Made by a program: the position numbers and the translations under genes. The notes beneath the pieces are model-generated. The model saw only the letters and a program-made list of their open reading frames with translations. It had not been told where the DNA came from and searched no databases. Of a stretch of DNA of 64,000 nt, positions 1-64,000 are shown one piece after another. The stretch's first letter is position 1. Every line of letters starts with the position of its first letter. The DNA comes from Candidatus Rubrimentiphilum sp. (lineage in GTDB: Bacteria; Vulcanimicrobiota; Vulcanimicrobiia; Vulcanimicrobiales; Vulcanimicrobiaceae), in assembly GCA_035710515.1 (NCBI GenBank), contig DASTDE010000002.1, forward strand, positions 62,001-126,000, written 5' to 3'.

Positions 1-982
<982 letters not shown>

Positions 983-984
983 AA

Positions 985-1560
985 TTATTCCGAAAACACC
1001 CAGGACTGCAGCTGCGCGAGGTAGGGGAGGTTGCGATAGTTTTCTTGGTAGTCCAAACCGTACCCTACGACAAACACCTCAGGCGCGACCAAACCGACGT
1101 AATCCACGGGCACCTCGACGCGCCGGTTGTACGGTTTATCGAACAGGACGCACGATCGCAGACTGGCCGGTTCGCGCCCGGAGAGTAACGAACGAAGGTA
1201 CTGCAGCGTGAGCCCGTTGTCGATGATATCCTCGATCACGAGCACGTTTCTGCCCGCAATCTTTTCACCGGTATCCTTCAGCAATCGCACCTCTCCGCTC
1301 GACCGGGTCGAGTTTCCATAACTGGAAACGACGATGAAGTCGAGTTCGATTCTGCTGGGGCCGTCGGGCAGGCGCGAGAGGGCTCGAACCAAGTCCACAG
1401 TCACATACAGCGCTCCCTTTAACACGCCCAGCACGAGGAGCGGTTTCCCGGCGTAATCACGGGCAATCTCACGCGCCAAACGCTCGATGGCAGCCGCGAT
1501 CTCCTCGACTGAAAAGAGTTCCTTTTCGATCGTCTTTTCGTAGGTCAGCGTGCCGCTCAT
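985..1560 (-). CDS. hpt: Hypoxanthine phosphoribosyltransferase
   Basis: Purine salvage enzyme converting hypoxanthine (or guanine) and PRPP to IMP (GMP). The 191-residue length is typical. The PRPP-binding loop is EDIIDNGLT (residues 110-118), where the family usually has D-T/S-G; the Asn is a mild variation. [10 protein letters not shown] (41-50) is the conserved beta-strand/loop, and [18 protein letters not shown] the flexible loop. The ATG at 1560 overlaps the tilS stop as TGATG; a GTG one codon upstream is also possible. Sits in the tilS-hpt-ftsH arrangement conserved in many bacteria. Confidence 0.93.
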
Positions 1561-2444
1561 CACTTCCGTTGTACGACCAAGGCCCCCCCGGCGACTTCAA
1601 TTTCGACCCCCGGAGCCATGAAAAAGCGGCCGGAGGCTCCCTGCTGGAGGGCCCGGACCGCAGCCTCGACGTGCTCGAAATCCACCCCGTCCAACGCCTC
1701 GTGCTCGCGCAGCGCCTGCCGGACCTGCCGTCGCGCCGCGGCCAGCGGCGTGGCCGCGAGCTCGGCGCCCACGACTTCGGCGGCCCGGGCGACGGCTGCG
1801 TCGAGGCCGGGGAATAGCGGCCGCAGGGCTTCGAGCGCCAGCCGGACGGCGTTGCGCCGCAGCGTCCGGTCGGCGTTGGTCGGATCGATTGCGTACGGCA
1901 GGCCCGCGAACTGGACGTACGAGCGGAGCTCTTCGCGCTCGAGGCGCAGCAGCGGACGGGCAAGCTCGAGATCCATTCCGAGCGCGCGTCGCGCCGGCAT
2001 GCCCGCCAATCCATCGGCTCCCGCTCCGCGAAAGAGCGCGAGCAGTACCGTTTCAGTTTGATCGCCGGCCGTGTGGCCCGTGGCAACAACGGTAGCGCCG
2101 GCCTCGCGCGCCAGTCTTTCGAGGGCCTCGTATCGGGCTTCGCGCATCGCGGCTTCGTCCCGCCGGCGCAGCTGTAATCCCATCACCTTTAATGGAAGGC
2201 CGAGAGCTGCCGCGACGCGCAAAACGACGGCCTCGTCTTGCCAAGCCGATTCGCGCACGCCGTGGTTGACGTGCGCCAGCGTCAGGCGCAGACGCAGCGG
2301 CTTCAAAAGCGCCTGCAAAATCGCGGCCAGCGCCACGCTGTCGGAGCCGCCGCTACAGGCGATCAAGACGTGCTCGCCGGCGCGAATCGCGCCGTCGCGC
2401 TTCACGCTCTGCTCGATCCCCAGCAACGGCTTGGTGCCTCGCAT
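1560..2444 (-). CDS. tilS: tRNA(Ile)-lysidine synthase (short form)
   Basis: Modifies C34 of the CAU-anticodon tRNA-Ile to lysidine so that it reads AUA; ATP-dependent and cytosolic. The PP-loop SGGSDS is at residues 31-36, followed by the N-terminal HUP-type core (TLAHVNHGVRESAWQDE, ATGHTAGDQTETVLLALFRG). At 294 residues it lacks the C-terminal tRNA-recognition domains found in proteins of 430 residues or more, and ends with a short segment after the core, as in minimal TilS proteins. The ATG overlaps the smpB stop (TGATG) and the stop overlaps the hpt ATG, so translation is probably coupled through the chain. Confidence 0.9.
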   Translation of the reverse strand: MRGTKPLLGIEQSVKRDGAIRAGEHVLIACSGGSDSVALAAILQALLKPLRLRLTLAHVNHGVRESAWQDEAVVLRVAAALGLPLKVMGLQLRRRDEAAMREARYEALERLAREAGATVVATGHTAGDQTETVLLALFRGAGADGLAGMPARRALGMDLELARPLLRLEREELRSYVQFAGLPYAIDPTNADRTLRRNAVRLALEALRPLFPGLDAAVARAAEVVGAELAATPLAAARRQVRQALREHEALDGVDFEHVEAAVRALQQGASGRFFMAPGVEIEVAGGALVVQRK

Positions 2445-2926
2445 CAGCGGGAGTGGCGAGCGATCTCGCGCTCGACGTCGCGCTTGGCGGTGTCCGCGCG
2501 TTTATCCCAGAGTTTTTTGCCGCGCGCCAGGCCGATTTCCACTTTGGCTTTGCCGCGTGTGAAGTACAGACGCAGTGGAACCAGCGTCAGGCCTTTTTCG
2601 GAAGCCTTCCCGCCCAAACGCACGATCTGTTCTTTGTGCAACAGCAGTTTGCGCGGACGATCCGGCTCGACGTTCGAGAAGCTCCCTTGTTTATATGCCG
2701 GGATGTGCATGCCGAGCAGCCACATCTCTCCGTCCCGGAGCCGCGCGTAGGCTTGATTCAGGCTGATGCCGCCCGCCCGGATCGATTTGATCTCGGTTCC
2801 GGTGAGCGCGATACCGGCCTCGAGCGACTCCAGAATGTGAAATTCATGGCGCGCGCGGCGGTTGTCTACCGCGGGCGCTGCTTTCTTGACGGCTTTGGCA
2901 ACTCGCGTTTGTTTAGATTTTGCCAT
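2444..2926 (-). CDS. smpB: SsrA-binding protein SmpB
   Basis: Small basic protein that binds tmRNA and brings it to stalled ribosomes for trans-translation. Diagnostic segments are NRRARHEFHILESLEAGIAL, TEIKSIRAGGISL, a YARLRDGEMWLLGMHI block and LTLVPLRLYFTRGKAKVEIG, with a basic C-terminal tail. I start it at the ATG at 2926 (MAKSKQTRV), which overlaps the end of the upstream thioesterase by 14 nt. An ATG at 2947 is in frame but would add seven atypical residues. No tmRNA gene (ssrA) is visible in the window. Confidence 0.93.
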   Translation of the reverse strand: MAKSKQTRVAKAVKKAAPAVDNRRARHEFHILESLEAGIALTGTEIKSIRAGGISLNQAYARLRDGEMWLLGMHIPAYKQGSFSNVEPDRPRKLLLHKEQIVRLGGKASEKGLTLVPLRLYFTRGKAKVEIGLARGKKLWDKRADTAKRDVEREIARHSR

Positions 2927-3350
2927 CGGCCAAATGATCGTCGGCATCTTCGACGCGTCCTTGCGCGACGAACCGGCCCTCCGCCTCGACGAGCACCGCG
3001 CCGGTTTCGTCGCTGACGTGGGCTTCGATCTCCAAAACGTTGCGGCGCATCCACTTGATGCGTCCCTCGATCGCGATCGGCGCGTTCAGCGGAACCGGTT
3101 TGCGAAAGCGCGCGTTCATGCTGCCGGTCACGCCGCGATAGCCGGCGTATCCCGCCGCGTGCGCCATCGCTTCGTCGAGCAGCGCCAGCGCGACGCCGCC
3201 GTGTGCGATGCCCCGCCACCCTTGAAACTGATCGCCCAGCGTGGCGCGCGCACGGACGCCGTCGTCGCCGTTCCGTTCAAACTTGAGGTGCATGCCGATC
3301 TCGTTTTCCGGTCCGCATGCGAAACAGTGGCCGTCGTCGATCGGCCTCAT
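2913..3350 (-). CDS. PaaI-type hotdog-fold acyl-CoA thioesterase
   Basis: A 145-residue hotdog-fold protein. The catalytic-loop signature GWRGIAHGGVALALLDEAMA (HGG at 50-52, Glu60) is typical of PaaI/YigI-type thioesterases that hydrolyse acyl-CoA esters. The N-terminal HCFACGPEN motif is found in a recognisable subgroup of this family. The substrate cannot be told from sequence. It overlaps the phosphoesterase stop by 4 nt (ATGA) and smpB by 14 nt, placing it inside the housekeeping chain. Confidence 0.8.
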   Translation of the reverse strand: MRPIDDGHCFACGPENEIGMHLKFERNGDDGVRARATLGDQFQGWRGIAHGGVALALLDEAMAHAAGYAGYRGVTGSMNARFRKPVPLNAPIAIEGRIKWMRRNVLEIEAHVSDETGAVLVEAEGRFVAQGRVEDADDHLADGKI

Positions 3351-4072
3351 CGGCCTTGCTCGAGCCGCGTCGCGAGTACTTCGGGCAAACCGGCCGCCAA
3401 GATCTTTTCTTGAACGGCTCTAATCGGATACTCGTAACGCACCCACTCCACGCGTCGAGCTTCCGGCTCGTAGAACACAAAAGATGGTTGCGGATTGAGA
3501 TCGCGCGGCTGCCCGACGCTACCGACGTCGATGATATACCGCTTGCCGGGTTCGAGCTGCAGTTCGCCCCCGTGCTGCCGGTGCTCGTGGCCGATGCTGC
3601 CGTCGGCTTCCAGCGAGTAGTACTCCGCAACGTGCGTGTGTCCGACGAAGATCAGCGGCGCGTCGGTGCGTTCGAACGCCGCCTTGGCGTGCCGCTTCTC
3701 CAAAATGTACTCGAAGTAGTTCACGGGCGCGCCGTGCACGAGCAAGAACTCAGGATGGCGCACTTCGTATCCCAAGCCGTTGAGCCACTCGATGTTGCTG
3801 CGATCGATCTTGCCCTGCGTCCAGGCGATCGCCGTGCGCGCCGCCGGGTTGAAATACTCCACGCCGAAGTTGTCGACCGCCGCGACTTCATGGTTGCCCA
3901 GCACGCACTCCGCCGCACGCTCGCGGATCATGCTCACGCACTCGTTCGGATTGGGTCCGTATCCGACCGTGTCGCCTAAACACAACACGCGATCGTCCGG
4001 CTTCATCAGCGCGAAGGCAGCTTCAAGCGATTCGAGGTTGCCGTGAATGTCCGAGACGATCGCGTACCTCAT
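3347..4072 (-). CDS. Calcineurin-like metallophosphoesterase (YfcE/MJ0936-like)
   Basis: Cytosolic binuclear-metal phosphoesterase of 241 residues. Metal-ligand motifs appear in the family order: SDIHGN (Asp8, His10), GDTVGYGPNP (Asp34), GNHE (Asn60, His61), VHGAP and FVGHTH near residues 155-160. This is the classic MJ0936/YfcE type; members act on phosphodiesters or small phosphomonoesters and the physiological substrate is generally unknown. The start at 4072 (MRYAIV) makes an ATGA overlap with the hisC stop; an in-frame ATG five codons upstream lies inside hisC. Confidence 0.85.
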   Translation of the reverse strand: MRYAIVSDIHGNLESLEAAFALMKPDDRVLCLGDTVGYGPNPNECVSMIRERAAECVLGNHEVAAVDNFGVEYFNPAARTAIAWTQGKIDRSNIEWLNGLGYEVRHPEFLLVHGAPVNYFEYILEKRHAKAAFERTDAPLIFVGHTHVAEYYSLEADGSIGHEHRQHGGELQLEPGKRYIIDVGSVGQPRDLNPQPSFVFYEPEARRVEWVRYEYPIRAVQEKILAAGLPEVLATRLEQGR

Positions 4073-5181
4073 GCGAGTTCCCGCCACAGGACGCGCAGGC
4101 GAGCCGCGAACTCATCGCGCTCCGCAGCCGTTCCGACGCTGATTCGCACGAAGCGATCCAGCGGCGGTGCGCTCGGTTTGCGAATAAAGACGCCGCGCGC
4201 CAGCAGCGCGTTCATGATCGCGGTCGCGGCCTCATTGCCGCCGAAGTCCACGCAGACGAAATTTGTGCACGACTCCAAGTACGGCCGTCCGAGCGAGCGC
4301 GCAAGCGAGTAGTAGTCTTCCCGGCCCCGCGCGGTCTCCGCCACGACATGCTGGGTGAACTCGGGATCTTCCAGCGACGCCAGCGCGCCAATCTGCGCGT
4401 TACGGTTGACTCCGTAGTGCAATCGAATCTTTTGGAACGTGGCCACGTTGCGTGGCGTGGCAATCGCGTAGCCGATGCGCGCGCCCGCCATGCCGTACGC
4501 TTTGGAAAACGTACGCACGCGCAGCAAACGCCCGTGAATGAGCTCGGGAATGACCCTTCGCTCATCCACGAAATCGGCATACGCTTCGTCGAGAAAGAGC
4601 ATGGACTCATCGGGGAGCGCCTCGAACAGGCGCGCGATCTCGCCGGGCGGCAGCAGGGTGCCGCTGGGATTGTCGGGATTCGCGATGTACACGATCGCCG
4701 GACGAAGTCTCCGGGCCGCCTCGACCAGCGCGTCCACGTCGACGAATCCGTCGGGCCGGTAGTCAACCGTGGCAAGTTTCACTCCGAATCCCATGACGTG
4801 ATAGTTGAAGGTCGGGTATGTGCCGCGCGTCGTGAGCGCGGTTGCGCCCGGCGACGCGAACGCGCGTACAGCCAGTCCCATCAAATCATCGATACCTGAG
4901 CCGACGCTGACGTTCTCAATCGCGCAGCCGTGCCGCACCGCCAGGAGTGCCCGCAGATCGTACGACTCGGGATCGCCATACCAAGAGATGCGCGGCAGCT
5001 CGGCGCTCATCGCAGCCACCGCTTTCGGCGATGGTCCGAAGGCGCTTTCGTTCGCGCCCAGCCGCAGCAGCGAGGCATGCCCGCCTTCGCGCATGAGCTG
5101 TTCCGGGCCGATAAACGGCGTCATCGGCGGAATCGCTTCGATGTGCGGCGCCGCCAAGAACTCGACGTTCTTCGTCATCAT
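4069..5181 (-). CDS. hisC: Histidinol-phosphate aminotransferase
   Basis: PLP-dependent class I/II aminotransferase of 370 residues. It transfers an amino group from glutamate to imidazole-acetol phosphate in histidine biosynthesis; homologues may also act on aromatic amino acids. Evidence: LGANESAFGPSP near the N-terminus, NPDNPSG (168-174), FLDEAYADFV, and the PLP-lysine motif RTFSKAYGMAG (Lys227), followed by GARIGYA. The stop of moeA (TAG) and the sequence AGGAG lie directly before two consecutive ATG codons (5181 and 5178); the second has the better Shine-Dalgarno spacing. No other his genes are in the window. Confidence 0.87.
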   Translation of the reverse strand: MMTKNVEFLAAPHIEAIPPMTPFIGPEQLMREGGHASLLRLGANESAFGPSPKAVAAMSAELPRISWYGDPESYDLRALLAVRHGCAIENVSVGSGIDDLMGLAVRAFASPGATALTTRGTYPTFNYHVMGFGVKLATVDYRPDGFVDVDALVEAARRLRPAIVYIANPDNPSGTLLPPGEIARLFEALPDESMLFLDEAYADFVDERRVIPELIHGRLLRVRTFSKAYGMAGARIGYAIATPRNVATFQKIRLHYGVNRNAQIGALASLEDPEFTQHVVAETARGREDYYSLARSLGRPYLESCTNFVCVDFGGNEAATAIMNALLARGVFIRKPSAPPLDRFVRISVGTAAERDEFAARLRVLWRELA

Positions 5182-5184
5182 CTC

Positions 5185-6426
5185 CTACAAGAAACGCGTC
5201 GCGAGCACAGTATCGCCTGCCGCGACGGACTCTACCGATTCGCCCAAAGTCAGAAATCCGCTTGCACGCGCGAGGAGGCTGACCGAGGCCGAATACATCT
5301 CTAAAGGATGGGCGGCGAAAATTCCGCCCGATTCCTCCAAACGCACCGGCACGTACTGCGTCCATCCGGCGCGCTTGCGCACGGCGCGCGCAAGGGTCGC
5401 TTCGACCTGAGCGGCGCGAGCAAGCGCACCAACAGCGTGCGCGACGATCGGCGCTGCCACGGCTTCCAAAATCATCAGGGCCGACGTCGGGTTGCCGGGC
5501 AGTCCCACGACCGGCTTTCCCGCCACGGCTGCAAGCACAGTTGGCTTGCCGGGCTTCACCCGCAAACCGTGCACGATCACACCCGGCTCGCCCAAACGAT
5601 CTATCAGACGCGGCGTGAGATCGCGTAAACCGACCGAAGAGCCGCCGCTCAAAATGACGCCGTCGCACTCGGCGTGCGCGGCGCGCAAGAGTTTTTCGTA
5701 GGCGGCTTCTTCATCGGGCGCGATCGGATAGTGTTTGGCCGCAGCGCCCAATGCTTGGAGTTTGCCGGCGAGCGCCCAACGGTTGGAGTCGGGCACTTGC
5801 GCGCCGTGTGGGCGGCTGCGAACGTCGATCAGTTCGTCGCCGCTGGAAATAATTGCGAAGGTTGGAACGGCAAACACGGGCACGTCCACGATGCCGAGCG
5901 CGGCCAGCACGCCCAACTCCGCGCCGCCGATCCGGCGCCCTTCTTCCACTATAGTCTCGCCCGGTAGCATGTCGGAGCCGGCCGGCACGATGCAGTCGCC
6001 GGCCGCGATCGCGGCGGCTATGTGGACTGCTTCGCCCTCGACGCGCGCATCCTCAATCGGCACAACTGCATCCGCGCCGGACGGCAGAGCTCCGCCCGTC
6101 GGAATCCGCACGGCCGTCCCAGGTTCGAGTGCGCCCGGCCAAAGCTCGCCCATGCGAATCTCGCCGGCGATACGCAGTTGCGACGGCGTGTCATGCGAAC
6201 GAACTGCAAAACCATCCATCGCCGAACGCGCGATCGCGGGTTGCGCCGAACCGGCGGCGATCGGTTTGGCGAGCACGCGTCCCCAAGCGCGCTCGAGCGG
6301 AACGGCTTCGGTCTTTGGAGCCAGCAGTTGCGCGCGCGCGAAATAGAGCGTGAGCGCCTGCTCCGGCGCGAGCAACGCGTCGCTCTGAAATCCTGCGTTT
6401 TGCAGGTCGCCTTGCAGACCTCGCAT
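5185..6426 (-). CDS. moeA: Molybdopterin molybdenumtransferase MoeA
   Basis: Inserts molybdate into adenylylated molybdopterin in the last step of molybdenum cofactor synthesis. The 413-residue length matches the family. Motifs: RSAMDGFAV near residue 70, PTGGALPSGADAVVPIED, ISSGDEL, QVPDSN, GVILSGGSSVGLRDLT and KPGKPTVLA with VVGLPGNPTSAL. The ATG at 6426 is chosen because AAGGA lies about 10 nt upstream. An in-frame ATG at 6444 abuts the serS start. First gene of the minus-strand chain running to ftsH; only 18 bp separate it from the divergent serS. No other Mo-cofactor genes are seen nearby. Confidence 0.92.
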   Translation of the reverse strand: MRGLQGDLQNAGFQSDALLAPEQALTLYFARAQLLAPKTEAVPLERAWGRVLAKPIAAGSAQPAIARSAMDGFAVRSHDTPSQLRIAGEIRMGELWPGALEPGTAVRIPTGGALPSGADAVVPIEDARVEGEAVHIAAAIAAGDCIVPAGSDMLPGETIVEEGRRIGGAELGVLAALGIVDVPVFAVPTFAIISSGDELIDVRSRPHGAQVPDSNRWALAGKLQALGAAAKHYPIAPDEEAAYEKLLRAAHAECDGVILSGGSSVGLRDLTPRLIDRLGEPGVIVHGLRVKPGKPTVLAAVAGKPVVGLPGNPTSALMILEAVAAPIVAHAVGALARAAQVEATLARAVRKRAGWTQYVPVRLEESGGIFAAHPLEMYSASVSLLARASGFLTLGESVESVAAGDTVLATRFL

Positions 6427-6429
6427 AAT
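6424..6429 (+). promoter_or_regulatory. Possible -10 element for serS
   Basis: CATAAT lies 15 nt upstream of the serS ATG at 6445. Together with the 18-bp moeA/serS intergenic space, it would give a transcript with a leader of under 10 nt. No clear -35 hexamer and no Shine-Dalgarno sequence precede the ATG. Weak evidence. Confidence 0.25.
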
Positions 6430-6444
6430 GCGGCGTTCCTTCAT

Positions 6445-7737
6445 ATGTTGGATATTGGTCTCATTCGTCGCGATCCGGAGCGCGTTCGGCGTTCGGCGAA
6501 GCGCCGCGGCCACGATCCTGCGTTCGTGGGCGAAGTTCTGCGTTTGGACGAGGAGTACCGCTCCGCGCTGACCGCGGTCGAGAGCGCGAAGGCCGAGAAG
6601 AACCGCCTTTCGTCGGAGATTGGAAAAGCTGCCGACAAGGCCGCGGCCGCGCGCGATCTGCGTCCGAAACTCGACGGTCTGAGCGGGCGCATCGAAGAAC
6701 TCGAAAATCGCGTGCGCGACCTCTCGCCGGACGAACCAAACTCGCCGCTCTTCGAACTGCTCGCGCAGACACCCAACCTGTTGGACGATTCCGTTCCCGA
6801 CGGCAGCGACGAATCGCACAACGCCGTCCTGCGCAGCTGGGGCGAACCGCCGAAGTTTTCATTCGAACCGCTGCCGCATTGGGAGTTGGGCGAACGCCTA
6901 GGCATCATCGATTTTCAGCGCGCCGTGAAACTCTCCGGAGCGCGCTTTTCGATTCTGTCGGGCGCCGGTGCGCGGTTGGCGCGTGCGCTCACACAGTTCT
7001 TTCTGGATCGCGCGTCCGGTAAAGGCTATATCGAAATCAATCCGCCGATTCTGGTTTCGCGCGAAACGATGTGGTCGACCGGGCAGTTGAGCAAGTTTGC
7101 CGACGCGATGTTCCGGGACGACGAAGCTGAACTCTTCCTCATTCCGACGGCTGAGGTTCCGCTCACGGCGATGCACGGCGGCGAGATTCTTCCAATTGAA
7201 ACGCTGCCCCGAAAGTACGCGGCTTATACACCGAACTTCCGCAAAGAAGCGGGCGCCGCCGGCAAAGATACGCGCGGCATCATCCGGCAGCATCAATTCG
7301 AAAAAGTCGAACTCGTTTGGCTTTCCGCGCCGGAGAGTTCGGATGAAACGTTGGAACAACTCACGCACGATGCCGAAGCTCTGCTCAAAGAGTTGGAACT
7401 TCCGTACCGCGTGGTGGCACTATGCGCGGGCGACGTCGGCTTCAACGCCGCCAAGACCTATGACATCGAGGTGTGGGTGCCGAGCGCAAAAACGCATCGC
7501 GAAATCAGCTCTTGCTCGAACTGCACCGACTTCCAGGCGCGTCGCGCCGCGATCCGCCTACGCCGCGACGCAAAAGCCAAGCCGGAACTCGTGCATACCC
7601 TCAACGGCTCCGGGCTGCCGATCGGGCGCACACTGCTGGCAATTCTGGAGAACTTTCAGCAAGCCGACGGATCCATCCGCATTCCGGCCGCGCTGCAACC
7701 CTACATGCAGGGCGAAAAAACGATCATTACCGCTTGA
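6445..7737 (+). CDS. serS: Seryl-tRNA synthetase
   Basis: Class II aminoacyl-tRNA synthetase of 430 residues. The N-terminal coiled-coil arm (about 30-110, RSALTAVESAKAEKNRLSSE and following) contacts the long variable arm of tRNA-Ser. The catalytic domain contains motif 2 (NFRKEAGAAGKDTRGIIRQ) and motif 3 (NGSGLPIGRTLLAILENFQ). The reading frame stays open far upstream, but the ATG at 6445 gives the exact family N-terminus (MLDIGLIRRDPERV). There is no Shine-Dalgarno sequence; the start is 18 bp from the divergent moeA start, suggesting leaderless or near-leaderless translation. A cognate tRNA-Ser(UGA) lies in this window at 15379-15466. Confidence 0.96.
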   Translation: MLDIGLIRRDPERVRRSAKRRGHDPAFVGEVLRLDEEYRSALTAVESAKAEKNRLSSEIGKAADKAAAARDLRPKLDGLSGRIEELENRVRDLSPDEPNSPLFELLAQTPNLLDDSVPDGSDESHNAVLRSWGEPPKFSFEPLPHWELGERLGIIDFQRAVKLSGARFSILSGAGARLARALTQFFLDRASGKGYIEINPPILVSRETMWSTGQLSKFADAMFRDDEAELFLIPTAEVPLTAMHGGEILPIETLPRKYAAYTPNFRKEAGAAGKDTRGIIRQHQFEKVELVWLSAPESSDETLEQLTHDAEALLKELELPYRVVALCAGDVGFNAAKTYDIEVWVPSAKTHREISSCSNCTDFQARRAAIRLRRDAKAKPELVHTLNGSGLPIGRTLLAILENFQQADGSIRIPAALQPYMQGEKTIITA

Positions 7738-7783
7738 AATCTACAGCGACTACAACGGCGGCCATCGCTACGAAGTAAAGCAC

Positions 7784-7802
7784 GGCCAGTGCCTGTCTGG
7801 CC
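7784..7802 (+). terminator. Weak hairpin between convergent serS and the gene at 7806
   Basis: Six-base-pair stem GGCCAG/CTGGCC with a 7-nt loop, followed by ATTTC. It lies in the 68-bp gap between convergent genes, so it could terminate either. There is no real U-tract, so confidence is low. Confidence 0.3.
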
Positions 7803-7805
7803 ATT

Positions 7806-8156
7806 TCAGGTCAAACGCTCCGGTAGGTTTGCAAGGTAATCCGCCAGCGCAGTCACGTACGATGACGGCGTCGCGGTAGCTGCCTGCGCTCCGCGCCGCG
7901 CCTCGATAAGAACGCTGGAATGTTCCGCGTCGAGTGCGGCAACAGTACATGTCAGCCGTTCCGAGTTAATCAAACCGAAGCCGGCCTCAATCGTTCCGCG
8001 TTCGCGCTCTTCGTCGCGAATGAAGCCGCCTAAAACGCGCTCGATGCCGTCGCGGCAGCGGTCGAACGCTTCATCCTTGGAAACGGCAAGCTCGATCGTG
8101 CGCGACGGGTGCAGCGCAATTGTTTTCGGCGCGGCGATCCCCAGCCACGCGATCAT
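7806..8156 (-). CDS. Conserved hypothetical protein (SRPBCC-like?)
   Basis: A 116-residue soluble protein I do not recognise. It begins MIAWLGIAAPKTIAL, has no signal peptide or membrane helix, and has alternating charged and hydrophobic strands (TIELAVSKDEAF, TIEAGFGLINSERLTCTVAAL, SSVLIEARR), suggesting a small beta-rich fold. Its ATG overlaps the mgtC stop (ATGA), so it is probably translated with MgtC and might be functionally linked, but nothing in the sequence says how. Confidence 0.6.
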   Translation of the reverse strand: MIAWLGIAAPKTIALHPSRTIELAVSKDEAFDRCRDGIERVLGGFIRDEERERGTIEAGFGLINSERLTCTVAALDAEHSSVLIEARRGAQAATATPSSYVTALADYLANLPERLT

Positions 8157-8821
8157 CCGGCGAAGAACGGTTCGCTCGCCTCGACGCGGTGCACCTCGTT
8201 CAGCGCGCTGATCCGCTGCACGATAGTGGTCAGTTCTTTTCCAATCTCCAGCTCGATGCTGTACTGCACCTCGATCGTCTCTTCAGTTCCCTGCGCCACG
8301 ATCGAGACGACCTTGCTGTCGTACGCCAGCCTCTCAGCTGCCAGGATGCGGGCAATTGCATCGAGCGCCATATGTCCGGAGGCGCAGACGACGCGAACGT
8401 TCGCCTCGCGTTTCATGCGGAACGCACGCATAAGACTCTCGTCGGGAATCGAGAGTGCGCCCAGCGTAATTGCCGTCGCAACCAGGCCCGTCACCAGTCC
8501 GAACGAATTGGAATACCCGAGCAGCAACCCAACGGCGGCGGCCATCCAGATGCTGGCAGCCGTTGTGAGGCCATGCGCAGTCCCGTTCTGCCGGATAATC
8601 GCGCCCGCGCCCAAGAATCCGATGCCGACCACGATGTAGGACGGAATGCGCGTATCGTTCAGATGCGCGCCCATCGCCGTGAATGCAGCGGATGCCGCCG
8701 CCACGATCAGATGCGTGCGGAAGCCGGCCGGTTTGTGCGCGGCCTGGCGCTGTAAGCCGATCGCGCCGCCGAGTATCGCCGCGCCGAGAATCCCGAGCAG
8801 CGGTGAAAAGCTGAACTCCAC
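8153..8821 (-). CDS. MgtC/SapB family inner-membrane protein
   Basis: Polytopic membrane protein of about 222 residues with a C-terminal cytosolic ACT-like domain. Family hallmarks: ILGGAIGLQRQ in helix 1, PAGFRTHLIVAAASAAF, IGFLGAGAIIRQNG and GLTTAASIWMAAAVGLLLG. MgtC proteins are linked to survival at low Mg2+ and to regulation of the F-ATPase; many SapB-type members have unknown roles. I prefer the GTG at 8821 (giving MEFSFSPLLGILG), which has GGGGA about 10 nt upstream. An ATG at 8848 would overlap the upstream gene by 22 nt. Confidence 0.85.
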   Translation of the reverse strand: MEFSFSPLLGILGAAILGGAIGLQRQAAHKPAGFRTHLIVAAASAAFTAMGAHLNDTRIPSYIVVGIGFLGAGAIIRQNGTAHGLTTAASIWMAAAVGLLLGYSNSFGLVTGLVATAITLGALSIPDESLMRAFRMKREANVRVVCASGHMALDAIARILAAERLAYDSKVVSIVAQGTEETIEVQYSIELEIGKELTTIVQRISALNEVHRVEASEPFFAG

Positions 8822-8826
8822 CCAGT

Positions 8827-10377
8827 TTAGTTCCCCGATACGTCCCACGATTCCGGTGAGACCGGGAAGCGCAGCATAGTGCGCCGGAATCCGTGCACAC
8901 GCGTACTAAGACCGTCAAAATATGTCTCATAGTAGATCGGTATAACGGGAAGCCCTTCGTGAACCAGCCGCTGCATCGCCAGAAAGTCCAGTTGGCGCCG
9001 CTGCGAGCTGCGCGTCGTTTGCTGGTCGGCGAAGAGCGCTTCGAAACGCGGATCACAGAAACGCGAAATATTGCTTCCATTCACGGTCGCCTGCGCGCAC
9101 GTGAAGACGATCGATTGCTCGGGATCGGCGCCGCCGAGCCACCCATCAATCGCGATGGCGAAGCGCGCGTTGCGAATGGGGCCTTCGGGCGCATTGAACA
9201 GCGTCGTGGGGAATGGTTTTATCGTCACCCGCACGCCGGCAGCGGCGAGCTGGCGCTGGACCACGGTCGCAATGCGCAGCCGGACGGCGTCGCCGGACTG
9301 CAGCACCAAGAGCGCATCGATCGTTTTGCCGCCAAGCAATGCGCGCGCTGCGCGAAGGTCGTACGGAGACGCATGGATTTCGGCGTCGTGCCAGCGCAGA
9401 ACGGGCGGCAGAAACGATCCGGCAGCGGGATAGGCGCCCTGATACGCCTTGCTCAACGCTTGCATGTCGAGCGCCGCCGCGATCGCGCGCCTGACCGACA
9501 GCGCGTTAGCCGGCGGCCGCAACGTTTGCAGCGTCAGCCAAAGCGTTGCGTTCTCCGCAGTGCGCGCCACGCGCAAACCCCCGGTGTGCTCGACTTGCGC
9601 AAGTGACTGCGGCAGCAATGGGGCGACGTCAACGTCTTGCGACTGCAAAGCGACTAAGGCCGACCCGCGATCCGGAATCATGCGCAGCTCGATCCTTACG
9701 AGCTTCGGCTTCGGCGAAAAATAGGGATTGGGAATGAGCACGACACGGTCGCCGCGCCGCCACTGCGCCACCCGGAACGGGCCCGTACCGAATGGGTGCT
9801 GTTCCCAACCGGCGTGCTGTAACTGCGTGGATCCGAACGCGTGCGCCGGCAAAATGCCGAACGCGAAATCCGACTGCGCGAAAAGATCGCTGACGGCGGC
9901 GTTCCACGGCCGTTTGAGCTGAATCAGAACCGTGTAGCGATCGGGCGCGATCAGCCGCGCAACGCGGCGGTAAGCGTCCTGCGAGAGCACCGCATTCCGA
10001 GAATCCAGAATGGCGCGATAAGTGAATGCGACGTCAGCCGACGTGAACTCGACGCCGTCGGCGAAACGCACGTGCCGGCGCAGATGATAGACGATTCGCG
10101 TGCCGTCGGCCGACACGTCGCCGTTGGCGCGGCTGGGAATGCGCGTCAGCAGGACGGGAACGAGCCGGTTACGCTCGTCCATCCCAACCAAAGTCTGGCA
10201 GACCAGCAGATCGTAACCGATCGTATCCTGGTCGTGGGCCAGGAGCGGGTCGAGCGACGATGGGTCCGAGAGATCGGCGATTCGCAAAACGTGCGCCTCT
10301 CCCGCACCGCGGTGCGACGATCCGCCCGCGCACGACGCGAGACAGATCGCGAGAACCAGCATGCTCAGGCGCAGCAT
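8827..10377 (-). CDS. Family-5 extracellular solute-binding lipoprotein (peptide/nickel type)
   Basis: A 516-residue SBP_bac_5 protein. It has a lipoprotein signal with lipobox LASC (cleavage before Cys near residue 16). The mature domain shows the family pattern: LDPLLAHDQDTIGYDLLVCQTL, a VRFADGVEFTSADVAFTYRAI block, HPFGTGPFRVAQWRRGD, and a C-terminal RFCDPRFEALFADQQTT. Such proteins deliver oligopeptides, dipeptides or nickel chelates to an ABC permease, but no permease or ATPase genes are adjacent, so it is an orphan here. Followed after 5 nt by mgtC. Confidence 0.88.
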   Translation of the reverse strand: MLRLSMLVLAICLASCAGGSSHRGAGEAHVLRIADLSDPSSLDPLLAHDQDTIGYDLLVCQTLVGMDERNRLVPVLLTRIPSRANGDVSADGTRIVYHLRRHVRFADGVEFTSADVAFTYRAILDSRNAVLSQDAYRRVARLIAPDRYTVLIQLKRPWNAAVSDLFAQSDFAFGILPAHAFGSTQLQHAGWEQHPFGTGPFRVAQWRRGDRVVLIPNPYFSPKPKLVRIELRMIPDRGSALVALQSQDVDVAPLLPQSLAQVEHTGGLRVARTAENATLWLTLQTLRPPANALSVRRAIAAALDMQALSKAYQGAYPAAGSFLPPVLRWHDAEIHASPYDLRAARALLGGKTIDALLVLQSGDAVRLRIATVVQRQLAAAGVRVTIKPFPTTLFNAPEGPIRNARFAIAIDGWLGGADPEQSIVFTCAQATVNGSNISRFCDPRFEALFADQQTTRSSQRRQLDFLAMQRLVHEGLPVIPIYYETYFDGLSTRVHGFRRTMLRFPVSPESWDVSGN

Positions 10378-10437
10378 ACGCTCGCCCTTCGCCGCACCGC
10401 AAGGCGAACACTAGCGGATTTTTCGCTCGGGGCCCGT

Positions 10438-11586
10438 ATGGTGGATTTCATGATTGGACCGTTCATGCGATTGCTTATCGCCGCGGCATTCTTCGCGTGC
10501 GCGGCGGCGCCGGCACTTGCCGATCCCACGCCGGCACCCGCGCCCACACCGTCGCCGGTCACGTTCTCGGGCGTCGTCAGCGGATTCACGTTTCACGCCG
10601 ACAACCCGAACGCGACGGGCGCGCTCGATACCGCCAGCGGCGCCGATCTTGCAACACGTACGCAGCTCGGCAACGCGCTGATCACGATCGCGCGCACCAC
10701 CGGCACGTTCCGCTTCAGCGTGACCGCCGGCGCGTATGCGTTTCCGGTCGTGGGGCAAAGCATCAATCCGACGTTTCAGCAATTTGCGAACACGAATCTG
10801 TACGGCTACATCCCGAACGCGTACGTGCAGTACGTTCCGGATGCAAATTGGACGATCAGTCTCGGCAAGCTTCCAACGCTTATCGGTCAAGAGAACGGCT
10901 TCACGTTTCAAAACGTGAACGTCCAGCGCGGCCTCGTTTGGAACGTCGAGCCGGTCGTCAGCCGCGGCCTCCGCGTGGCTTACGCGAATTCAACTTTCAA
11001 CGCGACGCTCGAGTACAACGACGGCTACTACTCCGGCAACCATCGCGCGATCGAAGGCCAGCTCGGCTGGACGCCCAACGCCAGGACCAGCCTCGCGTTC
11101 ATCTTCATCGTGCCGGATGCGAACACGCCGTCGAATGCGACCGCGTTCGTGGCGAACAAGCGCGAATACGATCTGATGTACACGCAGCAGATCGGCAAGC
11201 TGCAGCTCTTGCCGTACGCGCTCTGGATTCAATCACCGGCCAGCCGGAACGCCGGCTTGGTCTCAAGCGAATCCGCCTTCGGCGCTTCTCTGATCGCGAG
11301 TTGGGCGTTCAACAGCGTGTTCTCGCTGGGCGGCCGCATCGAGACGCTCGCCAACAACAGCTCGCGCTTCGACTTCAGCAACAACTCGGATTTCCTAGGC
11401 TATGGCCCGGGCAGCAGCGCGACTTCGTTCACGCTGACGCCGGCGTACAAGATTGCTCACCTCTTCGCGCGCGGTGAGTATTCGCACGTCAATATCTCCG
11501 GACTGCTGCCCGGATTCGGGTTCGGGCCGGCCGGATTCAACACGATGCAAACTCGCGTCGGCTTGGAGATCGGCGCGCAGTTCTAG
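10438..11586 (+). CDS. Outer-membrane beta-barrel porin (BBP2/OmpL-like)
   Basis: A 382-residue predicted outer-membrane barrel. A signal peptide (MRLLIAAAFFACAAAPALA, from the internal Met at 10465) is followed by a Pro-rich linker, then alternating aromatic and polar beta-strands (FSGVVSGFTF, AYVQYVPDANWTISLGKL, GLRVAYANSTFNATLEYND, TRVGLEIGAQF). The protein ends in Phe, as expected of a Bam-assembled barrel. A segment GKLPTLIGQENGFTFQN resembles BBP2-type outer-membrane proteins. Candidate starts are ATG 10438, 10450 and 10465; the last gives the cleanest signal peptide. Divergent from the solute-binding protein by 60 bp. Confidence 0.82.
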   Translation: MVDFMIGPFMRLLIAAAFFACAAAPALADPTPAPAPTPSPVTFSGVVSGFTFHADNPNATGALDTASGADLATRTQLGNALITIARTTGTFRFSVTAGAYAFPVVGQSINPTFQQFANTNLYGYIPNAYVQYVPDANWTISLGKLPTLIGQENGFTFQNVNVQRGLVWNVEPVVSRGLRVAYANSTFNATLEYNDGYYSGNHRAIEGQLGWTPNARTSLAFIFIVPDANTPSNATAFVANKREYDLMYTQQIGKLQLLPYALWIQSPASRNAGLVSSESAFGASLIASWAFNSVFSLGGRIETLANNSSRFDFSNNSDFLGYGPGSSATSFTLTPAYKIAHLFARGEYSHVNISGLLPGFGFGPAGFNTMQTRVGLEIGAQF

Positions 11587-12813
11587 CTAGAGACCGAGCG
11601 GGTACGCCTCCTCGCCGTGCAGCGTAATGTCGAGCCCCGCTTCTTCAACGTCGCGATCGACCTTCGTCTGCGTCACCTTGCTAATCAGCCATAGGAATCC
11701 GTACGTAAAGACGAACGCCCACAGGCTGCACATAAACGCCGAAGCGATCTGAACGAAGAAGAATCGCGTTCCACCGTAGAACAGGCCGTCCGCGCCGGCC
11801 GGATTCCACAGATGCGACCCAAAGAGCCCAAGCATGGTGATGCCGAGAACGCCGCCGACGCCGTGCACACCCCATACGTCAAGCGCGTCGTCCCACTGCA
11901 GTTTGTTCTTGAGCGCGACTGCCCAGTAGCAGACGAGTCCCGCGGCAATGCCGATCACGATCGAGGTGACCGGCGAAACGTATCCAGCAGCGGGCGTGAT
12001 GGTGGCAAGGCCCGCGACCGCGCCGGTCAGCAGTCCGACGAACTTGGGTTGACGTCCCCGCGCCCATTCCACGAGCAGCCACGTGATCGCGGCGAATGAT
12101 GCGGCGATGTCCGTGTTCAGAAATGCCGATGCGGTAACGGCGTCAACACGCAGCTCGGAGCCCGCGTTGAAACCGTACCAGCCGAACCATAGCAACCCGG
12201 TGCCCAATGCAATCAGCGGAATGTTGTGCGGTTTGTTCTCGATCACGTACCGGCGTCCAATGAATAACACCGAGGCGAGCGCCGCAAATCCCGCCGATGC
12301 GTGCACCACGATGCCGCCGGCGAAATCTTCGGCTCCCCACTTTGCAAGCAAACCGTTCGGACTCCACAGCATGTGAACGAACGGAAAGTAGACGAAGATC
12401 AGCCAGCCGGTCAGAAAGATGAAATACGCTTTGAACGTGATGCGGTTGGCGAATGCGCCGGTGATAAGCGCCGGCGTGATGATTGCGAACATCATCTGAT
12501 AGGCGATGTGAACGACCAACGGAATGCCGGCGTCGTTGCCCGTGAACATCGTGTGCAGCGTGACGCCGTTGAGCATGAAGTAGGTCGCCGGATTTCCGAC
12601 CAATCCGTGCCAGTCGGGGCCGAAGCACATCGAGTAGCCGAAGACCACCCACAGAACCGTCGTCCAGCCCAGCGACATGAAGCTTTGAATCATGATGGTC
12701 AGGACGTTCTTGCGCCCGACCAGGCCCCCGTAGAAAAAGGCGAGCCCGGGCGTCATGAGCATGACGAGGCTCGCACAGATAAGCATGAATCCGGTGTTGC
12801 CGATGTTAACCAT
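11587..12813 (-). CDS. amt: Ammonium transporter (Amt/MEP/Rh family)
   Basis: Eleven-helix inner-membrane ammonia/ammonium channel of 408 residues. Helix 1 region MLMTPGLAFFYGGLVGRKN is the family signature. DFAGGIVVHASAGFAAL carries the conserved Asp and the first pore His, and GVHGVGGVLGITMLG the second pore His. The C-terminus (DRDVEEAGLDITLHGEEAY) is the conserved cytosolic tail that interacts with P-II proteins, though no glnK/glnB is adjacent. It follows the PDZ-7TM-GAF gene by 24 nt and its stop abuts the porin stop with no spacer. Confidence 0.95.
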   Translation of the reverse strand: MVNIGNTGFMLICASLVMLMTPGLAFFYGGLVGRKNVLTIMIQSFMSLGWTTVLWVVFGYSMCFGPDWHGLVGNPATYFMLNGVTLHTMFTGNDAGIPLVVHIAYQMMFAIITPALITGAFANRITFKAYFIFLTGWLIFVYFPFVHMLWSPNGLLAKWGAEDFAGGIVVHASAGFAALASVLFIGRRYVIENKPHNIPLIALGTGLLWFGWYGFNAGSELRVDAVTASAFLNTDIAASFAAITWLLVEWARGRQPKFVGLLTGAVAGLATITPAAGYVSPVTSIVIGIAAGLVCYWAVALKNKLQWDDALDVWGVHGVGGVLGITMLGLFGSHLWNPAGADGLFYGGTRFFFVQIASAFMCSLWAFVFTYGFLWLISKVTQTKVDRDVEEAGLDITLHGEEAYPLGL

Positions 12814-12837
12814 GGAGCCGCCGTTCGGCAGCCAGCC

Positions 12838-14574
12838 TTACTCCTCTTTTCGGGCCAGCCTGCGGCGCGCCGTGGCAAGGTCCATCGTGCCCTCGGTCAG
12901 CGCCGTGAGGATTTCGGCCTGCTCGCGAGCCCTGATCGCGGACAACTCCGCGCCGACTTCGTGCACGACGTTGCGCAGCATCGCGATTTCATCCGGCGCG
13001 AACGTCTCGCCGTTGACCCGCGGACCGCAGACGAACGCGCCGGTCAGTTGTCCGCGCACGGCCAGCGCGAAAGCAATCGCGTCGCTGCCGAGTGCGCTGT
13101 TGACTTCGGAGAGATCGATCTGCGAGAGCTGCTTGCGCAGCCGCACGAACGCGGGATCGTCCACGCCGACCTCAGTGGGCAACGATGCCAAACCCGCCGA
13201 CGCCGCGAGCGTATAACGGCCGTCCACCCGTTCGTAGATTGCGGCTCCCCGAGCGCCCATCACGCGCGGAATCTCGTGGGTCGCGCGCTCGAGAAGCGTC
13301 TCGGGGTTTTCCATGTATGGCGCATCCTCGGACAGCTGCCGCAGCGCACTCGCCGCTTCGTACTTACCCCGGAAGAGTGTGCTGTCGAGAAATTGTTCGG
13401 TGCGCTTGTGTACGGCGTTAAATGACAGGCCCAACGCCAGAGCGACGGCGAGCTCGACGGCTAGGCTGCCCTCCCGGCTGACCGCCAAGGTGTTGAGAAA
13501 ATGTTCGAGCAGCACGAATATGCCGACGGCGATCGAGGTGAGGATCGTGTAAATCAGCGTGCGGTTGAGAACGAAGTTGACGTCAATGATGCGGTGCCGC
13601 AGAATTGCGTACGCACAGCCCAGCGGGAACACCATCACCGTCAGCCACTCGGCGCCCGAAAGATGGATCGGATGCGGGAGTAACCGGTTGAAGAGATTCA
13701 AGAGCACGCCGAAGCGGCTGATCAGGAAAGCCCAAAATATCCAGCGGACGCGTTGACGGGCCAGGCCCGTCGTGCGCACGTAGCTTACGGCGAAGAACGC
13801 GATGATCACAAGTTGCGCCGCCGAGAACGCGCCATTGACGATCCATGGCGTCAGGTTGACGAGTGCACACCCCGAATAGGCTTGCTGCGTGGCGTTTATC
13901 GTATTCAGCACGAGCGCCGGAACGACGGTGATCAGCATCGCCGTGCGCGCGATGAGGATTGCTCGGCGCGAGACTCCGGTCGCAATTGCTTCCACGACCA
14001 AGTAGAGCATCAGCGGCGAGTACGTCCACAGCGCCGCAGTAAGAATGCCGCCGAATAACCGTCCGTCCACCGGCAAGGCGCCCCACCATGCGTCCGGCAG
14101 CGCAACTGCGACGCCGAGGCACCATATGCCAAGCATCGTTGCTGCGCGCTCCCTTCCGCGCCACAACACGAAGACGCCGAGAGCTAGTATGAAAAATTTG
14201 AATCCGAGTTGTGCGATCAACGTCGCCGCGGAGTCGGTGTGACGCAGCGTGTAGGGTATCGTGAGCCGGGAACTGCCGCGCTGGACTGCCAGCGAAATGA
14301 CGTCGCCGGCGTGACCGGTCTGCATCGGCGAGTAATGGTAGACGATCGCCGTTCGCGAAGGCATGTCCATCTGCGGGAGCAGCAGCTCGTCGCCGTCGCG
14401 CAGACCGGCCGCGCGATCGGCGGGGCTAGTCCCGGTCACGAGGATCGAACAGCGGGCGACGCTCTCCGTCGTCGGACTAAAGCGGGCGCTCTGCGGCCAC
14501 GATTGGATCTCGATGCCTATGAGAATCAGCGCGGCCAGCGTTGAGCTGGCTACGGCGATGCCGCGAGCGTTCAC
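12838..14574 (-). CDS. Membrane protein with PDZ-like, 7-8 TM and GAF-like domains
   Basis: A 578-residue protein with no kinase or cyclase output domain. An N-terminal membrane helix (residues 8-24) is followed by an extracytoplasmic PDZ-like segment (ILVTGTSPADRAAGLRDGD), about seven membrane helices (roughly 125-370), the YAILRHRIIDVNFVLNR motif typical of multi-TM sensor histidine kinases, and a C-terminal GAF-like domain (about 420-555) with a short coiled tail. The sensor architecture is recognisable but the HATPase domain is absent. The start is GTG 14574. Directly upstream of amt (24-nt gap), so it may report or modulate nitrogen status; that is inference. Confidence 0.75.
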   Translation of the reverse strand: MNARGIAVASSTLAALILIGIEIQSWPQSARFSPTTESVARCSILVTGTSPADRAAGLRDGDELLLPQMDMPSRTAIVYHYSPMQTGHAGDVISLAVQRGSSRLTIPYTLRHTDSAATLIAQLGFKFFILALGVFVLWRGRERAATMLGIWCLGVAVALPDAWWGALPVDGRLFGGILTAALWTYSPLMLYLVVEAIATGVSRRAILIARTAMLITVVPALVLNTINATQQAYSGCALVNLTPWIVNGAFSAAQLVIIAFFAVSYVRTTGLARQRVRWIFWAFLISRFGVLLNLFNRLLPHPIHLSGAEWLTVMVFPLGCAYAILRHRIIDVNFVLNRTLIYTILTSIAVGIFVLLEHFLNTLAVSREGSLAVELAVALALGLSFNAVHKRTEQFLDSTLFRGKYEAASALRQLSEDAPYMENPETLLERATHEIPRVMGARGAAIYERVDGRYTLAASAGLASLPTEVGVDDPAFVRLRKQLSQIDLSEVNSALGSDAIAFALAVRGQLTGAFVCGPRVNGETFAPDEIAMLRNVVHEVGAELSAIRAREQAEILTALTEGTMDLATARRRLARKEE

Positions 14575-14666
14575 GAGCGCACGTTTCGCCTTGCCGGTAG
14601 GGGCTTCCTAAGCATTGATAAAATTGAACGCCCGCTTGCCGTTACTATAAGGAAGGAGCTTTTGCT

Positions 14667-15368
14667 ATGCCTCTCTCCAGAAAACAGTTCGTCTCCGCCA
14701 CCGCGATAGGAATGTCGGCAGCCGCCATCGGCTTGGACGTTCCGGCATCTGCGGCAGAACGCACCCCGGTGCATTTTCACATTTTGAAGTCTTCGGAGTA
14801 CGACCGCGCTGCAGTGTTGCGCGTGCTCACCGGCGGAGGCCAGCATAAGCAAGTGTTCCAAGCTGTCGAGCCGCTGATCATCGCGCCTGGCGTTGCCAGC
14901 CTTTACCTTCACATGCAGAACGCGATGAACGCGTACGAGTTTTCAATGGGCCTCGGCAAACTGTCCACGCTCGCCGTCTTACTGGGACCGTCGATCGTGT
15001 TCGCGCTCAACGATTCGATGTGGAAGAAATATGGATTCGGCACAGCCTTCAAACTAGACGCTGCAAACGACTACTACCGCGCGGACTCGAATCTGAGTTT
15101 GAGCGCCGCGCCGGACGATCCCAACGGCATCTATCAGGATTGGAGCGCGCAAGCGGTTCTCAAACGCGGCGGAAAGTTTTTCGTCTGTCACAACGCCATG
15201 ACCGGAATCGCTGCGGTGCTGGCCTCAAAAATGTCCGGCGCCACGCCCGCCGGCGCGCTTGCCGATTTCAAAAAGAACCTGCTGCCTGGATTTACCATCG
15301 TGCCGGCCGGCGTTGCGTCCGTGCAACAGGCGCAAGAGTACGGCTGGAGGCCGTTCCCGATTATTTAG
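14667..15368 (+). CDS. Exported DsrE-like protein
   Basis: A 233-residue protein with a strong ribosome site (AAGGAAGGAG, 8 nt before ATG). The N-terminus SRKQFVSATAIGMSAAAIG resembles a twin-arginine signal but with Arg-Lys instead of Arg-Arg. The mature part has alternating beta/alpha segments (VHFHILKSSEYDRAAVLRVL, LGPSIVFALNDSMW, FFVCHNAMTG), reminiscent of DsrE/F-like sulfur-carrier folds. One Cys (FFVCHN) could be the active residue. The function is unknown. TACTAT 19 nt upstream of the ATG is a possible -10. It ends 10 nt before the convergent tRNA-Ser. Confidence 0.6.
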   Translation: MPLSRKQFVSATAIGMSAAAIGLDVPASAAERTPVHFHILKSSEYDRAAVLRVLTGGGQHKQVFQAVEPLIIAPGVASLYLHMQNAMNAYEFSMGLGKLSTLAVLLGPSIVFALNDSMWKKYGFGTAFKLDAANDYYRADSNLSLSAAPDDPNGIYQDWSAQAVLKRGGKFFVCHNAMTGIAAVLASKMSGATPAGALADFKKNLLPGFTIVPAGVASVQQAQEYGWRPFPII

Positions 15369-15378
15369 AGCAGAGCTT

Positions 15379-15466
15379 CGGAGAGGGTGAGATTCGAACT
15401 CACGGAAGGCTCATCACCTTCGGCGGTTTTCAAGACCGCTGCATTCAACCGCTCTGCCACCTCTCC
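15379..15466 (-). tRNA. tRNA-Ser (anticodon UGA)
   Basis: An 88-nt class II tRNA on the minus strand. The acceptor arm GGAGAGG pairs with CCTCTCC, the discriminator is G, the anticodon TGA is at 15430-15432 (loop CTTGAAA), there is a long variable arm (GAAGGTGATGAGCCTTC region), and the T-arm contains GTTCGAATC. CCA is not encoded: the template continues AAGC. Reads UCA and probably UCG codons. Confidence 0.96.
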
Positions 15467-15524
15467 ACCGCCGTCCTTTGAGCGATTCGGAGGGTGTCCC
15501 TTTCGCCGGGATTAAACTCGGCGG

Positions 15525-16100
15525 ATGAGTTGGGAAGCGCTCAGCGCGATCGCGACCGCATTTACCGGGATCGTCATCATGCTGACGGTGATCATCGGCG
15601 TGCGCCAGGCCCGTGCGGCGCTCGACCAGATCGGCGAGGCGCACCGGGCGACGCAGCTCGACGGCATGATGCGCATCTTCGAAAAGTTCGACGATCCGGA
15701 ATTCATTCGCGGCAGATTGTACATCATGAGAGAATTGCCGGAGCGGATGAAGGATCCGGGCTTCGAAGAGTACTTGCGCATTACTCCATATGCCGAGGTT
15801 CCTTGGCATAGGACGCTTAGCACACTCGAGCGTGTCGGCGTGTACGTGCGAATGGGGCTACTTGAGGGAGAGCCGTTTTATTACAATTGGGGGAACATGA
15901 TTGTCGCGACGTGGAGCAAGTTGGTCCCGCTCGTCGAGTTGAACCGCAAGACCAGCGACAATCCGTACCTTTGGAAAGACACCGAGTGGCTGGCCGCCGA
16001 CGCGGCCCGGTTCGTGACCATGTATATCGAGGAGAATCCCCGGATCCAGCCCAGTACGGGCGAGCCATTTAGTCTCGAGCGCTGGCAGCGAAGACGCTAG
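15525..16100 (+). CDS. Hypothetical membrane-anchored protein (DUF4760-like)
   Basis: A 191-residue protein with one N-terminal membrane helix (AIATAFTGIVIMLTVIIGV) followed by a helical cytosolic domain (ARAALDQIGEAHRATQL, MMRIFEKFDDPEFIRGRLYI, TLERVGVYVRMGLLEGE). The DxPEFxRGR and ERVGVYVRxGL patterns resemble the DUF4760 family, whose function is unknown. The stop overlaps the convergent small gene (shared CTAG). Confidence 0.6.
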   Translation: MSWEALSAIATAFTGIVIMLTVIIGVRQARAALDQIGEAHRATQLDGMMRIFEKFDDPEFIRGRLYIMRELPERMKDPGFEEYLRITPYAEVPWHRTLSTLERVGVYVRMGLLEGEPFYYNWGNMIVATWSKLVPLVELNRKTSDNPYLWKDTEWLAADAARFVTMYIEENPRIQPSTGEPFSLERWQRRR

Positions 16101-16288
16101 TCTTCGGTCTTCGAGTCGGGTTGTTCGGCGTCGCGCACGGTTGAGGCGGGCACGCACTCGACCAGCGCCATGGCCCAGCCGCCGTCGGTGCGCAGGCGCG
16201 CCAGATAGCCTCGCTCGCTTCTTCCATAGATATGGTATCCGGCGTTCAGGGCATCGCGCAGCGAACTAAAGACGACCAAACCGCTCAT
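16097..16288 (-). CDS. Small hypothetical protein
   Basis: A 63-residue protein starting MSGLVVFSSLRDALNAGY, with no signal or membrane segment. The N-terminal half (about 35 residues, ending around YLARLRTDGGWAMALVEC) looks like a folded beta-alpha-beta unit; the C-terminal tail is acidic and polar. GGAG just precedes the ATG; a GTG at 16297 is an alternative. I do not recognise the family. Coding is supported by the codon pattern, a plausible ribosome site and neat convergence with the neighbouring gene. Confidence 0.5.
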   Translation of the reverse strand: MSGLVVFSSLRDALNAGYHIYGRSERGYLARLRTDGGWAMALVECVPASTVRDAEQPDSKTED

Positions 16289-16297
16289 GCGCTCCAC

Positions 16298-16415
16298 GGT
16301 TAGCCGGGGCGCGCTTGTGAGTCCCTGTCGAGAGCGAGGATAAGAGCCCGAATTTGGCGGCTGCGCTAAAGAAAGTTGTGCATAAGCCGTGCACAGGCTG
16401 TGATTTGCGGCGAAC
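16298..16415. other. 118-bp intergenic region without recognised features
   Basis: Sequence between the small gene at 16288 and the stop at 16416. It should contain the small gene's promoter, but I see no convincing hairpin, promoter or repeat. Confidence 0.4.
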
Positions 16416-17084
16416 TCAGCGCCCTAGGAAGCGGAGGTATTCGAACAGCAGGCCGGCCCCGTTGTTGCGGTCCGCGGCCGAACCGTCTTTCACGAACTTG
16501 GCGGAAAAATTGATCGTCCGGATGCCGAATAAGAGTTCGTCGTCGCGGCGTTGGATGCCGATCGCCGCCATCGCGTCGAACTCGCTCGCAACCTCGGGCT
16601 TGTCGACATTGGGTTCGCCGTCGCTGTAGGTAAAGTGATCGGTGCCCGTCAGTTGCGGCGCCCCGCCCGCCACGAATTGCACGAACCTGCCGCCTTGCAG
16701 CGGCAAGCGATATTCCGTTTCGTAGCGCATTCCGGCCAATCGCGACGCCACGACTTGCGAGAGATTGGGCAGCGGCGTGCGCTGGTTGATCACCGTCTCG
16801 CCCACTCCCAGCCAAAGTTTTTGGGCGGGATCGACGGCGAAGAGCAGCGCGCCGTTCAGCAAGCTCAGCTGCGGCGTGGCTTGTCCGTACTTCGCCGACG
16901 GTCGCTGCGGGAGCGAAACCGGCGGAATCCCCTCCACTCGCAACTGCCAGCGCTGCGCGCGCACGTTGAACTGCAACAGTGCGCCCCCGGCAACGCCGTG
17001 TTGGCTTCCGGCGATGTCGCTATGCACACCGCTCAGGATGAGCGCTTGAATGCCCGCCGCGAAGCAAAGCGCTTTAGCGCACAT
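16416..17084 (-). CDS. Exported hypothetical protein, possibly outer-membrane
   Basis: A 222-residue protein. The N-terminal segment CAKALCFAAGIQALILSGV is a plausible signal sequence. The rest has amphipathic strands (GGALLQFNVRAQRWQLRVEG, LSLLNGALLFAVDPAQKLWLGVGET, RYETEYRLPLQGGRFVQFV, DDELLFGIRTINFSAKF, GAGLLFEYLRFLGR), a pattern seen in small outer-membrane barrels. No family is recognised. The start at 17084 is chosen over 17135 because it places the hydrophobic signal at the N-terminus. Divergent from kynA by 56 bp. Confidence 0.6.
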   Translation of the reverse strand: MCAKALCFAAGIQALILSGVHSDIAGSQHGVAGGALLQFNVRAQRWQLRVEGIPPVSLPQRPSAKYGQATPQLSLLNGALLFAVDPAQKLWLGVGETVINQRTPLPNLSQVVASRLAGMRYETEYRLPLQGGRFVQFVAGGAPQLTGTDHFTYSDGEPNVDKPEVASEFDAMAAIGIQRRDDELLFGIRTINFSAKFVKDGSAADRNNGAGLLFEYLRFLGR

Positions 17085-17140
17085 AAACACGCCTTCGCGG
17101 GAACGTGCGGCGGGCCCCGTGAACTCGCCCGGCAAAGCGT

Positions 17141-17932
17141 ATGCGCATGACGCCCGACACGCCCGGAGAGCAGCTTTCTTACGGATCGTACCTGCACCTG
17201 GACGAGTTGCTTTTACTGCAGCAGCCGCTCTCGGCGCCGCCCCACCACGACGAGACGCTCTTCATCATCATCCATCAGGTCTACGAGCTCTGGTTCAAAC
17301 AACTGCTGCACGAGATCGACGCCGTCATGCGGGACTTAGCCGCCGGCCAATTGCCACGCGTCGCCAAACACTTCCGGCGCATCGATACGATTCAGCGCTT
17401 GATCGAGACGCAGGTTGACATCCTCGAAACGATGACCCCGCACGAGTTCAACGCGTTCCGCGATCACCTCAATCCGGCCAGCGGCTTTCAGTCGGTGCAG
17501 TTCCGCGAGATCGAGTTCACGTCGGGTTTACGCAACACCGAGGTGCTCAAGCATATGACCATGAGCGGCGAGCAGCGTGCGCGCTTGCAAGAGCGATTGA
17601 CGCAGCCCTCGCTCTACGACCGCGTTAAGGAGTATCTGCGCGGGCGCGGATTCGCCGTAGATACGCACGACGAATTGATCGCTACGTTCCGCACGATCTA
17701 TTCCGAAAACACCGATCAATATGACCTGTATCTTCTGCTCGAAGACCTCATCGAGTTCGACGAGCGCTTCCTCTTGTGGCGCGGGCGCCACATCCGCATG
17801 GTCGAGCGCATGATCGGCGCCAAGAAGGGAACGGGCGGGTCGCTCGGCGCGGCGTACCTTGCAACCACGCTTGAAAACCGCTTCTTTCCAGAACTGTGGG
17901 AAGTGCGCACGTACATGGGAAAGGGATACTAA
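17141..17932 (+). CDS. kynA: Tryptophan 2,3-dioxygenase
   Basis: Haem enzyme opening the indole ring of L-tryptophan to N-formylkynurenine. At 263 residues it has the usual bacterial length. Conserved segments: LSYGSYLHLDELL, the distal-His region FIIIHQVYELWFKQLLHE, FRRIDTIQRLIETQVDILETM, SGFQSVQFREIEF, WRGRHIRMVERMIG (proximal His) and GTGGSLGAAYL. First gene of a plus-strand operon; its stop overlaps the next ATG (TAATG). No formamidase (kynB) lies here, so that step must be encoded elsewhere or be spontaneous. Confidence 0.95.
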   Translation: MRMTPDTPGEQLSYGSYLHLDELLLLQQPLSAPPHHDETLFIIIHQVYELWFKQLLHEIDAVMRDLAAGQLPRVAKHFRRIDTIQRLIETQVDILETMTPHEFNAFRDHLNPASGFQSVQFREIEFTSGLRNTEVLKHMTMSGEQRARLQERLTQPSLYDRVKEYLRGRGFAVDTHDELIATFRTIYSENTDQYDLYLLLEDLIEFDERFLLWRGRHIRMVERMIGAKKGTGGSLGAAYLATTLENRFFPELWEVRTYMGKGY

Positions 17933-19095
17933 TGGCAACACAACTTAGTGCGACTACGGCGGTTTTGCGCGATCGTTTTCCGATATTGGCGGACTCGACG
18001 TACTTGGTGAGCCATTCGATGGGCGCCGCGCCGCGAGATACCAAACGCGCGCTCGATCAATATTTCGACGAATGGGCGGCGGACGGGCCCGAGGCCTGGG
18101 AGCGTTGGCTGCCGCGCATCGCTGAAATAGCCGACGGAATCGGCGCCATCATTGGAGCTGCGCCCGGCAGCGTTTTCCTGGCGCCCAACGTGTCGGTGCT
18201 GCAAGCCGCACTTGCGACATCGCTACGCTTCGAAGCGCCGCGCAACGAAGTTGTTTACGAAGCCCTGCAGTTTCCGTCGCTGACGTACGTCTGGACGGAA
18301 TGGCAGCGCTTCGGCGCATTGCCGCGGATCGTGCCCTCGCCCGACGGCCGGACAGTTCCCACCGAAAGCATCATCGCAGCTATCACCGAACGCACGGCGA
18401 TCGCCGTGCTCTCGCATGCGTACTACGTTTCGGGCGCGCTCTGCGACGTGCGCGCTATTCAAGAGCACTGCCGGAAGACGGGTACGCTGCTCTGCGTCGA
18501 CGCGTATCAAACGACCGGCGTTTACCCATACGACGTGACCGAATGGGACCTCGACATCGTCACGGGCGGCAGCCACAAATGGCTTTGCGGTTCGGCCGGC
18601 TGCGGCTGGATCTACGTTCGTCCCGAGTTGTTGGAACGGCTGGAACCAGCCGTCACCGGCTGGATGGCGCACGCGCGCCCATTTGCATTCGAGCCTGCGC
18701 CGATGGTGTGGGCGGCCTCGATGTACCGCTGGGGCACGGGCACGCCGACGATTCCCGGCTACATGGCCGCGCAACCCGGCCACAATCTGATCCGCGAAGT
18801 CGGCGTACCGAAAATTCGGGAACACAACATGCGCCTGACGACGTTGATCGCGGAACGCGCACTCGAGCGCGGCTTGCAAGTGAACACGCCGCTCGATCCG
18901 GCCAAGCGCACCGGCTGGATCGCGATCGATTTTCCGGATTCGCAGCGCGTCTATCGCGAACTCACGCAACGGCGTGTCTTCGTGGACTATCGCCCCGGCT
19001 GCGGGATTCGCGTCGGGCCGCACTTCTACACGACGGACGACGAGATCGGCGCGTTCTTCGAGGCAATTGACGCCCTTCGCCAAGGCTCAGGATGA
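17932..19095 (+). CDS. kynU: Kynureninase-like class V PLP enzyme
   Basis: A 387-residue fold-type I PLP enzyme; kynureninase cleaves kynurenine to anthranilate and alanine. The PLP-lysine motif is TGGSHKWLCGSAGCGWIYV near residue 220. VDAYQTTGVYPYDV precedes it, with Asp as the pyridine-N ligand. The C-terminal RVFVDYRPGCGIRVGPHFY closely resembles the kynureninase C-terminus. Coupling to kynA (TAATG) supports kynureninase over a general class V aminotransferase or cysteine desulfurase. The last codons overlap a dispersed repeat (19073-19099). Confidence 0.82.
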   Translation: MATQLSATTAVLRDRFPILADSTYLVSHSMGAAPRDTKRALDQYFDEWAADGPEAWERWLPRIAEIADGIGAIIGAAPGSVFLAPNVSVLQAALATSLRFEAPRNEVVYEALQFPSLTYVWTEWQRFGALPRIVPSPDGRTVPTESIIAAITERTAIAVLSHAYYVSGALCDVRAIQEHCRKTGTLLCVDAYQTTGVYPYDVTEWDLDIVTGGSHKWLCGSAGCGWIYVRPELLERLEPAVTGWMAHARPFAFEPAPMVWAASMYRWGTGTPTIPGYMAAQPGHNLIREVGVPKIREHNMRLTTLIAERALERGLQVNTPLDPAKRTGWIAIDFPDSQRVYRELTQRRVFVDYRPGCGIRVGPHFYTTDDEIGAFFEAIDALRQGSG

Positions 19096-19099
19096 CAAC
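19073..19099. repeat. Copy of dispersed CTCAGGATGAC repeat at the kynU 3' end
   Basis: CCCTTCGCC followed by AAGGCTCAGGATGACAAC. It shares the CCCTTCG ... CTCAGGATGAC pattern with copies inside nuoG (44351-44390 and 44571-44610). It supplies the last codons of kynU (LRQGSG) and its stop TGA. Confidence 0.55.
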
Positions 19100-19119
19100 G
19101 GCGTTTGGCTGAGGCAGGC

Positions 19120-20460
19120 ATGCTGGTAGACCACCGCAACATGGGCGCCGCGATTCGGCGCCTTTCGCTTCCCATTGCATTCACGATGCTTGGCGATCAA
19201 CTCTTGGGCGTCGTCGACACGATCGCAATTGGAAGCCTCGGTACCGTCGCGCTTGCCGGCGTAACCGGCGCGACGACGGTCTTTACCGCCGTTGCGTTTT
19301 CCATCTTCGGATTTTTCAGCGGCATGTCCATCATCGCGGCGCAACGCATCGGCGCGCGGGACGTGCAGGGCTTCGCGAAGACCGTGCGCGCCGGGTTCGT
19401 GGTGCCGTTCGCCAGCGCAGGTCTGTGTGCGCTCATCAGCATTCCGCTGGCCTCGGTGGTCATCAACGCGATGGTCGGACACCTCGCCAGCGCGCACGAA
19501 AGCTCGCTGTACTTGATCTTGCGCTGCTTCTCGCTTCTCCCCATTGCGATTTCCGGTACGCTCATCGTTGGACTGGGCGCGGCCGGAAACCGCGTGCTCG
19601 GCGTCCTGGTGCTGGCGATCGTGAACCTCGTGCACATTCCCCTGCTTCTGATCCTCGCGCTGGGTTTAGGGACGCACCATCCATTCGGAATTGTCGGCGC
19701 GGGCGTTTCGTCGCTGCTCTCGGAGACGATTGCCTGCATTTGCGCGGTCGTCTATACGTGGCGGCGTCCGATCTATCAGATCTTTTCGTCGTTCGAACTC
19801 AGCATGCGCCTCGGGCTCGATTGCGCGCGCTTGGGCCTGCCGGAGGTTGCGTTCCTGTTTGCGGTTATCGCGCCGGATTCGTTCATCGTCGCGATGCTCG
19901 CGCCGCTGGGCGCGGTCGCGATCTCGGCATTCCGCGCGTTGAACGTCGTCTCCGACCTCACGTTCGTCGTTCCGAGTCCGCTGCAATCGGCGACACAGAC
20001 CGTGATCGGGCAGCGGCTGGGCGCAGGTGACATCGAGGGCGCGCGTTCGTTCTTCACGCGTGCGAGAAGGCTGTCGTTCTGGCTCACGAGTTTGACCGGC
20101 GCTATTTGCGCCGCGCTGGCATGGCCGCTCGGCTATGTGTTCACGCTCAACGCCTACGTCGCGTCCGTCGCGATGTGGCCGCTCATTCTCCACATGGTCA
20201 CACTTCCGCTCAAAGGCTATGCGATGGTTTCGATGTCGCCGATTCGCGCCTCGGGCGATACGCGTTTCTCGTTGATCGCCGGCATACTCACCGGCGTCCT
20301 GGTCGTGCCGGTGGCCTACTTCTGTATTCGCGTTCTTCACATCGGCCTGTTCGGCGTGCCGATCGCGTGGATCGTGGCGTGGAGCGCGCGCTCGATCGCG
20401 ACCGCGATCAAACTCCGCGACGAAGGTTGGACGCGGCGAAAGTTGATTGAGGTTACGTAA
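19120..20460 (+). CDS. MATE-family efflux transporter
   Basis: Twelve-helix inner-membrane Na+ or H+ antiporter of 446 residues. The N-terminus IRRLSLPIAFTMLGDQLLGVVDTIAIGSLG is characteristic (the segment spans the first helix). Also present are the FFSGMSIIAAQRIGARD loop and a second-half repeat with QSATQTVIGQRLGAGDIEGA. The ATG at 19120 has GAGG 5 nt upstream. It follows kynU by 24 nt in the same direction, so it may export a kynurenine-pathway product such as kynurenine or anthranilate (inference). It converges on suhB with an 8-nt overlap. Confidence 0.87.
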   Translation: MLVDHRNMGAAIRRLSLPIAFTMLGDQLLGVVDTIAIGSLGTVALAGVTGATTVFTAVAFSIFGFFSGMSIIAAQRIGARDVQGFAKTVRAGFVVPFASAGLCALISIPLASVVINAMVGHLASAHESSLYLILRCFSLLPIAISGTLIVGLGAAGNRVLGVLVLAIVNLVHIPLLLILALGLGTHHPFGIVGAGVSSLLSETIACICAVVYTWRRPIYQIFSSFELSMRLGLDCARLGLPEVAFLFAVIAPDSFIVAMLAPLGAVAISAFRALNVVSDLTFVVPSPLQSATQTVIGQRLGAGDIEGARSFFTRARRLSFWLTSLTGAICAALAWPLGYVFTLNAYVASVAMWPLILHMVTLPLKGYAMVSMSPIRASGDTRFSLIAGILTGVLVVPVAYFCIRVLHIGLFGVPIAWIVAWSARSIATAIKLRDEGWTRRKLIEVT

Positions 20461-21229
20461 CCTTCGAAAACATCCGCACGAACTCGTCGTGCACGATTCC
20501 GTTGCTCGCCAGAACTGACTTGCTGGTCAAGGACCAGTCGCCGCCTTCGATCGTCGAGCAACGCCCGCCGGCTTCGCGCACCATCAACGCGCCGGCGGCG
20601 GTGTCCCACTCGTGCAGATCGAATTCCCAAAATGCGTCGAATCTCCGGCACGCGACGTACGCCAAGTTCAGCGCGGCCGAACCGTCGCGCCGCACGCCCT
20701 GCGTCGTCTTCGACGCCGCATCGAAATACTGCATGTTGCGCTCGTAGTGCGCCGGTTGAAAGCCGGTGCAGACGAGCGACGCGGCCATGCTGCCGATGGC
20801 CGAGACGCGAATGGGCAAATCGTTCAATGTTACGCCGCTGCCGCGCTCCGCAACGAATAACTCGTTCATCGCCGGCGCATAGATGACGGCTGCGATCACT
20901 TCGCCCTCGCGTTCAAACGCAATGGAGACGCAAAAGATAGGATAGCCGTGTGCGAAATTCGTCGTCCCGTCCAACGGGTCGATGATCCATCGCTCGCGCG
21001 ACTCGCCGGATTGTAAACCGCCCTCTTCTCCCAAAAAGCTTGCGTTTGGAAAATCTGCGCGCAGCCGCTCGACCACCGCGCGTTCGCTGGCCCCATCCGC
21101 CAGCGTGACCAAGTCGGCGCGGCGGCCTTTTTCACGGATTTCTAGCGGCCCCTCGAGGTGCTCCATCAGGATTTGCCCGCCGAGGCGCGCGGCATCGAGC
21201 GCAGTCTTGAGAGCATCAACCGGCGGCAT
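20453..21229 (-). CDS. suhB: Inositol monophosphatase family protein
   Basis: Mg2+-dependent sugar-phosphate phosphatase of 258 residues (IMPase/SuhB/CysQ fold). Metal-binding motifs: LGEEGG (Glu), WIIDPLDGTTNFAHGYP (Asp-Pro-Leu-Asp-Gly-Thr) and EWDTAAGALMVREAGG near the C-terminus. Family members dephosphorylate inositol-1-phosphate, PAP or histidinol phosphate; which applies here is unclear. The start at 21229 (MPPVDALK) fits the family; an ATG at 21304 adds 25 atypical residues. Confidence 0.85.
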   Translation of the reverse strand: MPPVDALKTALDAARLGGQILMEHLEGPLEIREKGRRADLVTLADGASERAVVERLRADFPNASFLGEEGGLQSGESRERWIIDPLDGTTNFAHGYPIFCVSIAFEREGEVIAAVIYAPAMNELFVAERGSGVTLNDLPIRVSAIGSMAASLVCTGFQPAHYERNMQYFDAASKTTQGVRRDGSAALNLAYVACRRFDAFWEFDLHEWDTAAGALMVREAGGRCSTIEGGDWSLTSKSVLASNGIVHDEFVRMFSKVT

Positions 21230-21306
21230 TCGCGCAGGCTTAGGGTGAACAACCGTCCGCACCTGTACCGACTGGCGAGCGGTCCCTCCAGTACCCTGTT
21301 GCACTA

Positions 21307-21642
21307 ATGACCTCGTCTGTAGTGCAGCTCGACGGCGATCTCGATTTTTCGCGGAAAGCCGAACTCGATGCGTTGCTTGGCGCCGCCGAGCACGCCGATA
21401 TAGCGATCGTCGATTTCGAGCGAGTCACGTATCTGGACTCGAGCGTACTCGGCTCGCTGATGATGCTGAAAAAACACATGGTCGAGCATGGCACGGCCGG
21501 CGTCGTGCGCATAGCGGGGGCCAACGAATCGCTTCGCCGCATCTTCGCCATCTGTGGTTTGGACCGGATCTTCGAACTGTACGACTCGGCTGTCCAGGCG
21601 CAAGCCATGCAAACAGCTAACACTCCGGGGAGAAGGGAGTGA
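21307..21642 (+). CDS. STAS-domain anti-sigma-factor antagonist
   Basis: A 111-residue SpoIIAA/RsbV-type protein. It has the phosphorylatable serine motif VTYLDSSVLGSLMMLKK, the N-terminal strand VVQLDGDLDFSR and the C-terminal GLDRIFELYDS. Such proteins bind and sequester anti-sigma kinases in a phosphorylation-dependent manner. No anti-sigma kinase is adjacent. Its stop overlaps the GTG of the Crp-family gene (GTGA), so the two are probably co-translated. Confidence 0.88.
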   Translation: MTSSVVQLDGDLDFSRKAELDALLGAAEHADIAIVDFERVTYLDSSVLGSLMMLKKHMVEHGTAGVVRIAGANESLRRIFAICGLDRIFELYDSAVQAQAMQTANTPGRRE

Positions 21643-22340
21643 TCCCAATCTCCGGTCCCACGCGCAATCGTATTCTCGACGCTCTGCCGGCTGAAGAGCG
21701 GCGGAACCTCGAAACGCACCTCAAGGACGTCAGTTACAAACCCGGTGAAATCATCTACCGGCCAGGCGAACGGCTGTCCCATATATATTTTCCGACAACC
21801 TGCGTGTTCTCGGTCGTCATGCTGATGCAGGATGGCGCGGGCGTCGAGATCGACACGACCGGGCGCGAAGGGCTCACCGGCAGCCTGCAAGTGCTGCTCG
21901 GCAGCGACAGCGCGCACAGCCAAACGTTCTGCCAAGTTCCCGGCGACGCAAAACGCATACCGCTCGACGCTTTCAAAAAATGCTTGGACGCCGGCGGCAA
22001 GCTGCGAACCCTCACCGAGCGTTACGCGCGCGCCGCCGTTACTCTGATGGGCCAATCGATTGCGTGCAACCGCCTGCACACGCTCACCGAACGCTGCGCG
22101 CGCTGGCTGCTTCTAACGAACGATCGCGTCGGTTCGGATCATTTCCAGCTGACCCAAGAGTTTCTCGCCACGATGCTCGGCGTGCACCGCCCGGCCGTAA
22201 GTGTCGCCGCCGGCGCGCTGCAACAGGCTGGATTTATCAAATACCGGCGCGGTGTCGTTACGGTCGTCGACGCCGAGGGCCTCGAATCGGCTTCGTGCGA
22301 GTGCTATAAAGTCGCGATGGGCCAAATAAACACCGCTTAA
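21639..22340 (+). CDS. Crp/Fnr-family transcriptional regulator
   Basis: A 233-residue regulator with a cyclic-nucleotide-binding-like N-terminal barrel (KPGEIIYRPGERLSHIYF) and a C-terminal winged helix (LTQEFLATMLGVHRPAVSVAAGALQQAGFI; the recognition helix contains HRPAVS). The barrel lacks the canonical RxxxTRSA-type cAMP-binding Arg, so cAMP is unlikely as its ligand. Cysteines occur singly, not as an Fnr [4Fe-4S] cluster. The GTG start at 21639 is preceded by GAAGGGA. The palindrome at 51677-51700 is the type of site such proteins bind. Confidence 0.86.
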   Translation: MIPISGPTRNRILDALPAEERRNLETHLKDVSYKPGEIIYRPGERLSHIYFPTTCVFSVVMLMQDGAGVEIDTTGREGLTGSLQVLLGSDSAHSQTFCQVPGDAKRIPLDAFKKCLDAGGKLRTLTERYARAAVTLMGQSIACNRLHTLTERCARWLLLTNDRVGSDHFQLTQEFLATMLGVHRPAVSVAAGALQQAGFIKYRRGVVTVVDAEGLESASCECYKVAMGQINTA

Positions 22341-22396
22341 ACGGTAAAAGCTCGCCGCGGGATAGGTGAGAAGGGCGCCTGGCCGAAGCAGCCTTT

Positions 22397-22747
22397 ATGA
22401 AACTGCGTCTTATCGCCGCGGTTGTTGCGGCCATCGCCCTCTCTTTTCTACCGCCTTCAGCACGTGCGGACCGGGAAACTTCCGTTATGGTCACCGTAAG
22501 CCATCAAGATGGCAGCGGCGCCGGAGGTGCGCACGTCGAGGTTCGAATGAGGCTTCCTCGCGGTTTCAGCACGCACTTCGGCACGACGGACTATCGTGGG
22601 CGCGTTACGATTTCGACTGCGGCCGACTCCGAACGAAACTGCTGGCTGGCATCTACCGGACCACGAGGAAATCGGGCGGAAAGTCCGGTCGAATGTTTCG
22701 CGGCCGCCGAACAGCCGAAAACGGTTCACCTAACACTACCGAGATAA
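22397..22747 (+). CDS. Small exported protein with Ig-like fold
   Basis: A 116-residue protein with a clear signal peptide (KLRLIAAVVAAIALSFLPPSARA). The mature part MVTVSHQDGSGAGGAHVEVRM and STHFGTTDYRGRVTIST resembles a carboxypeptidase-regulatory or bacterial Ig-like beta-sandwich. Two Cys in the C-terminal half (RNCWLAS, VECFA) could form a disulfide. Follows the Crp gene by 56 nt in the same direction. Function unknown. Confidence 0.6.
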   Translation: MKLRLIAAVVAAIALSFLPPSARADRETSVMVTVSHQDGSGAGGAHVEVRMRLPRGFSTHFGTTDYRGRVTISTAADSERNCWLASTGPRGNRAESPVECFAAAEQPKTVHLTLPR

Positions 22748-22753
22748 TTGCCC

Positions 22754-22784
22754 GGCGGCGCACGGGATAGACCCGTGCGCCGCC
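22754..22784. terminator. Bidirectional hairpin terminator
   Basis: Perfect 13-bp stem (GGCGGCGCACGGG with CCCGTGCGCCGCC) and a 5-nt loop, between two convergent genes. The flanking T-run is short (AAGTTT on plus), so termination may be only partly intrinsic. Confidence 0.6.
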
Positions 22785-22791
22785 CGCAAGT

Positions 22792-23667
22792 TTACGAGTG
22801 GGTGGGCTGCGGCGATGGCGTCGCCGGAGCCTTCGACGGACAGGGTGAAGGCGTCGGCTGCCCCGACACAGCTGTGAATGCGCTTATCGGAGCGCGTACG
22901 TCAAGCACTTCTTGACCTGTTGCATTAAAGAGCTCGATTTCGATTCTCGCACTCTGTGCGATCAGAGCGAAAGTTTGAGGCGAAGTGAAGGCGCCGTCGA
23001 ACTTCAATTCCGAGCCGCCATCTCCGTCATGAATGTTTTCTTCAAAACGCAGACGCGAGAACGTCTGACCGGTCTTGGCCGCGATCGTGATTGTGGTACA
23101 CGTGTTGGTGACGACGATTGGAAGATTGCTCGGCAGCGTGGAATTGCCATCGTTGTCGTCGACCATTTCGACGTTGCCCTGATTATCTTCAACCTCTTCC
23201 GCGCCGTCGGGGTCGTTCGGATCCGGCGAAGCTTCGGGTTGCTCGCCGCCGGCCACAGTAACCGTCAGCGTTCCGTCGGCATTCCGCTGCACCATCACGG
23301 CGGTATCGCGGCCGCTTTGCGCCAAGACGAAGGTAACCGTAGTCGATCCCGCGGTAGCGGTGATCGTGGATCCGGGCGGCACCGGTTTCTCGATCTCGAT
23401 AACGGCTTTTCCGGTGGCGTCGAGCGTTCCGGTTCCGATGATCTGACCGTTGAACGTCAGCGTGACTGACGTGCCGGTAACGGAAAGTGTTCGCACCCCG
23501 GACGAAAGCGACGTGATGCCGCTAAACGACATCACGACGAGACTGGATGAATTGGCTCGCGGAAGCGCACCACCCGATCCGGTTCCCGCGCCGCCTCCGC
23601 AGGCAGCGAGTACCGCGAGTCCACCGAGCGCAGTGAAGGCGCAAATTTTGCGGCGTAGAGAGAGCAT
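22792..23667 (-). CDS. Hypothetical lipoprotein with beta-sandwich domains
   Basis: A 291-residue lipoprotein with lipobox LAAC (Cys near residue 23), followed by a Gly/Ser-rich linker, an Ig-like region (residues about 45-140), an acidic Asp/Asn-rich linker (SPDPNDPDGAEEVEDNQ), a second beta-rich region, and a Pro/Ser-rich tail (PTPSPCPSKAPATPSPQP). The start is well supported: GGAGGT 4 nt before ATG 23667. Function unknown; the acidic linker could bind divalent cations. Divergent from the M-box operon. Confidence 0.65.
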   Translation of the reverse strand: MLSLRRKICAFTALGGLAVLAACGGGAGTGSGGALPRANSSSLVVMSFSGITSLSSGVRTLSVTGTSVTLTFNGQIIGTGTLDATGKAVIEIEKPVPPGSTITATAGSTTVTFVLAQSGRDTAVMVQRNADGTLTVTVAGGEQPEASPDPNDPDGAEEVEDNQGNVEMVDDNDGNSTLPSNLPIVVTNTCTTITIAAKTGQTFSRLRFEENIHDGDGGSELKFDGAFTSPQTFALIAQSARIEIELFNATGQEVLDVRAPISAFTAVSGQPTPSPCPSKAPATPSPQPTHS

Positions 23668-23781
23668 ATAAACCTCCGACTTGCGCGCCGCTAAGACATC
23701 ATCGGCTCGAGTTATGAAAAAAATCTTAAGCGCAAGTTAACGCTTGCTTGACAAAATGCAGGCGGGGTTGACCGCAACGCC

Positions 23782-23787
23782 TATACT
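23782..23787 (+). promoter_or_regulatory. Likely -10 element of the M-box operon
   Basis: TATACT would place transcription initiation near 23794, just before the first paired base of the M-box at 23797. No good -35 sits at 16-18 bp. TTGACA at 23748 and TTGACC at 23768 are at wrong spacings (28 and 8 bp), so activator or extended recognition is possible. Confidence 0.45.
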
Positions 23788-23796
23788 TAGATGAGG

Positions 23797-23964
23797 ATAC
23801 CTCGCTAGGTGAGGCGTCCACGCGACACAGAGGCCGCTGCCCGGAAACGTCGAGAGACGCCAAGCGGGTAGACCAGACTTCGCCGATATAAGGCGTCGTT
23901 TAAGGCGGCTAAGCCCCTCCGGGCTTTACGGCGCGTGGTGCCAAAGCAGACGCGATTGGGGTAT
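23797..23964 (+). ncRNA. M-box (ykoK leader) Mg2+ riboswitch
   Basis: The sequence matches the M-box aptamer in order. P1 is ATACC-TCGC (23797-23805) pairing with GCGA...GGTAT (23952-23964). Then come GCTAGGTGAGGC (23804-23815), CCGCTGCCC (23834-23842), GAGAGACGCCAAG (23852-23864), GGGTAGACC, a GATATAAGGC stem and GTGCCAAAGC (23938-23947). Established knowledge: high Mg2+ compacts this RNA and favours a downstream terminator, shutting off Mg2+ transporter genes. An intrinsic terminator follows at 23989-24024 and the first gene starts at 24045. Confidence 0.88.
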
Positions 23965-23988
23965 AGAACGCGCTAGCCGTTCCACGCC

Positions 23989-24024
23989 ACGACCGGTCGC
24001 CCAGCGAGCCGGTCGTTTTATTTT
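23989..24024 (+). terminator. Expression-platform terminator of the M-box riboswitch
   Basis: Eight-bp perfect stem ACGACCGG/CCGGTCGT with a 12-nt loop, followed by TTTATTTT. It lies between the aptamer and the ribosome site AAGGAGGT (24031-24038) of the first gene. The position and T-run are those of a riboswitch-controlled intrinsic terminator. The antiterminator pairing was not resolved by eye. Confidence 0.82.
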
Positions 24025-24044
24025 GCACGGAAGGAGGTGGCAAA

Positions 24045-25343
24045 ATGGCATTCCAGGACGGATTCATTTCGGAGCTCGTCGGCAGACGCGCGACCGTCAA
24101 CGAATTACCGATCGGCAGAGTTACCGATTTCTTGGTCAACAGTCCCGACGAAGTCTTCCCGCAAGTTGATGGGCTCGTCGTGAAGACGACGCAAGGGCCG
24201 CGTTTCGCGCCGATGGACACTGTGGTGGACGTCGATGCGGATGGATTCGTCGCGCTGAATGCAGCTCCGAAGATCGCCGCACCTCCGGATGAAGAGTCGC
24301 TGTATCTCGTTCTCGACCTGCTCGACAAACAGATCGTTGACGTAGACGGGCGTAAGGTTGTGCGCATCAACGACATCGAGCTCGCCAACACCGGCGGAAA
24401 ATTGCGCGTCGTCGCCGCCGACGTCGGACTCAGCGGTCTGCTGCGCCGCCTCGGGCTCAAGAGTTTTGGCAAGCGGTTCGCACCCTGGGTCTATCGCAGC
24501 ATTCCGCGCACGATGATTGCGTGGGATTCGGTCGCTCCCATTCGCGAGAAGAATCCGACGCAAATCCACCTTGCCGTAAAAGAGAGCAAGCTCGCGCGTC
24601 TGCATCCGAGCGAGTTGGCGGAAGTCATCAACGAGCTTTCTGCGCGCGAAGCTGCCGCGGTCATTCACTCGTTGGATGACGAGACGGCCGCCGACGCCCT
24701 TGAGCATCTCGAACCGGTAAAACAGCGCGCGATCATCGAGGATATCGGCAGAGAACGCGCGGCCGACATCATCGAGGAGATGGATTCCGACGATGCAGCC
24801 GACTTGCTCGGCGAGCTGCCCGAAGATCAGCAGAGCGAGTTGCTGGCGGAGATGAACCAATCCACCGCCGGCGAGCTGCGCGAACTGGTCAAATACGAGG
24901 AAGACACGGCCGGCGGCTTGATGACGACGGACTACGTCTGGATCTATCCGCACCGCACGGCCGAAGAGACGATTCATAAGATCCGCGAGATCGCTCCCGA
25001 GTCGGAGTTCATCTACTACCTGTACGTTCTCGACAAGAACGAACGGCTGCTCGGCGCGTTGAGCTTGCGCGCGCTCCTGTTGGCACCGCCCGACCATACG
25101 ATCGAGCGGATCATGAAGGGCGAACTCGTGACCGTTCCGCCCAACACGAAATCGCGCGACGTAGCGGCAACCATAGCGCGTTACGACTTGCTCGCCGTTC
25201 CCGTCGTGGACGCGGAAGGCAACATGCTGGGCATCGTCACCGTCGACGACGCGATCGATGCGATCATGCCCGAGGACCTGGCAAAAGAACTTCCCCGCAT
25301 TACACCGGCGCGCCGCACCAGCCGCCCGCAGGCGCAAGGCTAA
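24045..25343 (+). CDS. Soluble PRC-barrel / MgtE_N / CBS-pair protein
   Basis: A 432-residue cytosolic protein. It has a PRC-barrel-like N-terminus (about 1-150, with two repeats, LPIGRVTDFLVNSP and DVDGRKVVRINDIEL), then the MgtE N-terminal superhelix (about 180-290: LHPSELAEVINELS, DDETAADALEHLEP, SDDAADLLGELPEDQ), then a CBS pair (about 290-420: AGGLMTTDYVWI, RIMKGELVTVPP, LAVPVVDAEGNMLGIVTVDD). In MgtE these domains bind Mg2+ and gate the channel, but here no transmembrane domain follows. The perfect AAGGAGGT ribosome site and the M-box upstream, plus an Nramp-type transporter 4 nt downstream, suggest it is the detached Mg2+-sensing regulator of that transporter. Confidence 0.88.
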   Translation: MAFQDGFISELVGRRATVNELPIGRVTDFLVNSPDEVFPQVDGLVVKTTQGPRFAPMDTVVDVDADGFVALNAAPKIAAPPDEESLYLVLDLLDKQIVDVDGRKVVRINDIELANTGGKLRVVAADVGLSGLLRRLGLKSFGKRFAPWVYRSIPRTMIAWDSVAPIREKNPTQIHLAVKESKLARLHPSELAEVINELSAREAAAVIHSLDDETAADALEHLEPVKQRAIIEDIGRERAADIIEEMDSDDAADLLGELPEDQQSELLAEMNQSTAGELRELVKYEEDTAGGLMTTDYVWIYPHRTAEETIHKIREIAPESEFIYYLYVLDKNERLLGALSLRALLLAPPDHTIERIMKGELVTVPPNTKSRDVAATIARYDLLAVPVVDAEGNMLGIVTVDDAIDAIMPEDLAKELPRITPARRTSRPQAQG

Positions 25344-25347
25344 ACCC

Positions 25348-26625
25348 GTGCCCCGCGCGCTGTTTCGCCGGCGAAACTTCTGGCGTTCGCTTCTGCTTCT
25401 GCTGTCCGTGCTCGGTCCGGGCTTCATTACGGCATCGGCCGGCAACGACGTGGGCGGTATCACAACCTACTCGCAAGCCGGCGCGCAATTCGGTTATCGC
25501 ATCCTCTGGGTGCTTATCCCGTTGATGGTCGCGCTGATCGTCGTCCAGGAGATGGCGACGCGCATGGGCGCCGTCACCGGAAAAGGCCTGGCCGCGCTCA
25601 TTCGTGAGAACTTCGGCGTGCGGGTGTCGTTTTTGGCAATGGCCGCGCTCTTTGCGATCAATCTAGTCATTACGGCCACCGAATTTGCGGGCATCGCGGC
25701 CGCGTCTGAAATATGGCACATCTCGCGCTACATCGCGGTGCCCGTCTTCATGTTGCTGGTGTTGATTCTCGTGTTCGGTTTCAACAGCAAGAGCATCGAT
25801 CGCGTCTTTGTCGTGTTTTCGCTGATTTATTTCTGTTATATTGCGTCGGCGATCCTCGCGCATCCCGATTGGAACGCGGTCGCGCACGGCGCGCTGGTGC
25901 CAAACCTCAATTTCAATAATCATCTGTACTTGGTCATGGTCGTAGGGCTGATCGGCACGACGATCTCGCCGTACATGCAATTCTTCTTGCAATCCGCGGT
26001 CGTCGAAAAGGGGGCGGACGAGCGGGAGTTGGGGCTCGCGCGCGCGGACGTGATCGGCGGGTCGATTCTGGCAATCACGATCGCGGGCTTCATGATTATT
26101 GCGAACGCCGCCACCATCTACGCGGCCAACCGTCACGGCGCGCATCTCGTTGAATCGCAAGCCGCGGACTTTGCCGCCGCGTTGCGCCCGTTGGCGGGTC
26201 AAGCGGCCTCGGTGATCTTTGCGCTTGGAATACTCAACGCCGGACTCTTTACCGCAACCGTGCTCCCGCTCTCGACGAGTTACGTGATCTGCGAAGCCTT
26301 CGGGTTCGAAGCCGCGCTCGATCGCAAGTTTTCCGAGGCGCCCGTCTTCTTCACACTTTTTACGTTGGGACTCATTGCGGGCGGAGCGCTCGTTCTTATC
26401 CCGCACCTTCCGCTGTTGAGACTGATCTTCTACGCGCAGGTTGCGCAAGGGATCTTGCTTCCACCCGAGCTCGTGCTCATGTTGATTATCATCAACAAAC
26501 GCAGCGTCATGGGACGCTTCACCAACGGCTGGGTGGGAAATCTGGTCGCGTGGGCGACCGTCGCGCTGGTCGGAGGGCTCTCGATCTACTACGTCATCGT
26601 GCAAGCTTTCGGCGGAACGGCCTAG
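25348..26625 (+). CDS. Nramp-family transporter, probably Mg2+ (NRMT-like)
   Basis: Eleven-helix SLC11/Nramp-type transporter of 425 residues. Helix 1 reads GPGFITASAGNDVGGITTYS: the metal-ligand Asp is kept (Asp34), but the Asn of the canonical DPGN motif is Gly37. Helix 6 reads GTTISPYMQFF, with Ser207 and Tyr209 where Mn2+/Fe2+ transporters have the conserved Met and His. Established work on Nramp proteins links that Met to selectivity for transition metals over Ca2+/Mg2+, and Nramp-related Mg2+ transporters under M-box control are known in clostridia. The start is GTG 25348, 4 nt after the regulator's stop. Confidence 0.85.
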   Translation: MPRALFRRRNFWRSLLLLLSVLGPGFITASAGNDVGGITTYSQAGAQFGYRILWVLIPLMVALIVVQEMATRMGAVTGKGLAALIRENFGVRVSFLAMAALFAINLVITATEFAGIAAASEIWHISRYIAVPVFMLLVLILVFGFNSKSIDRVFVVFSLIYFCYIASAILAHPDWNAVAHGALVPNLNFNNHLYLVMVVGLIGTTISPYMQFFLQSAVVEKGADERELGLARADVIGGSILAITIAGFMIIANAATIYAANRHGAHLVESQAADFAAALRPLAGQAASVIFALGILNAGLFTATVLPLSTSYVICEAFGFEAALDRKFSEAPVFFTLFTLGLIAGGALVLIPHLPLLRLIFYAQVAQGILLPPELVLMLIIINKRSVMGRFTNGWVGNLVAWATVALVGGLSIYYVIVQAFGGTA

Positions 26626-26647
26626 CAAGCGGCGAACACCTCCGGCC

Positions 26648-27796
26648 ATGACGGCCGACGAGTTGGTCGCATTTGCCGAAGATCTCGCTCGCATTGCGGC
26701 GGCAGGCGGCGGCGCGAAAGCGCTGGCCGGCCACCTGGCGCGAAGCGCGAGTGTCGGCGTGCTGGTTGAAAACGCGCAGTGGCAGCACCTTGCGGCCGCC
26801 GGCGGAATCGGCGTGCCCAGCAGCGTGCAGCCGCTTCTCGTCGATAATGCGGCTACCGATTTTCAACGCCTTCGCAATGGGTATGCCGGCCGCACGGTCG
26901 CAATCGTCACCGGCGACACGCGCTTGGGTCAGCTCTCGATCTTTGGAGATGCGGAGCTCGATCAGCTCGAACATGCCGCACGACTCACCGCCAGCGCAAT
27001 CGCCGTCGAGTTGGCGCGCGAGCTCGGCGCGCAGCCCGGTCGACGGCGTACGTTTTGGGAACGCCTAGCGTCGGAGAGTTACAGCGACGCCGTCGCCGCA
27101 CGAGACGATGCGGCGGCCCGCGGTATCGCACTAGCGACGCACTATGTTGCAGTCGCCCTTGAAGTTGAAACCGGCGATGCGGGCGCACTTCGGGCCGCTG
27201 TGTTGGAAGCGTTTCGCGGTGGCGAAGGCGACGCCGGCGTGCTGGAACGCGGCGGCACGCTCGTCGTTTTAGTACCGGCGTCGCGCGAGGTTGACGCCTC
27301 AAACGCGCGCACTGCCTCGGCGCTGCTGCCGCGCACGTTACAGAAAAAACAATTCGACGCGACCATCACCGGCGGTGTCGGAACGCGCGTGCCGGCCTTG
27401 TCCCTGCATCGTTCGCTCGCCGAGGCGGAAGTTGCGCTTACTATCGCGCGGCGTCTTTACGGCGCCGGACGCGTCGGCGTCTACGACGATCTGGGCGCGT
27501 ACCCCCTGCTGCTCTCAGGCGGCGACGCCGACGCGATGCGCGAATTCGCGCGCCGCATTCTCGCGCCGTTGCGCGCCTATGACGAAAAACATCAAACCGA
27601 ATTGGAACGCACGCTGCGGCTCTATTTTTCCGTCGGCGAGAACGTGAAGACGGCGGCGGCCGAACTGAGCGTGCACCGTCACACGGTTTTCTACCGGCTG
27701 CGGCAGATCGGAGAGATCTGCGGATGCAAGCTCGACGACCCTCACGATCAGCTTACGCTGAGAATGGCGATTGCAATTGATGCACTTACCGGTTAG
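26648..27796 (+). CDS. PucR-family transcriptional regulator
   Basis: A 382-residue regulator. The C-terminal PucR helix-turn-helix (about 320-375) reads TLRLYFSVGENVKTAAAELSV, followed by HRHTVFYRLRQIGEI. A GGDEF-like/CdaR middle region (about 160-290) and a GAF-like N-terminus (about 20-120) match CdaR/PucR architecture. Such proteins sense small metabolites, often in purine, sugar-acid or polyamine catabolism. It lies 22 nt after the transporter and overlaps the downstream glutamine-synthetase-like gene by 17 nt, so it probably regulates that gene. Confidence 0.82.
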   Translation: MTADELVAFAEDLARIAAAGGGAKALAGHLARSASVGVLVENAQWQHLAAAGGIGVPSSVQPLLVDNAATDFQRLRNGYAGRTVAIVTGDTRLGQLSIFGDAELDQLEHAARLTASAIAVELARELGAQPGRRRTFWERLASESYSDAVAARDDAAARGIALATHYVAVALEVETGDAGALRAAVLEAFRGGEGDAGVLERGGTLVVLVPASREVDASNARTASALLPRTLQKKQFDATITGGVGTRVPALSLHRSLAEAEVALTIARRLYGAGRVGVYDDLGAYPLLLSGGDADAMREFARRILAPLRAYDEKHQTELERTLRLYFSVGENVKTAAAELSVHRHTVFYRLRQIGEICGCKLDDPHDQLTLRMAIAIDALTG

Positions 27797-29093
27797 CGAC
27801 TCCCGGCGCGCCGCCGGCAAACGCGAAGTCTTGCGCCTGGCCAAGGACCGGCACGTGCAGTTCGTACGCCTGGCGTTTGCCGACGTGCTCGGCGTCGGCA
27901 AGAACGTGTCGATTCCGGTGAGCGAATTGGAAGCGGCGCTGGAAGGCAAAGTGACGTTCGACGGCGGCTCGATCGACGGGTTCGTGCGTGGCGAAGAGCT
28001 CGACATGGTCCTGCGGCCGGACCCGGCAACATTCGCGCTCTACCCATGGTCGACTCCGGAAGCTTCGGAAGCGCGACTGCTCTGCGACATCGCCATGCCT
28101 GACGGCTCGCCGTTCGAAGGCTGTCCGCGCACCACGCTCAAGCGGGCGATCGAGAAGGCCAAAGGTTCGCTCCAAGGGATCGCCGTCGCGCTCGAGGTCG
28201 AGTTCTATCTCTTCGAAGCGATGGACAGCGAATACGGTTCGACCAAGACTTCGGACGTCGGGTCATACTTCGATTTCTCCGCCAACGATCGCGGCGAGGA
28301 TGCACGCAGCGCGATCGTCAGCGCGCTGCAAGCGATGGGCGTGGCGATTGCCGGCTCACATCACGAGCACGGGCCGGGACAGCACGAGATCGACTTTCCG
28401 CACATCGATCCGCTGGCCGCCGCCGACGGCTTGCTCACGCTGCGCACGATCGCAAAGCACGTCGCGGCCGCGCGCGGACTCGAAGCGACGTTCATGCCGA
28501 AGCCGATCGAAGATCGCGCGGGAAGCGGCCTGCACGTGAATTTCCGCGTCTCACCCGAACAGCAGCCCGAAATGCTCTACATGATAGGCGGCCTGCTGGC
28601 GCACGCAGCCGCACTCACCGCCGTCTGTAACTCTACCGTCAACTCATACAAACGATTGGTCAACGCGTGGGACGCGCCGATCTATACCGTCTGGTCCGAG
28701 CGCAGCGCGAACGCGCTCGTGCGCGTGCCGCCGCAGGAGCAACCTCCGCAAATCGAGATGCGCAGCCCGGACGCTGCCGGGAATCCATATCTTTCACTGG
28801 CGGTCTTACTGCGAGCGCTCGCGGACGGCGTCGAGCAGCAGCATCTTCCCGGCGATCCGCTTGTCGGGTCAACGTACGATTTGACGGAACGCGAGCGCCA
28901 CGAGCGGGGGATCGGGACGCTGCCGAAATCGTTACGTCAGGCTATCGCCGAGCTCGACGAAGATCCCGTTGTCAGAGCCGCGCTGGGCGATCACATCTAT
29001 CATGCCTTCCGCGATGCGAAACTTGCGGAATACGAACGGTACCGCCGCGCGGTTCATCCGTGGGAGCATCGCGCGTACTTGCGGTTGTACTAA
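27780..29093 (+). CDS. Glutamine-synthetase-like ligase (GSI-alpha size)
   Basis: A 437-residue class I glutamine synthetase fold protein. Beta-grasp N-terminus: VQFVRLAFADVLGVGKNVSIP. Catalytic segments: VTFDGGSIDGF, ALEVEFYLF, HHEHGPGQHEIDF, FMPKPIEDRAGSGLHVNF, NSTVNSYKRLV and IEMRSPDAAGNPYLSLAVLL. The region around STYDLTERERHERGIG lacks the NLYDLPPE-type adenylylation motif, unlike the second copy at 61114. It could be a true GSI-alpha glutamine synthetase or a gamma-glutamyl-amine ligase (PuuA-like); the PucR neighbour favours the latter. ATG 27780 is preferred to TTG 27771. Confidence 0.82.
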   Translation: MHLPVSDSRRAAGKREVLRLAKDRHVQFVRLAFADVLGVGKNVSIPVSELEAALEGKVTFDGGSIDGFVRGEELDMVLRPDPATFALYPWSTPEASEARLLCDIAMPDGSPFEGCPRTTLKRAIEKAKGSLQGIAVALEVEFYLFEAMDSEYGSTKTSDVGSYFDFSANDRGEDARSAIVSALQAMGVAIAGSHHEHGPGQHEIDFPHIDPLAAADGLLTLRTIAKHVAAARGLEATFMPKPIEDRAGSGLHVNFRVSPEQQPEMLYMIGGLLAHAAALTAVCNSTVNSYKRLVNAWDAPIYTVWSERSANALVRVPPQEQPPQIEMRSPDAAGNPYLSLAVLLRALADGVEQQHLPGDPLVGSTYDLTERERHERGIGTLPKSLRQAIAELDEDPVVRAALGDHIYHAFRDAKLAEYERYRRAVHPWEHRAYLRLY

Positions 29094-29860
29094 ACAAGCT
29101 CCAACCGGCGAAAAACCGCAGGGGTAACGCCGTAGGTCCGGACAAATTCGCGCGTCATGTGACTCTGATCGCTATAGCCTGCTTCAACAGCCACAGTGCT
29201 AATTGAAAGTACCGGATCGGATAAAAGGTTAAGCGCACGCTGCATCTGGAGAACGCGCATGAAGCGCGCGAGACTGATTCCATACGTTCTTCGGAAGGAA
29301 CGTACGAGGCGAATCGGTGAGACCTGGGCGGCGCGCGCCATTGCCGTGATATCGCGCTTCGGCTCGGCACCTGTACGCAAACACTCTACAATTTCGCGCA
29401 AAAAAGCCGGCCTATCGCGGGGTGTCCACTCCGGGCCCTTGTTCACGAAGCCAAGTATTTCCAGTCCCGCGCATTCAAGCAGGAGAGGGTCGTCCATATT
29501 GTGCGCCATGCTGCGAGCGATTTCGTAGGTGCGTATATGCCCGTGGCGCCCGTGTGCCTCGCATTCAACGAAGGCTTGAAGTTCCCGGCTCATCCGGAGC
29601 CGCAGATTCGTGCCGCCCTGAGGGCCGTAAATATTTTCGTGCGGGCTATCGGGCGTCTCGACGATCACGACACCCGGTTTTCCTTCGATGCTCTTTCTCA
29701 GCGTATTTTCGACGAACGCGCCGCTAAGCGGTACGACTACCGTCATTTCATTGTGGACATGAAATGGCGCGTGCGTGTTTGGAGGCGTGTAGAATACCTC
29801 GACGAGAAACGACCCGGCATCGGTCGTCTTTCGTTTGCCACGGGCCCGCTCGTCAGCCAT
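29090..29860 (-). CDS. AraC-family transcriptional regulator
   Basis: A 256-residue regulator with an N-terminal cupin (APFHVHNEMTVVVPLSGAF) and a C-terminal AraC double helix-turn-helix (MARAAQVSPIRLVRSFRRTY; then VAVEAGYSDQSHMTREFVRTYG). The cupin probably senses a small ligand. The start at 29860 (MADERARG) is chosen over a TTG at 29878. Divergent from the exported hydrolase homologue (63 bp), which is a plausible target. Visibly lower GC than the flanking genes. Confidence 0.85.
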   Translation of the reverse strand: MADERARGKRKTTDAGSFLVEVFYTPPNTHAPFHVHNEMTVVVPLSGAFVENTLRKSIEGKPGVVIVETPDSPHENIYGPQGGTNLRLRMSRELQAFVECEAHGRHGHIRTYEIARSMAHNMDDPLLLECAGLEILGFVNKGPEWTPRDRPAFLREIVECLRTGAEPKRDITAMARAAQVSPIRLVRSFRRTYGISLARFMRVLQMQRALNLLSDPVLSISTVAVEAGYSDQSHMTREFVRTYGVTPAVFRRLELV

Positions 29861-29900
29861 AGCGTGCGTTTTATTCAAGACACGGTTGCGGCGCCCTTGC

Positions 29901-29906
29901 TATAGT
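29901..29906 (+). promoter_or_regulatory. Possible -10 element of the exported hydrolase homologue
   Basis: TATAGT, 17 nt before the ATG at 29924, in the gap shared with the divergent AraC-type gene. No matching -35 is seen, consistent with activator dependence. Confidence 0.3.
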
Positions 29907-29923
29907 AAGCGGCATCACTTCCG

Positions 29924-30961
29924 ATGCGGCTGATAGCTTTTGTGCTGACTATGTGTTTGCTGTTTGCCGCGAGCCGCACGGTGCGGGCAGCATCCGGCGA
30001 CAGCGTGTACTCGCGACCGGGTCGGACAGCCGTCGCCTCCGACGGCGCGCGCTTGAATCTCGTATGTATGGGCACGGGTTCACCCACGGTTGTTTTCGAT
30101 TCAGGTTGGGAAGATTGGTCGCCGGCGTGGGCCGTAGTGCAGCCACGAGTTGCGAAATTTACGCGCGCCTGCAGCTATGATCGCGCCGGCGCGGGTTTCA
30201 GCGGAGCAGGGCCAATGCCGCGCACTGCCGTTCGTATCGCCTCCGAGCTGCGTAGCGCGCTTCGGAATGCAGGTATCAAGGGTCCGTATATTTTGGTTGG
30301 CAACGCTTTTGGCGGAGATCCCGTGCGCGCGTTTGCCGACCTGTACATTGTGGATACCGCCGGGCTCGTGTTGGTCGATGCCGACGCTAGCGACCTCGAA
30401 CCGGCGGCCATGCGAGCTGATGACGATCGCGGAGATGCCCATTATGCGGTGACGTTGCGCGCTTGCCGCAATGCGGTCGTCGCAGGTACGCCGCTTCCGC
30501 TGCTGCCGTCGCGTCCAGGCCAACCTCGCCGTACCTGCATCCAGCAGTTCTTTCGCGGCCTGCCTGATCCGCAATGGTCGCCGGCACTAAACGCCAAGCT
30601 CTTACAGATTGCACGAACAAAAGTAGCGATGTACGATGCGTATATTTCGGAAATGCAGCAGATGCCATGGGATGAAACTTGGCTCAAGCGGCATGCGCGC
30701 TCCCTAGGATCCCGTCCTGTTCGCGTGCTGACCTCCGGAAACCACGGCGTTGGTCACCTGCCCGCGCGCAATGCGAACGATCCAAAGCACATCGAATACG
30801 AGCGTCAGATTACCCTGGCACAAGCGCGTTGGCTTACGCTCTCCTCGAACGCGAAACAAATATTCCCTCCTCATAGCTCGGAATACATCGGTTTTGATGC
30901 GCCTGACAGCGTCGTTGACGCGATCCGCGAAGTGTATCAGCAAGTAAGCGGAAACCAATGA
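29924..30961 (+). CDS. Exported alpha/beta-hydrolase homologue lacking the catalytic Ser and His
   Basis: A 345-residue secreted protein (signal MRLIAFVLTMCLLFAASRTVRA). The fold is clear: CMGTGSPTVVFDSGWEDWS, RACSYDRAGAGFS, ELRSALRNAGIKGPYILVG, AGLVLVDAD and the C-terminal DAPDSVVDAIREV. The nucleophile elbow, normally GHSFGG, reads GNAFGG with Ala at position 128 (codon GCT at 30305-30307). The usual catalytic His before the final helix is Glu320 (HSSEYIGFD), although His317 is close. It therefore looks like a non-catalytic pseudoenzyme. Lower GC than its surroundings. Confidence 0.8.
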   Translation: MRLIAFVLTMCLLFAASRTVRAASGDSVYSRPGRTAVASDGARLNLVCMGTGSPTVVFDSGWEDWSPAWAVVQPRVAKFTRACSYDRAGAGFSGAGPMPRTAVRIASELRSALRNAGIKGPYILVGNAFGGDPVRAFADLYIVDTAGLVLVDADASDLEPAAMRADDDRGDAHYAVTLRACRNAVVAGTPLPLLPSRPGQPRRTCIQQFFRGLPDPQWSPALNAKLLQIARTKVAMYDAYISEMQQMPWDETWLKRHARSLGSRPVRVLTSGNHGVGHLPARNANDPKHIEYERQITLAQARWLTLSSNAKQIFPPHSSEYIGFDAPDSVVDAIREVYQQVSGNQ

Positions 30962-30969
30962 GGAGTCGA

Positions 30970-31926
30970 TCAGCTCAATGCCTTTGCAACTCGGAAGCCC
31001 ATGATTGTATCGCGAAAATCCGCGGGATTGCGCTCGCGCGCAGCCGAGCGAAGCAGCGCTACGGGGTAAAGCCAGGAGCCACCGCGATCGGATCGGAGCG
31101 TACACTTGCTGTTTTCAACGGCCCGGCCATTTGTTGGCGACCCGACGTAGCTTCCGGCGTAGCAATCTTGCGTCCACTGCCAGACGTTGCCTACCATGTC
31201 GTACAAACCGAAGTGATTCGGCGGCTTCAGCCCAACGGGATGAGTGCTGCCGGAGAAGTGAACCTTGTGCCACGCGAATGCGGTCGCCTGGCTGGGGTTG
31301 TACCACGCAAAAACCGCCGCCTGGCCGGCACTATCGCCCCACCAGAATTTCGTAACTGTTCCCGCGCGAGTTGCGTACTCGCATTCCGATTCGCTTGGAA
31401 GCCTATACCGGCCATATCGCATCGGCGAACCCTTCGGACGCGCTTTCTTGTTGAGCCAGGCGACATACGCCTGAGCATCGCGCCAGCTGACGCACACAAC
31501 CGGATCGCGATCGGTCTGACGAAATCCCGGATTTCGCCAGTTCAGCCCGGGCTGTTGTTTCGAGTCGAAGCTGTCGCGTCCGCAGGAGTCCGGCGTGGAA
31601 TACTTCGTGTCGCGTACAAACGCCGCATATTCTGCGCGGGTCACGTCAAATTTTCCCAACGCAAAGGCCGCAATCCTGACCCGGTGCTGCGGCGCCTCGT
31701 CGGCTACGGCACCAAGACTCAGACCATGCGTTGCCGCCCAAACCTTTTCAAACTGCGGCGATCCCATCATGAAGGTTCCGGCTGGTATCGTAACCATTTC
31801 CGGACAGACGGAGCAATCGCGGAACGCAGCAACCGGCATGGATTCGCGAGACGCGCGAGCCGCGAAATGCGGTGCTGTGGCCAGCGTAACGGCAAGGGCC
31901 ACAATTCCAAAAACAGTTTGTCGCAT
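30970..31926 (-). CDS. Exported SUMF1/FGE-sulfatase domain protein
   Basis: A 318-residue secreted protein (signal MRQTVFGIVALAVTLATAPHFA). It has the formylglycine-generating-enzyme fold: MVTIPAGTFMMGSP, KFDVTRAEYAAFV, DPVVCVSWRDAQAYVAWLN, YRLPSESECEYATRAG, LYDMVGNVWQWTQDCY and RGGSWLYPVALLRSAARE. The paired Cys that bind copper in true FGE are missing in the RGGSW block, so sulfatase activation is unlikely. Such SUMF domains also occur in EgtB-like and C-type-lectin-like binding proteins. Convergent with the hydrolase homologue (8-bp gap). Confidence 0.85.
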   Translation of the reverse strand: MRQTVFGIVALAVTLATAPHFAARASRESMPVAAFRDCSVCPEMVTIPAGTFMMGSPQFEKVWAATHGLSLGAVADEAPQHRVRIAAFALGKFDVTRAEYAAFVRDTKYSTPDSCGRDSFDSKQQPGLNWRNPGFRQTDRDPVVCVSWRDAQAYVAWLNKKARPKGSPMRYGRYRLPSESECEYATRAGTVTKFWWGDSAGQAAVFAWYNPSQATAFAWHKVHFSGSTHPVGLKPPNHFGLYDMVGNVWQWTQDCYAGSYVGSPTNGRAVENSKCTLRSDRGGSWLYPVALLRSAARERNPADFRDTIMGFRVAKALS

Positions 31927-32020
31927 GTCGTTATGCTAGCCGCCAACAGTCGTTCGGTCAATGGATAAGTTGGGGCAACGGCTCGAAGGTAGGAGCGCCG
32001 ATCGGGCGAAACTTTTTCGA

Positions 32021-32866
32021 ATGTATTTTTTGCGGCGATTGTACGTCGTGCTATTGGCGCCATTGCTGTTTTCGACCGCTTTGGCTCGTGCGGCAGACGA
32101 CGCTGCCGTTCCGTTTACATCGGAGCACAATCAGATCGTCATCCAAGTGAAGGTTGCAAAAGCCGGGCCCTTTTCAATGCTGCTCGACACCGGAACCACG
32201 CCTTCGGCCATCGATACCGCACTGGCTCACCAGCTGGGACTAGAGCTCCGGGGCAAGGGGAACGCTACTTTGTTGCCCGGTGTACAAGTCGGCTCACTAC
32301 AAATAGACAGTCTCGACGGCGGAGCGATCGACCTTACATCGGTGGCTCGGGCCGTAGGCGTACCGATCCAAGGCGTGCTCGGTCACAGTTTCTTCGCAAA
32401 TAGGATCGTGCAGATCGATTATCCGCACCACCTCGTGCGGTTTCTCGCTTCAGCGCCACCAGCGAGTCCGAATGGTTTCGCGTTGCCTTTTGCGGTCGAA
32501 TCGGACGAACCGATAATTCATGTGACGGTAAACGGAACGCCGCTCTCGGCGGTTTTGGATACGGGCTTTGGCGGTGTTGCAGTTTTGAACCCGCAAGCCA
32601 TCGATCGTTTAGGTTTAGGCGAACAAGTCGCGGGGATGCAGGCGACTTCCGGCGTCGGCTTTGGCGGAAGCTCGGCGCTGCGTAAGGGAAAGATTGCTTC
32701 ACTTGAGGTCGGAGGCTATGTCGTTAATAACCCCGACGTTACTTTTCGTCTAAAAGGCGGGCGGTTTGACCATATGCCGGCTGATTTAAACATAGGCAAC
32801 GGTCTGCTTCAAGCGTTCGTCGTTACGTTCGACTACCAACAAGACATCATAACTTTTCAGCGTTAA
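32021..32866 (+). CDS. Exported retropepsin-like aspartyl protease
   Basis: A 281-residue protein with a signal peptide (LRRLYVVLLAPLLFSTALARA) and two aspartyl-protease half-domains: LLDTGTTPSAID (Asp56) and AVLDTGFGGVAVLN in the second half. Both DTG triads are intact, so a complete bilobal retropepsin-like protease can form from one chain. The middle sequence VPIQGVLGHSFFANRIVQIDY is typical of this bacterial family. The start at 32021 places the signal correctly; the open frame begins at 31961. Its stop overlaps the convergent decarboxylase stop. Confidence 0.82.
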   Translation: MYFLRRLYVVLLAPLLFSTALARAADDAAVPFTSEHNQIVIQVKVAKAGPFSMLLDTGTTPSAIDTALAHQLGLELRGKGNATLLPGVQVGSLQIDSLDGGAIDLTSVARAVGVPIQGVLGHSFFANRIVQIDYPHHLVRFLASAPPASPNGFALPFAVESDEPIIHVTVNGTPLSAVLDTGFGGVAVLNPQAIDRLGLGEQVAGMQATSGVGFGGSSALRKGKIASLEVGGYVVNNPDVTFRLKGGRFDHMPADLNIGNGLLQAFVVTFDYQQDIITFQR

Positions 32867-34302
32867 GCGGTCGATCTTCTCCCTGCTGGTGAAGGCTGCG
32901 GCGTTGCAGCTCTGCGCAACAGGTGCCAGGCTAGCGCGACATCGTCACGCGTTGTTTGCAGGTTGCCTATGGCAAGCCGCAGCGCATAACGGTCTCGCAC
33001 TTTGGTATGCGATAGGAACACCTGCCCGCTTGTGTTCACGCTGTCCAGGATGCGCGCATTGAGCTTCTCCAGCTCGGTTTCATCCAAACCGGGCGGCGCA
33101 TAGCGGAAGCAAACAACTGAAAACGGATGCGGCGCGAGTATCTCCCAATCTGTTTCAGCCTCGACCCACTTCGCGAACTCTTGCGCCAGCGCGATGTGGC
33201 GGCGCAAATGCTCGCGTAGACCCTCGGCTCCGAAATACCTCAGCACAAACCACAGCTTCAGCGCGCGAAAGCGACGCCCCAACTGTAAGCCGTATTCCAT
33301 ATAATTGCGGCCGGACTTCTCAGGCGCGAGCAAGATAAACTCAGGAACCAAACTGAAGGCGCGGCGCAGCAACTCGGGATCGCGCACATAGAGTGCGGAG
33401 CAATCCATGGGAACGAACAGCCACTTGTGCGGATTGACGACGATAGAATCCGCCAGATCCGCGCCCGCCAGGATGGAGCGGAACTCGGGAATGATCGCGG
33501 CAATTCCCGCATAGGCTGCGTCCACGTGCAGCCACACGTTGCGCTGCCGCGCGATTGCGGCGATCTCTTCCAAAGGGTCGCGCGACGTTGTCGACGTCGT
33601 GCCGACCGTCGCCACGACCGCCATGGGCCGCATGCCGGCGGCGATGTCTTCGTCCAAGCGCGCCGCCAGCGCGTCGGGACGCATGCGCAACTCCGCGTCG
33701 GTCTCGACACGCACGACGTTCTCGCGCCCCACGCCGAGCGCGATGCACGCCTTTTCGATGTGCGAGTGCGTCTCTTCGGTAATATAGACACGCAAGCGCG
33801 GCAGATCGCGCGCCGCCATTCCCTGCTCGCGGATATGCAGATCCAATGATTCGCGCGCCGCGGCCAGTGCGGTGAATCCACCGATCGAAGCCGTGTCGTA
33901 AATGATTCCTGTAAACTCGTCCGGCAAGCCCATAAGCCGCGCGAGCCAGCGCATCACGACCTCTTCCAGCTCGGTCGCGGCCGGCGAGGTCCGCCACAGC
34001 ATCGCCTTCACGTCGAGCGCGGCCGCCAGCGCTTCCGCCGAAATCGTCACCGGAGCGGCGCTCGTCGCGAAATATGCGAAGAACCGCGGGCTGTTCCAGT
34101 GCGTTATGCCGGGCAAAATGATGCTGTCGAAGTCCGCCATAACCGCCTCGAACGGCTCGGCGCCCTCTGGCGCTTCGGCCGGCAGCCGGGAGCTGACCCC
34201 GCCCGGCGAAACGACGGAAAGCACCGGATAATCGCGTGCGTGCGAAAGATATCGATCGATCCAGGCGCCGACTGCGGCAAACTCGGCAGCGAACTCGCTC
34301 AC
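32863..34302 (-). CDS. PLP-dependent group II decarboxylase (aromatic amino acid type)
   Basis: A 479-residue group II decarboxylase, homologous to aromatic-L-amino-acid, tyrosine and tryptophan decarboxylases. Evidence: SPRFFAYFATSAAP near residue 80, TASIGGFTALAAARE, EETHSHIEKACIALG, ATVGTTSTTSRDPLEEI, the Asp pocket WLHVDAAYAG, the PLP-lysine motif NPHKWLFVPMDCSALYV, and a C-terminal LRLAIGNLQTT. Substrate preference (tryptophan, tyrosine or phenylalanine) cannot be set by eye. GTG start at 34302, 19 bp from the divergent aldo/keto reductase. Confidence 0.9.
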   Translation of the reverse strand: MSEFAAEFAAVGAWIDRYLSHARDYPVLSVVSPGGVSSRLPAEAPEGAEPFEAVMADFDSIILPGITHWNSPRFFAYFATSAAPVTISAEALAAALDVKAMLWRTSPAATELEEVVMRWLARLMGLPDEFTGIIYDTASIGGFTALAAARESLDLHIREQGMAARDLPRLRVYITEETHSHIEKACIALGVGRENVVRVETDAELRMRPDALAARLDEDIAAGMRPMAVVATVGTTSTTSRDPLEEIAAIARQRNVWLHVDAAYAGIAAIIPEFRSILAGADLADSIVVNPHKWLFVPMDCSALYVRDPELLRRAFSLVPEFILLAPEKSGRNYMEYGLQLGRRFRALKLWFVLRYFGAEGLREHLRRHIALAQEFAKWVEAETDWEILAPHPFSVVCFRYAPPGLDETELEKLNARILDSVNTSGQVFLSHTKVRDRYALRLAIGNLQTTRDDVALAWHLLRRAATPQPSPAGRRSTA

Positions 34303-34309
34303 GACGGAG

Positions 34310-34315
34310 TATATT
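34310..34315 (+). promoter_or_regulatory. Likely -10 element of the aldo/keto reductase gene
   Basis: TATATT ends 6 nt before the ATG at 34322, predicting a start of transcription at or within 1-2 nt of the ATG, i.e. a leaderless message. The -35 region would lie inside the divergent decarboxylase. AAGG just before the ATG may be incidental. Confidence 0.4.
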
Positions 34316-34321
34316 AAGGCA

Positions 34322-35353
34322 ATGCACTACCGGACCTACCCCAACAGCGACGTGACCGTCAGCGAAGTCGGCTTCGGCCTGTGGACGACCGCCACGGATT
34401 GGTGGGGCAAGAAAAGCGAAGCCGAGGCGACCGCTTTGCTGCACGAGGCCTTCGATCTCGGTGTGACGCTCTTCGACGCCGCCGATGTCTACGGCAACGG
34501 GCGAAGCGAGGAGCAACTTGCCGCGGCCTTCGCCGGGCGGCGCGACCGCGTCGTCTACGCGACGAAGTTCGGGTACGATTTTTATAACAATCCCGACGCT
34601 AAGCGCGGCGAGCGCGAGCTGCCGCAAGACATCTCGCCGAAGTTCGTGCGCTTCGCGTTGGAAGAATCGCTGCGGCGTTTGCAGACTGACTGCATCGACA
34701 TCTACCAGTTGCACAACGCCCGGCTGACGCAGATCGAGAACGACGCGCTCTTCGAACTGCTCGAAGAGTTCAAAGCCGAAGGCAAGATTCGCATGTACGG
34801 TATCGCATTGGGTCCGGCGATCGGCTGGCTCTACGAGGGCGTGGATGCGGTTGAGAAACGCAACATCGCCTCGCTGCAGATCATTTGGAACATGCTGGAA
34901 CAGTATCCGGGCAACGCGCAGATACAGGCGGCGCGCGACGCCGATTCAGACACCGGCTACATGATCCGCGTTCCTCACTCGAGCGGTATGCTCGAGGGAA
35001 AGTACACCGAGGACACGGTCTTCCCCGAAGGGGACCATCGACGCCACCGTCCGCGCTCGTGGCTGCTCAACGGCGTGAAGAAAGTCGAACAGCTGCGCTT
35101 TTTGGAAACGCCGCAACGCACGCTCGGGCAAGCTGCGATTCAATGGATCCTGGACGAACCGCGCGTCATGACGGTACTGCCGAACATTTACGACCGCGAG
35201 CAGCTCGTCGAATTCGCGAAGGCCGGCGACGCCCCGCCGCTTACGAGCGACGAACTCGCCCGCGTCGCGCAACTCTACGCGGCCAACTTCGGCATCGAAG
35301 AGCCGCCGATGTCGTTTAAAGGCACCATGACGCGAGAAAGGGCTACCGTATAA
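34322..35353 (+). CDS. Aldo/keto reductase
   Basis: NAD(P)H-dependent oxidoreductase of the AKR superfamily, 343 residues, TIM-barrel. The catalytic tetrad is visible: Asp and Tyr in LFDAADVYGNGRSEE (about 50-62), Lys in VVYATKFGYD (about 82), and His in DIYQLHNARL (about 135). The C-terminal cofactor region is QWILDEPRVMTVLPNIYDREQLVEF. The substrate is unknown. TAATG overlap with ridA makes a two-gene operon, divergent from the decarboxylase. Confidence 0.88.
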   Translation: MHYRTYPNSDVTVSEVGFGLWTTATDWWGKKSEAEATALLHEAFDLGVTLFDAADVYGNGRSEEQLAAAFAGRRDRVVYATKFGYDFYNNPDAKRGERELPQDISPKFVRFALEESLRRLQTDCIDIYQLHNARLTQIENDALFELLEEFKAEGKIRMYGIALGPAIGWLYEGVDAVEKRNIASLQIIWNMLEQYPGNAQIQAARDADSDTGYMIRVPHSSGMLEGKYTEDTVFPEGDHRRHRPRSWLLNGVKKVEQLRFLETPQRTLGQAAIQWILDEPRVMTVLPNIYDREQLVEFAKAGDAPPLTSDELARVAQLYAANFGIEEPPMSFKGTMTRERATV

Positions 35354-35733
35354 TGTCTGAACCGATCCGCACGGAAAAAGGTCCCCCACCCATCGGTCCG
35401 TACAGCCAGGCGATTCGCGCGAACGGTTACGTCTTCGTTAGCGGCATGATCCCGATCGATCCGCAAACCGGAAAACTCGCCGGCTCGGATGTCGCGGCGC
35501 AAGCCGAGCGCGCCTTGCAAAATCTCGGCGCCGTCCTTGAAGCTGCGGGCCTCGGTTTCGACGATGTCGTCAAAACAACGGTGTTCTTGCTGGATATGAA
35601 CGACTTCGCGCCCATGAATGCCGTCTACGCCAAATACTTTGACGCGAACAAACCCGCACGCTCGACCGTCGCGGTTGCCGGTTTACCGAAAGGCGCTCGC
35701 GTCGAGATCGACGCTATTGCCGCAACGCGCTAG
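35353..35733 (+). CDS. ridA: RidA (YjgF/YER057c/UK114) enamine/imine deaminase
   Basis: A 126-residue trimeric protein that hydrolyses reactive enamines and imines released by PLP enzymes such as threonine dehydratase. Signature: PIGPYSQAIRANGYVFVSG near the N-terminus; the active-site Arg region is PARSTVAVAGLPKGARVEID near the C-terminus. The ATG overlaps the stop of the reductase (TAATG). The stop overlaps the convergent TPR gene by 4 nt. Confidence 0.95.
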   Translation: MSEPIRTEKGPPPIGPYSQAIRANGYVFVSGMIPIDPQTGKLAGSDVAAQAERALQNLGAVLEAAGLGFDDVVKTTVFLLDMNDFAPMNAVYAKYFDANKPARSTVAVAGLPKGARVEIDAIAATR

Positions 35734-36923
35734 GGCGTAACCCGCAGACCGGTGTGTTCGAGCGCCGCGACGCGTTCTTTGGCCAGAACTTGTACCGTCG
35801 GATCGTAGGAACCCGCAGCTAGTTTGAATTGCTGGGCCGCCATAGTCTGGTTGCCCTGACGCGAATAGACGTCGCCTAAGATGAAGTGCAGCCGTCCGTC
35901 TTCGGGCGCTACGGCCAGCCCCTTCAGCAACGCGGACTGCGCGAGTTCGTAAAAGCCGTGACTATTGTAGTCCAGGCCCAGGTTGATATACGCCTCGGGT
36001 GCATACGGATAGACGGTCATCGATTGCACGTAATACGCAACAGCCTTTTTCCAGTCGCCGTTAACGTCGGACAAGTAACCGATGTTGACGAGCGCCTCGC
36101 CGCGTTCGGGTTGCAGACGGTGCGCGATGGTCAGAATATTGGCGGCCAGCGCGTACTGCTTGCTTTCAAGATAGGATGCGCCCAAGTTATCCGCGCACGC
36201 GTAGTTGCTGGGATCGCGGCCTAAGCACTTTCCGAATGCGTCGATCGCCATGTCGTAGTTCTGCTGATCGAGATAGGCGCGGCCCAAGTCGTTAAGCGCT
36301 TGCAGCGAACTGGGATCTTCGCTCAGCGCGCGCGCGAAATATCTCAGGGCGAGATCGGTCTGGTGAACGGACAAGTAGAGCTGCCCCAGCTCTAACGCCG
36401 CGTCGGGGTCGGTCGGATAGTCTATCGTCGCTTTTTCGCGTTCGTATTTATAACGATCGAAATCGCCTTTGCGAATATGCAAAAGCACGAGGTCCGGAAC
36501 CGAGTCGGTCCCCGGCAGGCTGCGATTGAACTCATCGATTGCCGCGTCCAGTTTGTTTTCGGTCGCGTACACCGAGCCGAGCCGGTTGTGCGTCTCTTTA
36601 TCTTTGGGCGCGTAGGTGAGGATGTGTCTGTATTGCTCTTCAGCGCGGTTCAGCTCGCCGTGCCGGTAATACAGATCTCCAAGCAAGCGCTCGGGTCCGA
36701 CTTCCCCGGGATGCCCCGCTACGTAGATCCCAAGCTCGCGAATGGCGCCGTCAAGGTCGCCGGCAGCGACTCGCTCGCGCGCAGCCTGAACTGCTCCCAG
36801 AGGGTCGGATGGTAGGACGGCTCGATCTTGCGGGTTGACGACGACCGTCCCGGCGCGCAGCGCGCCTGCGGGTACCGCCGCCAAACAGAACACCGCTAAG
36901 ACCGCAAACGTGAATCGCTGCAT
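35730..36923 (-). CDS. Exported TPR-repeat protein
   Basis: A 397-residue protein with a signal peptide (MQRFTFAVLAVFCLAAVPAGALRA) and at least eight tetratricopeptide repeats from about residue 47 to 380 (e.g. LLGDLYYRHGELNRAEEQYR, NDLGRAYLDQQNYDMAIDAF, INLGLDYNSHGFYELAQSAL). A periplasmic scaffold is likely; the binding partner is unknown. It lies 42 nt downstream of nuoN on the same strand, so it might be co-transcribed with the complex I operon. Confidence 0.8.
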   Translation of the reverse strand: MQRFTFAVLAVFCLAAVPAGALRAGTVVVNPQDRAVLPSDPLGAVQAARERVAAGDLDGAIRELGIYVAGHPGEVGPERLLGDLYYRHGELNRAEEQYRHILTYAPKDKETHNRLGSVYATENKLDAAIDEFNRSLPGTDSVPDLVLLHIRKGDFDRYKYEREKATIDYPTDPDAALELGQLYLSVHQTDLALRYFARALSEDPSSLQALNDLGRAYLDQQNYDMAIDAFGKCLGRDPSNYACADNLGASYLESKQYALAANILTIAHRLQPERGEALVNIGYLSDVNGDWKKAVAYYVQSMTVYPYAPEAYINLGLDYNSHGFYELAQSALLKGLAVAPEDGRLHFILGDVYSRQGNQTMAAQQFKLAAGSYDPTVQVLAKERVAALEHTGLRVTP

Positions 36924-36965
36924 GGTCTTGCCTCTTTTTTGCGCCGCGTCTCCTATTGTATCGGT

Positions 36966-38384
36966 CTATCTCACCAACGGCAATACGTTGCTTGGCGTCA
37001 GCGGATAGAAAGTCATGGCCAGCACGAACAGCGCGCACAGGGCCACGGCGGCGTAGGCGAGCGGAGCGCGCGCCCGCACCGTCTGGACGGGGTGGTCGTG
37101 CGGGTCGTACATCACCCGGATGACCTTGAAGTACGCGTAGAGCGAGATGGCCGTGCCCGCGATAAGCAGGGCGGCAAGCCAAGCGTACCCCGCGTTCACG
37201 TTGGCAGAGAGGATCAGAATTTTGCCCAGGAAGCCGGCCGTCGGCGGAAAGCCGGCCAGCGCCAGCAAGAAGAAACTCATCGCCGCTGCCAGGACCGGCC
37301 GCCGCTGAGCCAGGCCGCGGAATGCCGCGACTTGCGCGCCCTCTTCGCGGTCGCTCGAGAGCACCGCGATAACCGCGAACGCGCCCAGATTCATGAACAT
37401 GTACGCGGCCAAATAGTAAATGGCATAACGCATGCCGAGTGCTGATGCACCCGCGAGCGCAGCCACCATGTAGCCGGCCTGCGCGATTCCCGAATAAGCC
37501 AGCAATCGTTTGAGATCGGTCTGCGCGAGCATCGCCAGGTTTCCGCCGATCATCGAAATGCCGGCGATCACAAAAAACGGCAGCAGCATCTTGTGGCCCG
37601 CGGGCAACGCGTAAGCGAAGCGCGCAAACACGGCGAGCGCCCCAGCTTTGGTGACCACGCTCATGAACGCGGTAACCGGAAGCGGCGCGCCTTCGTACAC
37701 GTCGGGCGACCACACGTGGAAGGGCATCAAACTCAGCTTGAAGGCAATGCCGGCTAAAAAGAAACCACCGCCCAACCAATACAGCGGATTGGAAACCAAA
37801 CTCGGCGCGGCAAGACTGGCGAGCGTGACGCTTCCGGTTGCGCCAAAAAGCAGCGCCATGCCGAACAACAAGAAGCCGGAGGCGGTTGACGAGAGGATCA
37901 AATATTTGAGCGCGGATTCTTGCGACGTCGGACGATCGGCCAAACCGCAAAGGCAATAGAGCGCCAGCGAAAGCAGTTCCAAGCCGAGGAAGATCGTCAT
38001 AAGGTTAGCCGCTCCGGCCATCAGCATCGCGCCGCTGGTGCTCCAGAGCATTAACGCAGTTACTCCAGCCATGCGATCGGACTTGCCGAACGTACCGTAG
38101 AGCGCCAGCGAAACGATCGCCGCGAACACGATGATCTCTTCGAAGACAACCGCGAATCCGCCCAGCACGAATCCGCCGTTGAACGCATTATAGTTGTGTC
38201 CGTAGGTCGTGGCCGCAAACGCGCCGGCCGCGACCAGCACGGCCATGCCGATCGCGATCGAAACGAAGCGCGGGGCGTTCTTTGGCCAGATCAAGTCGAC
38301 GAGCAGTACCGCCAGCGCACCGGCGCCCACCATCAACAGCGGAAGAACGGCCAGCCAATCCTCGTGCGCGATGAAGTTCGGCAT
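36966..38384 (-). CDS. nuoN: NADH-quinone oxidoreductase subunit N
   Basis: A 472-residue antiporter-like proton-pumping subunit with about 14 membrane helices. Recognisable segments: ASGFLLFGMALLFGATGS, FKLSLMPFHVWSPDVYEGAP, VTAFMSVVTKAGALAVFAR (conserved Lys) and AQTDLKRLLAYSGIAQAGYM. The ATG at 38384 overlaps the nuoM stop (TGATG); the frame is open upstream inside nuoM. Last gene of the nuo operon. Confidence 0.95.
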   Translation of the reverse strand: MPNFIAHEDWLAVLPLLMVGAGALAVLLVDLIWPKNAPRFVSIAIGMAVLVAAGAFAATTYGHNYNAFNGGFVLGGFAVVFEEIIVFAAIVSLALYGTFGKSDRMAGVTALMLWSTSGAMLMAGAANLMTIFLGLELLSLALYCLCGLADRPTSQESALKYLILSSTASGFLLFGMALLFGATGSVTLASLAAPSLVSNPLYWLGGGFFLAGIAFKLSLMPFHVWSPDVYEGAPLPVTAFMSVVTKAGALAVFARFAYALPAGHKMLLPFFVIAGISMIGGNLAMLAQTDLKRLLAYSGIAQAGYMVAALAGASALGMRYAIYYLAAYMFMNLGAFAVIAVLSSDREEGAQVAAFRGLAQRRPVLAAAMSFFLLALAGFPPTAGFLGKILILSANVNAGYAWLAALLIAGTAISLYAYFKVIRVMYDPHDHPVQTVRARAPLAYAAVALCALFVLAMTFYPLTPSNVLPLVR

Positions 38385-39760
38385 CAACGCACCATTGCGG
38401 CTAAGATAGCATGCGGATAAATCCCGATCACGAGCAGCGCAACCAGCAGCGGCGCGACCGCGAGGCCCTCGATGAGCGTCAAGTCCGGCCGCTTCGGCAG
38501 ATCGGGAACCTCCGGACCGTTGATCGCGTCTTGCAGCAGCCGCAGCATGTATGCCGAGGCGATCACGATCGGAACGAGCGCGATCAGCGCCGGCCAAAAG
38601 TATCCGGCGCGGAAGACGCCGGTCAAAATCACGATCTCGCCGACGAATCCGGCCAGCCCGGGCAGCCCCAGCGCAGCCAGCGCGGCGATGGTAAACGCGC
38701 CGGCCAGTTTCGGATTATTCTTTCCCAGCCCGCCGAGCTGCAGAATCGAGCGCGTCTCTTCACGCTCCTCAATGTAGCCGAGTATCAGGAAGAGCGCGGC
38801 GCTAAAGAGCCCGTGCGCGACAATGTAGACGATCGCGCCTTGTATGGCGATTGGATTGAGGCTTGCGATCGCCAAGACAATTAACCCCAGGTGCGAGAGC
38901 GAGGAGTAGGCGACGATGCGTTTTCCGTCGGTCTGTGTCAAAGCGATATACGCGCCGTAGAGCAGCGAGATCAACGCCAAGACTATGAGCAGGCCGCGGA
39001 ACTCGATCATCGCGCTGCGTAAGAACGGCAGCGCGATAACGATGAAACCGTACACACCGGCTTTGGACTGCACGGCGCTGATCACCGCGACCATCGGTGA
39101 AGGCGTTTCGGCGTAGGTGATCGGCATCCACGTGTGGAGCGGCCAAAGCGGCGTTTTCACCGCAAACGCAAATGCAAATCCGGCAAAGATCCACGGCGCC
39201 CACGCGCCCGTGAATTGATGCGTCGAACCGATGACGTCCGTCGATCCGCTCAGAATGCCGAAGGCCGCCGTCGCGAGCAACAGCGTTAAACCGCCGGAGA
39301 AATTATAGATGATGAAGCGCCACGCCGTTTCGCGGTGCGCCCCCCACTCTACCAGCGCAAAGAACGGCGGAATGAGCATCAGATCCCAGAACAGCGCGAA
39401 CGCCAGCACATCGCGCGCCGTGAATACGCCCATCATCGTGCCTTCGAGCAGCAGCAGCAACGCGATCATCGTGCGCGTCTGCGTCAAATTCGTTGCGAGA
39501 ATCGCACAGAACGTGCAGAGTGCCAGCAACAGGACCAGCCACAGCGAAACGCCGCTCCACGCGAAATGCAGCGAAGAGGTAAACGGGCGGGACAGCCAGC
39601 GCACGGTGAACGCTCCGTCGCTGTGTGCTACGAGCGGCAGCGCGAACGTCAGCGCAGCCACGGCGCAGCCGGCAATGCGGCTGATCGTGCGATCGGTTTT
39701 CGGCAGTGCGAACAGCGCGCAGCCTACCACGATTGGCAGCAGGATCAGCACGAGAACCAT
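38384..39760 (-). CDS. nuoM: NADH-quinone oxidoreductase subunit M
   Basis: A 458-residue antiporter-like subunit. It carries LWPLHTWMPITYAETPSPMV, AVISAVQSKAGVYGF (proton-channel Lys), ALTQTDGKRIVAYSSLSHLG and AHGLFSAALFLILGYIEER. Glu in the FALVEW segment matches the conserved TM5 acid. The ATG overlaps the nuoL stop (TGATG). It is slightly shorter than E. coli NuoM (about 509). Confidence 0.95.
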   Translation of the reverse strand: MVLVLILLPIVVGCALFALPKTDRTISRIAGCAVAALTFALPLVAHSDGAFTVRWLSRPFTSSLHFAWSGVSLWLVLLLALCTFCAILATNLTQTRTMIALLLLLEGTMMGVFTARDVLAFALFWDLMLIPPFFALVEWGAHRETAWRFIIYNFSGGLTLLLATAAFGILSGSTDVIGSTHQFTGAWAPWIFAGFAFAFAVKTPLWPLHTWMPITYAETPSPMVAVISAVQSKAGVYGFIVIALPFLRSAMIEFRGLLIVLALISLLYGAYIALTQTDGKRIVAYSSLSHLGLIVLAIASLNPIAIQGAIVYIVAHGLFSAALFLILGYIEEREETRSILQLGGLGKNNPKLAGAFTIAALAALGLPGLAGFVGEIVILTGVFRAGYFWPALIALVPIVIASAYMLRLLQDAINGPEVPDLPKRPDLTLIEGLAVAPLLVALLVIGIYPHAILAAMVR

Positions 39761-41634
39761 CAGTGCACGGCCCCTTGCAGCGCATAGTAGATCGCAAACG
39801 CGGCGGCGCCGAGAACGACAACCAGCGCGTACGATCGCAATAGCCCGGTTTGCACGCCGCGAACGACGTTGGCGAGGTCGAGGCTGGCGCCGACGACGCC
39901 GCGCACCGCGCCGTCGATGAAATCGGGATCGAACCAGCTGCCGAAGAATCGTCCGAGCGCCTGCGATGGCTTCACAACGAGCCAGTCGATGATTTCATCG
40001 AAGTAAAAGAGTTTCACGAGCGGAGCGGGCAGGCGTTCCGATTCGAGCTGGAGCCGTGCGGGCGCATCGGCAAGCGCCGCCGGCGTGGCGTAACGCAGAT
40101 ACGCGATCGCGATACCGGCAGCCATTACGGCGAAGAGGATGACGGTCGTCCACAATTCACTGATCGCAACCGGCGGCAGGTTCTCTTTAGGAAATGTCTG
40201 CGCGAAGAGGCGCGACCACAGCGAGTTCGAGCCGGCCATCACGTAGCCCGCAATCACCGCAAAGACGCCGAGAATTGCAACTGGCGCGGCCATGATCCAC
40301 GACGGCGCGTGCGGTGCGTCATGCTCGTCGTGCGCTGTTGCCGTTCCGCCGCGATACGTTCCGAAAAACGTCACGAAGAACAGCCGGAACATGTAGTAGG
40401 CGGTAATTCCGGCCGTAATGATGCCGGCCGCGTACAGCCACGGATGTCCGTGCTCGAGCGCGCCGTATACTACCGCGTCCTTGCTGAAGAATCCGGAGAA
40501 GCCCGGGAATCCGCTAATCGCCAGCACGGAGGCGAACATCGCCCAAAATGCCACCGGAGCGCGCGTACGCATGCCGCCCATGCGCCGGATGTCTTGCTCG
40601 TCCGCGAGCTGATGGATCACGATGCCGGCGCCCAAGAACAGGCACGCTTTAAAGAACGCGTGCGTGAAGAAATGCGCGACGCCGGCTTGATATGCGGTGA
40701 CGCCGACGCCCATAATCATGTAGCCGATCTGCGACATGGTCGAATAGGCCAGAATCCGTTTGATGTCCCATTGCGCCATGCCGAGCAGCGCGCCGGCGAG
40801 CGCGGTTAAGCCGCCGATCGTTCCGACGAGCATCTGCGCTTCGTGTGAGGCGCTCCACAGTGGCCAGCAACGCGCCACCAGATAGACACCGGCGGTCACC
40901 ATGGTGGCCGCGTGGATCAGCGCTGAAACGGGCGTCGGACCTTCCATCGCGTCGGGCAACCACGTGTGCAGCGGAATCTGCGCCGATTTTGCAGCCGCGC
41001 CGATAAAGAGAAATACGCATACCCAGACGAGCCAACCATCGAGCGCGCCAACGTTGCTAAAGACGCTGGCGAACGAGAGCGATCCGATCTTCGCGAATAT
41101 CATGAAGATGGCGAACATCATGCCGACGTCGCCGACGACGTTGATGACGAAGGCCTTGCGCGCGGCTGCGACAGCCGTCGGCTTATAGAACCAGAAACCG
41201 ATCAGGAAGTAGGACGCTAGTCCGACCAGTCCCCAGCCCACGAGCAAGCCGACGAAGTTGTCCGACAGCACGAGCGTCAACATCGCGAAAACAAAGAAAT
41301 TCATGTAGGCGAAGAATCGCGCGATAGCCGGGTCAGACCACATATAGCCGATCGAGTAAAACAGAATGAGGAAACCGACTCCGGTGATGATCAGCGTCCA
41401 AATCAGCGAGAGCGGGTCCAATAGCAATCCGAAATCAAACCCGGCCATCCACGAAAACAGGTGTTGATGCGCGCCGGCACCCGTTGCTGCATTCCACTCC
41501 GCCAGCGCCGCCACAAACGATAAACCAACCGCGGCGCTGCCGATAATTCCGGCCATCCGTTTGAGCTGCGGCCCGAAGGTCCAGTTCACGATCGCGGCGG
41601 CCAACGGCAAGAGCCAGATGAGGAGCAGCGTCAT
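39760..41634 (-). CDS. nuoL: NADH-quinone oxidoreductase subunit L
   Basis: A 624-residue distal proton-pumping subunit with a long C-terminal lateral helix. Evidence: GWGLVGLASYFLIGFW (TM5 Glu position substituted locally by Gly/Leu context), KSAQIPLHTWLPDAMEGPTPV, SALIHAATMVTAGVYLVAR, GMAQWDIKRILAYSTMSQIG and AHFFTHAFFKACLFLGAG. Length matches the family. Start at 41634, ATGA overlap with nuoK. Confidence 0.95.
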   Translation of the reverse strand: MTLLLIWLLPLAAAIVNWTFGPQLKRMAGIIGSAAVGLSFVAALAEWNAATGAGAHQHLFSWMAGFDFGLLLDPLSLIWTLIITGVGFLILFYSIGYMWSDPAIARFFAYMNFFVFAMLTLVLSDNFVGLLVGWGLVGLASYFLIGFWFYKPTAVAAARKAFVINVVGDVGMMFAIFMIFAKIGSLSFASVFSNVGALDGWLVWVCVFLFIGAAAKSAQIPLHTWLPDAMEGPTPVSALIHAATMVTAGVYLVARCWPLWSASHEAQMLVGTIGGLTALAGALLGMAQWDIKRILAYSTMSQIGYMIMGVGVTAYQAGVAHFFTHAFFKACLFLGAGIVIHQLADEQDIRRMGGMRTRAPVAFWAMFASVLAISGFPGFSGFFSKDAVVYGALEHGHPWLYAAGIITAGITAYYMFRLFFVTFFGTYRGGTATAHDEHDAPHAPSWIMAAPVAILGVFAVIAGYVMAGSNSLWSRLFAQTFPKENLPPVAISELWTTVILFAVMAAGIAIAYLRYATPAALADAPARLQLESERLPAPLVKLFYFDEIIDWLVVKPSQALGRFFGSWFDPDFIDGAVRGVVGASLDLANVVRGVQTGLLRSYALVVVLGAAAFAIYYALQGAVH

Positions 41635-41951
41635 CCTTTCATCGCCGCCACTTCGTCAACGTCCACATTTGACCGATTACGGAATACGATGACGACGATC
41701 GCAAGACCGATCGCTGCTTCCGCGGCCGCAACGGTGATGACCAGAAACGCGAAGATGTGGCCGGCGTTATTTAGCCAGGCCCGAGCAAAAGCGAGGAACA
41801 ACAAGTTGGCGGCATTCCACATGAGCTCGATGCTCATGAGCATGATGAGCGGGTTGCGCCGCAACAAGACGCCGGCCACGCCGATGAAGAAAATCACCGC
41901 CGATAAGCCGATGTAATTCCCAAGCGCGACCGGCAGCAGCTCGGGATGCAT
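41631..41951 (-). CDS. nuoK: NADH-quinone oxidoreductase subunit K
   Basis: A 106-residue, three-helix subunit. Conserved MLMSIELMWNAANLLFLAF carries the functionally important Glu in helix 2, and ITVAAAEAAIGLAIVVIVFR has the helix 3 Glu. TAATG overlap with nuoJ and ATGA overlap with nuoL. Confidence 0.95.
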   Translation of the reverse strand: MHPELLPVALGNYIGLSAVIFFIGVAGVLLRRNPLIMLMSIELMWNAANLLFLAFARAWLNNAGHIFAFLVITVAAAEAAIGLAIVVIVFRNRSNVDVDEVAAMKG

Positions 41952-42553
41952 TACTCTTCGCCCCCGCGCACGATCGCTTCGCGCATCTCGCGTTCGACAA
42001 TCCGCGCACGCCGCCGGGTCGGAACGTACGGGGCAAAGTCGCCGGCGAGCAAGATGACGCCGATAACGGCCACCATAAGAATGAAGGCCGTGATTTCAAA
42101 CGGCAGCAGATTTGCCGTGAACAGCGCGAAGCCGAAATCGGCCACCGAACCGAAAACACCGGCAGCACCGACGGGGCCGGCCGCCACTCCGTGAATGACA
42201 GGCACGACCGTGGGCGCACGTGAGATGCCGTACCCGACAAAGCCCAGCATAACCGCGATAATAAGCGTGGCCGGCGCAGCCATCTTCGGCAGGCGATCGG
42301 GACCGAGCGTGAACGGCGCGACGCCGCTCGACAGCAGCGCGATCACGAAGACGAAGAGCATCAGAATCGCGCCGCTATAAACGATGAGCTGTATCACCGC
42401 CAAGAACTCGGCCGACAGCATGAAGTACATGATGGCCAGAAAACAAAAATGGACGAGCAAGCCGGCAACGCTATGCACCGGCTTCTCCGCCGTAATCACC
42501 CACATCGCCGAAGCGACGAGCAGCACCGCCAAGATCCAAAACGCAACCGTCAC
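41951..42553 (-). CDS. nuoJ: NADH-quinone oxidoreductase subunit J
   Basis: A 200-residue, five-helix subunit. Conserved helix 3 region LVIQ-type: AEFLAVIQLIVYSGAILMLF, then VFVIALLSSG. I start it at GTG 42553 (VTVAFWILAVLLVASAMWV), which overlaps the nuoI stop (GTGA); an in-frame ATG at 42598 lies inside nuoI and adds a polar leader atypical of the family. Confidence 0.92.
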   Translation of the reverse strand: MTVAFWILAVLLVASAMWVITAEKPVHSVAGLLVHFCFLAIMYFMLSAEFLAVIQLIVYSGAILMLFVFVIALLSSGVAPFTLGPDRLPKMAAPATLIIAVMLGFVGYGISRAPTVVPVIHGVAAGPVGAAGVFGSVADFGFALFTANLLPFEITAFILMVAVIGVILLAGDFAPYVPTRRRARIVEREMREAIVRGGEE

Positions 42554-43149
42554 GGGGCCAAACCCTTGGTCTGCGTCTTGAGAATCGTGCCGCGCCACGT
42601 AGCGTCGTAGCCTTCATCCGTTTCGACGGTTGACTTGATCTCCGCGACGCGTCCGAGATCGGCCGGAATGCCGTTCGGCCGATCGTCCGGCGCCATGCCG
42701 ACGCCGGCTTCGGGCGGAACGAGCAGGCGATCTTTGGAGTAGATGAACGAACCGCGGCGATAATCCGACATCTCGAAGCGCGGCGTGAGCACGATCGCGT
42801 CGGTCGGACACGCTTCTTCGCACATTCCGCAAAAGATACAGCGCAGCTCGTCGATTTCATACCGCGCGGCGTACCGCTCACCGGGAGAGCGGCGGTCGCC
42901 GGGCGCATTTTCCGCGCCGATTACGGTGATCGCATTCGCCGGGCAAACGCTCGAACAGAGTTCGCAGCCGATGCAACGCTCTTTGCCATCGCCGTAACGC
43001 CGGAGTTCGTGCAAGCCGTGAAAGCGTGGCGCGTGCTTCTTCTTTCGCGACGGATACTGAATCGTCGGCTTGCGTTTGAACATGAACTTGAAGGTCACGA
43101 CCATGCCGGCAATCAGCGCGCCGACGTTGTAGAGATTCTTGCGCCTCAT
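42550..43149 (-). CDS. nuoI: NADH-quinone oxidoreductase subunit I
   Basis: A 199-residue ferredoxin-like subunit carrying two [4Fe-4S] clusters (N6a, N6b). The motifs are CIGCELCSSVCPANAI (about 60-76) and CIFCGMCEEACPTDAI (about 105-120). HGLHELRRYGDGKERC precedes the first. ATG 43149 overlaps the nuoH stop (ATGA). The C-terminus is slightly longer than in E. coli. Confidence 0.95.
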   Translation of the reverse strand: MRRKNLYNVGALIAGMVVTFKFMFKRKPTIQYPSRKKKHAPRFHGLHELRRYGDGKERCIGCELCSSVCPANAITVIGAENAPGDRRSPGERYAARYEIDELRCIFCGMCEEACPTDAIVLTPRFEMSDYRRGSFIYSKDRLLVPPEAGVGMAPDDRPNGIPADLGRVAEIKSTVETDEGYDATWRGTILKTQTKGLAP

Positions 43150-44150
43150 CCGCGCACCGCCACGATGAAGGCCGTCACGACCAGATTCAGCGTTGCGACC
43201 GGCAGCAGCACTTTCCATCCGAACGCCATCAGGCGATCGTACCGGATCCGCGGGAACGTAGCGCGCAGCCAAATATAAACGAACATAAAGAACGCCACTT
43301 TCACCAAGAACCAGACGATGCCCGGAATGAAGGTCAACCCGCCAATGGCGTTCCAACCGCCCAAAAACAATAGCGTCGCGATGCACGAGACCGTCAGCAT
43401 GTTGATGTACTCGGCGATGAAGAACAAACCGAAACGTAAACCGGAGTATTCCGTGTTGAACCCGCCGACGAGTTCTGCATCGGCCTCAACCAGGTCGAAC
43501 GGGGCGCGATTGGTTTCGGCGACCGCGGTGATGATGTAGATCACGAATCCGACGAACTGCGGAATGAAGTACCACAGCTTTGCTTGGCCGTTCACGATGC
43601 CGACCAGCGACGTCGTTCCGGCCAGAATCAGCACACCGATCAGCGATATGGCCATCGCGAGCTCGTAGCTGATCAACTGCGCCGTCGAACGCACGCTCCC
43701 GAGCAGCGGATATTTCGAACCAGACGCCCAGCCGCCGAGCGAGATACCGTAAACGCCGATCGAGGTCATCGCGAGAATCACCAGAATGCCGGCATTGACG
43801 TCGCCGACAGCCCACACGTTTCCGGGCGCGGGTTGCGCGAATGGAATTACCGCGTAGACTGCAAACGCCGTGACGAGCGAGATGAACGGAGCCAGGCGAT
43901 AGATCAGCGGATCCGCGGTCTTCGGCGTCAGATCTTCTTTGAGCATCAGCTTCAGCGCATCGACCGCGGGCTGCAGCAAGCCCCACGGCCCGACGCGATT
44001 CGGACCGGGCCGGAGCTGCATCCAACCGATAATCTTTCGCTCGAAGAGCATCGCGTATGCAAACGTCGTGATGACGACCAAGAGCAGCACGGCGCACTTC
44101 ACCAGCACGACCCACCAAATGCCGGCTTGCGGCGTCAGCCACTGATTCAC
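43146..44150 (-). CDS. nuoH: NADH-quinone oxidoreductase subunit H
   Basis: A 334-residue membrane subunit at the quinone-binding interface. The diagnostic segment is AETNRAPFDLVEADAELVGG, followed by FNTEYSGLRFGLFFIAEY. RKIIGWMQLRPGPNRVGPWG near residue 35 is also conserved. Starts at GTG 44150, overlapping the nuoG stop. Confidence 0.96.
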   Translation of the reverse strand: MNQWLTPQAGIWWVVLVKCAVLLLVVITTFAYAMLFERKIIGWMQLRPGPNRVGPWGLLQPAVDALKLMLKEDLTPKTADPLIYRLAPFISLVTAFAVYAVIPFAQPAPGNVWAVGDVNAGILVILAMTSIGVYGISLGGWASGSKYPLLGSVRSTAQLISYELAMAISLIGVLILAGTTSLVGIVNGQAKLWYFIPQFVGFVIYIITAVAETNRAPFDLVEADAELVGGFNTEYSGLRFGLFFIAEYINMLTVSCIATLLFLGGWNAIGGLTFIPGIVWFLVKVAFFMFVYIWLRATFPRIRYDRLMAFGWKVLLPVATLNLVVTAFIVAVRG

Positions 44151-46519
44151 GCGGGCGCTCCGGCCGGCTCGAGCAATTCACTCGCGCGTCTGATGTTCGT
44201 TACTTTCACTGAAGCGCCGGCGCCGCAAACGTTAGCCGGATCGTCGGGCAATCCGTCGATCAGCGCGATCGTCCCATTCGGCATTCCGGGACGCACCTCT
44301 ACGAGCAAATCGTGCATTACGGTGTCGCGCGCGACGGCATCGTCAGCTGTGTCATCCTGAGCGGCGCGCGAGAGCGCGCCAGTCGAAGGGCGGCCGAGCT
44401 TGCCGAGGCCCGCAAGATCGACGTAATCACCGGTACTCACGCCCAACTTCGCAGCATCCTCCGGCGAAAACGCCGCTTCCGGCAACGGACGCAGCTCCGC
44501 GATGCGCGCATCGTGCGCGCTCGTTCCGCCGCCGGCAAAGATTCGGGTTTGGAAGACAACTCTAAAGCTGCCCTTCGATACCTCAGGGTCCTTCGATACC
44601 TCAGGATGACGAGCGAAGCGCTCGTCGCCGAGTGTAAAGTCTTCCGGCGAGTTCGCCAGGTGGCGCAGCACGGTCGCATCCACTTCTTCCGCCACGGGCA
44701 GGTCAACGCCGAGTTTTTCCGCCAGCGCGACGATCATTTCGAGATCGCTGAGTGCATCCGGCGGCGATTCGAGCGATTGCGCAGCGTTAACCGGCAACAC
44801 GTCACCGGCGAGATTTGTGGTGGTGCCGGTTTTTTCAAAGCCGCCTTTAGCCGGAAGCACGAGCGTCGCGGCCTTGGCCGTCTCTGTCATGAACAGATCG
44901 CTCACGACGACAAACGGCGCGCCTTTGACGGCTGCGGCATCCGGATAATGCAGCGCCGGGTTCGCTCCGAAGATTGAAAGAACGGCCAAACGCCCGTCGC
45001 CCAACGCATCGAGCATGCCGGCGCCATCCAGCCCGCCGTCTACCTTCGAATACCCGGGACCGAAGAACGGCAACATGCCCATGGCTTCCGCGCCGCGCGC
45101 ATTCGCCTGCTCACCCGTAATGTAAGTAAGAATCTCCGCACCCGGCAGTTTTTCAAGCAGCGTCGAGACGAGCGCCGCGTCGCAGCCGTCCCAAACGACC
45201 GCTATACGGTTTGCATCTTTCGGCAAAGCCTTGATCGCCTCGGCAACGCTTGAAACATCTTGCGAGGGAATCGGCGACGGGTACGCGCGTTCGGCAGACG
45301 CGATGCGGATAAGCTTCGCGCCTTTTTGAAACGCGGCTTTGCGAACGCGCAGGTCCATGATAGGCGCGCGCTCCGACGGCGACTCGCCAACTAGAACGAT
45401 CGCGTTGGCCGTTTCAAGGTCCTCGAGTTTGGCGCCGTTCCGTCCGGGCGAGGCCTGACGCTGTCTGCCGGCGCGCCAATCGAGATTCTTTACGCCCGTC
45501 GCGCGGAAAACGTGCTGCAGCAAGAAGGCTTCTTCATTCGTGAGCCGGCCGCCGCCAATGACGCCGACGGACTTGGGATCGGCTTTGCACGCTTGGCGGA
45601 GCGCCGTTGCCCACAGATCGAGCGCGTCATCCCATGAAATCTGTATCCAGCGGCCGTCCTGTTTGTACATCGGCTGCGTCACGCGCGCCGGATCGTCATA
45701 GAACCCGACATTATAGCGCCCGCGGTCGCACAACCAGCCGTCGCTAATCGCGTCGTCATCCTCGACGGACATCGTCCGCTGCACGACCCCGACGCGCACG
45801 TCCACGTGCATCTGACAGCCGACCGGGCACTGCGTGCACGTCGTGCCGGTGCGGCGCAAATCCCACGGCCGGGATTTAAAGCGGTAGGTTTTCGACGTCA
45901 GCGCGCCCACCGGACAGAGTTCGGTAACGTTGCCCGTAAAATTGTGGCGGTACGGCTCGCCATTCGCAGTCGCGATGATGTTGCGCACGCCCCGATCTTT
46001 CAGGACGAGCTCGCGTTCGCCGACGATCATGTCGTCAAAGCGCACGCAGCGCTGGCAGACGACGCAGCGCTCTTCGTCCAGCACGATCGTCGGACCCAGA
46101 TCGATCGCTTTGGGTTTGCTGACCTTCGGATCGATGCTGCGCGAATATCCCTGACCGTACGCCATCGCGTAGTCTTGCAGATCGCATTCGCCGCCTTTGT
46201 CGCAAATCGGACAATCCAGCGGATGATTCACGAGGTACAGTTCGAGGACTGCGCGGCGGCCGTCCGCGGCTTTATCGCTCTGCGTATGGACGACCATGCC
46301 GTCCGTGACCGCGGTATTGCACGCGATCTGCAGCTTCGGCACCCCCTCGATTTCGACCAAACAAATGCGGCACAACCCGGCGGGCCCCATCTTGCGGTGA
46401 TAGCAGTAAACCGGGATCTCGCGCTTTATCTGTTTGGCAGCTTCAACCAGCCACGTTCCCTTCGGAACTTGGACCGGCGTGCCGTCTATGGTAACGGTAA
46501 CGAGTTGCTGGTCAGCCAC
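44147..46519 (-). CDS. nuoG: NADH-quinone oxidoreductase subunit G
   Basis: A 790-residue peripheral-arm subunit. The N-terminal [2Fe-2S] ferredoxin motif is CYHRKMGPAGLCRICLVEIE, then the HPLDCPICDKGGECDLQD and CVVCQRCVRFDD cluster ligands, TGNVTELCPVGAL, and a molybdopterin-oxidoreductase-like region beginning TCTQCPVGCQMHVDV. GTG 46519 is chosen because it overlaps the upstream stop (TAGTG) and gives MADQQLVTVTIDG. The C-terminal third contains two segments encoded by dispersed repeats (HPEVSKDPEVSKG at about 637-649, and PSTGALSRAAQDD at about 710-723). Confidence 0.94.
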   Translation of the reverse strand: MADQQLVTVTIDGTPVQVPKGTWLVEAAKQIKREIPVYCYHRKMGPAGLCRICLVEIEGVPKLQIACNTAVTDGMVVHTQSDKAADGRRAVLELYLVNHPLDCPICDKGGECDLQDYAMAYGQGYSRSIDPKVSKPKAIDLGPTIVLDEERCVVCQRCVRFDDMIVGERELVLKDRGVRNIIATANGEPYRHNFTGNVTELCPVGALTSKTYRFKSRPWDLRRTGTTCTQCPVGCQMHVDVRVGVVQRTMSVEDDDAISDGWLCDRGRYNVGFYDDPARVTQPMYKQDGRWIQISWDDALDLWATALRQACKADPKSVGVIGGGRLTNEEAFLLQHVFRATGVKNLDWRAGRQRQASPGRNGAKLEDLETANAIVLVGESPSERAPIMDLRVRKAAFQKGAKLIRIASAERAYPSPIPSQDVSSVAEAIKALPKDANRIAVVWDGCDAALVSTLLEKLPGAEILTYITGEQANARGAEAMGMLPFFGPGYSKVDGGLDGAGMLDALGDGRLAVLSIFGANPALHYPDAAAVKGAPFVVVSDLFMTETAKAATLVLPAKGGFEKTGTTTNLAGDVLPVNAAQSLESPPDALSDLEMIVALAEKLGVDLPVAEEVDATVLRHLANSPEDFTLGDERFARHPEVSKDPEVSKGSFRVVFQTRIFAGGGTSAHDARIAELRPLPEAAFSPEDAAKLGVSTGDYVDLAGLGKLGRPSTGALSRAAQDDTADDAVARDTVMHDLLVEVRPGMPNGTIALIDGLPDDPANVCGAGASVKVTNIRRASELLEPAGAPA
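44351..44390. repeat. Dispersed repeat with internal hairpin, inside nuoG
   Basis: On the plus strand GTCATCCTGAG and TCGAAGGG flank a perfect 7-bp stem GGCGCGC/GCGCGCC with loop GAGA. It reads in frame through nuoG. It shares GTCATCCTGAG...TCGAAGGG with the inverted copy at 44571-44610 and with 19073-19099. Confidence 0.6.
44571..44610. repeat. Dispersed repeat, tandem duplicated unit inside nuoG
   Basis: CCTTCGATACCTCAGG occurs twice in tandem (17-19 nt period), ending in CTCAGGATGAC. Opposite orientation to the copy at 44351-44390. In nuoG it encodes the near-repeat PEVSKDPEVSK. Confidence 0.6.
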
Positions 46520-46986
46520 TACCGCGCACACAGCTCCCGAACCGTGGAACTACCATCGGCAGACCGAATCACCCAATTTATCCGGCGCTTTCCTTGTGGT
46601 TCCAGCGTAACAGTAGCGCCGTTGTCATCACGTTTTGCAACAAACGACCCGTTTATCCATCCGCCAACGCTCTTTGTCGCCACGCCGCCGCCCGTAAATT
46701 GATAAGCCGTAAGGAGTTGCCGGTTCGGATCGTAGCCCCACATTTGTACTTCCCAGTCCGACATGGAAGCTCCCCACGAGCGCTCTTCCATCCATTGGCG
46801 ATTCGGCGAAAAACTGTAAGAGACGTGCTGGGCGCGCCCGTTCGAACTTCCACCCTGGATGACGCAGCGCCATGTTCCGGTCAAGAACTGCAGTTTTGCG
46901 ATCGCTGATGCGCCGGTTTGGGCCGTTGCGACCGATGGAGAGATCGACAAAGCCACGGCGCAGATCAATACTGAAAGAAGCCTCAT
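46519..46986 (-). CDS. Exported protein inserted between nuoF and nuoG (DUF1579/lipocalin-like?)
   Basis: A 155-residue protein with a clear signal peptide (MRLLSVLICAVALSISPSVATA). The mature sequence has LQFLTGTWRCVIQGGSSNGR, FSPNRQWMEERSWGASMSDW, EVQMWGYDPNRQLLTAYQF and WVIRSADGSSTVRELCAR, a pattern resembling DUF1579-type or lipocalin-like barrels that begin with an L-x-G-x-W motif. It overlaps nuoF (ATGA) and nuoG (TAGTG), so it is translationally coupled at both ends. It is not a known complex I subunit. A periplasmic location is predicted, on the opposite membrane face from NuoF and NuoG. Confidence 0.8.
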   Translation of the reverse strand: MRLLSVLICAVALSISPSVATAQTGASAIAKLQFLTGTWRCVIQGGSSNGRAQHVSYSFSPNRQWMEERSWGASMSDWEVQMWGYDPNRQLLTAYQFTGGGVATKSVGGWINGSFVAKRDDNGATVTLEPQGKRRINWVIRSADGSSTVRELCAR

Positions 46987-48242
46987 AGACGCACGGTCTC
47001 CCTTGCAACGCGAGCTTCGAACTGTTCCGGAAAACGCTTGAGAACCGACGCCAAGAACGGCTCGATCGAGTCGCCGAGCGGACACAAATTGATTCCGGTG
47101 ATCTCATGGCTGACGCGCGCGAGCATCTCGATGTCGGACTTTAGCCCGCGGTTCTCAAGAAAACGATGGAGCACGCGTTCCAGCCAGTGGCCGCCTTCGC
47201 GGCACGGCGTGCATTGGCCGCACGATTCGTGTGCGAAGAAACGTACGAGGTTGAAAGCCGCGCGCACGATATCCGTTGTGTCGTCCATAACGACCATGGC
47301 GCCGGAGCCAAGCATCGTGCCGGCCTTCGCCAGCGATTCATAGTCGTACGGCAGATCGAGCTGCTCTTCGAAGATGCATGCCGATGAGCCGCCGCCGGGT
47401 TGAATCGCCATTAGGGTCCGTCCCGGACGCAAGCCGCCCGCGATTTCGATGAGCTCGCGCACCGGTGTGCCGAGCGGCACTTCGTAGTTGCCCGGCTTCT
47501 GCACGTGTCCGCTGATCGAAACGACTTTGTAACCCTTGCTGCGCTCGGTTCCGACTGACGAAAACCATTCCGGCCCATGTTCGAGAATCGGCACGAGATA
47601 CATGAGCGTCTCGACGTTGTTGACGACCGTCGGTTTTCCGTAGAGCCCCTGCACTGCCGGAAACGGCGGCTTCAGACGCGGCTCGCCGCGCTTCCCTTCC
47701 AGCGAATTCAGCAGCGCGGTTTCCTCGCCACAAATATATGCGCCGGCGCCGCGATGCACGGTCACCTCGAGATCGTAGCCGCTGCCGAACAGATTCTCGC
47801 CGACGAAGCCGGCCTTGCGCGCCTGCGCTAACGCCTGCATGAAGATCTCGTAACCGCGCTTGAACTCGCCGCGAATATAAATGAACGCGTGGTGCGACTC
47901 AATCGCGTATGCGCCCAGCAGAATGCCCTCGATCAGCATGTGCGGGTTCTCTTCGAGCAGCATGCGGTCTTTGAACGTGCCGGGTTCGGCCTCGTCGCAG
48001 TTACACACCAAATAGCGCGGGCGAGTCGCGGGCGGCAGAAACGACCACTTTTTGCCGGTCGGAAAACCGGCGCCGCCCCGGCCGCGCAAGCCCGACTTGT
48101 CGCAGAGGGCCTGCACGTCGGCCGGTTTCATCTCTTGAAACGCGCGCGCGAGCTGCTTATAGCCGCCCCGTTTGCGATAGACTTTGATGTCGCGCAGATC
48201 CGCCTCGCCGAGGCCCGCGGTTAAAACTTTAACGACCGGCAT
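46983..48242 (-). CDS. nuoF: NADH-quinone oxidoreductase subunit F
   Basis: A 419-residue subunit binding FMN, NADH and the N3 [4Fe-4S] cluster. Evidence: LRGRGGAGFPTGKKWSF (NADH/FMN), CNCDEAEPGTFKDR, GAGAYICGEETALLNSLEG, and the cluster motif ESCGQCTPCREG with a fourth Cys in INLCPLGDS. ATG 48242 overlaps the nuoE stop (TAATG). Confidence 0.96.
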   Translation of the reverse strand: MPVVKVLTAGLGEADLRDIKVYRKRGGYKQLARAFQEMKPADVQALCDKSGLRGRGGAGFPTGKKWSFLPPATRPRYLVCNCDEAEPGTFKDRMLLEENPHMLIEGILLGAYAIESHHAFIYIRGEFKRGYEIFMQALAQARKAGFVGENLFGSGYDLEVTVHRGAGAYICGEETALLNSLEGKRGEPRLKPPFPAVQGLYGKPTVVNNVETLMYLVPILEHGPEWFSSVGTERSKGYKVVSISGHVQKPGNYEVPLGTPVRELIEIAGGLRPGRTLMAIQPGGGSSACIFEEQLDLPYDYESLAKAGTMLGSGAMVVMDDTTDIVRAAFNLVRFFAHESCGQCTPCREGGHWLERVLHRFLENRGLKSDIEMLARVSHEITGINLCPLGDSIEPFLASVLKRFPEQFEARVARETVRL

Positions 48243-48982
48243 TATTCCTCGATCACATCGGCCAGCGCGGGTTCGAGATTGGCGAGCCGCTCTTTCGTGC
48301 GCCCGCGGAAGCGCGGCTCATCCGCCAAAATGCGGTCGAGCATGATGATGCCGTCGCGATCGAGGCCGCCGGGATTGTTCGGATCGGGCTGGCCCTGCGC
48401 GCCCGCAGATTTTTCACCATCCGAAACCTGCGCGTCCTGGCGGAGCGTCCAACTCCGTTCGGGCGTCTGGGTTTGCTGCAGCGCCGCAACATTGTACTTG
48501 CCGGCGCGCATCGCCGCCAGCATGTCGTCGATCATCTGGGGCGTCAAGTCGTATACGAAGTTCAAATTCACTTGCATGCACGTCGCGCGGTCGCACGCGG
48601 CCAGACACTCGACTTCTTCGTACGAGAACAATCCGTCGGGCGTCGTCTCGAGATGCCCTACGCCCAGTTGCTCGCGAAAATACGCCATGATGTTCTCGGC
48701 GCCGTTCAGTGTGCACGCTAACCCGCGGCAGACCTGCAACATGTATTTGCCGACGGGCTTGCGGTAGAACAGCGTGTAGAACGAAATGGTCGACTCGACA
48801 ACTGCCGGCGTCAGATCGAGCATTTCCGAAATCGCGCGCACCGCTTCCGGGCTCGCAAAGCCTTCGTGCTCTTGAAACAAGTGCACGAGCGGCAGCAGCG
48901 CGGATCGCTTCTGCTCGTACTGCGCGACGATTTCGTCGCATTGCGGCTTGAGCTTTTTCAGTAGGCTATTGAAATCACTCAT
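48242..48982 (-). CDS. nuoE: NADH-quinone oxidoreductase subunit E, C-terminally extended
   Basis: A 246-residue thioredoxin-like subunit with the N1a [2Fe-2S] cluster ligands CRGLAC and CLAACD (C-x4-C ... C-x3-C). The core fills about 165 residues. A further ~80 residues (about 166-246: polar, Gln/Asp/Pro-rich, then GGLDRDGIIMLDRILADEP) extend beyond the typical length. The first gene after the 70-bp gap that follows nuoD. Confidence 0.92.
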   Translation of the reverse strand: MSDFNSLLKKLKPQCDEIVAQYEQKRSALLPLVHLFQEHEGFASPEAVRAISEMLDLTPAVVESTISFYTLFYRKPVGKYMLQVCRGLACTLNGAENIMAYFREQLGVGHLETTPDGLFSYEEVECLAACDRATCMQVNLNFVYDLTPQMIDDMLAAMRAGKYNVAALQQTQTPERSWTLRQDAQVSDGEKSAGAQGQPDPNNPGGLDRDGIIMLDRILADEPRFRGRTKERLANLEPALADVIEE

Positions 48983-48987
48983 GCGGG

Positions 48988-49029
48988 CCTCGACAGGCTC
49001 GGCCGTGGTTCGACAGGCTCACCATGACA
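48988..49029. repeat. Repeat in the nuoD-nuoE gap
   Basis: CCTCGACAGGCTCGG followed by GGTTCGACAGGCTCACC and ATGACAC. The unit TCGACAGGCTC is present twice. The pattern TTCGA...CTCA(G/C)CATGACA resembles the CCCTTCG...CTCAGGATGACA family found at 19073 and in nuoG. It lies in the largest gap of the nuo operon. Confidence 0.5.
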
Positions 49030-49052
49030 CATGAGCATCCCGCGTTCCGAAA

Positions 49053-50270
49053 TCATCGGTCGACTTCTCCGAAAACCGGATCGAGCGAGCCTATGATGAC
49101 CACGAGATCGGCGATCAGGTTGCCGGGCGCGAGCCCTTTGAGCGCCTGTAGGTTGTACATCGAAGGCGGACGAGTCCGCACGCGGTACGGGCGGTTGCCT
49201 CCGTCCGAAACGACGTAATAGGCGAGCTCGCCGCGCGGGCCCTCAACGGCCTGGTAGACGTCACCCGGCGGGACGCGAAAACCTTCGGTCATGATTTTGA
49301 AGTGATGGATCAGCGCTTCCATCGAGAGCGCGATCGTCTCTTTGGGCGGCGGCATGATTTTCGTATCGTCGATCGCGATCGGCCCGGGCTTCAAGGCATT
49401 GCGCACTTGCTGCACGATGCGCATCGATTGTTCCATCTCGTCCAACCGCACAAGGAAACGCGCATACGAATCGCCCTCAACGCGCGTCGGGATGTCGAAT
49501 TCATAGTTGGCGTACCCGCCGTACGGAAAAGCGCGACGGACGTCGTACGCGATACCGGTTGCGCGCAGCGCTGGGCCCGTGATGCTCCAGTCCTGCGCTT
49601 CTTCTTGCGTCATGATGCCGACGTCGATCAGGCGATCTTGCAAAATCGGATTGGCTTGCAGCAGTGTGCGCAGATCGCGCATGCGGCCGGGAAACATCGC
49701 GATGAGCTCGTCGAGCTGCTCCATGAAGCCCGACGGCAGATCCGCCTGCACGCCGCCGATGCGCAAGTAATTGGGATGCATGCGCGCGCCGCCGGTTGCT
49801 TCTTGCAAATCCAAAATCTTTTCGCGCATGTCGAAACAGTAGAAAAACGCCGAAAGCGCGCCAAGATCGATACCGTGCGTTCCCAGCCAGACGCAGTGCG
49901 ACGCGATGCGCGTGAGCTCGGCCTGCAACACGCGAATCTGCTGCGCGCGTTCCGGAATGCGATCGGTGACGCCAAGCAACTGCTCTACGGCCAAACAGTA
50001 GCAATACGCGTTGCTGCTGGGCGCGAGATAATCCATGCGCTCGATGACGGTCTGCGCCTGCGACCAAAAGAGATTCTCCGCGGTCTTCTCGATGCCGGTA
50101 TGGAGGTAGCCGATCTCGGGCTCGGCCTTGACGATGTTCTCGCCCGAGATCTCGAGCATGATCTGCAGCACGCCATGTGTCGAAGGATGCTGCGGCCCCA
50201 TCGAGAGTACCATCGCATTGCCTTCTTGCGATACGATCTCCGGCGTGAGCGGCGTCGTGGTCATGCTCAC
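49053..50270 (-). CDS. nuoD: NADH-quinone oxidoreductase subunit D
   Basis: A 405-residue, 49-kDa-type subunit forming the quinone site with NuoB. Evidence: MGPQHPSTHGVLQIMLE, EPEIGYLHTGIEKTAENL, LGTHGIDLGALSAFFY, TGPALRATGIAYDVRRAFPY and the C-terminal SLDPVFGEVDR. Separate from nuoC (not fused). GTG 50270 overlaps the nuoC stop (GTGA); ATG 50264 is an alternative. Confidence 0.96.
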   Translation of the reverse strand: MSMTTTPLTPEIVSQEGNAMVLSMGPQHPSTHGVLQIMLEISGENIVKAEPEIGYLHTGIEKTAENLFWSQAQTVIERMDYLAPSSNAYCYCLAVEQLLGVTDRIPERAQQIRVLQAELTRIASHCVWLGTHGIDLGALSAFFYCFDMREKILDLQEATGGARMHPNYLRIGGVQADLPSGFMEQLDELIAMFPGRMRDLRTLLQANPILQDRLIDVGIMTQEEAQDWSITGPALRATGIAYDVRRAFPYGGYANYEFDIPTRVEGDSYARFLVRLDEMEQSMRIVQQVRNALKPGPIAIDDTKIMPPPKETIALSMEALIHHFKIMTEGFRVPPGDVYQAVEGPRGELAYYVVSDGGNRPYRVRTRPPSMYNLQALKGLAPGNLIADLVVIIGSLDPVFGEVDR

Positions 50271-50845
50271 GATTTCGGATCCTGATTTCGAATCTTGGCG
50301 ATCTGCTGCTGCAGCGCTTCGAGTGTGCGCCCAGAAGGCGGCGCGCCCGCCTGCACGTTGCTCTTTAAGGCAAAAGCCGGCCGCGGCGAGCGTTCGCGCG
50401 CCGGACCGCGCAGCGGATAATCCTTACGGAGCGGATGGCCCTCCCAATCGTTGGGCATTTGAATGCGCCGCATATCCGGATGGCCTCCGAATGAAATTCC
50501 GAAGAGATCGTAGATCTCGCGTTCGGCCCAATCGGCGGACCTCCATAGATCCGTCGCCGTCGGCAGCTTCGGATCTTCAGCCGTAACGCCGCATAGCAAG
50601 CGCACGCGCTTCGTCTTCGCCAAATTTAAGAGATGATAGACGACGTCGAAACGCGGCGTTCGCTCCGGATAGTCCACGGCCCCGACATCGAGCAGCAGCC
50701 CAAAACCCTCGCGTTTGAGATCGGCGAGCCGCGCATGCAGCTGCGCCGGTTCGATGCGCTCGATGGCGGCATCGTCGATCGGCGGACGTAGCGCGGGCGG
50801 ATCGATCGCCGTTCCGGTTAGCGGCGGCGTTTGTGTGCTAGGCAT
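50267..50845 (-). CDS. nuoC: NADH-quinone oxidoreductase subunit C
   Basis: A 192-residue, 30-kDa-type subunit. Conserved SADWAEREIYDLFGISFGGHPD, then RRIQMPNDWEGHPLRKDYPL. The N-terminal ~30 residues are Pro-rich and variable; a C-terminal polar extension follows the core. It starts 6 nt after the nuoB stop. Confidence 0.95.
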   Translation of the reverse strand: MPSTQTPPLTGTAIDPPALRPPIDDAAIERIEPAQLHARLADLKREGFGLLLDVGAVDYPERTPRFDVVYHLLNLAKTKRVRLLCGVTAEDPKLPTATDLWRSADWAEREIYDLFGISFGGHPDMRRIQMPNDWEGHPLRKDYPLRGPARERSPRPAFALKSNVQAGAPPSGRTLEALQQQIAKIRNQDPKS

Positions 50846-50851
50846 TCAGCG

Positions 50852-51331
50852 TTATGTGCGTGCCAGCAATCCGCCGCGGCCGCCTTCGCGGATCTGCTGC
50901 TGGATCAGATTGACCGCGTAGAGCAATCCGTCCGGCGTCGGTGGACAGCCCGGAACGTAGACGTCGACAGGGATGACCGTATCGACGCCTTGTACGATCG
51001 CATAATTGTCGAAGACGCCGCCGGAACTCGCGCAAGCGCCCATCGAGATCACCCACTTCGGATCGGCCATTTGATCGTACAAGCGCTTCACAACGGGCGC
51101 CATCTTCTGCGCGACGCGGCCGGAAACGATCATCAGATCGGCTTGGCGCGGCGAGGCGCGAAAAACTTCGGAACCCAAACGCCCGATGTCGTACTCGGGC
51201 GCGGTCGCGCTCATCATCTCGATCGCGCAACAGGCCAAACCCATGGTCAACGGCCAGACGCTCGAACTTTGCGCCCAGCGCGCGACGTCGTCCACCTTCG
51301 CCAAGAGAAAATGGCCCGGGCCTACCTCCAT
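50852..51331 (-). CDS. nuoB: NADH-quinone oxidoreductase subunit B
   Basis: A 159-residue subunit carrying the terminal N2 [4Fe-4S] cluster. The tandem-Cys motif is [12 protein letters not shown], with [14 protein letters not shown] and [18 protein letters not shown] supplying the remaining Cys. ATG 51331 overlaps the end of nuoA by 10 nt; the frame is open further upstream inside nuoA. Confidence 0.96.
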
Positions 51332-51675
51332 TCGAAACCTCGTTTCTTCCAGACGTAGGCGTACCCGATCGCGAGGACGACGATAAACGCGCCCATCTCG
51401 ACCAGCCCGAACATGCGCAACGCGTGCATCTGGACGGCCCACGGATAAAACGAGGCCGCCTCCACATCCAAAACCACGAAGAGCATGGCGATCAGATAGA
51501 ACTTCACCGGAAAACGGCCGGCGATCGCGGAAGTCGGCTCGACGCCGCACTCGTAGGCTTTCTCTTTTTCGGGATTCGGTTTGCTCTGCGCCAAAAGGCC
51601 CGGCAAAAGACTGAATGCCAGCGCGGCAGCCACGGCGACGGCCACGAAGATCGCTACGGGCGCATAGGGGGTCAT
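51322..51675 (-). CDS. nuoA: NADH-quinone oxidoreductase subunit A
   Basis: A 117-residue, three-helix subunit and first gene of the operon. Conserved [20 protein letters not shown] and [20 protein letters not shown] identify it. ATG 51675 ([21 protein letters not shown]) gives the family N-terminus. The frame continues upstream to an ATG at 51732, which would add [20 protein letters not shown] reject that extension, because it overlaps the divergent start and is not typical. Confidence 0.92.
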
Positions 51676-51676
51676 C

Positions 51677-51700
51677 GGCTTGTGACAGTTTTCACAAGCC
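51677..51700. promoter_or_regulatory. Perfect Crp-type palindrome in front of nuoA
   Basis: GGCTTGTGA-CAGTTT-TCACAAGCC: 9-bp perfect arms containing TGTGA-N6-TCACA, the exact Crp consensus core. It ends 2 bp before the nuoA ATG on one side and lies 31 bp from the ATG of the divergent gene at 51731. It could repress nuo, activate the divergent gene, or form an RNA hairpin. Confidence 0.5.
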
Positions 51701-51730
51701 TTTCCCAACCCCTTGAAGAAAGGAACGGAC

Positions 51731-52180
51731 ATGAAGGTTTTCGCCCTCGGATTGGTTATGATTCTCGCCCAATCGGGAGGGTGCAATAACCCCAACGGCG
51801 GCGGCGTACAGGACTTCGGCACAATCGTCGGCCGCGTGCTCGATGCGACGAACAACCGGCCGGTCCCGAACGCGCTCGTGGCCGTCGGTTCCTTATATAC
51901 GGGTTACTCCAACCCAGACGGCGCCTTCCAGCTCTCGGGCATTCCGATTGGCCGCCAGGGCCTGACCGCCAGCGCGCCCGGTTATCAGACGACGAGCGTC
52001 ACCGTCCCCGTCCACAAAGATCAAACCACCAACGCGTACTACGTGCGGTTGCTGCCGCTGACGGGCGGGCCGACCGCACCGCCGCCGCCGACGCCGACTC
52101 CCACCGCCGGGCCGCCGACGCCGACTCCGGTGTTGACGCCCGAACCCAGTCCAACCGGCAGCACCAGCCCCTCGCCGTAG
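51731..52180 (+). CDS. Exported protein with carboxypeptidase-regulatory-like domain and Pro/Thr-rich tail
   Basis: A 149-residue protein. The N-terminus VFALGLVMILAQSGGC resembles a lipoprotein signal (SGGC). The domain TIVGRVLDATNNRPVPNALV, SNPDGAFQLSGIPIGRQGLT and APGYQTTSVTV is a carboxypeptidase-regulatory/CarbopepD_reg-like beta-sandwich. The last 45 residues are Pro/Thr repeats (PTPTPTAGPPTPTP), a cell-wall or envelope spacer. Ribosome site AAAGGAAC upstream of ATG 51731. TAGTG overlap with the channel gene downstream. Confidence 0.72.
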   Translation: MKVFALGLVMILAQSGGCNNPNGGGVQDFGTIVGRVLDATNNRPVPNALVAVGSLYTGYSNPDGAFQLSGIPIGRQGLTASAPGYQTTSVTVPVHKDQTTNAYYVRLLPLTGGPTAPPPPTPTPTAGPPTPTPVLTPEPSPTGSTSPSP

Positions 52181-53268
52181 TGGCGCTCAACATCGTCGCC
52201 ATACTCGGCGGCGTCTTTTTGGTCTTCATCGCACTGCGCGATGTGTTTCAAGGCGTGATCGTTCCGCGCGCCGAGAATACGGCGCTTCGCGTCAGCCGGT
52301 ACTTGAATCGCGCCATCTGGTACGTGTGGCCCAAGATTGCCAACACATTCTTTCACAACGAACGCAAACGTGAGGACTTCTTGGGAACGTTCGCGCCGTT
52401 CACGCTCGTCTTGTACCTGGTGACGTGGGTCGTCTTGCTGATCGCCGGCTGGGGTTTTCTCTTTTACGGCATTCGCGATCAGTTGCGTCCGGAAAATCTG
52501 TCTCTCGCCGACTGCATCTACTTCGCCGGCGCGTCATTCTTGACCATCGGCTACGGCGACATCGTTGGAACGACAACGCTGTCACACATGCTCTCGCTGG
52601 CGGCCGCAGCCTGCGGACTCGCGGTCGTGGCCGTCGTCGCGACGTTTCTCTTTTCGCTTTTCGGCGCATTTCAGAAACGCGAAGCGTTTGTCGTCACGTT
52701 CGGTTCGCGCTCGGGCACGCCGCCCAGCGGCGTCGGATTGCTCATCGAACATGCGCGCGCCGGGATCGTGCCGGATCTCGCACAGGTCTTTCACGAAGGC
52801 CAAGCTTGGATGGCAAGCGTGATGGAAAGCCACCTCGCTTATCCTATCCTCACGCTCTTTCGTTCGAGTCACGACTACGAATCGTGGGTCGGAACGCTCG
52901 GAGCACTGCTGGATTCATCATCGCTCGTGCTAACGACGACGGAAAGCGACGCGGCAATCAAAGGGCAGGCCCACATCGTCTACAATCTGGGCCGCCATCT
53001 CACGCACGATTTCGCAAGCTATTTCGGTTTCGAGCAAGACGGGCAAGTGACCGGAATCGAACGCAACGAATTCGACGGCGCATGCGATCGCCTCAAAGCC
53101 GCAGGATACCACATCGGCGATTGCGACGAAGCTTGGAAACGCTTTTCCGAGCTGCGGCGCAGTTACGCCGCGCCGCTCAATGCGCTCGCGCGCTGGCTCG
53201 AGATTCCTCCCGTGCAATGGGTGGGCGATCGCTCGCTACTGCGATCGCACTCCACCGCAGTGCACTAA
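52180..53268 (+). CDS. Two-TM potassium channel-like protein
   Basis: A 362-residue inner-membrane protein. TM1 at about 3-22; further helix at about 74-96; pore loop with the K+ selectivity filter TIGYGD (122-127) in FAGASFLTIGYGDIVGTT; then the inner helix AACGLAVVAVVATFLFSLFGAF. The long C-terminal part (about 165-362) is cytosolic and largely helical, not an RCK/TrkA_N domain, so the gating ligand is unknown. GTG start overlaps the upstream stop, so both genes are probably co-translated. Confidence 0.82.
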   Translation: MALNIVAILGGVFLVFIALRDVFQGVIVPRAENTALRVSRYLNRAIWYVWPKIANTFFHNERKREDFLGTFAPFTLVLYLVTWVVLLIAGWGFLFYGIRDQLRPENLSLADCIYFAGASFLTIGYGDIVGTTTLSHMLSLAAAACGLAVVAVVATFLFSLFGAFQKREAFVVTFGSRSGTPPSGVGLLIEHARAGIVPDLAQVFHEGQAWMASVMESHLAYPILTLFRSSHDYESWVGTLGALLDSSSLVLTTTESDAAIKGQAHIVYNLGRHLTHDFASYFGFEQDGQVTGIERNEFDGACDRLKAAGYHIGDCDEAWKRFSELRRSYAAPLNALARWLEIPPVQWVGDRSLLRSHSTAVH

Positions 53269-53282
53269 GCGCGCGTTCTTGG

Positions 53283-53972
53283 CTAAAACCCGTGGGCTAT
53301 ATCGTGGTTGTGCAAGAAGTGCTTTGCGGCGTTAATCGGTAGCGCAAAGCCAATCGATCGTTCGTCCTCGAAGCGCGATTCGGCTAAGCCGACGATCTCG
53401 CCGTTGTCGGCCAGGAACACCGGCCCGCCACTCTCTCCCGGAACAATTGGGAGCGTTACCTCGATCGCATCGCGGCGCAGCGCGGAGATGCGCCCCGTGT
53501 TCAGAGATGTTGCCAAACCTAACCCCTCGTTTTCGAATTCATCGGGTATCGGATAGCCCAAAAGTCCCACGGATCGTCCGGGAAGCGCGTCGCCACTCGA
53601 ACCGAGCGGCGCAACCGGAAGATCTCTTGCCGTCGTCCGCACAAGCGCGACATCGAGATCGCTGTCGCGCGCGACAACACTGAATGGCACTTTGCGTTTG
53701 TTGCCGATCGTCGCGCGGAAGTTCCAGGCGTGCTCGAGCGCGTGCTCAACCGTGAGAATGTCGCTGCCCCAACTTCCGCTCGCGATCACGATTCCGGTCG
53801 CATACTCGGTGTCGGGACCGCTCCGCTTGGTCGCACCGGGCACATCCATCGTGAGCAAGACGATCGACGGCCGGAGTTTGTCCGCGGCTGCCACGAATGC
53901 GTCGTCCGCCGATTTCGGCGCAGCGCACGCCGCCAGAAGTACGAATGCGGACAGCGCGATAAGACGCCGCAT
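53283..53972 (-). CDS. Trypsin-like serine protease lipoprotein
   Basis: A 229-residue lipoprotein (lipobox LAAC near residue 15) with a chymotrypsin/DegP-type fold. The catalytic triad is intact: His in LTVEHALEHA, Asp in DSDLDVALV, Ser in PGESGGPVF. No PDZ domain follows, unlike DegP/HtrA. It is probably anchored in the outer or inner membrane facing the periplasm. ATG 53972 overlaps the hflX stop (TGATG). Confidence 0.83.
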   Translation of the reverse strand: MRRLIALSAFVLLAACAAPKSADDAFVAAADKLRPSIVLLTMDVPGATKRSGPDTEYATGIVIASGSWGSDILTVEHALEHAWNFRATIGNKRKVPFSVVARDSDLDVALVRTTARDLPVAPLGSSGDALPGRSVGLLGYPIPDEFENEGLGLATSLNTGRISALRRDAIEVTLPIVPGESGGPVFLADNGEIVGLAESRFEDERSIGFALPINAAKHFLHNHDIAHGF

Positions 53973-55054
53973 CAACGCGCGACCGCCGTTTCCATCGCGG
54001 ATTTTAGTTCGGCGATTCCGCTGCCCGTCCGCGCGCTTACGCTGATCGCGCCGGCGCGGTGCGGCATTGCGCTAACGACATCGCATTTGTTGAAGACCAG
54101 GAGCTGCGGCTTCGTTCCCAATTGCAGGTCAGCCAGCGTTTTGTCGACTGCCGCCATTTGGCGCGGCCAATCCGGATTCGCGGCGTCCACGACATGCACG
54201 AGCAACTCGGCTTGCTCTAATTCTTCGAGAGTCGCGCGAAACGCGGCGAGCAAATCTTTTGGCAATTCCGTGATAAAACCAACCGTATCGACAACGCTGA
54301 CGTATTCCCGGTCCTTCAGCCAGACGCGCCGCACCGTGGGATCGAGCGTCGCGAACGGCTGGTCGGCGACGAACGCGTTCGAGCGCGCCAGACGGTTCAG
54401 CAGCGACGTTTTGCCGGCATTCGTGTAACCGACCAACGCGGCGAGCGGCTCGCGCCCGGGCGAGGCGCGACGCGTCTTGCGCTGGCGGCGAACATCGGAC
54501 AGCTGCCGGTTGAGCACGCTGATTCGTTCTTGAATGCGCCGCCGATCGACTTCGAGTTTCGTTTCACCGGGGCCGCGCGTGCCGATGCCGCCGCCCAAAC
54601 GTGAAAGATCGGCGCCGATGCCGATCAGATTCGACTGGCGGTAGCGCAGTTGCGCGAGCTCGACTTGCAGCTTGCCTTCGCGGCTGCGTGCGTGACGCGC
54701 AAACACGTCGAGAATCAACATCGTGCGGTCGACGATCGGCACCGGGATAACTTTTTCCAGATTCTTGCGTTGCCGCGGGCGCAGATCGTTGAGTACCAAG
54801 ATGAGATTCGCTTTTGCAGTTTTCGCAAGCTCCGCAATTTCGACAGCTTTGCCGCTGCCAACCAGCGTAGCCGCGTCGACACGCGCGCGCCGCTGCACCA
54901 TACGCCCCACAATTTTCGCGCCCGACGCAGCCGCCAGCGCTTCCAGTTCAGCCAGTTCCGGTTCGATTGGCCGCGCGGGGTCGTCCGTATCTACAGCGAC
55001 GACGAGTGCTCGCGGCCCTACCGCGCGATTGGGCGAAGCTGATCGATGAGCCAT
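53972..55054 (-). CDS. hflX: GTPase HflX
   Basis: A 360-residue ribosome-associated GTPase that splits stalled or heat-damaged ribosomes. It has the HflX N-terminal domain (DAATLVGSGKAVEIAELA, ILVLNDLRPRQRKNLEKVI), the linker LSRLGGGIGTRGPGETKLE, and a G domain with G1 GYTNAGKTSLLNRL, G2 ATLDPTVRR, G3 VDTVGFITELP and G4 FNKCD. The start at 55054 overlaps the binding-protein gene by 37 nt; no other good start fits the family N-terminus. Confidence 0.93.
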   Translation of the reverse strand: MAHRSASPNRAVGPRALVVAVDTDDPARPIEPELAELEALAAASGAKIVGRMVQRRARVDAATLVGSGKAVEIAELAKTAKANLILVLNDLRPRQRKNLEKVIPVPIVDRTMLILDVFARHARSREGKLQVELAQLRYRQSNLIGIGADLSRLGGGIGTRGPGETKLEVDRRRIQERISVLNRQLSDVRRQRKTRRASPGREPLAALVGYTNAGKTSLLNRLARSNAFVADQPFATLDPTVRRVWLKDREYVSVVDTVGFITELPKDLLAAFRATLEELEQAELLVHVVDAANPDWPRQMAAVDKTLADLQLGTKPQLLVFNKCDVVSAMPHRAGAISVSARTGSGIAELKSAMETAVAR

Positions 55055-55860
55055 GAAAGGGCCTGGATATATCGCGGCCCTGGGCGATAGAGAGCGTTCG
55101 CATCCGGCGCGATAAGCACGCGCTTCGCCCCGACAGCTCGCAGCGAGCGCCACGGCTCACGAGCGAGACTTTGCTCGAGTTGCGCATCGCGCGTGGCAAG
55201 CAGCGCGTCGGGCTGCAGCCGAAGCAGCGCTTCAGGGCTATATTGCGCGTACGCCTGCGGCAAGGATGCAACGGCGTTGCGTCCGCCCGCCAACCAAATT
55301 AGCGTCGAGATGTACGATTGCGGCCCGACGGTCCAAACCGGTGTCGTTTGAATGACGACGAAAACGGCCGGCCGCCGCTTGAAATGCTCGGTCTCGCGCA
55401 GCCGCTGCGTTTCGGCCCGTAATTTTGCGATAAGCGTATTTGCTTCGGCGGCGTGTCCGCTCAGCGCCCCGAGCTTCGCGATGTCGTTAAAGAGATCGGC
55501 ATAGCTGTCATCGGGCAGGAGCTGCACCGAAATTCCCGCGCGCACGAGAGGACCGGCAGCTCTGCGCTGCGACGGAATCCCGACGACGAGATCCGGGTGC
55601 AGCGCGACGATTTTTTCGGCATCGATCGTCGCCGCATCGTCGACCGCCGGCAAACCTTTGGCGCACGGTATATCCGAGCTGAACTGCGAGACGCCGACAA
55701 GCTGCTTGGCCGCGCCGATCGCGCAGAGATCCTCCGTAAGCGACGGAATCAGCGAGATAATGCGCGCCGGCACTTCCGGCGGACGCGCGGCATTCGACGG
55801 CGAGCACGCCGACAGCACGACGGCCACCACAAGCATACTCGCGCGCAAGCTCAAGCGCAT
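55018..55860 (-). CDS. btuF: BtuF-like periplasmic binding lipoprotein (vitamin B12)
   Basis: A 280-residue class III solute-binding protein. It has a lipoprotein signal (RLSLRASMLVVAVVLSAC), then PARIISLIPSLTEDLCAIGAA, which is the standard opening of BtuF/FhuD-type proteins, and DLVVGIPSQ, then YISTLIWLAGGRNA and RPGPRYIQALSWLIDQL. The adjacency to cobB and to the divergent btuB-btuC-btuD supports cobalamin as ligand. It overlaps the cobB stop by 10 nt. Unlike btuBCD it lies on the strand without the riboswitch. Confidence 0.83.
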   Translation of the reverse strand: MRLSLRASMLVVAVVLSACSPSNAARPPEVPARIISLIPSLTEDLCAIGAAKQLVGVSQFSSDIPCAKGLPAVDDAATIDAEKIVALHPDLVVGIPSQRRAAGPLVRAGISVQLLPDDSYADLFNDIAKLGALSGHAAEANTLIAKLRAETQRLRETEHFKRRPAVFVVIQTTPVWTVGPQSYISTLIWLAGGRNAVASLPQAYAQYSPEALLRLQPDALLATRDAQLEQSLAREPWRSLRAVGAKRVLIAPDANALYRPGPRYIQALSWLIDQLRPIAR

Positions 55861-57164
55861 TGCGCCACAAACCGCTCGACTGCGGCGTCCCCGGCTAGGA
55901 AGTGGCGGTGCAAGAAGCTTGCCAGCACGTGCGGACGCCACGCGCCGGTACGCGAATCCTCCAGCGAGTAGGCCGCCTCTTCCGAAAGAGATTCGCTCGC
56001 GTAATGAAATTCATAGGCCTTCAGATCGTCGCCCCGTTCGTCGCAAACAGAATCGTGCAGCGCCTGCGCGCGCCGGTAGCCGATGTGCAAACGAGGCTGC
56101 GCGATGCTCGTACGCCCTCGCAAGGCGCCGCACATCGGAAAGACGCCGTCGTGCGTCTCCAACTCGCCGGCGAGATACATCATGCCGCCGCATTCGGCAT
56201 AGACGGGCAAGCCCGCATCAATCGCTGATGCTATGCTGCGGCGCATCGCTTCGTTTGCGGCAAGCTCCCCAACGTGGGACTCGGGATAACCGCCGCCCAG
56301 CCATAGTCCATGGGCGCCGGCTGGGAGATTGCTGTCTCGTAACACGGAGAAGCGCGCGATCTGCGCGCCCGCGTGCTCGAGCGCTTCGATCGTCTCGGGA
56401 TAGGTGAACCAGAGCGCCGAATCGTCCGCGACGGCGATGCGCGGCGACGGACCGCGACGTGTTGTCAATCGTTCGCCCGGGCCGGGCACCTGCTCGCGCG
56501 GTTGGGGAAAGAACACTGGATCGATCTGATCTGCCAAAACATCCGCTACGTCCTCCGCGATCGTTGCAACACCTTGCACGCGTTCGAGATCGAGCCCGAG
56601 ATGGCGCTCCGGTATCTTCCACTCAATGCGATTCGGAAGCACGGCGACTACCGGAACACCGATCGCTGTAAAGGCGCGGCGTACCGCGCTCTCATGCGCG
56701 GCTCCGCCTACGCGATTCAAAATAACGCCCGCGATGTGTACTCGTGGCAGCATCTGCGAGCAGCCAAGTGCGATCGCGGCAGCGCTTTGCGACATGCGCC
56801 ACAGATCGATAACGAGTAAAACGGGTGCGTCCAGCAATGCGGCCACGTGCGCGGTCGATGTGTCGCCCATGGTGTCGCCATCGAAAAGTCCCATCATGCC
56901 TTCGAGCAACGCCACGGATCCCGCGGTTGCGCCGACGTGCGAGCGGACGCGTTCTGCTCCGTCCAGCCAGAGATCGACATTGCGGGCCGCCCGGCCGCAG
57001 ACGTTCTCATAGAGCCGCGCGTCGATGTAATCAGGCCCGATCTTGAACGGCTGCACCGGAATTCCGCGGCGCGCGAGCAGCGCGGCAAGAGCCAAACCTA
57101 CGAGGGTTTTCCCCTCACCGGTGCCGGCCGCCGCGACGACTAGTTTGTCTTTCAAGGAATGCAC
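55851..57164 (-). CDS. cobB: Cobyrinic acid a,c-diamide synthase
   Basis: A 437-residue ATP-dependent amidotransferase (CobB/CbiA) that amidates the a and c side chains of the corrin ring with glutamine. N-terminal P-loop AGTGEGKT; QPFKIGPDYID; EGMMGLFDGD. The C-terminal class I glutaminase domain has the nucleophile PVYAECGGMMYLAGE and a His in AYEFHYASE. Possible starts are GTG 57164 and TTG 57173, neither with a clear ribosome site. Other corrin-ring genes are not in the window. Confidence 0.9.
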   Translation of the reverse strand: MHSLKDKLVVAAAGTGEGKTLVGLALAALLARRGIPVQPFKIGPDYIDARLYENVCGRAARNVDLWLDGAERVRSHVGATAGSVALLEGMMGLFDGDTMGDTSTAHVAALLDAPVLLVIDLWRMSQSAAAIALGCSQMLPRVHIAGVILNRVGGAAHESAVRRAFTAIGVPVVAVLPNRIEWKIPERHLGLDLERVQGVATIAEDVADVLADQIDPVFFPQPREQVPGPGERLTTRRGPSPRIAVADDSALWFTYPETIEALEHAGAQIARFSVLRDSNLPAGAHGLWLGGGYPESHVGELAANEAMRRSIASAIDAGLPVYAECGGMMYLAGELETHDGVFPMCGALRGRTSIAQPRLHIGYRRAQALHDSVCDERGDDLKAYEFHYASESLSEEAAYSLEDSRTGAWRPHVLASFLHRHFLAGDAAVERFVAQCA

Positions 57165-57218
57165 AGCTTTCAAAAGACCAGGAAGGCTCGCCTGCAGCGC
57201 GTATCAAGTGCGTATCGC

Positions 57219-57354
57219 ATTTGTGCGCGGGAAGCCGGTCAAAAACCGGCACGGTCGCGCCACTGTAGGCGGGGAGCCGCCCGGCGTCACTCCATTTTGG
57301 GGGAAGGCCCGGGCACCAGGCTACGATCCGCGAGTCAGGATACCAGCGCAAATG
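57219..57354 (+). ncRNA. Cobalamin riboswitch
   Basis: Conserved elements in order: GGGAAGCCGGT (57229-57239) with AAAAACCGGCACGG, CGCGCCACTGTA (57256-57267), a CACT motif, GGGGGAAGGC (57299-57308), ACCAG and the B12 box GAGTCAGGATACC (57332-57344). Outer strands CATTTG (57219-57224) and CAAATG (57349-57354) close the element. Established function: binding of adenosyl- or other cobalamin represses downstream expression. The btuB ATG follows at 57390 with GGAAGGGG (57377-57384). Confidence 0.9.
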
Positions 57355-57389
57355 CCGCACAACCACCTCGCGAAAAGGAAGGGGTTGCC

Positions 57390-59213
57390 ATGTTCTGGTT
57401 TTTCCTTGTCATCACGATCGGCAGCGCCGGTCAGCCTTCACCATCGCCGTCGCCATCGGCGCTTCCGGAGATCGCCCACGTGTATACGAGCGATCGCACC
57501 GATGAAACGCTGAAAAATGCAGCTCGCACGACGTACATCGTCACGCGAGCGGATATCGATCGCAACGGCTATCGCACCGTCGGTCAGGCGCTTCAAAGCC
57601 TGCCGGCCTTCGAGCTTTCACCGTACGGCGCGATCGGGTCGTCGGCACAATACGGGATCCGCGGCAGCAACAGCGCGCAGATTCTCGTGCTGGTCGACGG
57701 CTTGCCGGCGCCCGGATCGTTTGCAAATAGTGTAGAGATTCAAACGATGCCCACCACCGGCGTCGATCGCATCGAGGTGGTTGAAGGCGGCGGCTCCACG
57801 CTGTACGGTACCGGCGCAATCGGCGGAATAGTGAATGTCATCACCCAGCGCAGCTCGGGATACGGTGCGACGCTGCGCGCCGGATCGTTCGGCGACCGTT
57901 CGGCCGAAATCCGCAGCGACCACATCCAATTCTCACGGATCGTTGCGCGCAACGACTTCACGCTGCCGGACGGGACGACCAGGCCCGACAGTGACTATGA
58001 AGCTTCCGCACTGCACGCGAATTTTGATTTTCCCGTTGGAAGCTTTGATGCCGCCTTGCGAGCGGGCATTTCAAGCGATCGCGTCGGCGCCCCAGGGCCG
58101 GATGCTTTTCTTTCCACGACGTCGCGCGAAACCGACTTAAACTCAGGCGCGAACCTGACTTTGACGCGCAAGAGTGCTCAAGCCCAAACGACATTTCAGT
58201 TCGGCGGCACGACACAGCGCATTACGTTTGCCTGCAACACAAACGATCCGAACTGCTTTCAATCCGTTGAATCTTTGAACACCGAAGGGCGCGTCGATTT
58301 CGGCGCGAGAAACGTCGTGAGCGGCGCGGACGAACAGCTGCTCTACGGAATAGATCTCTCGCGCGGTTCCGTGCGTTCCGATGCGGGCGGCCTTTTCTCA
58401 ACGAACTCCCTGGCGCAAGCCGCTGCGTACGTGCAGCAAACGGTCTCCGGTCGCTGGGGAAGCGCCTACGCCGGACTGCGCGCCGAACGCGACGGCGCGT
58501 TGGGTGGAGAGCTCTCTCCCTCGGCCGGGTTCGATATTCACCTCTCGAACGAAGCCTCGCTCAAAGGCAACGTCGCGACGGCGTTTCGCGCGCCGAACGC
58601 GACCGAGCTGTACTTTCCGTTCTTCGGAAATCCCGACCTTAAGCCCGAACGTGCCAAGGTTGCGGACTTGACGATCGTGGATTCGCACGTGCTAGGCGGC
58701 GCCTCGCTGACCTGGTTTGAGAATCGCACGAATGAGTTGATCGTCACGGAGCTGATCGATCCGGTGAACTTTATATTCGCGCCGGAAAACGTCGACCACG
58801 CGCTGATCGAAGGACTAACGCTCGACGTAAAGACTGCACCGCTGCATGGTTTCACAGCAGCGTTGAACATCACCGACCTGTTTCGTGCGGCAGATCTCGA
58901 CGCGCAGAGCAGGCTGCCCGACGATCCGGTGTTCACGGCCAACCTGCGCTTGGACTACGCCGGCAGCGGATTCGTTCACGGTTTCGGCGCGGCGATCCAT
59001 TCGGCAGGGCGGCGCGGTTTGGTGAACCTTCTGCAGCCAATCTTCGATCAGCCCGTGGCGTATACGAACACCGATGCGTATCTTTCGCTGCGCGCGGCGC
59101 CGCACGTCCTGTTCACGCTGCGAGGGTTCGACTTAGGCAACGAACGCTATGGCGCGGTCAACAGCTTTCCGATGCCGGGACGCACCTTCGCGTTCGAGTT
59201 GTCCAGCTACTAA
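57390..59213 (+). CDS. btuB: TonB-dependent outer-membrane receptor (BtuB-like)
   Basis: A 607-residue outer-membrane transporter. Short signal (MFWFFLVITIGSAG), plug domain (about 40-165: TVGQALQSLPAFELS, YGIRGSNSAQILVLVDGLPA, VDRIEVVEGGGSTLYGTGAI), then a 22-strand-type barrel with ALRAERDG, SLKGNVATAFRAPNATELYF and a C-terminus in FELSSY. A TonB box is not obvious. The cobalamin riboswitch immediately upstream and btuC-btuD downstream identify it as a corrinoid receptor. Confidence 0.92.
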   Translation: MFWFFLVITIGSAGQPSPSPSPSALPEIAHVYTSDRTDETLKNAARTTYIVTRADIDRNGYRTVGQALQSLPAFELSPYGAIGSSAQYGIRGSNSAQILVLVDGLPAPGSFANSVEIQTMPTTGVDRIEVVEGGGSTLYGTGAIGGIVNVITQRSSGYGATLRAGSFGDRSAEIRSDHIQFSRIVARNDFTLPDGTTRPDSDYEASALHANFDFPVGSFDAALRAGISSDRVGAPGPDAFLSTTSRETDLNSGANLTLTRKSAQAQTTFQFGGTTQRITFACNTNDPNCFQSVESLNTEGRVDFGARNVVSGADEQLLYGIDLSRGSVRSDAGGLFSTNSLAQAAAYVQQTVSGRWGSAYAGLRAERDGALGGELSPSAGFDIHLSNEASLKGNVATAFRAPNATELYFPFFGNPDLKPERAKVADLTIVDSHVLGGASLTWFENRTNELIVTELIDPVNFIFAPENVDHALIEGLTLDVKTAPLHGFTAALNITDLFRAADLDAQSRLPDDPVFTANLRLDYAGSGFVHGFGAAIHSAGRRGLVNLLQPIFDQPVAYTNTDAYLSLRAAPHVLFTLRGFDLGNERYGAVNSFPMPGRTFAFELSSY

Positions 59214-59214
59214 C

Positions 59215-60201
59215 ATGAGCTGGCGCTTTGCGGCGCTGATCGCCGGCCTGCTCGCGATAGCGGGCGGCGCGCTGCTTGTCGGCGGCACGCCGCTCGCGCC
59301 GGGCGCGATCGTCACGGCGATCACCCACCCGTACGGCAGCGGCGAAATTGCTACGATCGTGTGGCAGCTCCGGCTGCCGCGTATCGTGATCGGTGCGTTG
59401 GTCGGCGCGGCGCTCGCGATCGCCGGAGCATTGCTGCAAGGCTTGCTGCGCAATCCGCTGGTCGATCCGTACTTGACCGGCGTAAGCGCCGGAGCGGCTG
59501 TAGCGATCGTGCTGTCGATTGCGGCGGGCGTAACCGCCGCCGCCGTTCCTGCGCTCGGTTTCGGTGCAGGCTTAGGGACAGCGGTACTCGTTGCGGCCTT
59601 GGCACGACGCGGCGCAAGCCTGGACGCGACGCGTTTAATCCTCGCCGGCATCTCGCTCTCGTCGCTGTTCGCCGCGATCATCGCACTGGTGTTGACGCGC
59701 GTTCAGGGCGGAGGCGGCGCGCCGGCCATCGTCAGCTGGTTGGCGGGCACGCTTTCCGGACGCAGTTGGAACGATCTCGCGTTTGCGGCACCCTATGCAG
59801 CGCTCGGCGCGATCCTTGCATTCTTGAGTGCACCGGCACTCAACGCACTGCGATTGGGTGACGTGCGCGCAGCCGCGGTGGGCGTGCACGTCGGGCGCGC
59901 GCAATGGACGATCCTCGCTTCTTCTTCGCTACTTGCCGCATCGGCAGTCACGCTGTCCGGAACGATTGGATTCGTTGGTTTAATCGTACCGCATGTGGCG
60001 CGCCGCATGGTCGGCTCGGATGCGCGTTACGTGCTCGCGGCTTCGGCGCTGCTCGGCGCGGCGCTCACTATTGTGGCGGATGCGTTGAGCCGCACGCTGG
60101 TCGCACCCGCGGAGATCCCGATTGGCGTGCTGCTTGCGTTCATCGGCGTTCCAACATTTCTCTACTTGTATCTGCGCGACAAACGGACGGCGGCGGCATG
60201 A
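59215..60201 (+). CDS. btuC: FecCD-family ABC permease (BtuC-like)
   Basis: A 328-residue permease with about ten helices. Motifs: WQLRLPRIVIGALVGAALAI, AGALLQGLLRNPLVDPYLTG, LVDPY, WLAGTLSGRSW, VTLSGTIGFVGLIVPHVAR and the C-terminal EIPIGVLLAFIGVPTFLYL. FecCD permeases import B12, siderophores or haem; the context fixes B12. Start 59215 lies 1 nt after the btuB stop; ATGA overlap with btuD. Confidence 0.92.
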   Translation: MSWRFAALIAGLLAIAGGALLVGGTPLAPGAIVTAITHPYGSGEIATIVWQLRLPRIVIGALVGAALAIAGALLQGLLRNPLVDPYLTGVSAGAAVAIVLSIAAGVTAAAVPALGFGAGLGTAVLVAALARRGASLDATRLILAGISLSSLFAAIIALVLTRVQGGGGAPAIVSWLAGTLSGRSWNDLAFAAPYAALGAILAFLSAPALNALRLGDVRAAAVGVHVGRAQWTILASSSLLAASAVTLSGTIGFVGLIVPHVARRMVGSDARYVLAASALLGAALTIVADALSRTLVAPAEIPIGVLLAFIGVPTFLYLYLRDKRTAAA

Positions 60202-60977
60202 TAGCGGTTCGCGACCTTGCGCTGTTCGTCGCCGGGCGCACGCTGCTTGAACGGATGTCGTTCGAGATTCGCCAAGGCGAATTCGTCGCGATGCTCGGGC
60301 CCAACGGCGTCGGAAAGACAACGCTGCTTCGCACGCTCGCCGGGCTTCGCCGCGTCGAAACCGGCGAAGTGGTGATGGATTCGCGGAAACTTGACTCGTT
60401 CTCGCCCACCGAGCGCAGCCGCGCGATAGCTTTTGTTACCAGCGACGACGTGTTCACCGATCGGCTTACGGTGCGCGAAGTCGTCGCCGCCGGACGCTAT
60501 CCGCACCACCACTGGTGGCAATGGAACGAAGAGCCGCACGACACGGAAGCAATCTCCGCAGCGCTACGCGCGGTCGAGTTGGAGCCGCTCGCGCACCGCG
60601 AGTTCGAAACGCTTTCGAGCGGCGAGCGACAACGCGTGTGGATAGCGCTCGCGCTGGCGCAAGAAGCCACGCTGCTTCTTTTAGACGAGCCGACCAGCCA
60701 TCTCGACGTACGCGTCGCGCAAAATATTCTGACGCTCTTACGCGCGCAAGTCGCAGCGGGGAAGACCGTGGTATCCGTCCTACACGACCCGAACGAGGCG
60801 GCGGCGTATGCCGATCGCGTCTTGCTTCTGGAGCCCGGCGGCGTTCTGGCGTTCGACGAGCGGGAGCGCGCGCTTTCCCCGGACCTTCTCGGCCGCGCCT
60901 ATGGCGTGAAAATGGAGTCGCTGCGGACCGCCTCGGGTGCGCCCCGGGTATTTCCGGCCGCGACCTCCGGTCTCTAG
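60198..60977 (+). CDS. btuD: ABC transporter ATP-binding protein (BtuD-like)
   Basis: A 259-residue ABC ATPase. Walker A GPNGVGKTT (about 36-44), Q-loop region FVTSDDVFTD, signature LSSGERQ (about 142-148), Walker B LLLLDEPTSHLD, and switch His VLHDPNEA. Completes BtuCD; the binding protein BtuF is on the opposite strand. Confidence 0.93.
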   Translation: MIAVRDLALFVAGRTLLERMSFEIRQGEFVAMLGPNGVGKTTLLRTLAGLRRVETGEVVMDSRKLDSFSPTERSRAIAFVTSDDVFTDRLTVREVVAAGRYPHHHWWQWNEEPHDTEAISAALRAVELEPLAHREFETLSSGERQRVWIALALAQEATLLLLDEPTSHLDVRVAQNILTLLRAQVAAGKTVVSVLHDPNEAAAYADRVLLLEPGGVLAFDERERALSPDLLGRAYGVKMESLRTASGAPRVFPAATSGL

Positions 60978-61069
60978 ACACCCCGCATAACGCGCGCCCC
61001 AAACCTTTTACCGGGTGGCTAAGGCGCCCGGGCCCCGCGCATGGGATGATAGTCAAAACCGAAGGCCCA

Positions 61070-61085
61070 CCGCGCCCAAGCGCGG
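61070..61085 (+). terminator. Possible weak terminator between btuD and glnA
   Basis: Six-bp stem CCGCGC-type with a 4-nt CCAA loop, followed by GGTTCTTCTC. It lies in the 136-bp gap before glnA. Poor U-run; may not be functional. Confidence 0.2.
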
Positions 61086-61113
61086 GGGTTCTTCTCATAA
61101 GAGGAGACGAGAG

Positions 61114-62607
61114 ATGGCAATGACAGCGGGGGAGCTGAAGGCGAAGGTCTCGTCGAACGGCAACGGCGTGCATGGCAAACGCTCGCCGAAACAGCTCGTC
61201 GAGTTCATCAAGAAAACCGGCCTAAAGATGGTGGACTTCAAGTTCACCGACGTTCCCGGAACGTGGCAGCATACCAGCGTGCCGGCGGATCAAGTTGACG
61301 AGGACACGCTCCTGGCAGGCATCGGTTTCGACGGATCGTCGATTCGCGGATTCCAAGCAATCCACGAATCCGACATGATCCTCAAGCCCGACGTAGATTC
61401 GGCTCACGTCGATACGTTCTGCGGCGTTCCGACGCTGTCGGTGATCTGCGACGTCTTCGATCCGATCGCGCAAAAACTGTATCACCGCGATCCGCGCAAC
61501 ATCGCGCGTAAGGCCGAGGCGTATCTGCGTTCGAGCGGAATCGCCACGACCGCGTACTTTGGCCCGGAAGCGGAGTTCCATTATTTCGATCGGGTCTCGT
61601 ACGAGAACTCGCCGAACCGCGCGTACTACGAGATCGATTCGAACGAAGCGCACTGGAACAGCGGACGCGAGCAAGGATCGCTCGGCTACACGCTGCGCCC
61701 GAAGGAGGGATATTTCCCGGCGGGCCCGGCGGATACGACCGCCGACGTGCGAGCGGCAACTGCGCTCGTCTTGAAAGAGTGGGGCATCGACGTCGAGATG
61801 CAGCACCACGAAGTCGGCGCGCCGGGTCAAGCCGAGATCGATTTCCGTTTCGACTCGCTGCTGAAGACGGCCGACAACCTCATGACGTTCAAGTACGTCG
61901 TGCGTAGCGTTGCGGCGCGTCACGGCAAGTCGGTGACGTTCATGCCGAAGCCGGTTTTTGGCGACAACGGTAGCGGCATGCACGTGCATCAATCGCTCTG
62001 GAATGAGGGCGACCCACTCTTCTACGATAAAGACGGCTACGCTGAGTGTTCGCAGACGATGCTCTATTACATCGGCGGGTTACTGACGCACATCGATTCG
62101 CTGATGGCCTTTTGCGCACCGACGACCAACTCGTATAAACGGTTGGTGCCGCACTACGAAGCGCCGGTCAACGTGGCTTTCTCGGCGCGCAATCGCTCGG
62201 CCGCGATTCGCATTCCGATGTTCTTCCAAGGTAACCCCAAAGCCAAGCGTCTCGAGTTCCGCCCGCCCGATCCGACCGCGAATCCGTACCTCGCGTTCTC
62301 CGCACTCCTCTGCGCTGGACTCGACGGCATCAAACGGAAGATCGATCCGGTTGCGGCCGGCTTCGGACCGCTCGAGGAAAACATCTACGACCTGCCGCCG
62401 GAGAAAGCCGCAAAGATCCGCTCGGTTCCGGGTTCGCTGCGCCAGTCGCTCGATGCGCTGCGCGACGATCATGCATATCTGACGGAAAACGGCGTCTTTA
62501 CCGACGACTTCATCGACCTGTGGATCGCCTACAAAACGGAACGCGAGCTCAAACCGGTGGAGATCCGGCCGCATCCGTACGAGTTCTACCTCTACTACGA
62601 CGCGTAG
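61114..62607 (+). CDS. glnA: Glutamine synthetase (type I-beta)
   Basis: A 497-residue dodecameric enzyme making glutamine from glutamate, ammonia and ATP. Motifs: FKFTDVPGTWQH, LAGIGFDGSSIRGFQ, GPEAEFHYFD, HHEVGAPGQAEIDF, VTFMPKPVFGDNGSGMHVH, APTTNSYKRLVPHYEAPVN and RIPMFFQGNPKAKRLEFR. The adenylylation site context ENIYDLPPEK is present, indicating GSI-beta and control by adenylylation. GAGGAG lies about 8 nt before ATG 61114. It is the second glutamine-synthetase-fold gene here. Confidence 0.96.
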   Translation: MAMTAGELKAKVSSNGNGVHGKRSPKQLVEFIKKTGLKMVDFKFTDVPGTWQHTSVPADQVDEDTLLAGIGFDGSSIRGFQAIHESDMILKPDVDSAHVDTFCGVPTLSVICDVFDPIAQKLYHRDPRNIARKAEAYLRSSGIATTAYFGPEAEFHYFDRVSYENSPNRAYYEIDSNEAHWNSGREQGSLGYTLRPKEGYFPAGPADTTADVRAATALVLKEWGIDVEMQHHEVGAPGQAEIDFRFDSLLKTADNLMTFKYVVRSVAARHGKSVTFMPKPVFGDNGSGMHVHQSLWNEGDPLFYDKDGYAECSQTMLYYIGGLLTHIDSLMAFCAPTTNSYKRLVPHYEAPVNVAFSARNRSAAIRIPMFFQGNPKAKRLEFRPPDPTANPYLAFSALLCAGLDGIKRKIDPVAAGFGPLEENIYDLPPEKAAKIRSVPGSLRQSLDALRDDHAYLTENGVFTDDFIDLWIAYKTERELKPVEIRPHPYEFYLYYDA

Positions 62608-62615
62608 CGTTTGAC

Positions 62616-62662
62616 GGTCTCGTCCCCAACCGCGGGTATGGTTAGCGGTTGGGGCCGAGACC
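62616..62662 (+). terminator. Long hairpin after glnA
   Basis: Stem GGTCTCG-CCCCAACCGC with GCGGTTGGGG-CGAGACC, 17 paired bases with one unpaired T/C position and an 11-nt loop, 9 nt after the glnA stop. It is followed by ATCTTCACTT with no U-run, so it may be an mRNA 3'-end-stabilising element rather than a true intrinsic terminator. Confidence 0.5.
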
Positions 62663-62717
62663 ATCTTCACTTGACTTGAGATAGGCAAACCTCAAAGGGG
62701 CTGCGAAGCGAGCTGCC

Positions 62718-64000
62718 ATGCAGACGCGGTCGCTTGCGGCCATTTTCAAAAGCTATGACGTCCGCGGAATCTATCCCGACGAACTCAACGATGATTTAGC
62801 CTATCAAATCGGGCGCTGCTTCGTGCCGCTGCTCAACGCGAAGAACGTGGCAGTCGGACGCGACATGCGGGAATCGGGCGAACATCTTTTCGAGGCGTTT
62901 GCCCGGGGAGCGACCGAAGCGGGCGGCAACGTCATGGATGTCGGCCGGGTTTCGACCGATGCGCTGTACTTCGCGGTCGGCAAGTACAAGCTGGATGGCG
63001 GCGTGATGATCACCGCATCGCATAATCCCGCCAACTACAACGGCATGAAGTTTACACGCGATCAGGCGCAGGCTATTTCGTTAGATACCGGCCTCGCTCA
63101 AATTCGCGACCAGATCGCCTCAGCGAATCTTCCGCCAAAGACGACGGGCACGCCGGGGCAGGTTACGCAAAAGTTTATCTTAGATGAATTTGCGGCACAT
63201 TGCCTCTCATTCATCGAACCGAAGAAGATCAAGCCGTTCAAGATAGCGATCGATGCCGGCAACGGCATGGCCGGCGAAACCATTCCGCACGTCTTCAAAC
63301 ATTTGCCCTGCGAGGTGGTGCCGCTCTACTTTGAGCTCGACGGCAGTTTTCCGAACCATCCGGCCAGCCCGATCGAACCCGAAAATATGATCGACCTGCA
63401 GGCCGCCGTGCGCAAGCATAAATGCGACCTGGGCGTGGCATTCGATGGCGACGCCGACCGTATGTTCATCGTCGACGAAAAGGCCGGCTTGATCGACGGA
63501 AGCACGGTGACCGCGCTGGTCGCCCTCAACACTCTCAAGCGCCGCCCCGGCAGCAAGATTCTTTACAACCTTATCTGCAGCCGAAGCGTACCTGAATTGA
63601 TAAAGAAAAACGGCGGCATCCCGGTCCGGTCACAGGTGGGGCACTCGCTTATCAAGCAGCGCATGCGCAGCGAGGACATTATTTTTGGAGGAGAACACAG
63701 CGGCCACTTCTACTTCCGCGATAACTGGTACGCCGATTCGGGAATGATCGCCCTGATGGAATGCCTCGAACTCTTCAGCGAAACCGATAAGCCGGTCAGC
63801 GAGTTCATCACGCCTATCGACACGCGCTTCCGCTCGGGGGAAATCAACACGACCGTCAAAGACGTGCAGGCGAAGATGCGCGAGATCGAAGAGCATTACA
63901 AAGGCGCCGACGTCGACCATTTGGATGGCGTGACCATTTCCTATCCGGACTGGTGGCTGAATGTACGGCCTTCAAATACCGAGCCGCTTTTGCGTTTGAA
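62718..64000 (+). CDS. Phosphomannomutase/phosphoglucomutase (runs off right edge)
   Basis: Alpha-D-phosphohexomutase superfamily, 427 codons visible of about 450. Interconverts hexose 1- and 6-phosphates for sugar-nucleotide and envelope polysaccharide synthesis. Evidence: KSYDVRGIYP (N-terminus), active-site Ser in VMITASHNPANYNG, metal-binding FDGDADRMF, sugar-binding GGEHSGH and phosphate-binding RPSNTEPLLR at the edge. ATG 62718 gives the standard family start. Confidence 0.93.
   Translation, partial: MQTRSLAAIFKSYDVRGIYPDELNDDLAYQIGRCFVPLLNAKNVAVGRDMRESGEHLFEAFARGATEAGGNVMDVGRVSTDALYFAVGKYKLDGGVMITASHNPANYNGMKFTRDQAQAISLDTGLAQIRDQIASANLPPKTTGTPGQVTQKFILDEFAAHCLSFIEPKKIKPFKIAIDAGNGMAGETIPHVFKHLPCEVVPLYFELDGSFPNHPASPIEPENMIDLQAAVRKHKCDLGVAFDGDADRMFIVDEKAGLIDGSTVTALVALNTLKRRPGSKILYNLICSRSVPELIKKNGGIPVRSQVGHSLIKQRMRSEDIIFGGEHSGHFYFRDNWYADSGMIALMECLELFSETDKPVSEFITPIDTRFRSGEINTTVKDVQAKMREIEEHYKGADVDHLDGVTISYPDWWLNVRPSNTEPLLRL

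Follow-up and report, generated by a model that had tools for sequence, protein, structure and literature searches.

We found a Mg2+ uptake operon in the soil bacterium Candidatus Rubrimentiphilum sp. that appears to carry two layers of feedback, a riboswitch and a sensor protein, and the best reading of its sequence and of structural models, which we hold with somewhat better than even confidence, is that the sensor regulates the transporter NrmT. The operon lies in a 64,000-nucleotide stretch of contig DASTDE010000002.1 (hereafter, the window) from a 2.54-Mb genome that is 96% complete. This kind of operon has been known since 2014, when Shin et al. (PMC4072509) reported that M-box-controlled Nramp-related genes transport Mg2+ and named the transporter NrmT. 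They also noted an MgtE-like neighbour beside most NrmT genes and speculated that it exerts cytoplasmic feedback, with chaperone activity named as the alternative. The gating mechanism of the original prediction, in which the regulatory half of MgtE gates an unrelated transporter, is this published hypothesis. The Ca_c0685 operon of Clostridium acetobutylicum (PMC4072509) has the same combination of an M-box, a homologue of the MgtE cytoplasmic domain and an Nramp-related Mg2+ transporter, whereas the operon described here belongs to another phylum, has a single uninterrupted gene for its sensor, which includes a PRC region, and has a serine at the helix-6 metal position of its transporter. 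We found no literature after Shin et al. 2014 on the function of the MgtE-like neighbour of NrmT. What is new here is indirect support for the 2014 feedback idea from co-occurrence, ligand retention, a fusion model and genome context.

The operon consists, in order and entirely on the forward strand, of an M-box (23794-23967), an intrinsic terminator (23989-24024), a strong Shine-Dalgarno sequence read from the DNA (AAGGAGGTG, 24031-24039), gene 1 for a sensor of 432 amino acids (24045-25343) and gene 2 for an NrmT of 425 amino acids (25348-26625), which has a GTG start and begins 4 nt past the gene 1 stop. The coordinates and gene order given by the original prediction were correct in all points. 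A covariance-model scan matched the M-box (ykoK leader) Mg2+ riboswitch family RF00380 at 126.8 bits (E 4.5e-28; gathering score, 44) over the full model, positions 1-169, so that the aptamer recognized earlier is complete, and the Rfam scan found no other M-box in the genome. In the expression platform, a bulged stem (23989-24016) precedes UUUUAUUUU, with an energy of -19.5 kcal/mol and a z of -3.1 relative to shuffled sequences, in agreement with the terminator that had been proposed before the first gene. A simple terminator scanner made no call at 23989-24024 because the stem is bulged. Most of the relatives checked also have a hairpin and U-tract between the M-box and the first gene. The arrangement shows no essential difference from known M-boxes, in that a complete aptamer and terminator stand ahead of a Mg2+ transport operon, and on sequence grounds M-box control of the operon could hardly be more certain. 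Given the known M-box mechanism, high cellular Mg2+ would cause the aptamer to fold and the terminator to form, switching off both genes. Downstream of the operon (26648-29093), a gene for a PucR-type regulator overlaps a glutamine synthetase-family gene. Elsewhere in the window, a Cobalamin riboswitch (57204-57367, 72.7 bits) is followed by apparent genes for a TonB-dependent receptor, a BtuC/FecCD-type permease and an ABC ATPase.

The first gene had been described as a PRC-barrel, MgtE_N and CBS-pair protein that lacks the MgtE channel, and this description held. The domain search identified PRC, MgtE_N (E 8.7e-27) and two CBS domains, while the channel domain PF01769 was absent from gene 1 and TIGR00400 scored below its cut-off. 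The best PDB match was the MgtE cytosolic domain 2yvy (E 3.5e-41), and the AlphaFold model resembled the MgtE cytosolic domains 2zy9/2yvy in a Foldseek search. The protein is divided into an N-terminal PRC-barrel region (amino acids 1-178, 24045-24578, with PF05239 at amino acids 91-130), the MgtE_N domain (amino acids 186-287, 24600-24905) and the CBS pair (amino acids 288-408, 24906-25268).

We then mapped the sensor residues onto Thermus MgtE in native numbering, taking the roles of the Mg2+ sites from PMC5882242. The interdomain ligand positions are kept: D217 (Mg7; Glu in MgtE), D249 (Mg4) and D253 (Mg6) in MgtE_N, and D402 (Mg4) and D381/D405 (Mg5) in the CBS pair. Of 36 diverse sensors, 35 carry Asp where the window protein has D249, D253 and D402, and the Mg4, Mg6 and Mg7 ligand positions are retained in nearly all or most sensors, with Mg5 (D381/D405) present in the window protein. 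In contrast, the plug-helix residues E258/D259 of MgtE (Mg2/Mg3) correspond to A413/K414 here and mostly to Ala, Lys or Arg in relatives. Because the interdomain ligands are kept and the plug-helix residues are not, those elements of the switch that shift the N and CBS domains are retained, and its plug-helix portion, which couples to the MgtE channel, is gone. The MgtE ATP-contact residues D188 and F227 (PMC5529423) are replaced by Ala and Leu in the window sensor. In other words, compared with the Thermus thermophilus channel (2yvx/2zy9), the sensor has the same MgtE_N and CBS pair and the same Mg4-Mg7 ligand positions, but it lacks the transmembrane channel and the Mg2/Mg3 residues and has an extra PRC module.

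This PRC region is the most conserved stretch of the sensor. It carries the motif DKQIVD..GRKVVR.ND...D.G..GLLRRLG, and eight of its residues (D94, Q96, R107, N109, D110, D126, R134 and R135) are invariant across 36 sequences. PRC modules bind partners in other systems, and the conserved stretch is likely to be a docking surface. We also modelled the two proteins together. The sensor and NrmT genes share a reading frame in several relatives, and read-through translations could therefore be used as paired rows in one AlphaFold job. The 859-residue fusion model reached a pTM of 0.71, compared with 0.53 for the sensor alone, with alignment depth and query differing between the jobs. The pLDDT of sensor amino acids 131-160, the GLLRRLG helix region, was ~58-73 in the sensor alone and 81-86 in the fusion, for which the alignment was deeper and the query different. 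As weak evidence, these values are compatible with a PRC module that would dock on NrmT while the MgtE_N/CBS part is held only loosely in place.

An alternative is that the sensor serves as a Mg2+-dependent partner in the assembly, stability or delivery of NrmT, in a chaperone-like manner and with no gating. This is the activity that Shin et al. (PMC4072509) named as the alternative, and the constant co-occurrence of the two genes described below would suit any obligate partner. The ability of PRC modules to bind partners elsewhere, given that they are the most conserved part here, suits this explanation as well. However, the residues of the MgtE switch are kept almost without exception, and a scaffold would not need them. 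In addition, NrmT moved Mg2+ in B. subtilis with no sensor present (PMC4072509). We therefore consider a chaperone-like role unlikely. The preferred reading, in which the sensor regulates NrmT, also meets counter-evidence. The published NrmT transports without a sensor, and co-expression of the Acidobacterium capsulatum sensor with its transporter did not improve rescue (PMC4072509).

The identification of gene 2 as an Nramp-fold transporter starting at 25348 was confirmed by a match to PF01566 (E 2.8e-87). Its closest solved relative in a PDB sequence search was EleNRMT (7qia; 332 bits, E 4.6e-98), compared with 85 bits (7e-23) for the best MntH, and a structure search likewise placed EleNRMT nearer than MntH. 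Using residue roles from PMC8806188, we found that gene 2 keeps the helix-1 Asp34 and helix-3 Glu113, has Ser207 in place of the helix-6 metal-site Met of NRAMPs and lacks both helix-6 His residues of the proton-coupled NRAMPs. EleNRMT from Eggerthella lenta (Ramanadane et al. 2022, PMC8806188) shares the fold, the Asp, the Glu and the absence of the Met and the His residues, but has Ala where Ser207 stands here. We saw nothing in PMC8806188 about a sensor that partners EleNRMT. By sequence, gene 2 is thus an NRMT-type transporter: it is nearer to NRMT than to NRAMP/MntH, and its metal-site pattern fits. At the helix-6 metal position, most relatives carry Ala and some Thr, and all 16 Eremiobacterota sequences carry Ser; among the relatives compared, this Ser is confined to Eremiobacterota. 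The helix-1 motif around NrmT residue 32 reads DND in most relatives; Eremiobacterota and EleNRMT, along with a few others, have GND.

We rejected the absence of the helix-6 Met as proof of Mg2+ selectivity. None of the 80 NrmT sequences in the genome collection has Met at this position, with or without an M-box; therefore, its absence alone does not prove a Mg2+ substrate. Changes to the metal site alone have also failed to yield Mg2+ transport (PMC8806188). Nevertheless, homology, the metal site and the M-box together make Mg2+ very probably the substrate that NrmT imports.

The genome context points in the same direction. No MgtE channel (PF01769), CorA or MgtA was found in the 2.54-Mb genome, which encodes one CNNM homologue and a second NRAMP. 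Therefore, this organism probably takes up most of its Mg2+ through NrmT, apparently its only dedicated Mg2+ importer. The second NRAMP gene (locus L002, 1402-2676) starts within the 3' end of a thiC-like gene and has neither sensor nor M-box. Among 83 genomes of the window's class of Eremiobacterota, NrmT was found in 79, CorA in 13 and an MgtE channel above the cut-off in none, and 66 have NrmT with neither CorA nor the MgtE channel. In this class, too, most Mg2+ probably enters through NrmT.

These data bear on the second alternative, in which the transporter would move mainly Mn2+ and the sensor would read Mn2+. It has a precedent in A. capsulatum, a member of the clade with the same gene pair but no M-box, whose NrmT fully rescued Mn2+ uptake and Mg2+ uptake only poorly (PMC4072509). 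However, an M-box controls the operon here, and the closest structure is that of the Mg2+ carrier EleNRMT. Moreover, no further dedicated Mg2+ importer of a known type is encoded in the genome, whereas a second NRAMP is. A Mn2+ system thus seems improbable.

The partnership was examined in the genome collection at the 80 closest NrmT loci, which come from Eremiobacterota, Bacillota, Bacteroidota, Ignavibacteria, Actinomycetota and others. The sensor gene lies just upstream of NrmT at 75 of the 80 loci. The other five belong to distant genomes, all of which encode a sensor elsewhere, in one case as two split genes. No natural sensor-NrmT fusion occurs among the 75 linked pairs, which counts against gating. 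A search of viral contigs with the sensor gave no match. Across 107 genomes of the window's phylum, 88 have both genes, 19 have neither and none has one alone. This co-occurrence is inflated by shared ancestry, which weakens a formal test. The two genes are unlinked in 36 genomes of this survey and convergent in three, and the tree (built without loci L086-L099) requires eight changes between the linked and not-linked states. The genes have therefore separated repeatedly while both were retained, a conclusion that does not depend on the omitted loci, and this pattern is difficult to account for unless the two share a function. There are thus reasons to treat the sensor as an obligate partner of NrmT. 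The neighbouring genes, the NRMT-type transporter, the Rfam match and the co-occurrence even when unlinked give good support to the proposal that two proteins form a Mg2+ system controlled by an M-box. The notion that the sensor has some other target, such as the CNNM-type protein encoded in this genome, and is merely co-regulated with NrmT would suit the many genomes in which the two genes are unlinked, but it is very improbable, given that the presence of the sensor tracks NrmT exactly and that the two adjoin so often.

The distribution of the M-box itself was also examined. It is present at 32 of the 80 nearest NrmT loci. Among the 36 unlinked sensors, one has a strong M-box (genome G056, 123 bits) and one a marginal M-box (G058, 44.8 bits), those of G057 and G059 score under the cut-off, and most have none. 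Therefore, the riboswitch tracks the transporter more than the sensor, which is a further point against gating. M-boxes scoring 33-45 bits, at or below the cut-off, lie 5' of unlinked sensors of one genus (L176 1271-1397, G057:C89:5764-5883 and G059:C84:12279-12395), and these low scores apparently reflect decay after separation from NrmT. M-boxes were also seen ahead of other genes. In L154 (G038) and L173 (G087), they lead genes (1127-2974 and, on the reverse strand, 1135-3099, respectively) for proteins of 615-654 amino acids with signal-peptide-like starts and no Pfam matches, which are possibly Mg2+-responsive outer-membrane proteins; at L154, the gene is positioned between the M-box and NrmT. 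Another M-box lies 5' of a gene in L171 (G069, 2902-3750) for a 282-amino-acid protein with weak likeness to Phenol_MetA_deg (E 0.024), in a genome with neither NrmT nor sensor. NRAMPs of another clade, with a VGDND site, are located 3' of M-boxes at L174 (3562-5214; 550 amino acids, with a C-terminal extension) and L211 (2-331, reverse strand), without a sensor. Genome G022 has a VGDND-type NRAMP and lacks both NrmT and the sensor.

In the regulatory reading that we prefer, the sensor would be the cytosolic regulatory half of MgtE carried on a PRC-barrel module, which would dock on the inner face of NrmT. Binding of Mg2+ would close the MgtE_N/CBS interface, and the sensor would then slow NrmT, adding feedback on the protein to that on the transcript. 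More broadly, we regard as evenly poised the idea that two unrelated transport machines share one Mg2+-sensing module. In MgtE it is fused to a channel, and here it would be a free-standing regulatory subunit, obligate and docked through its PRC region, that holds back a secondary transporter of LeuT fold. What the MgtE-like neighbour of NrmT does has been a question since 2014, on which the present survey bears, and the survey also points to bacteria, those of the window's class of Eremiobacterota, that seemingly rely on NrmT. If the mechanism is true, the sensor would provide an NRAMP-family carrier with a subunit for direct feedback by Mg2+, and a single sensing domain would control two unrelated transport folds.
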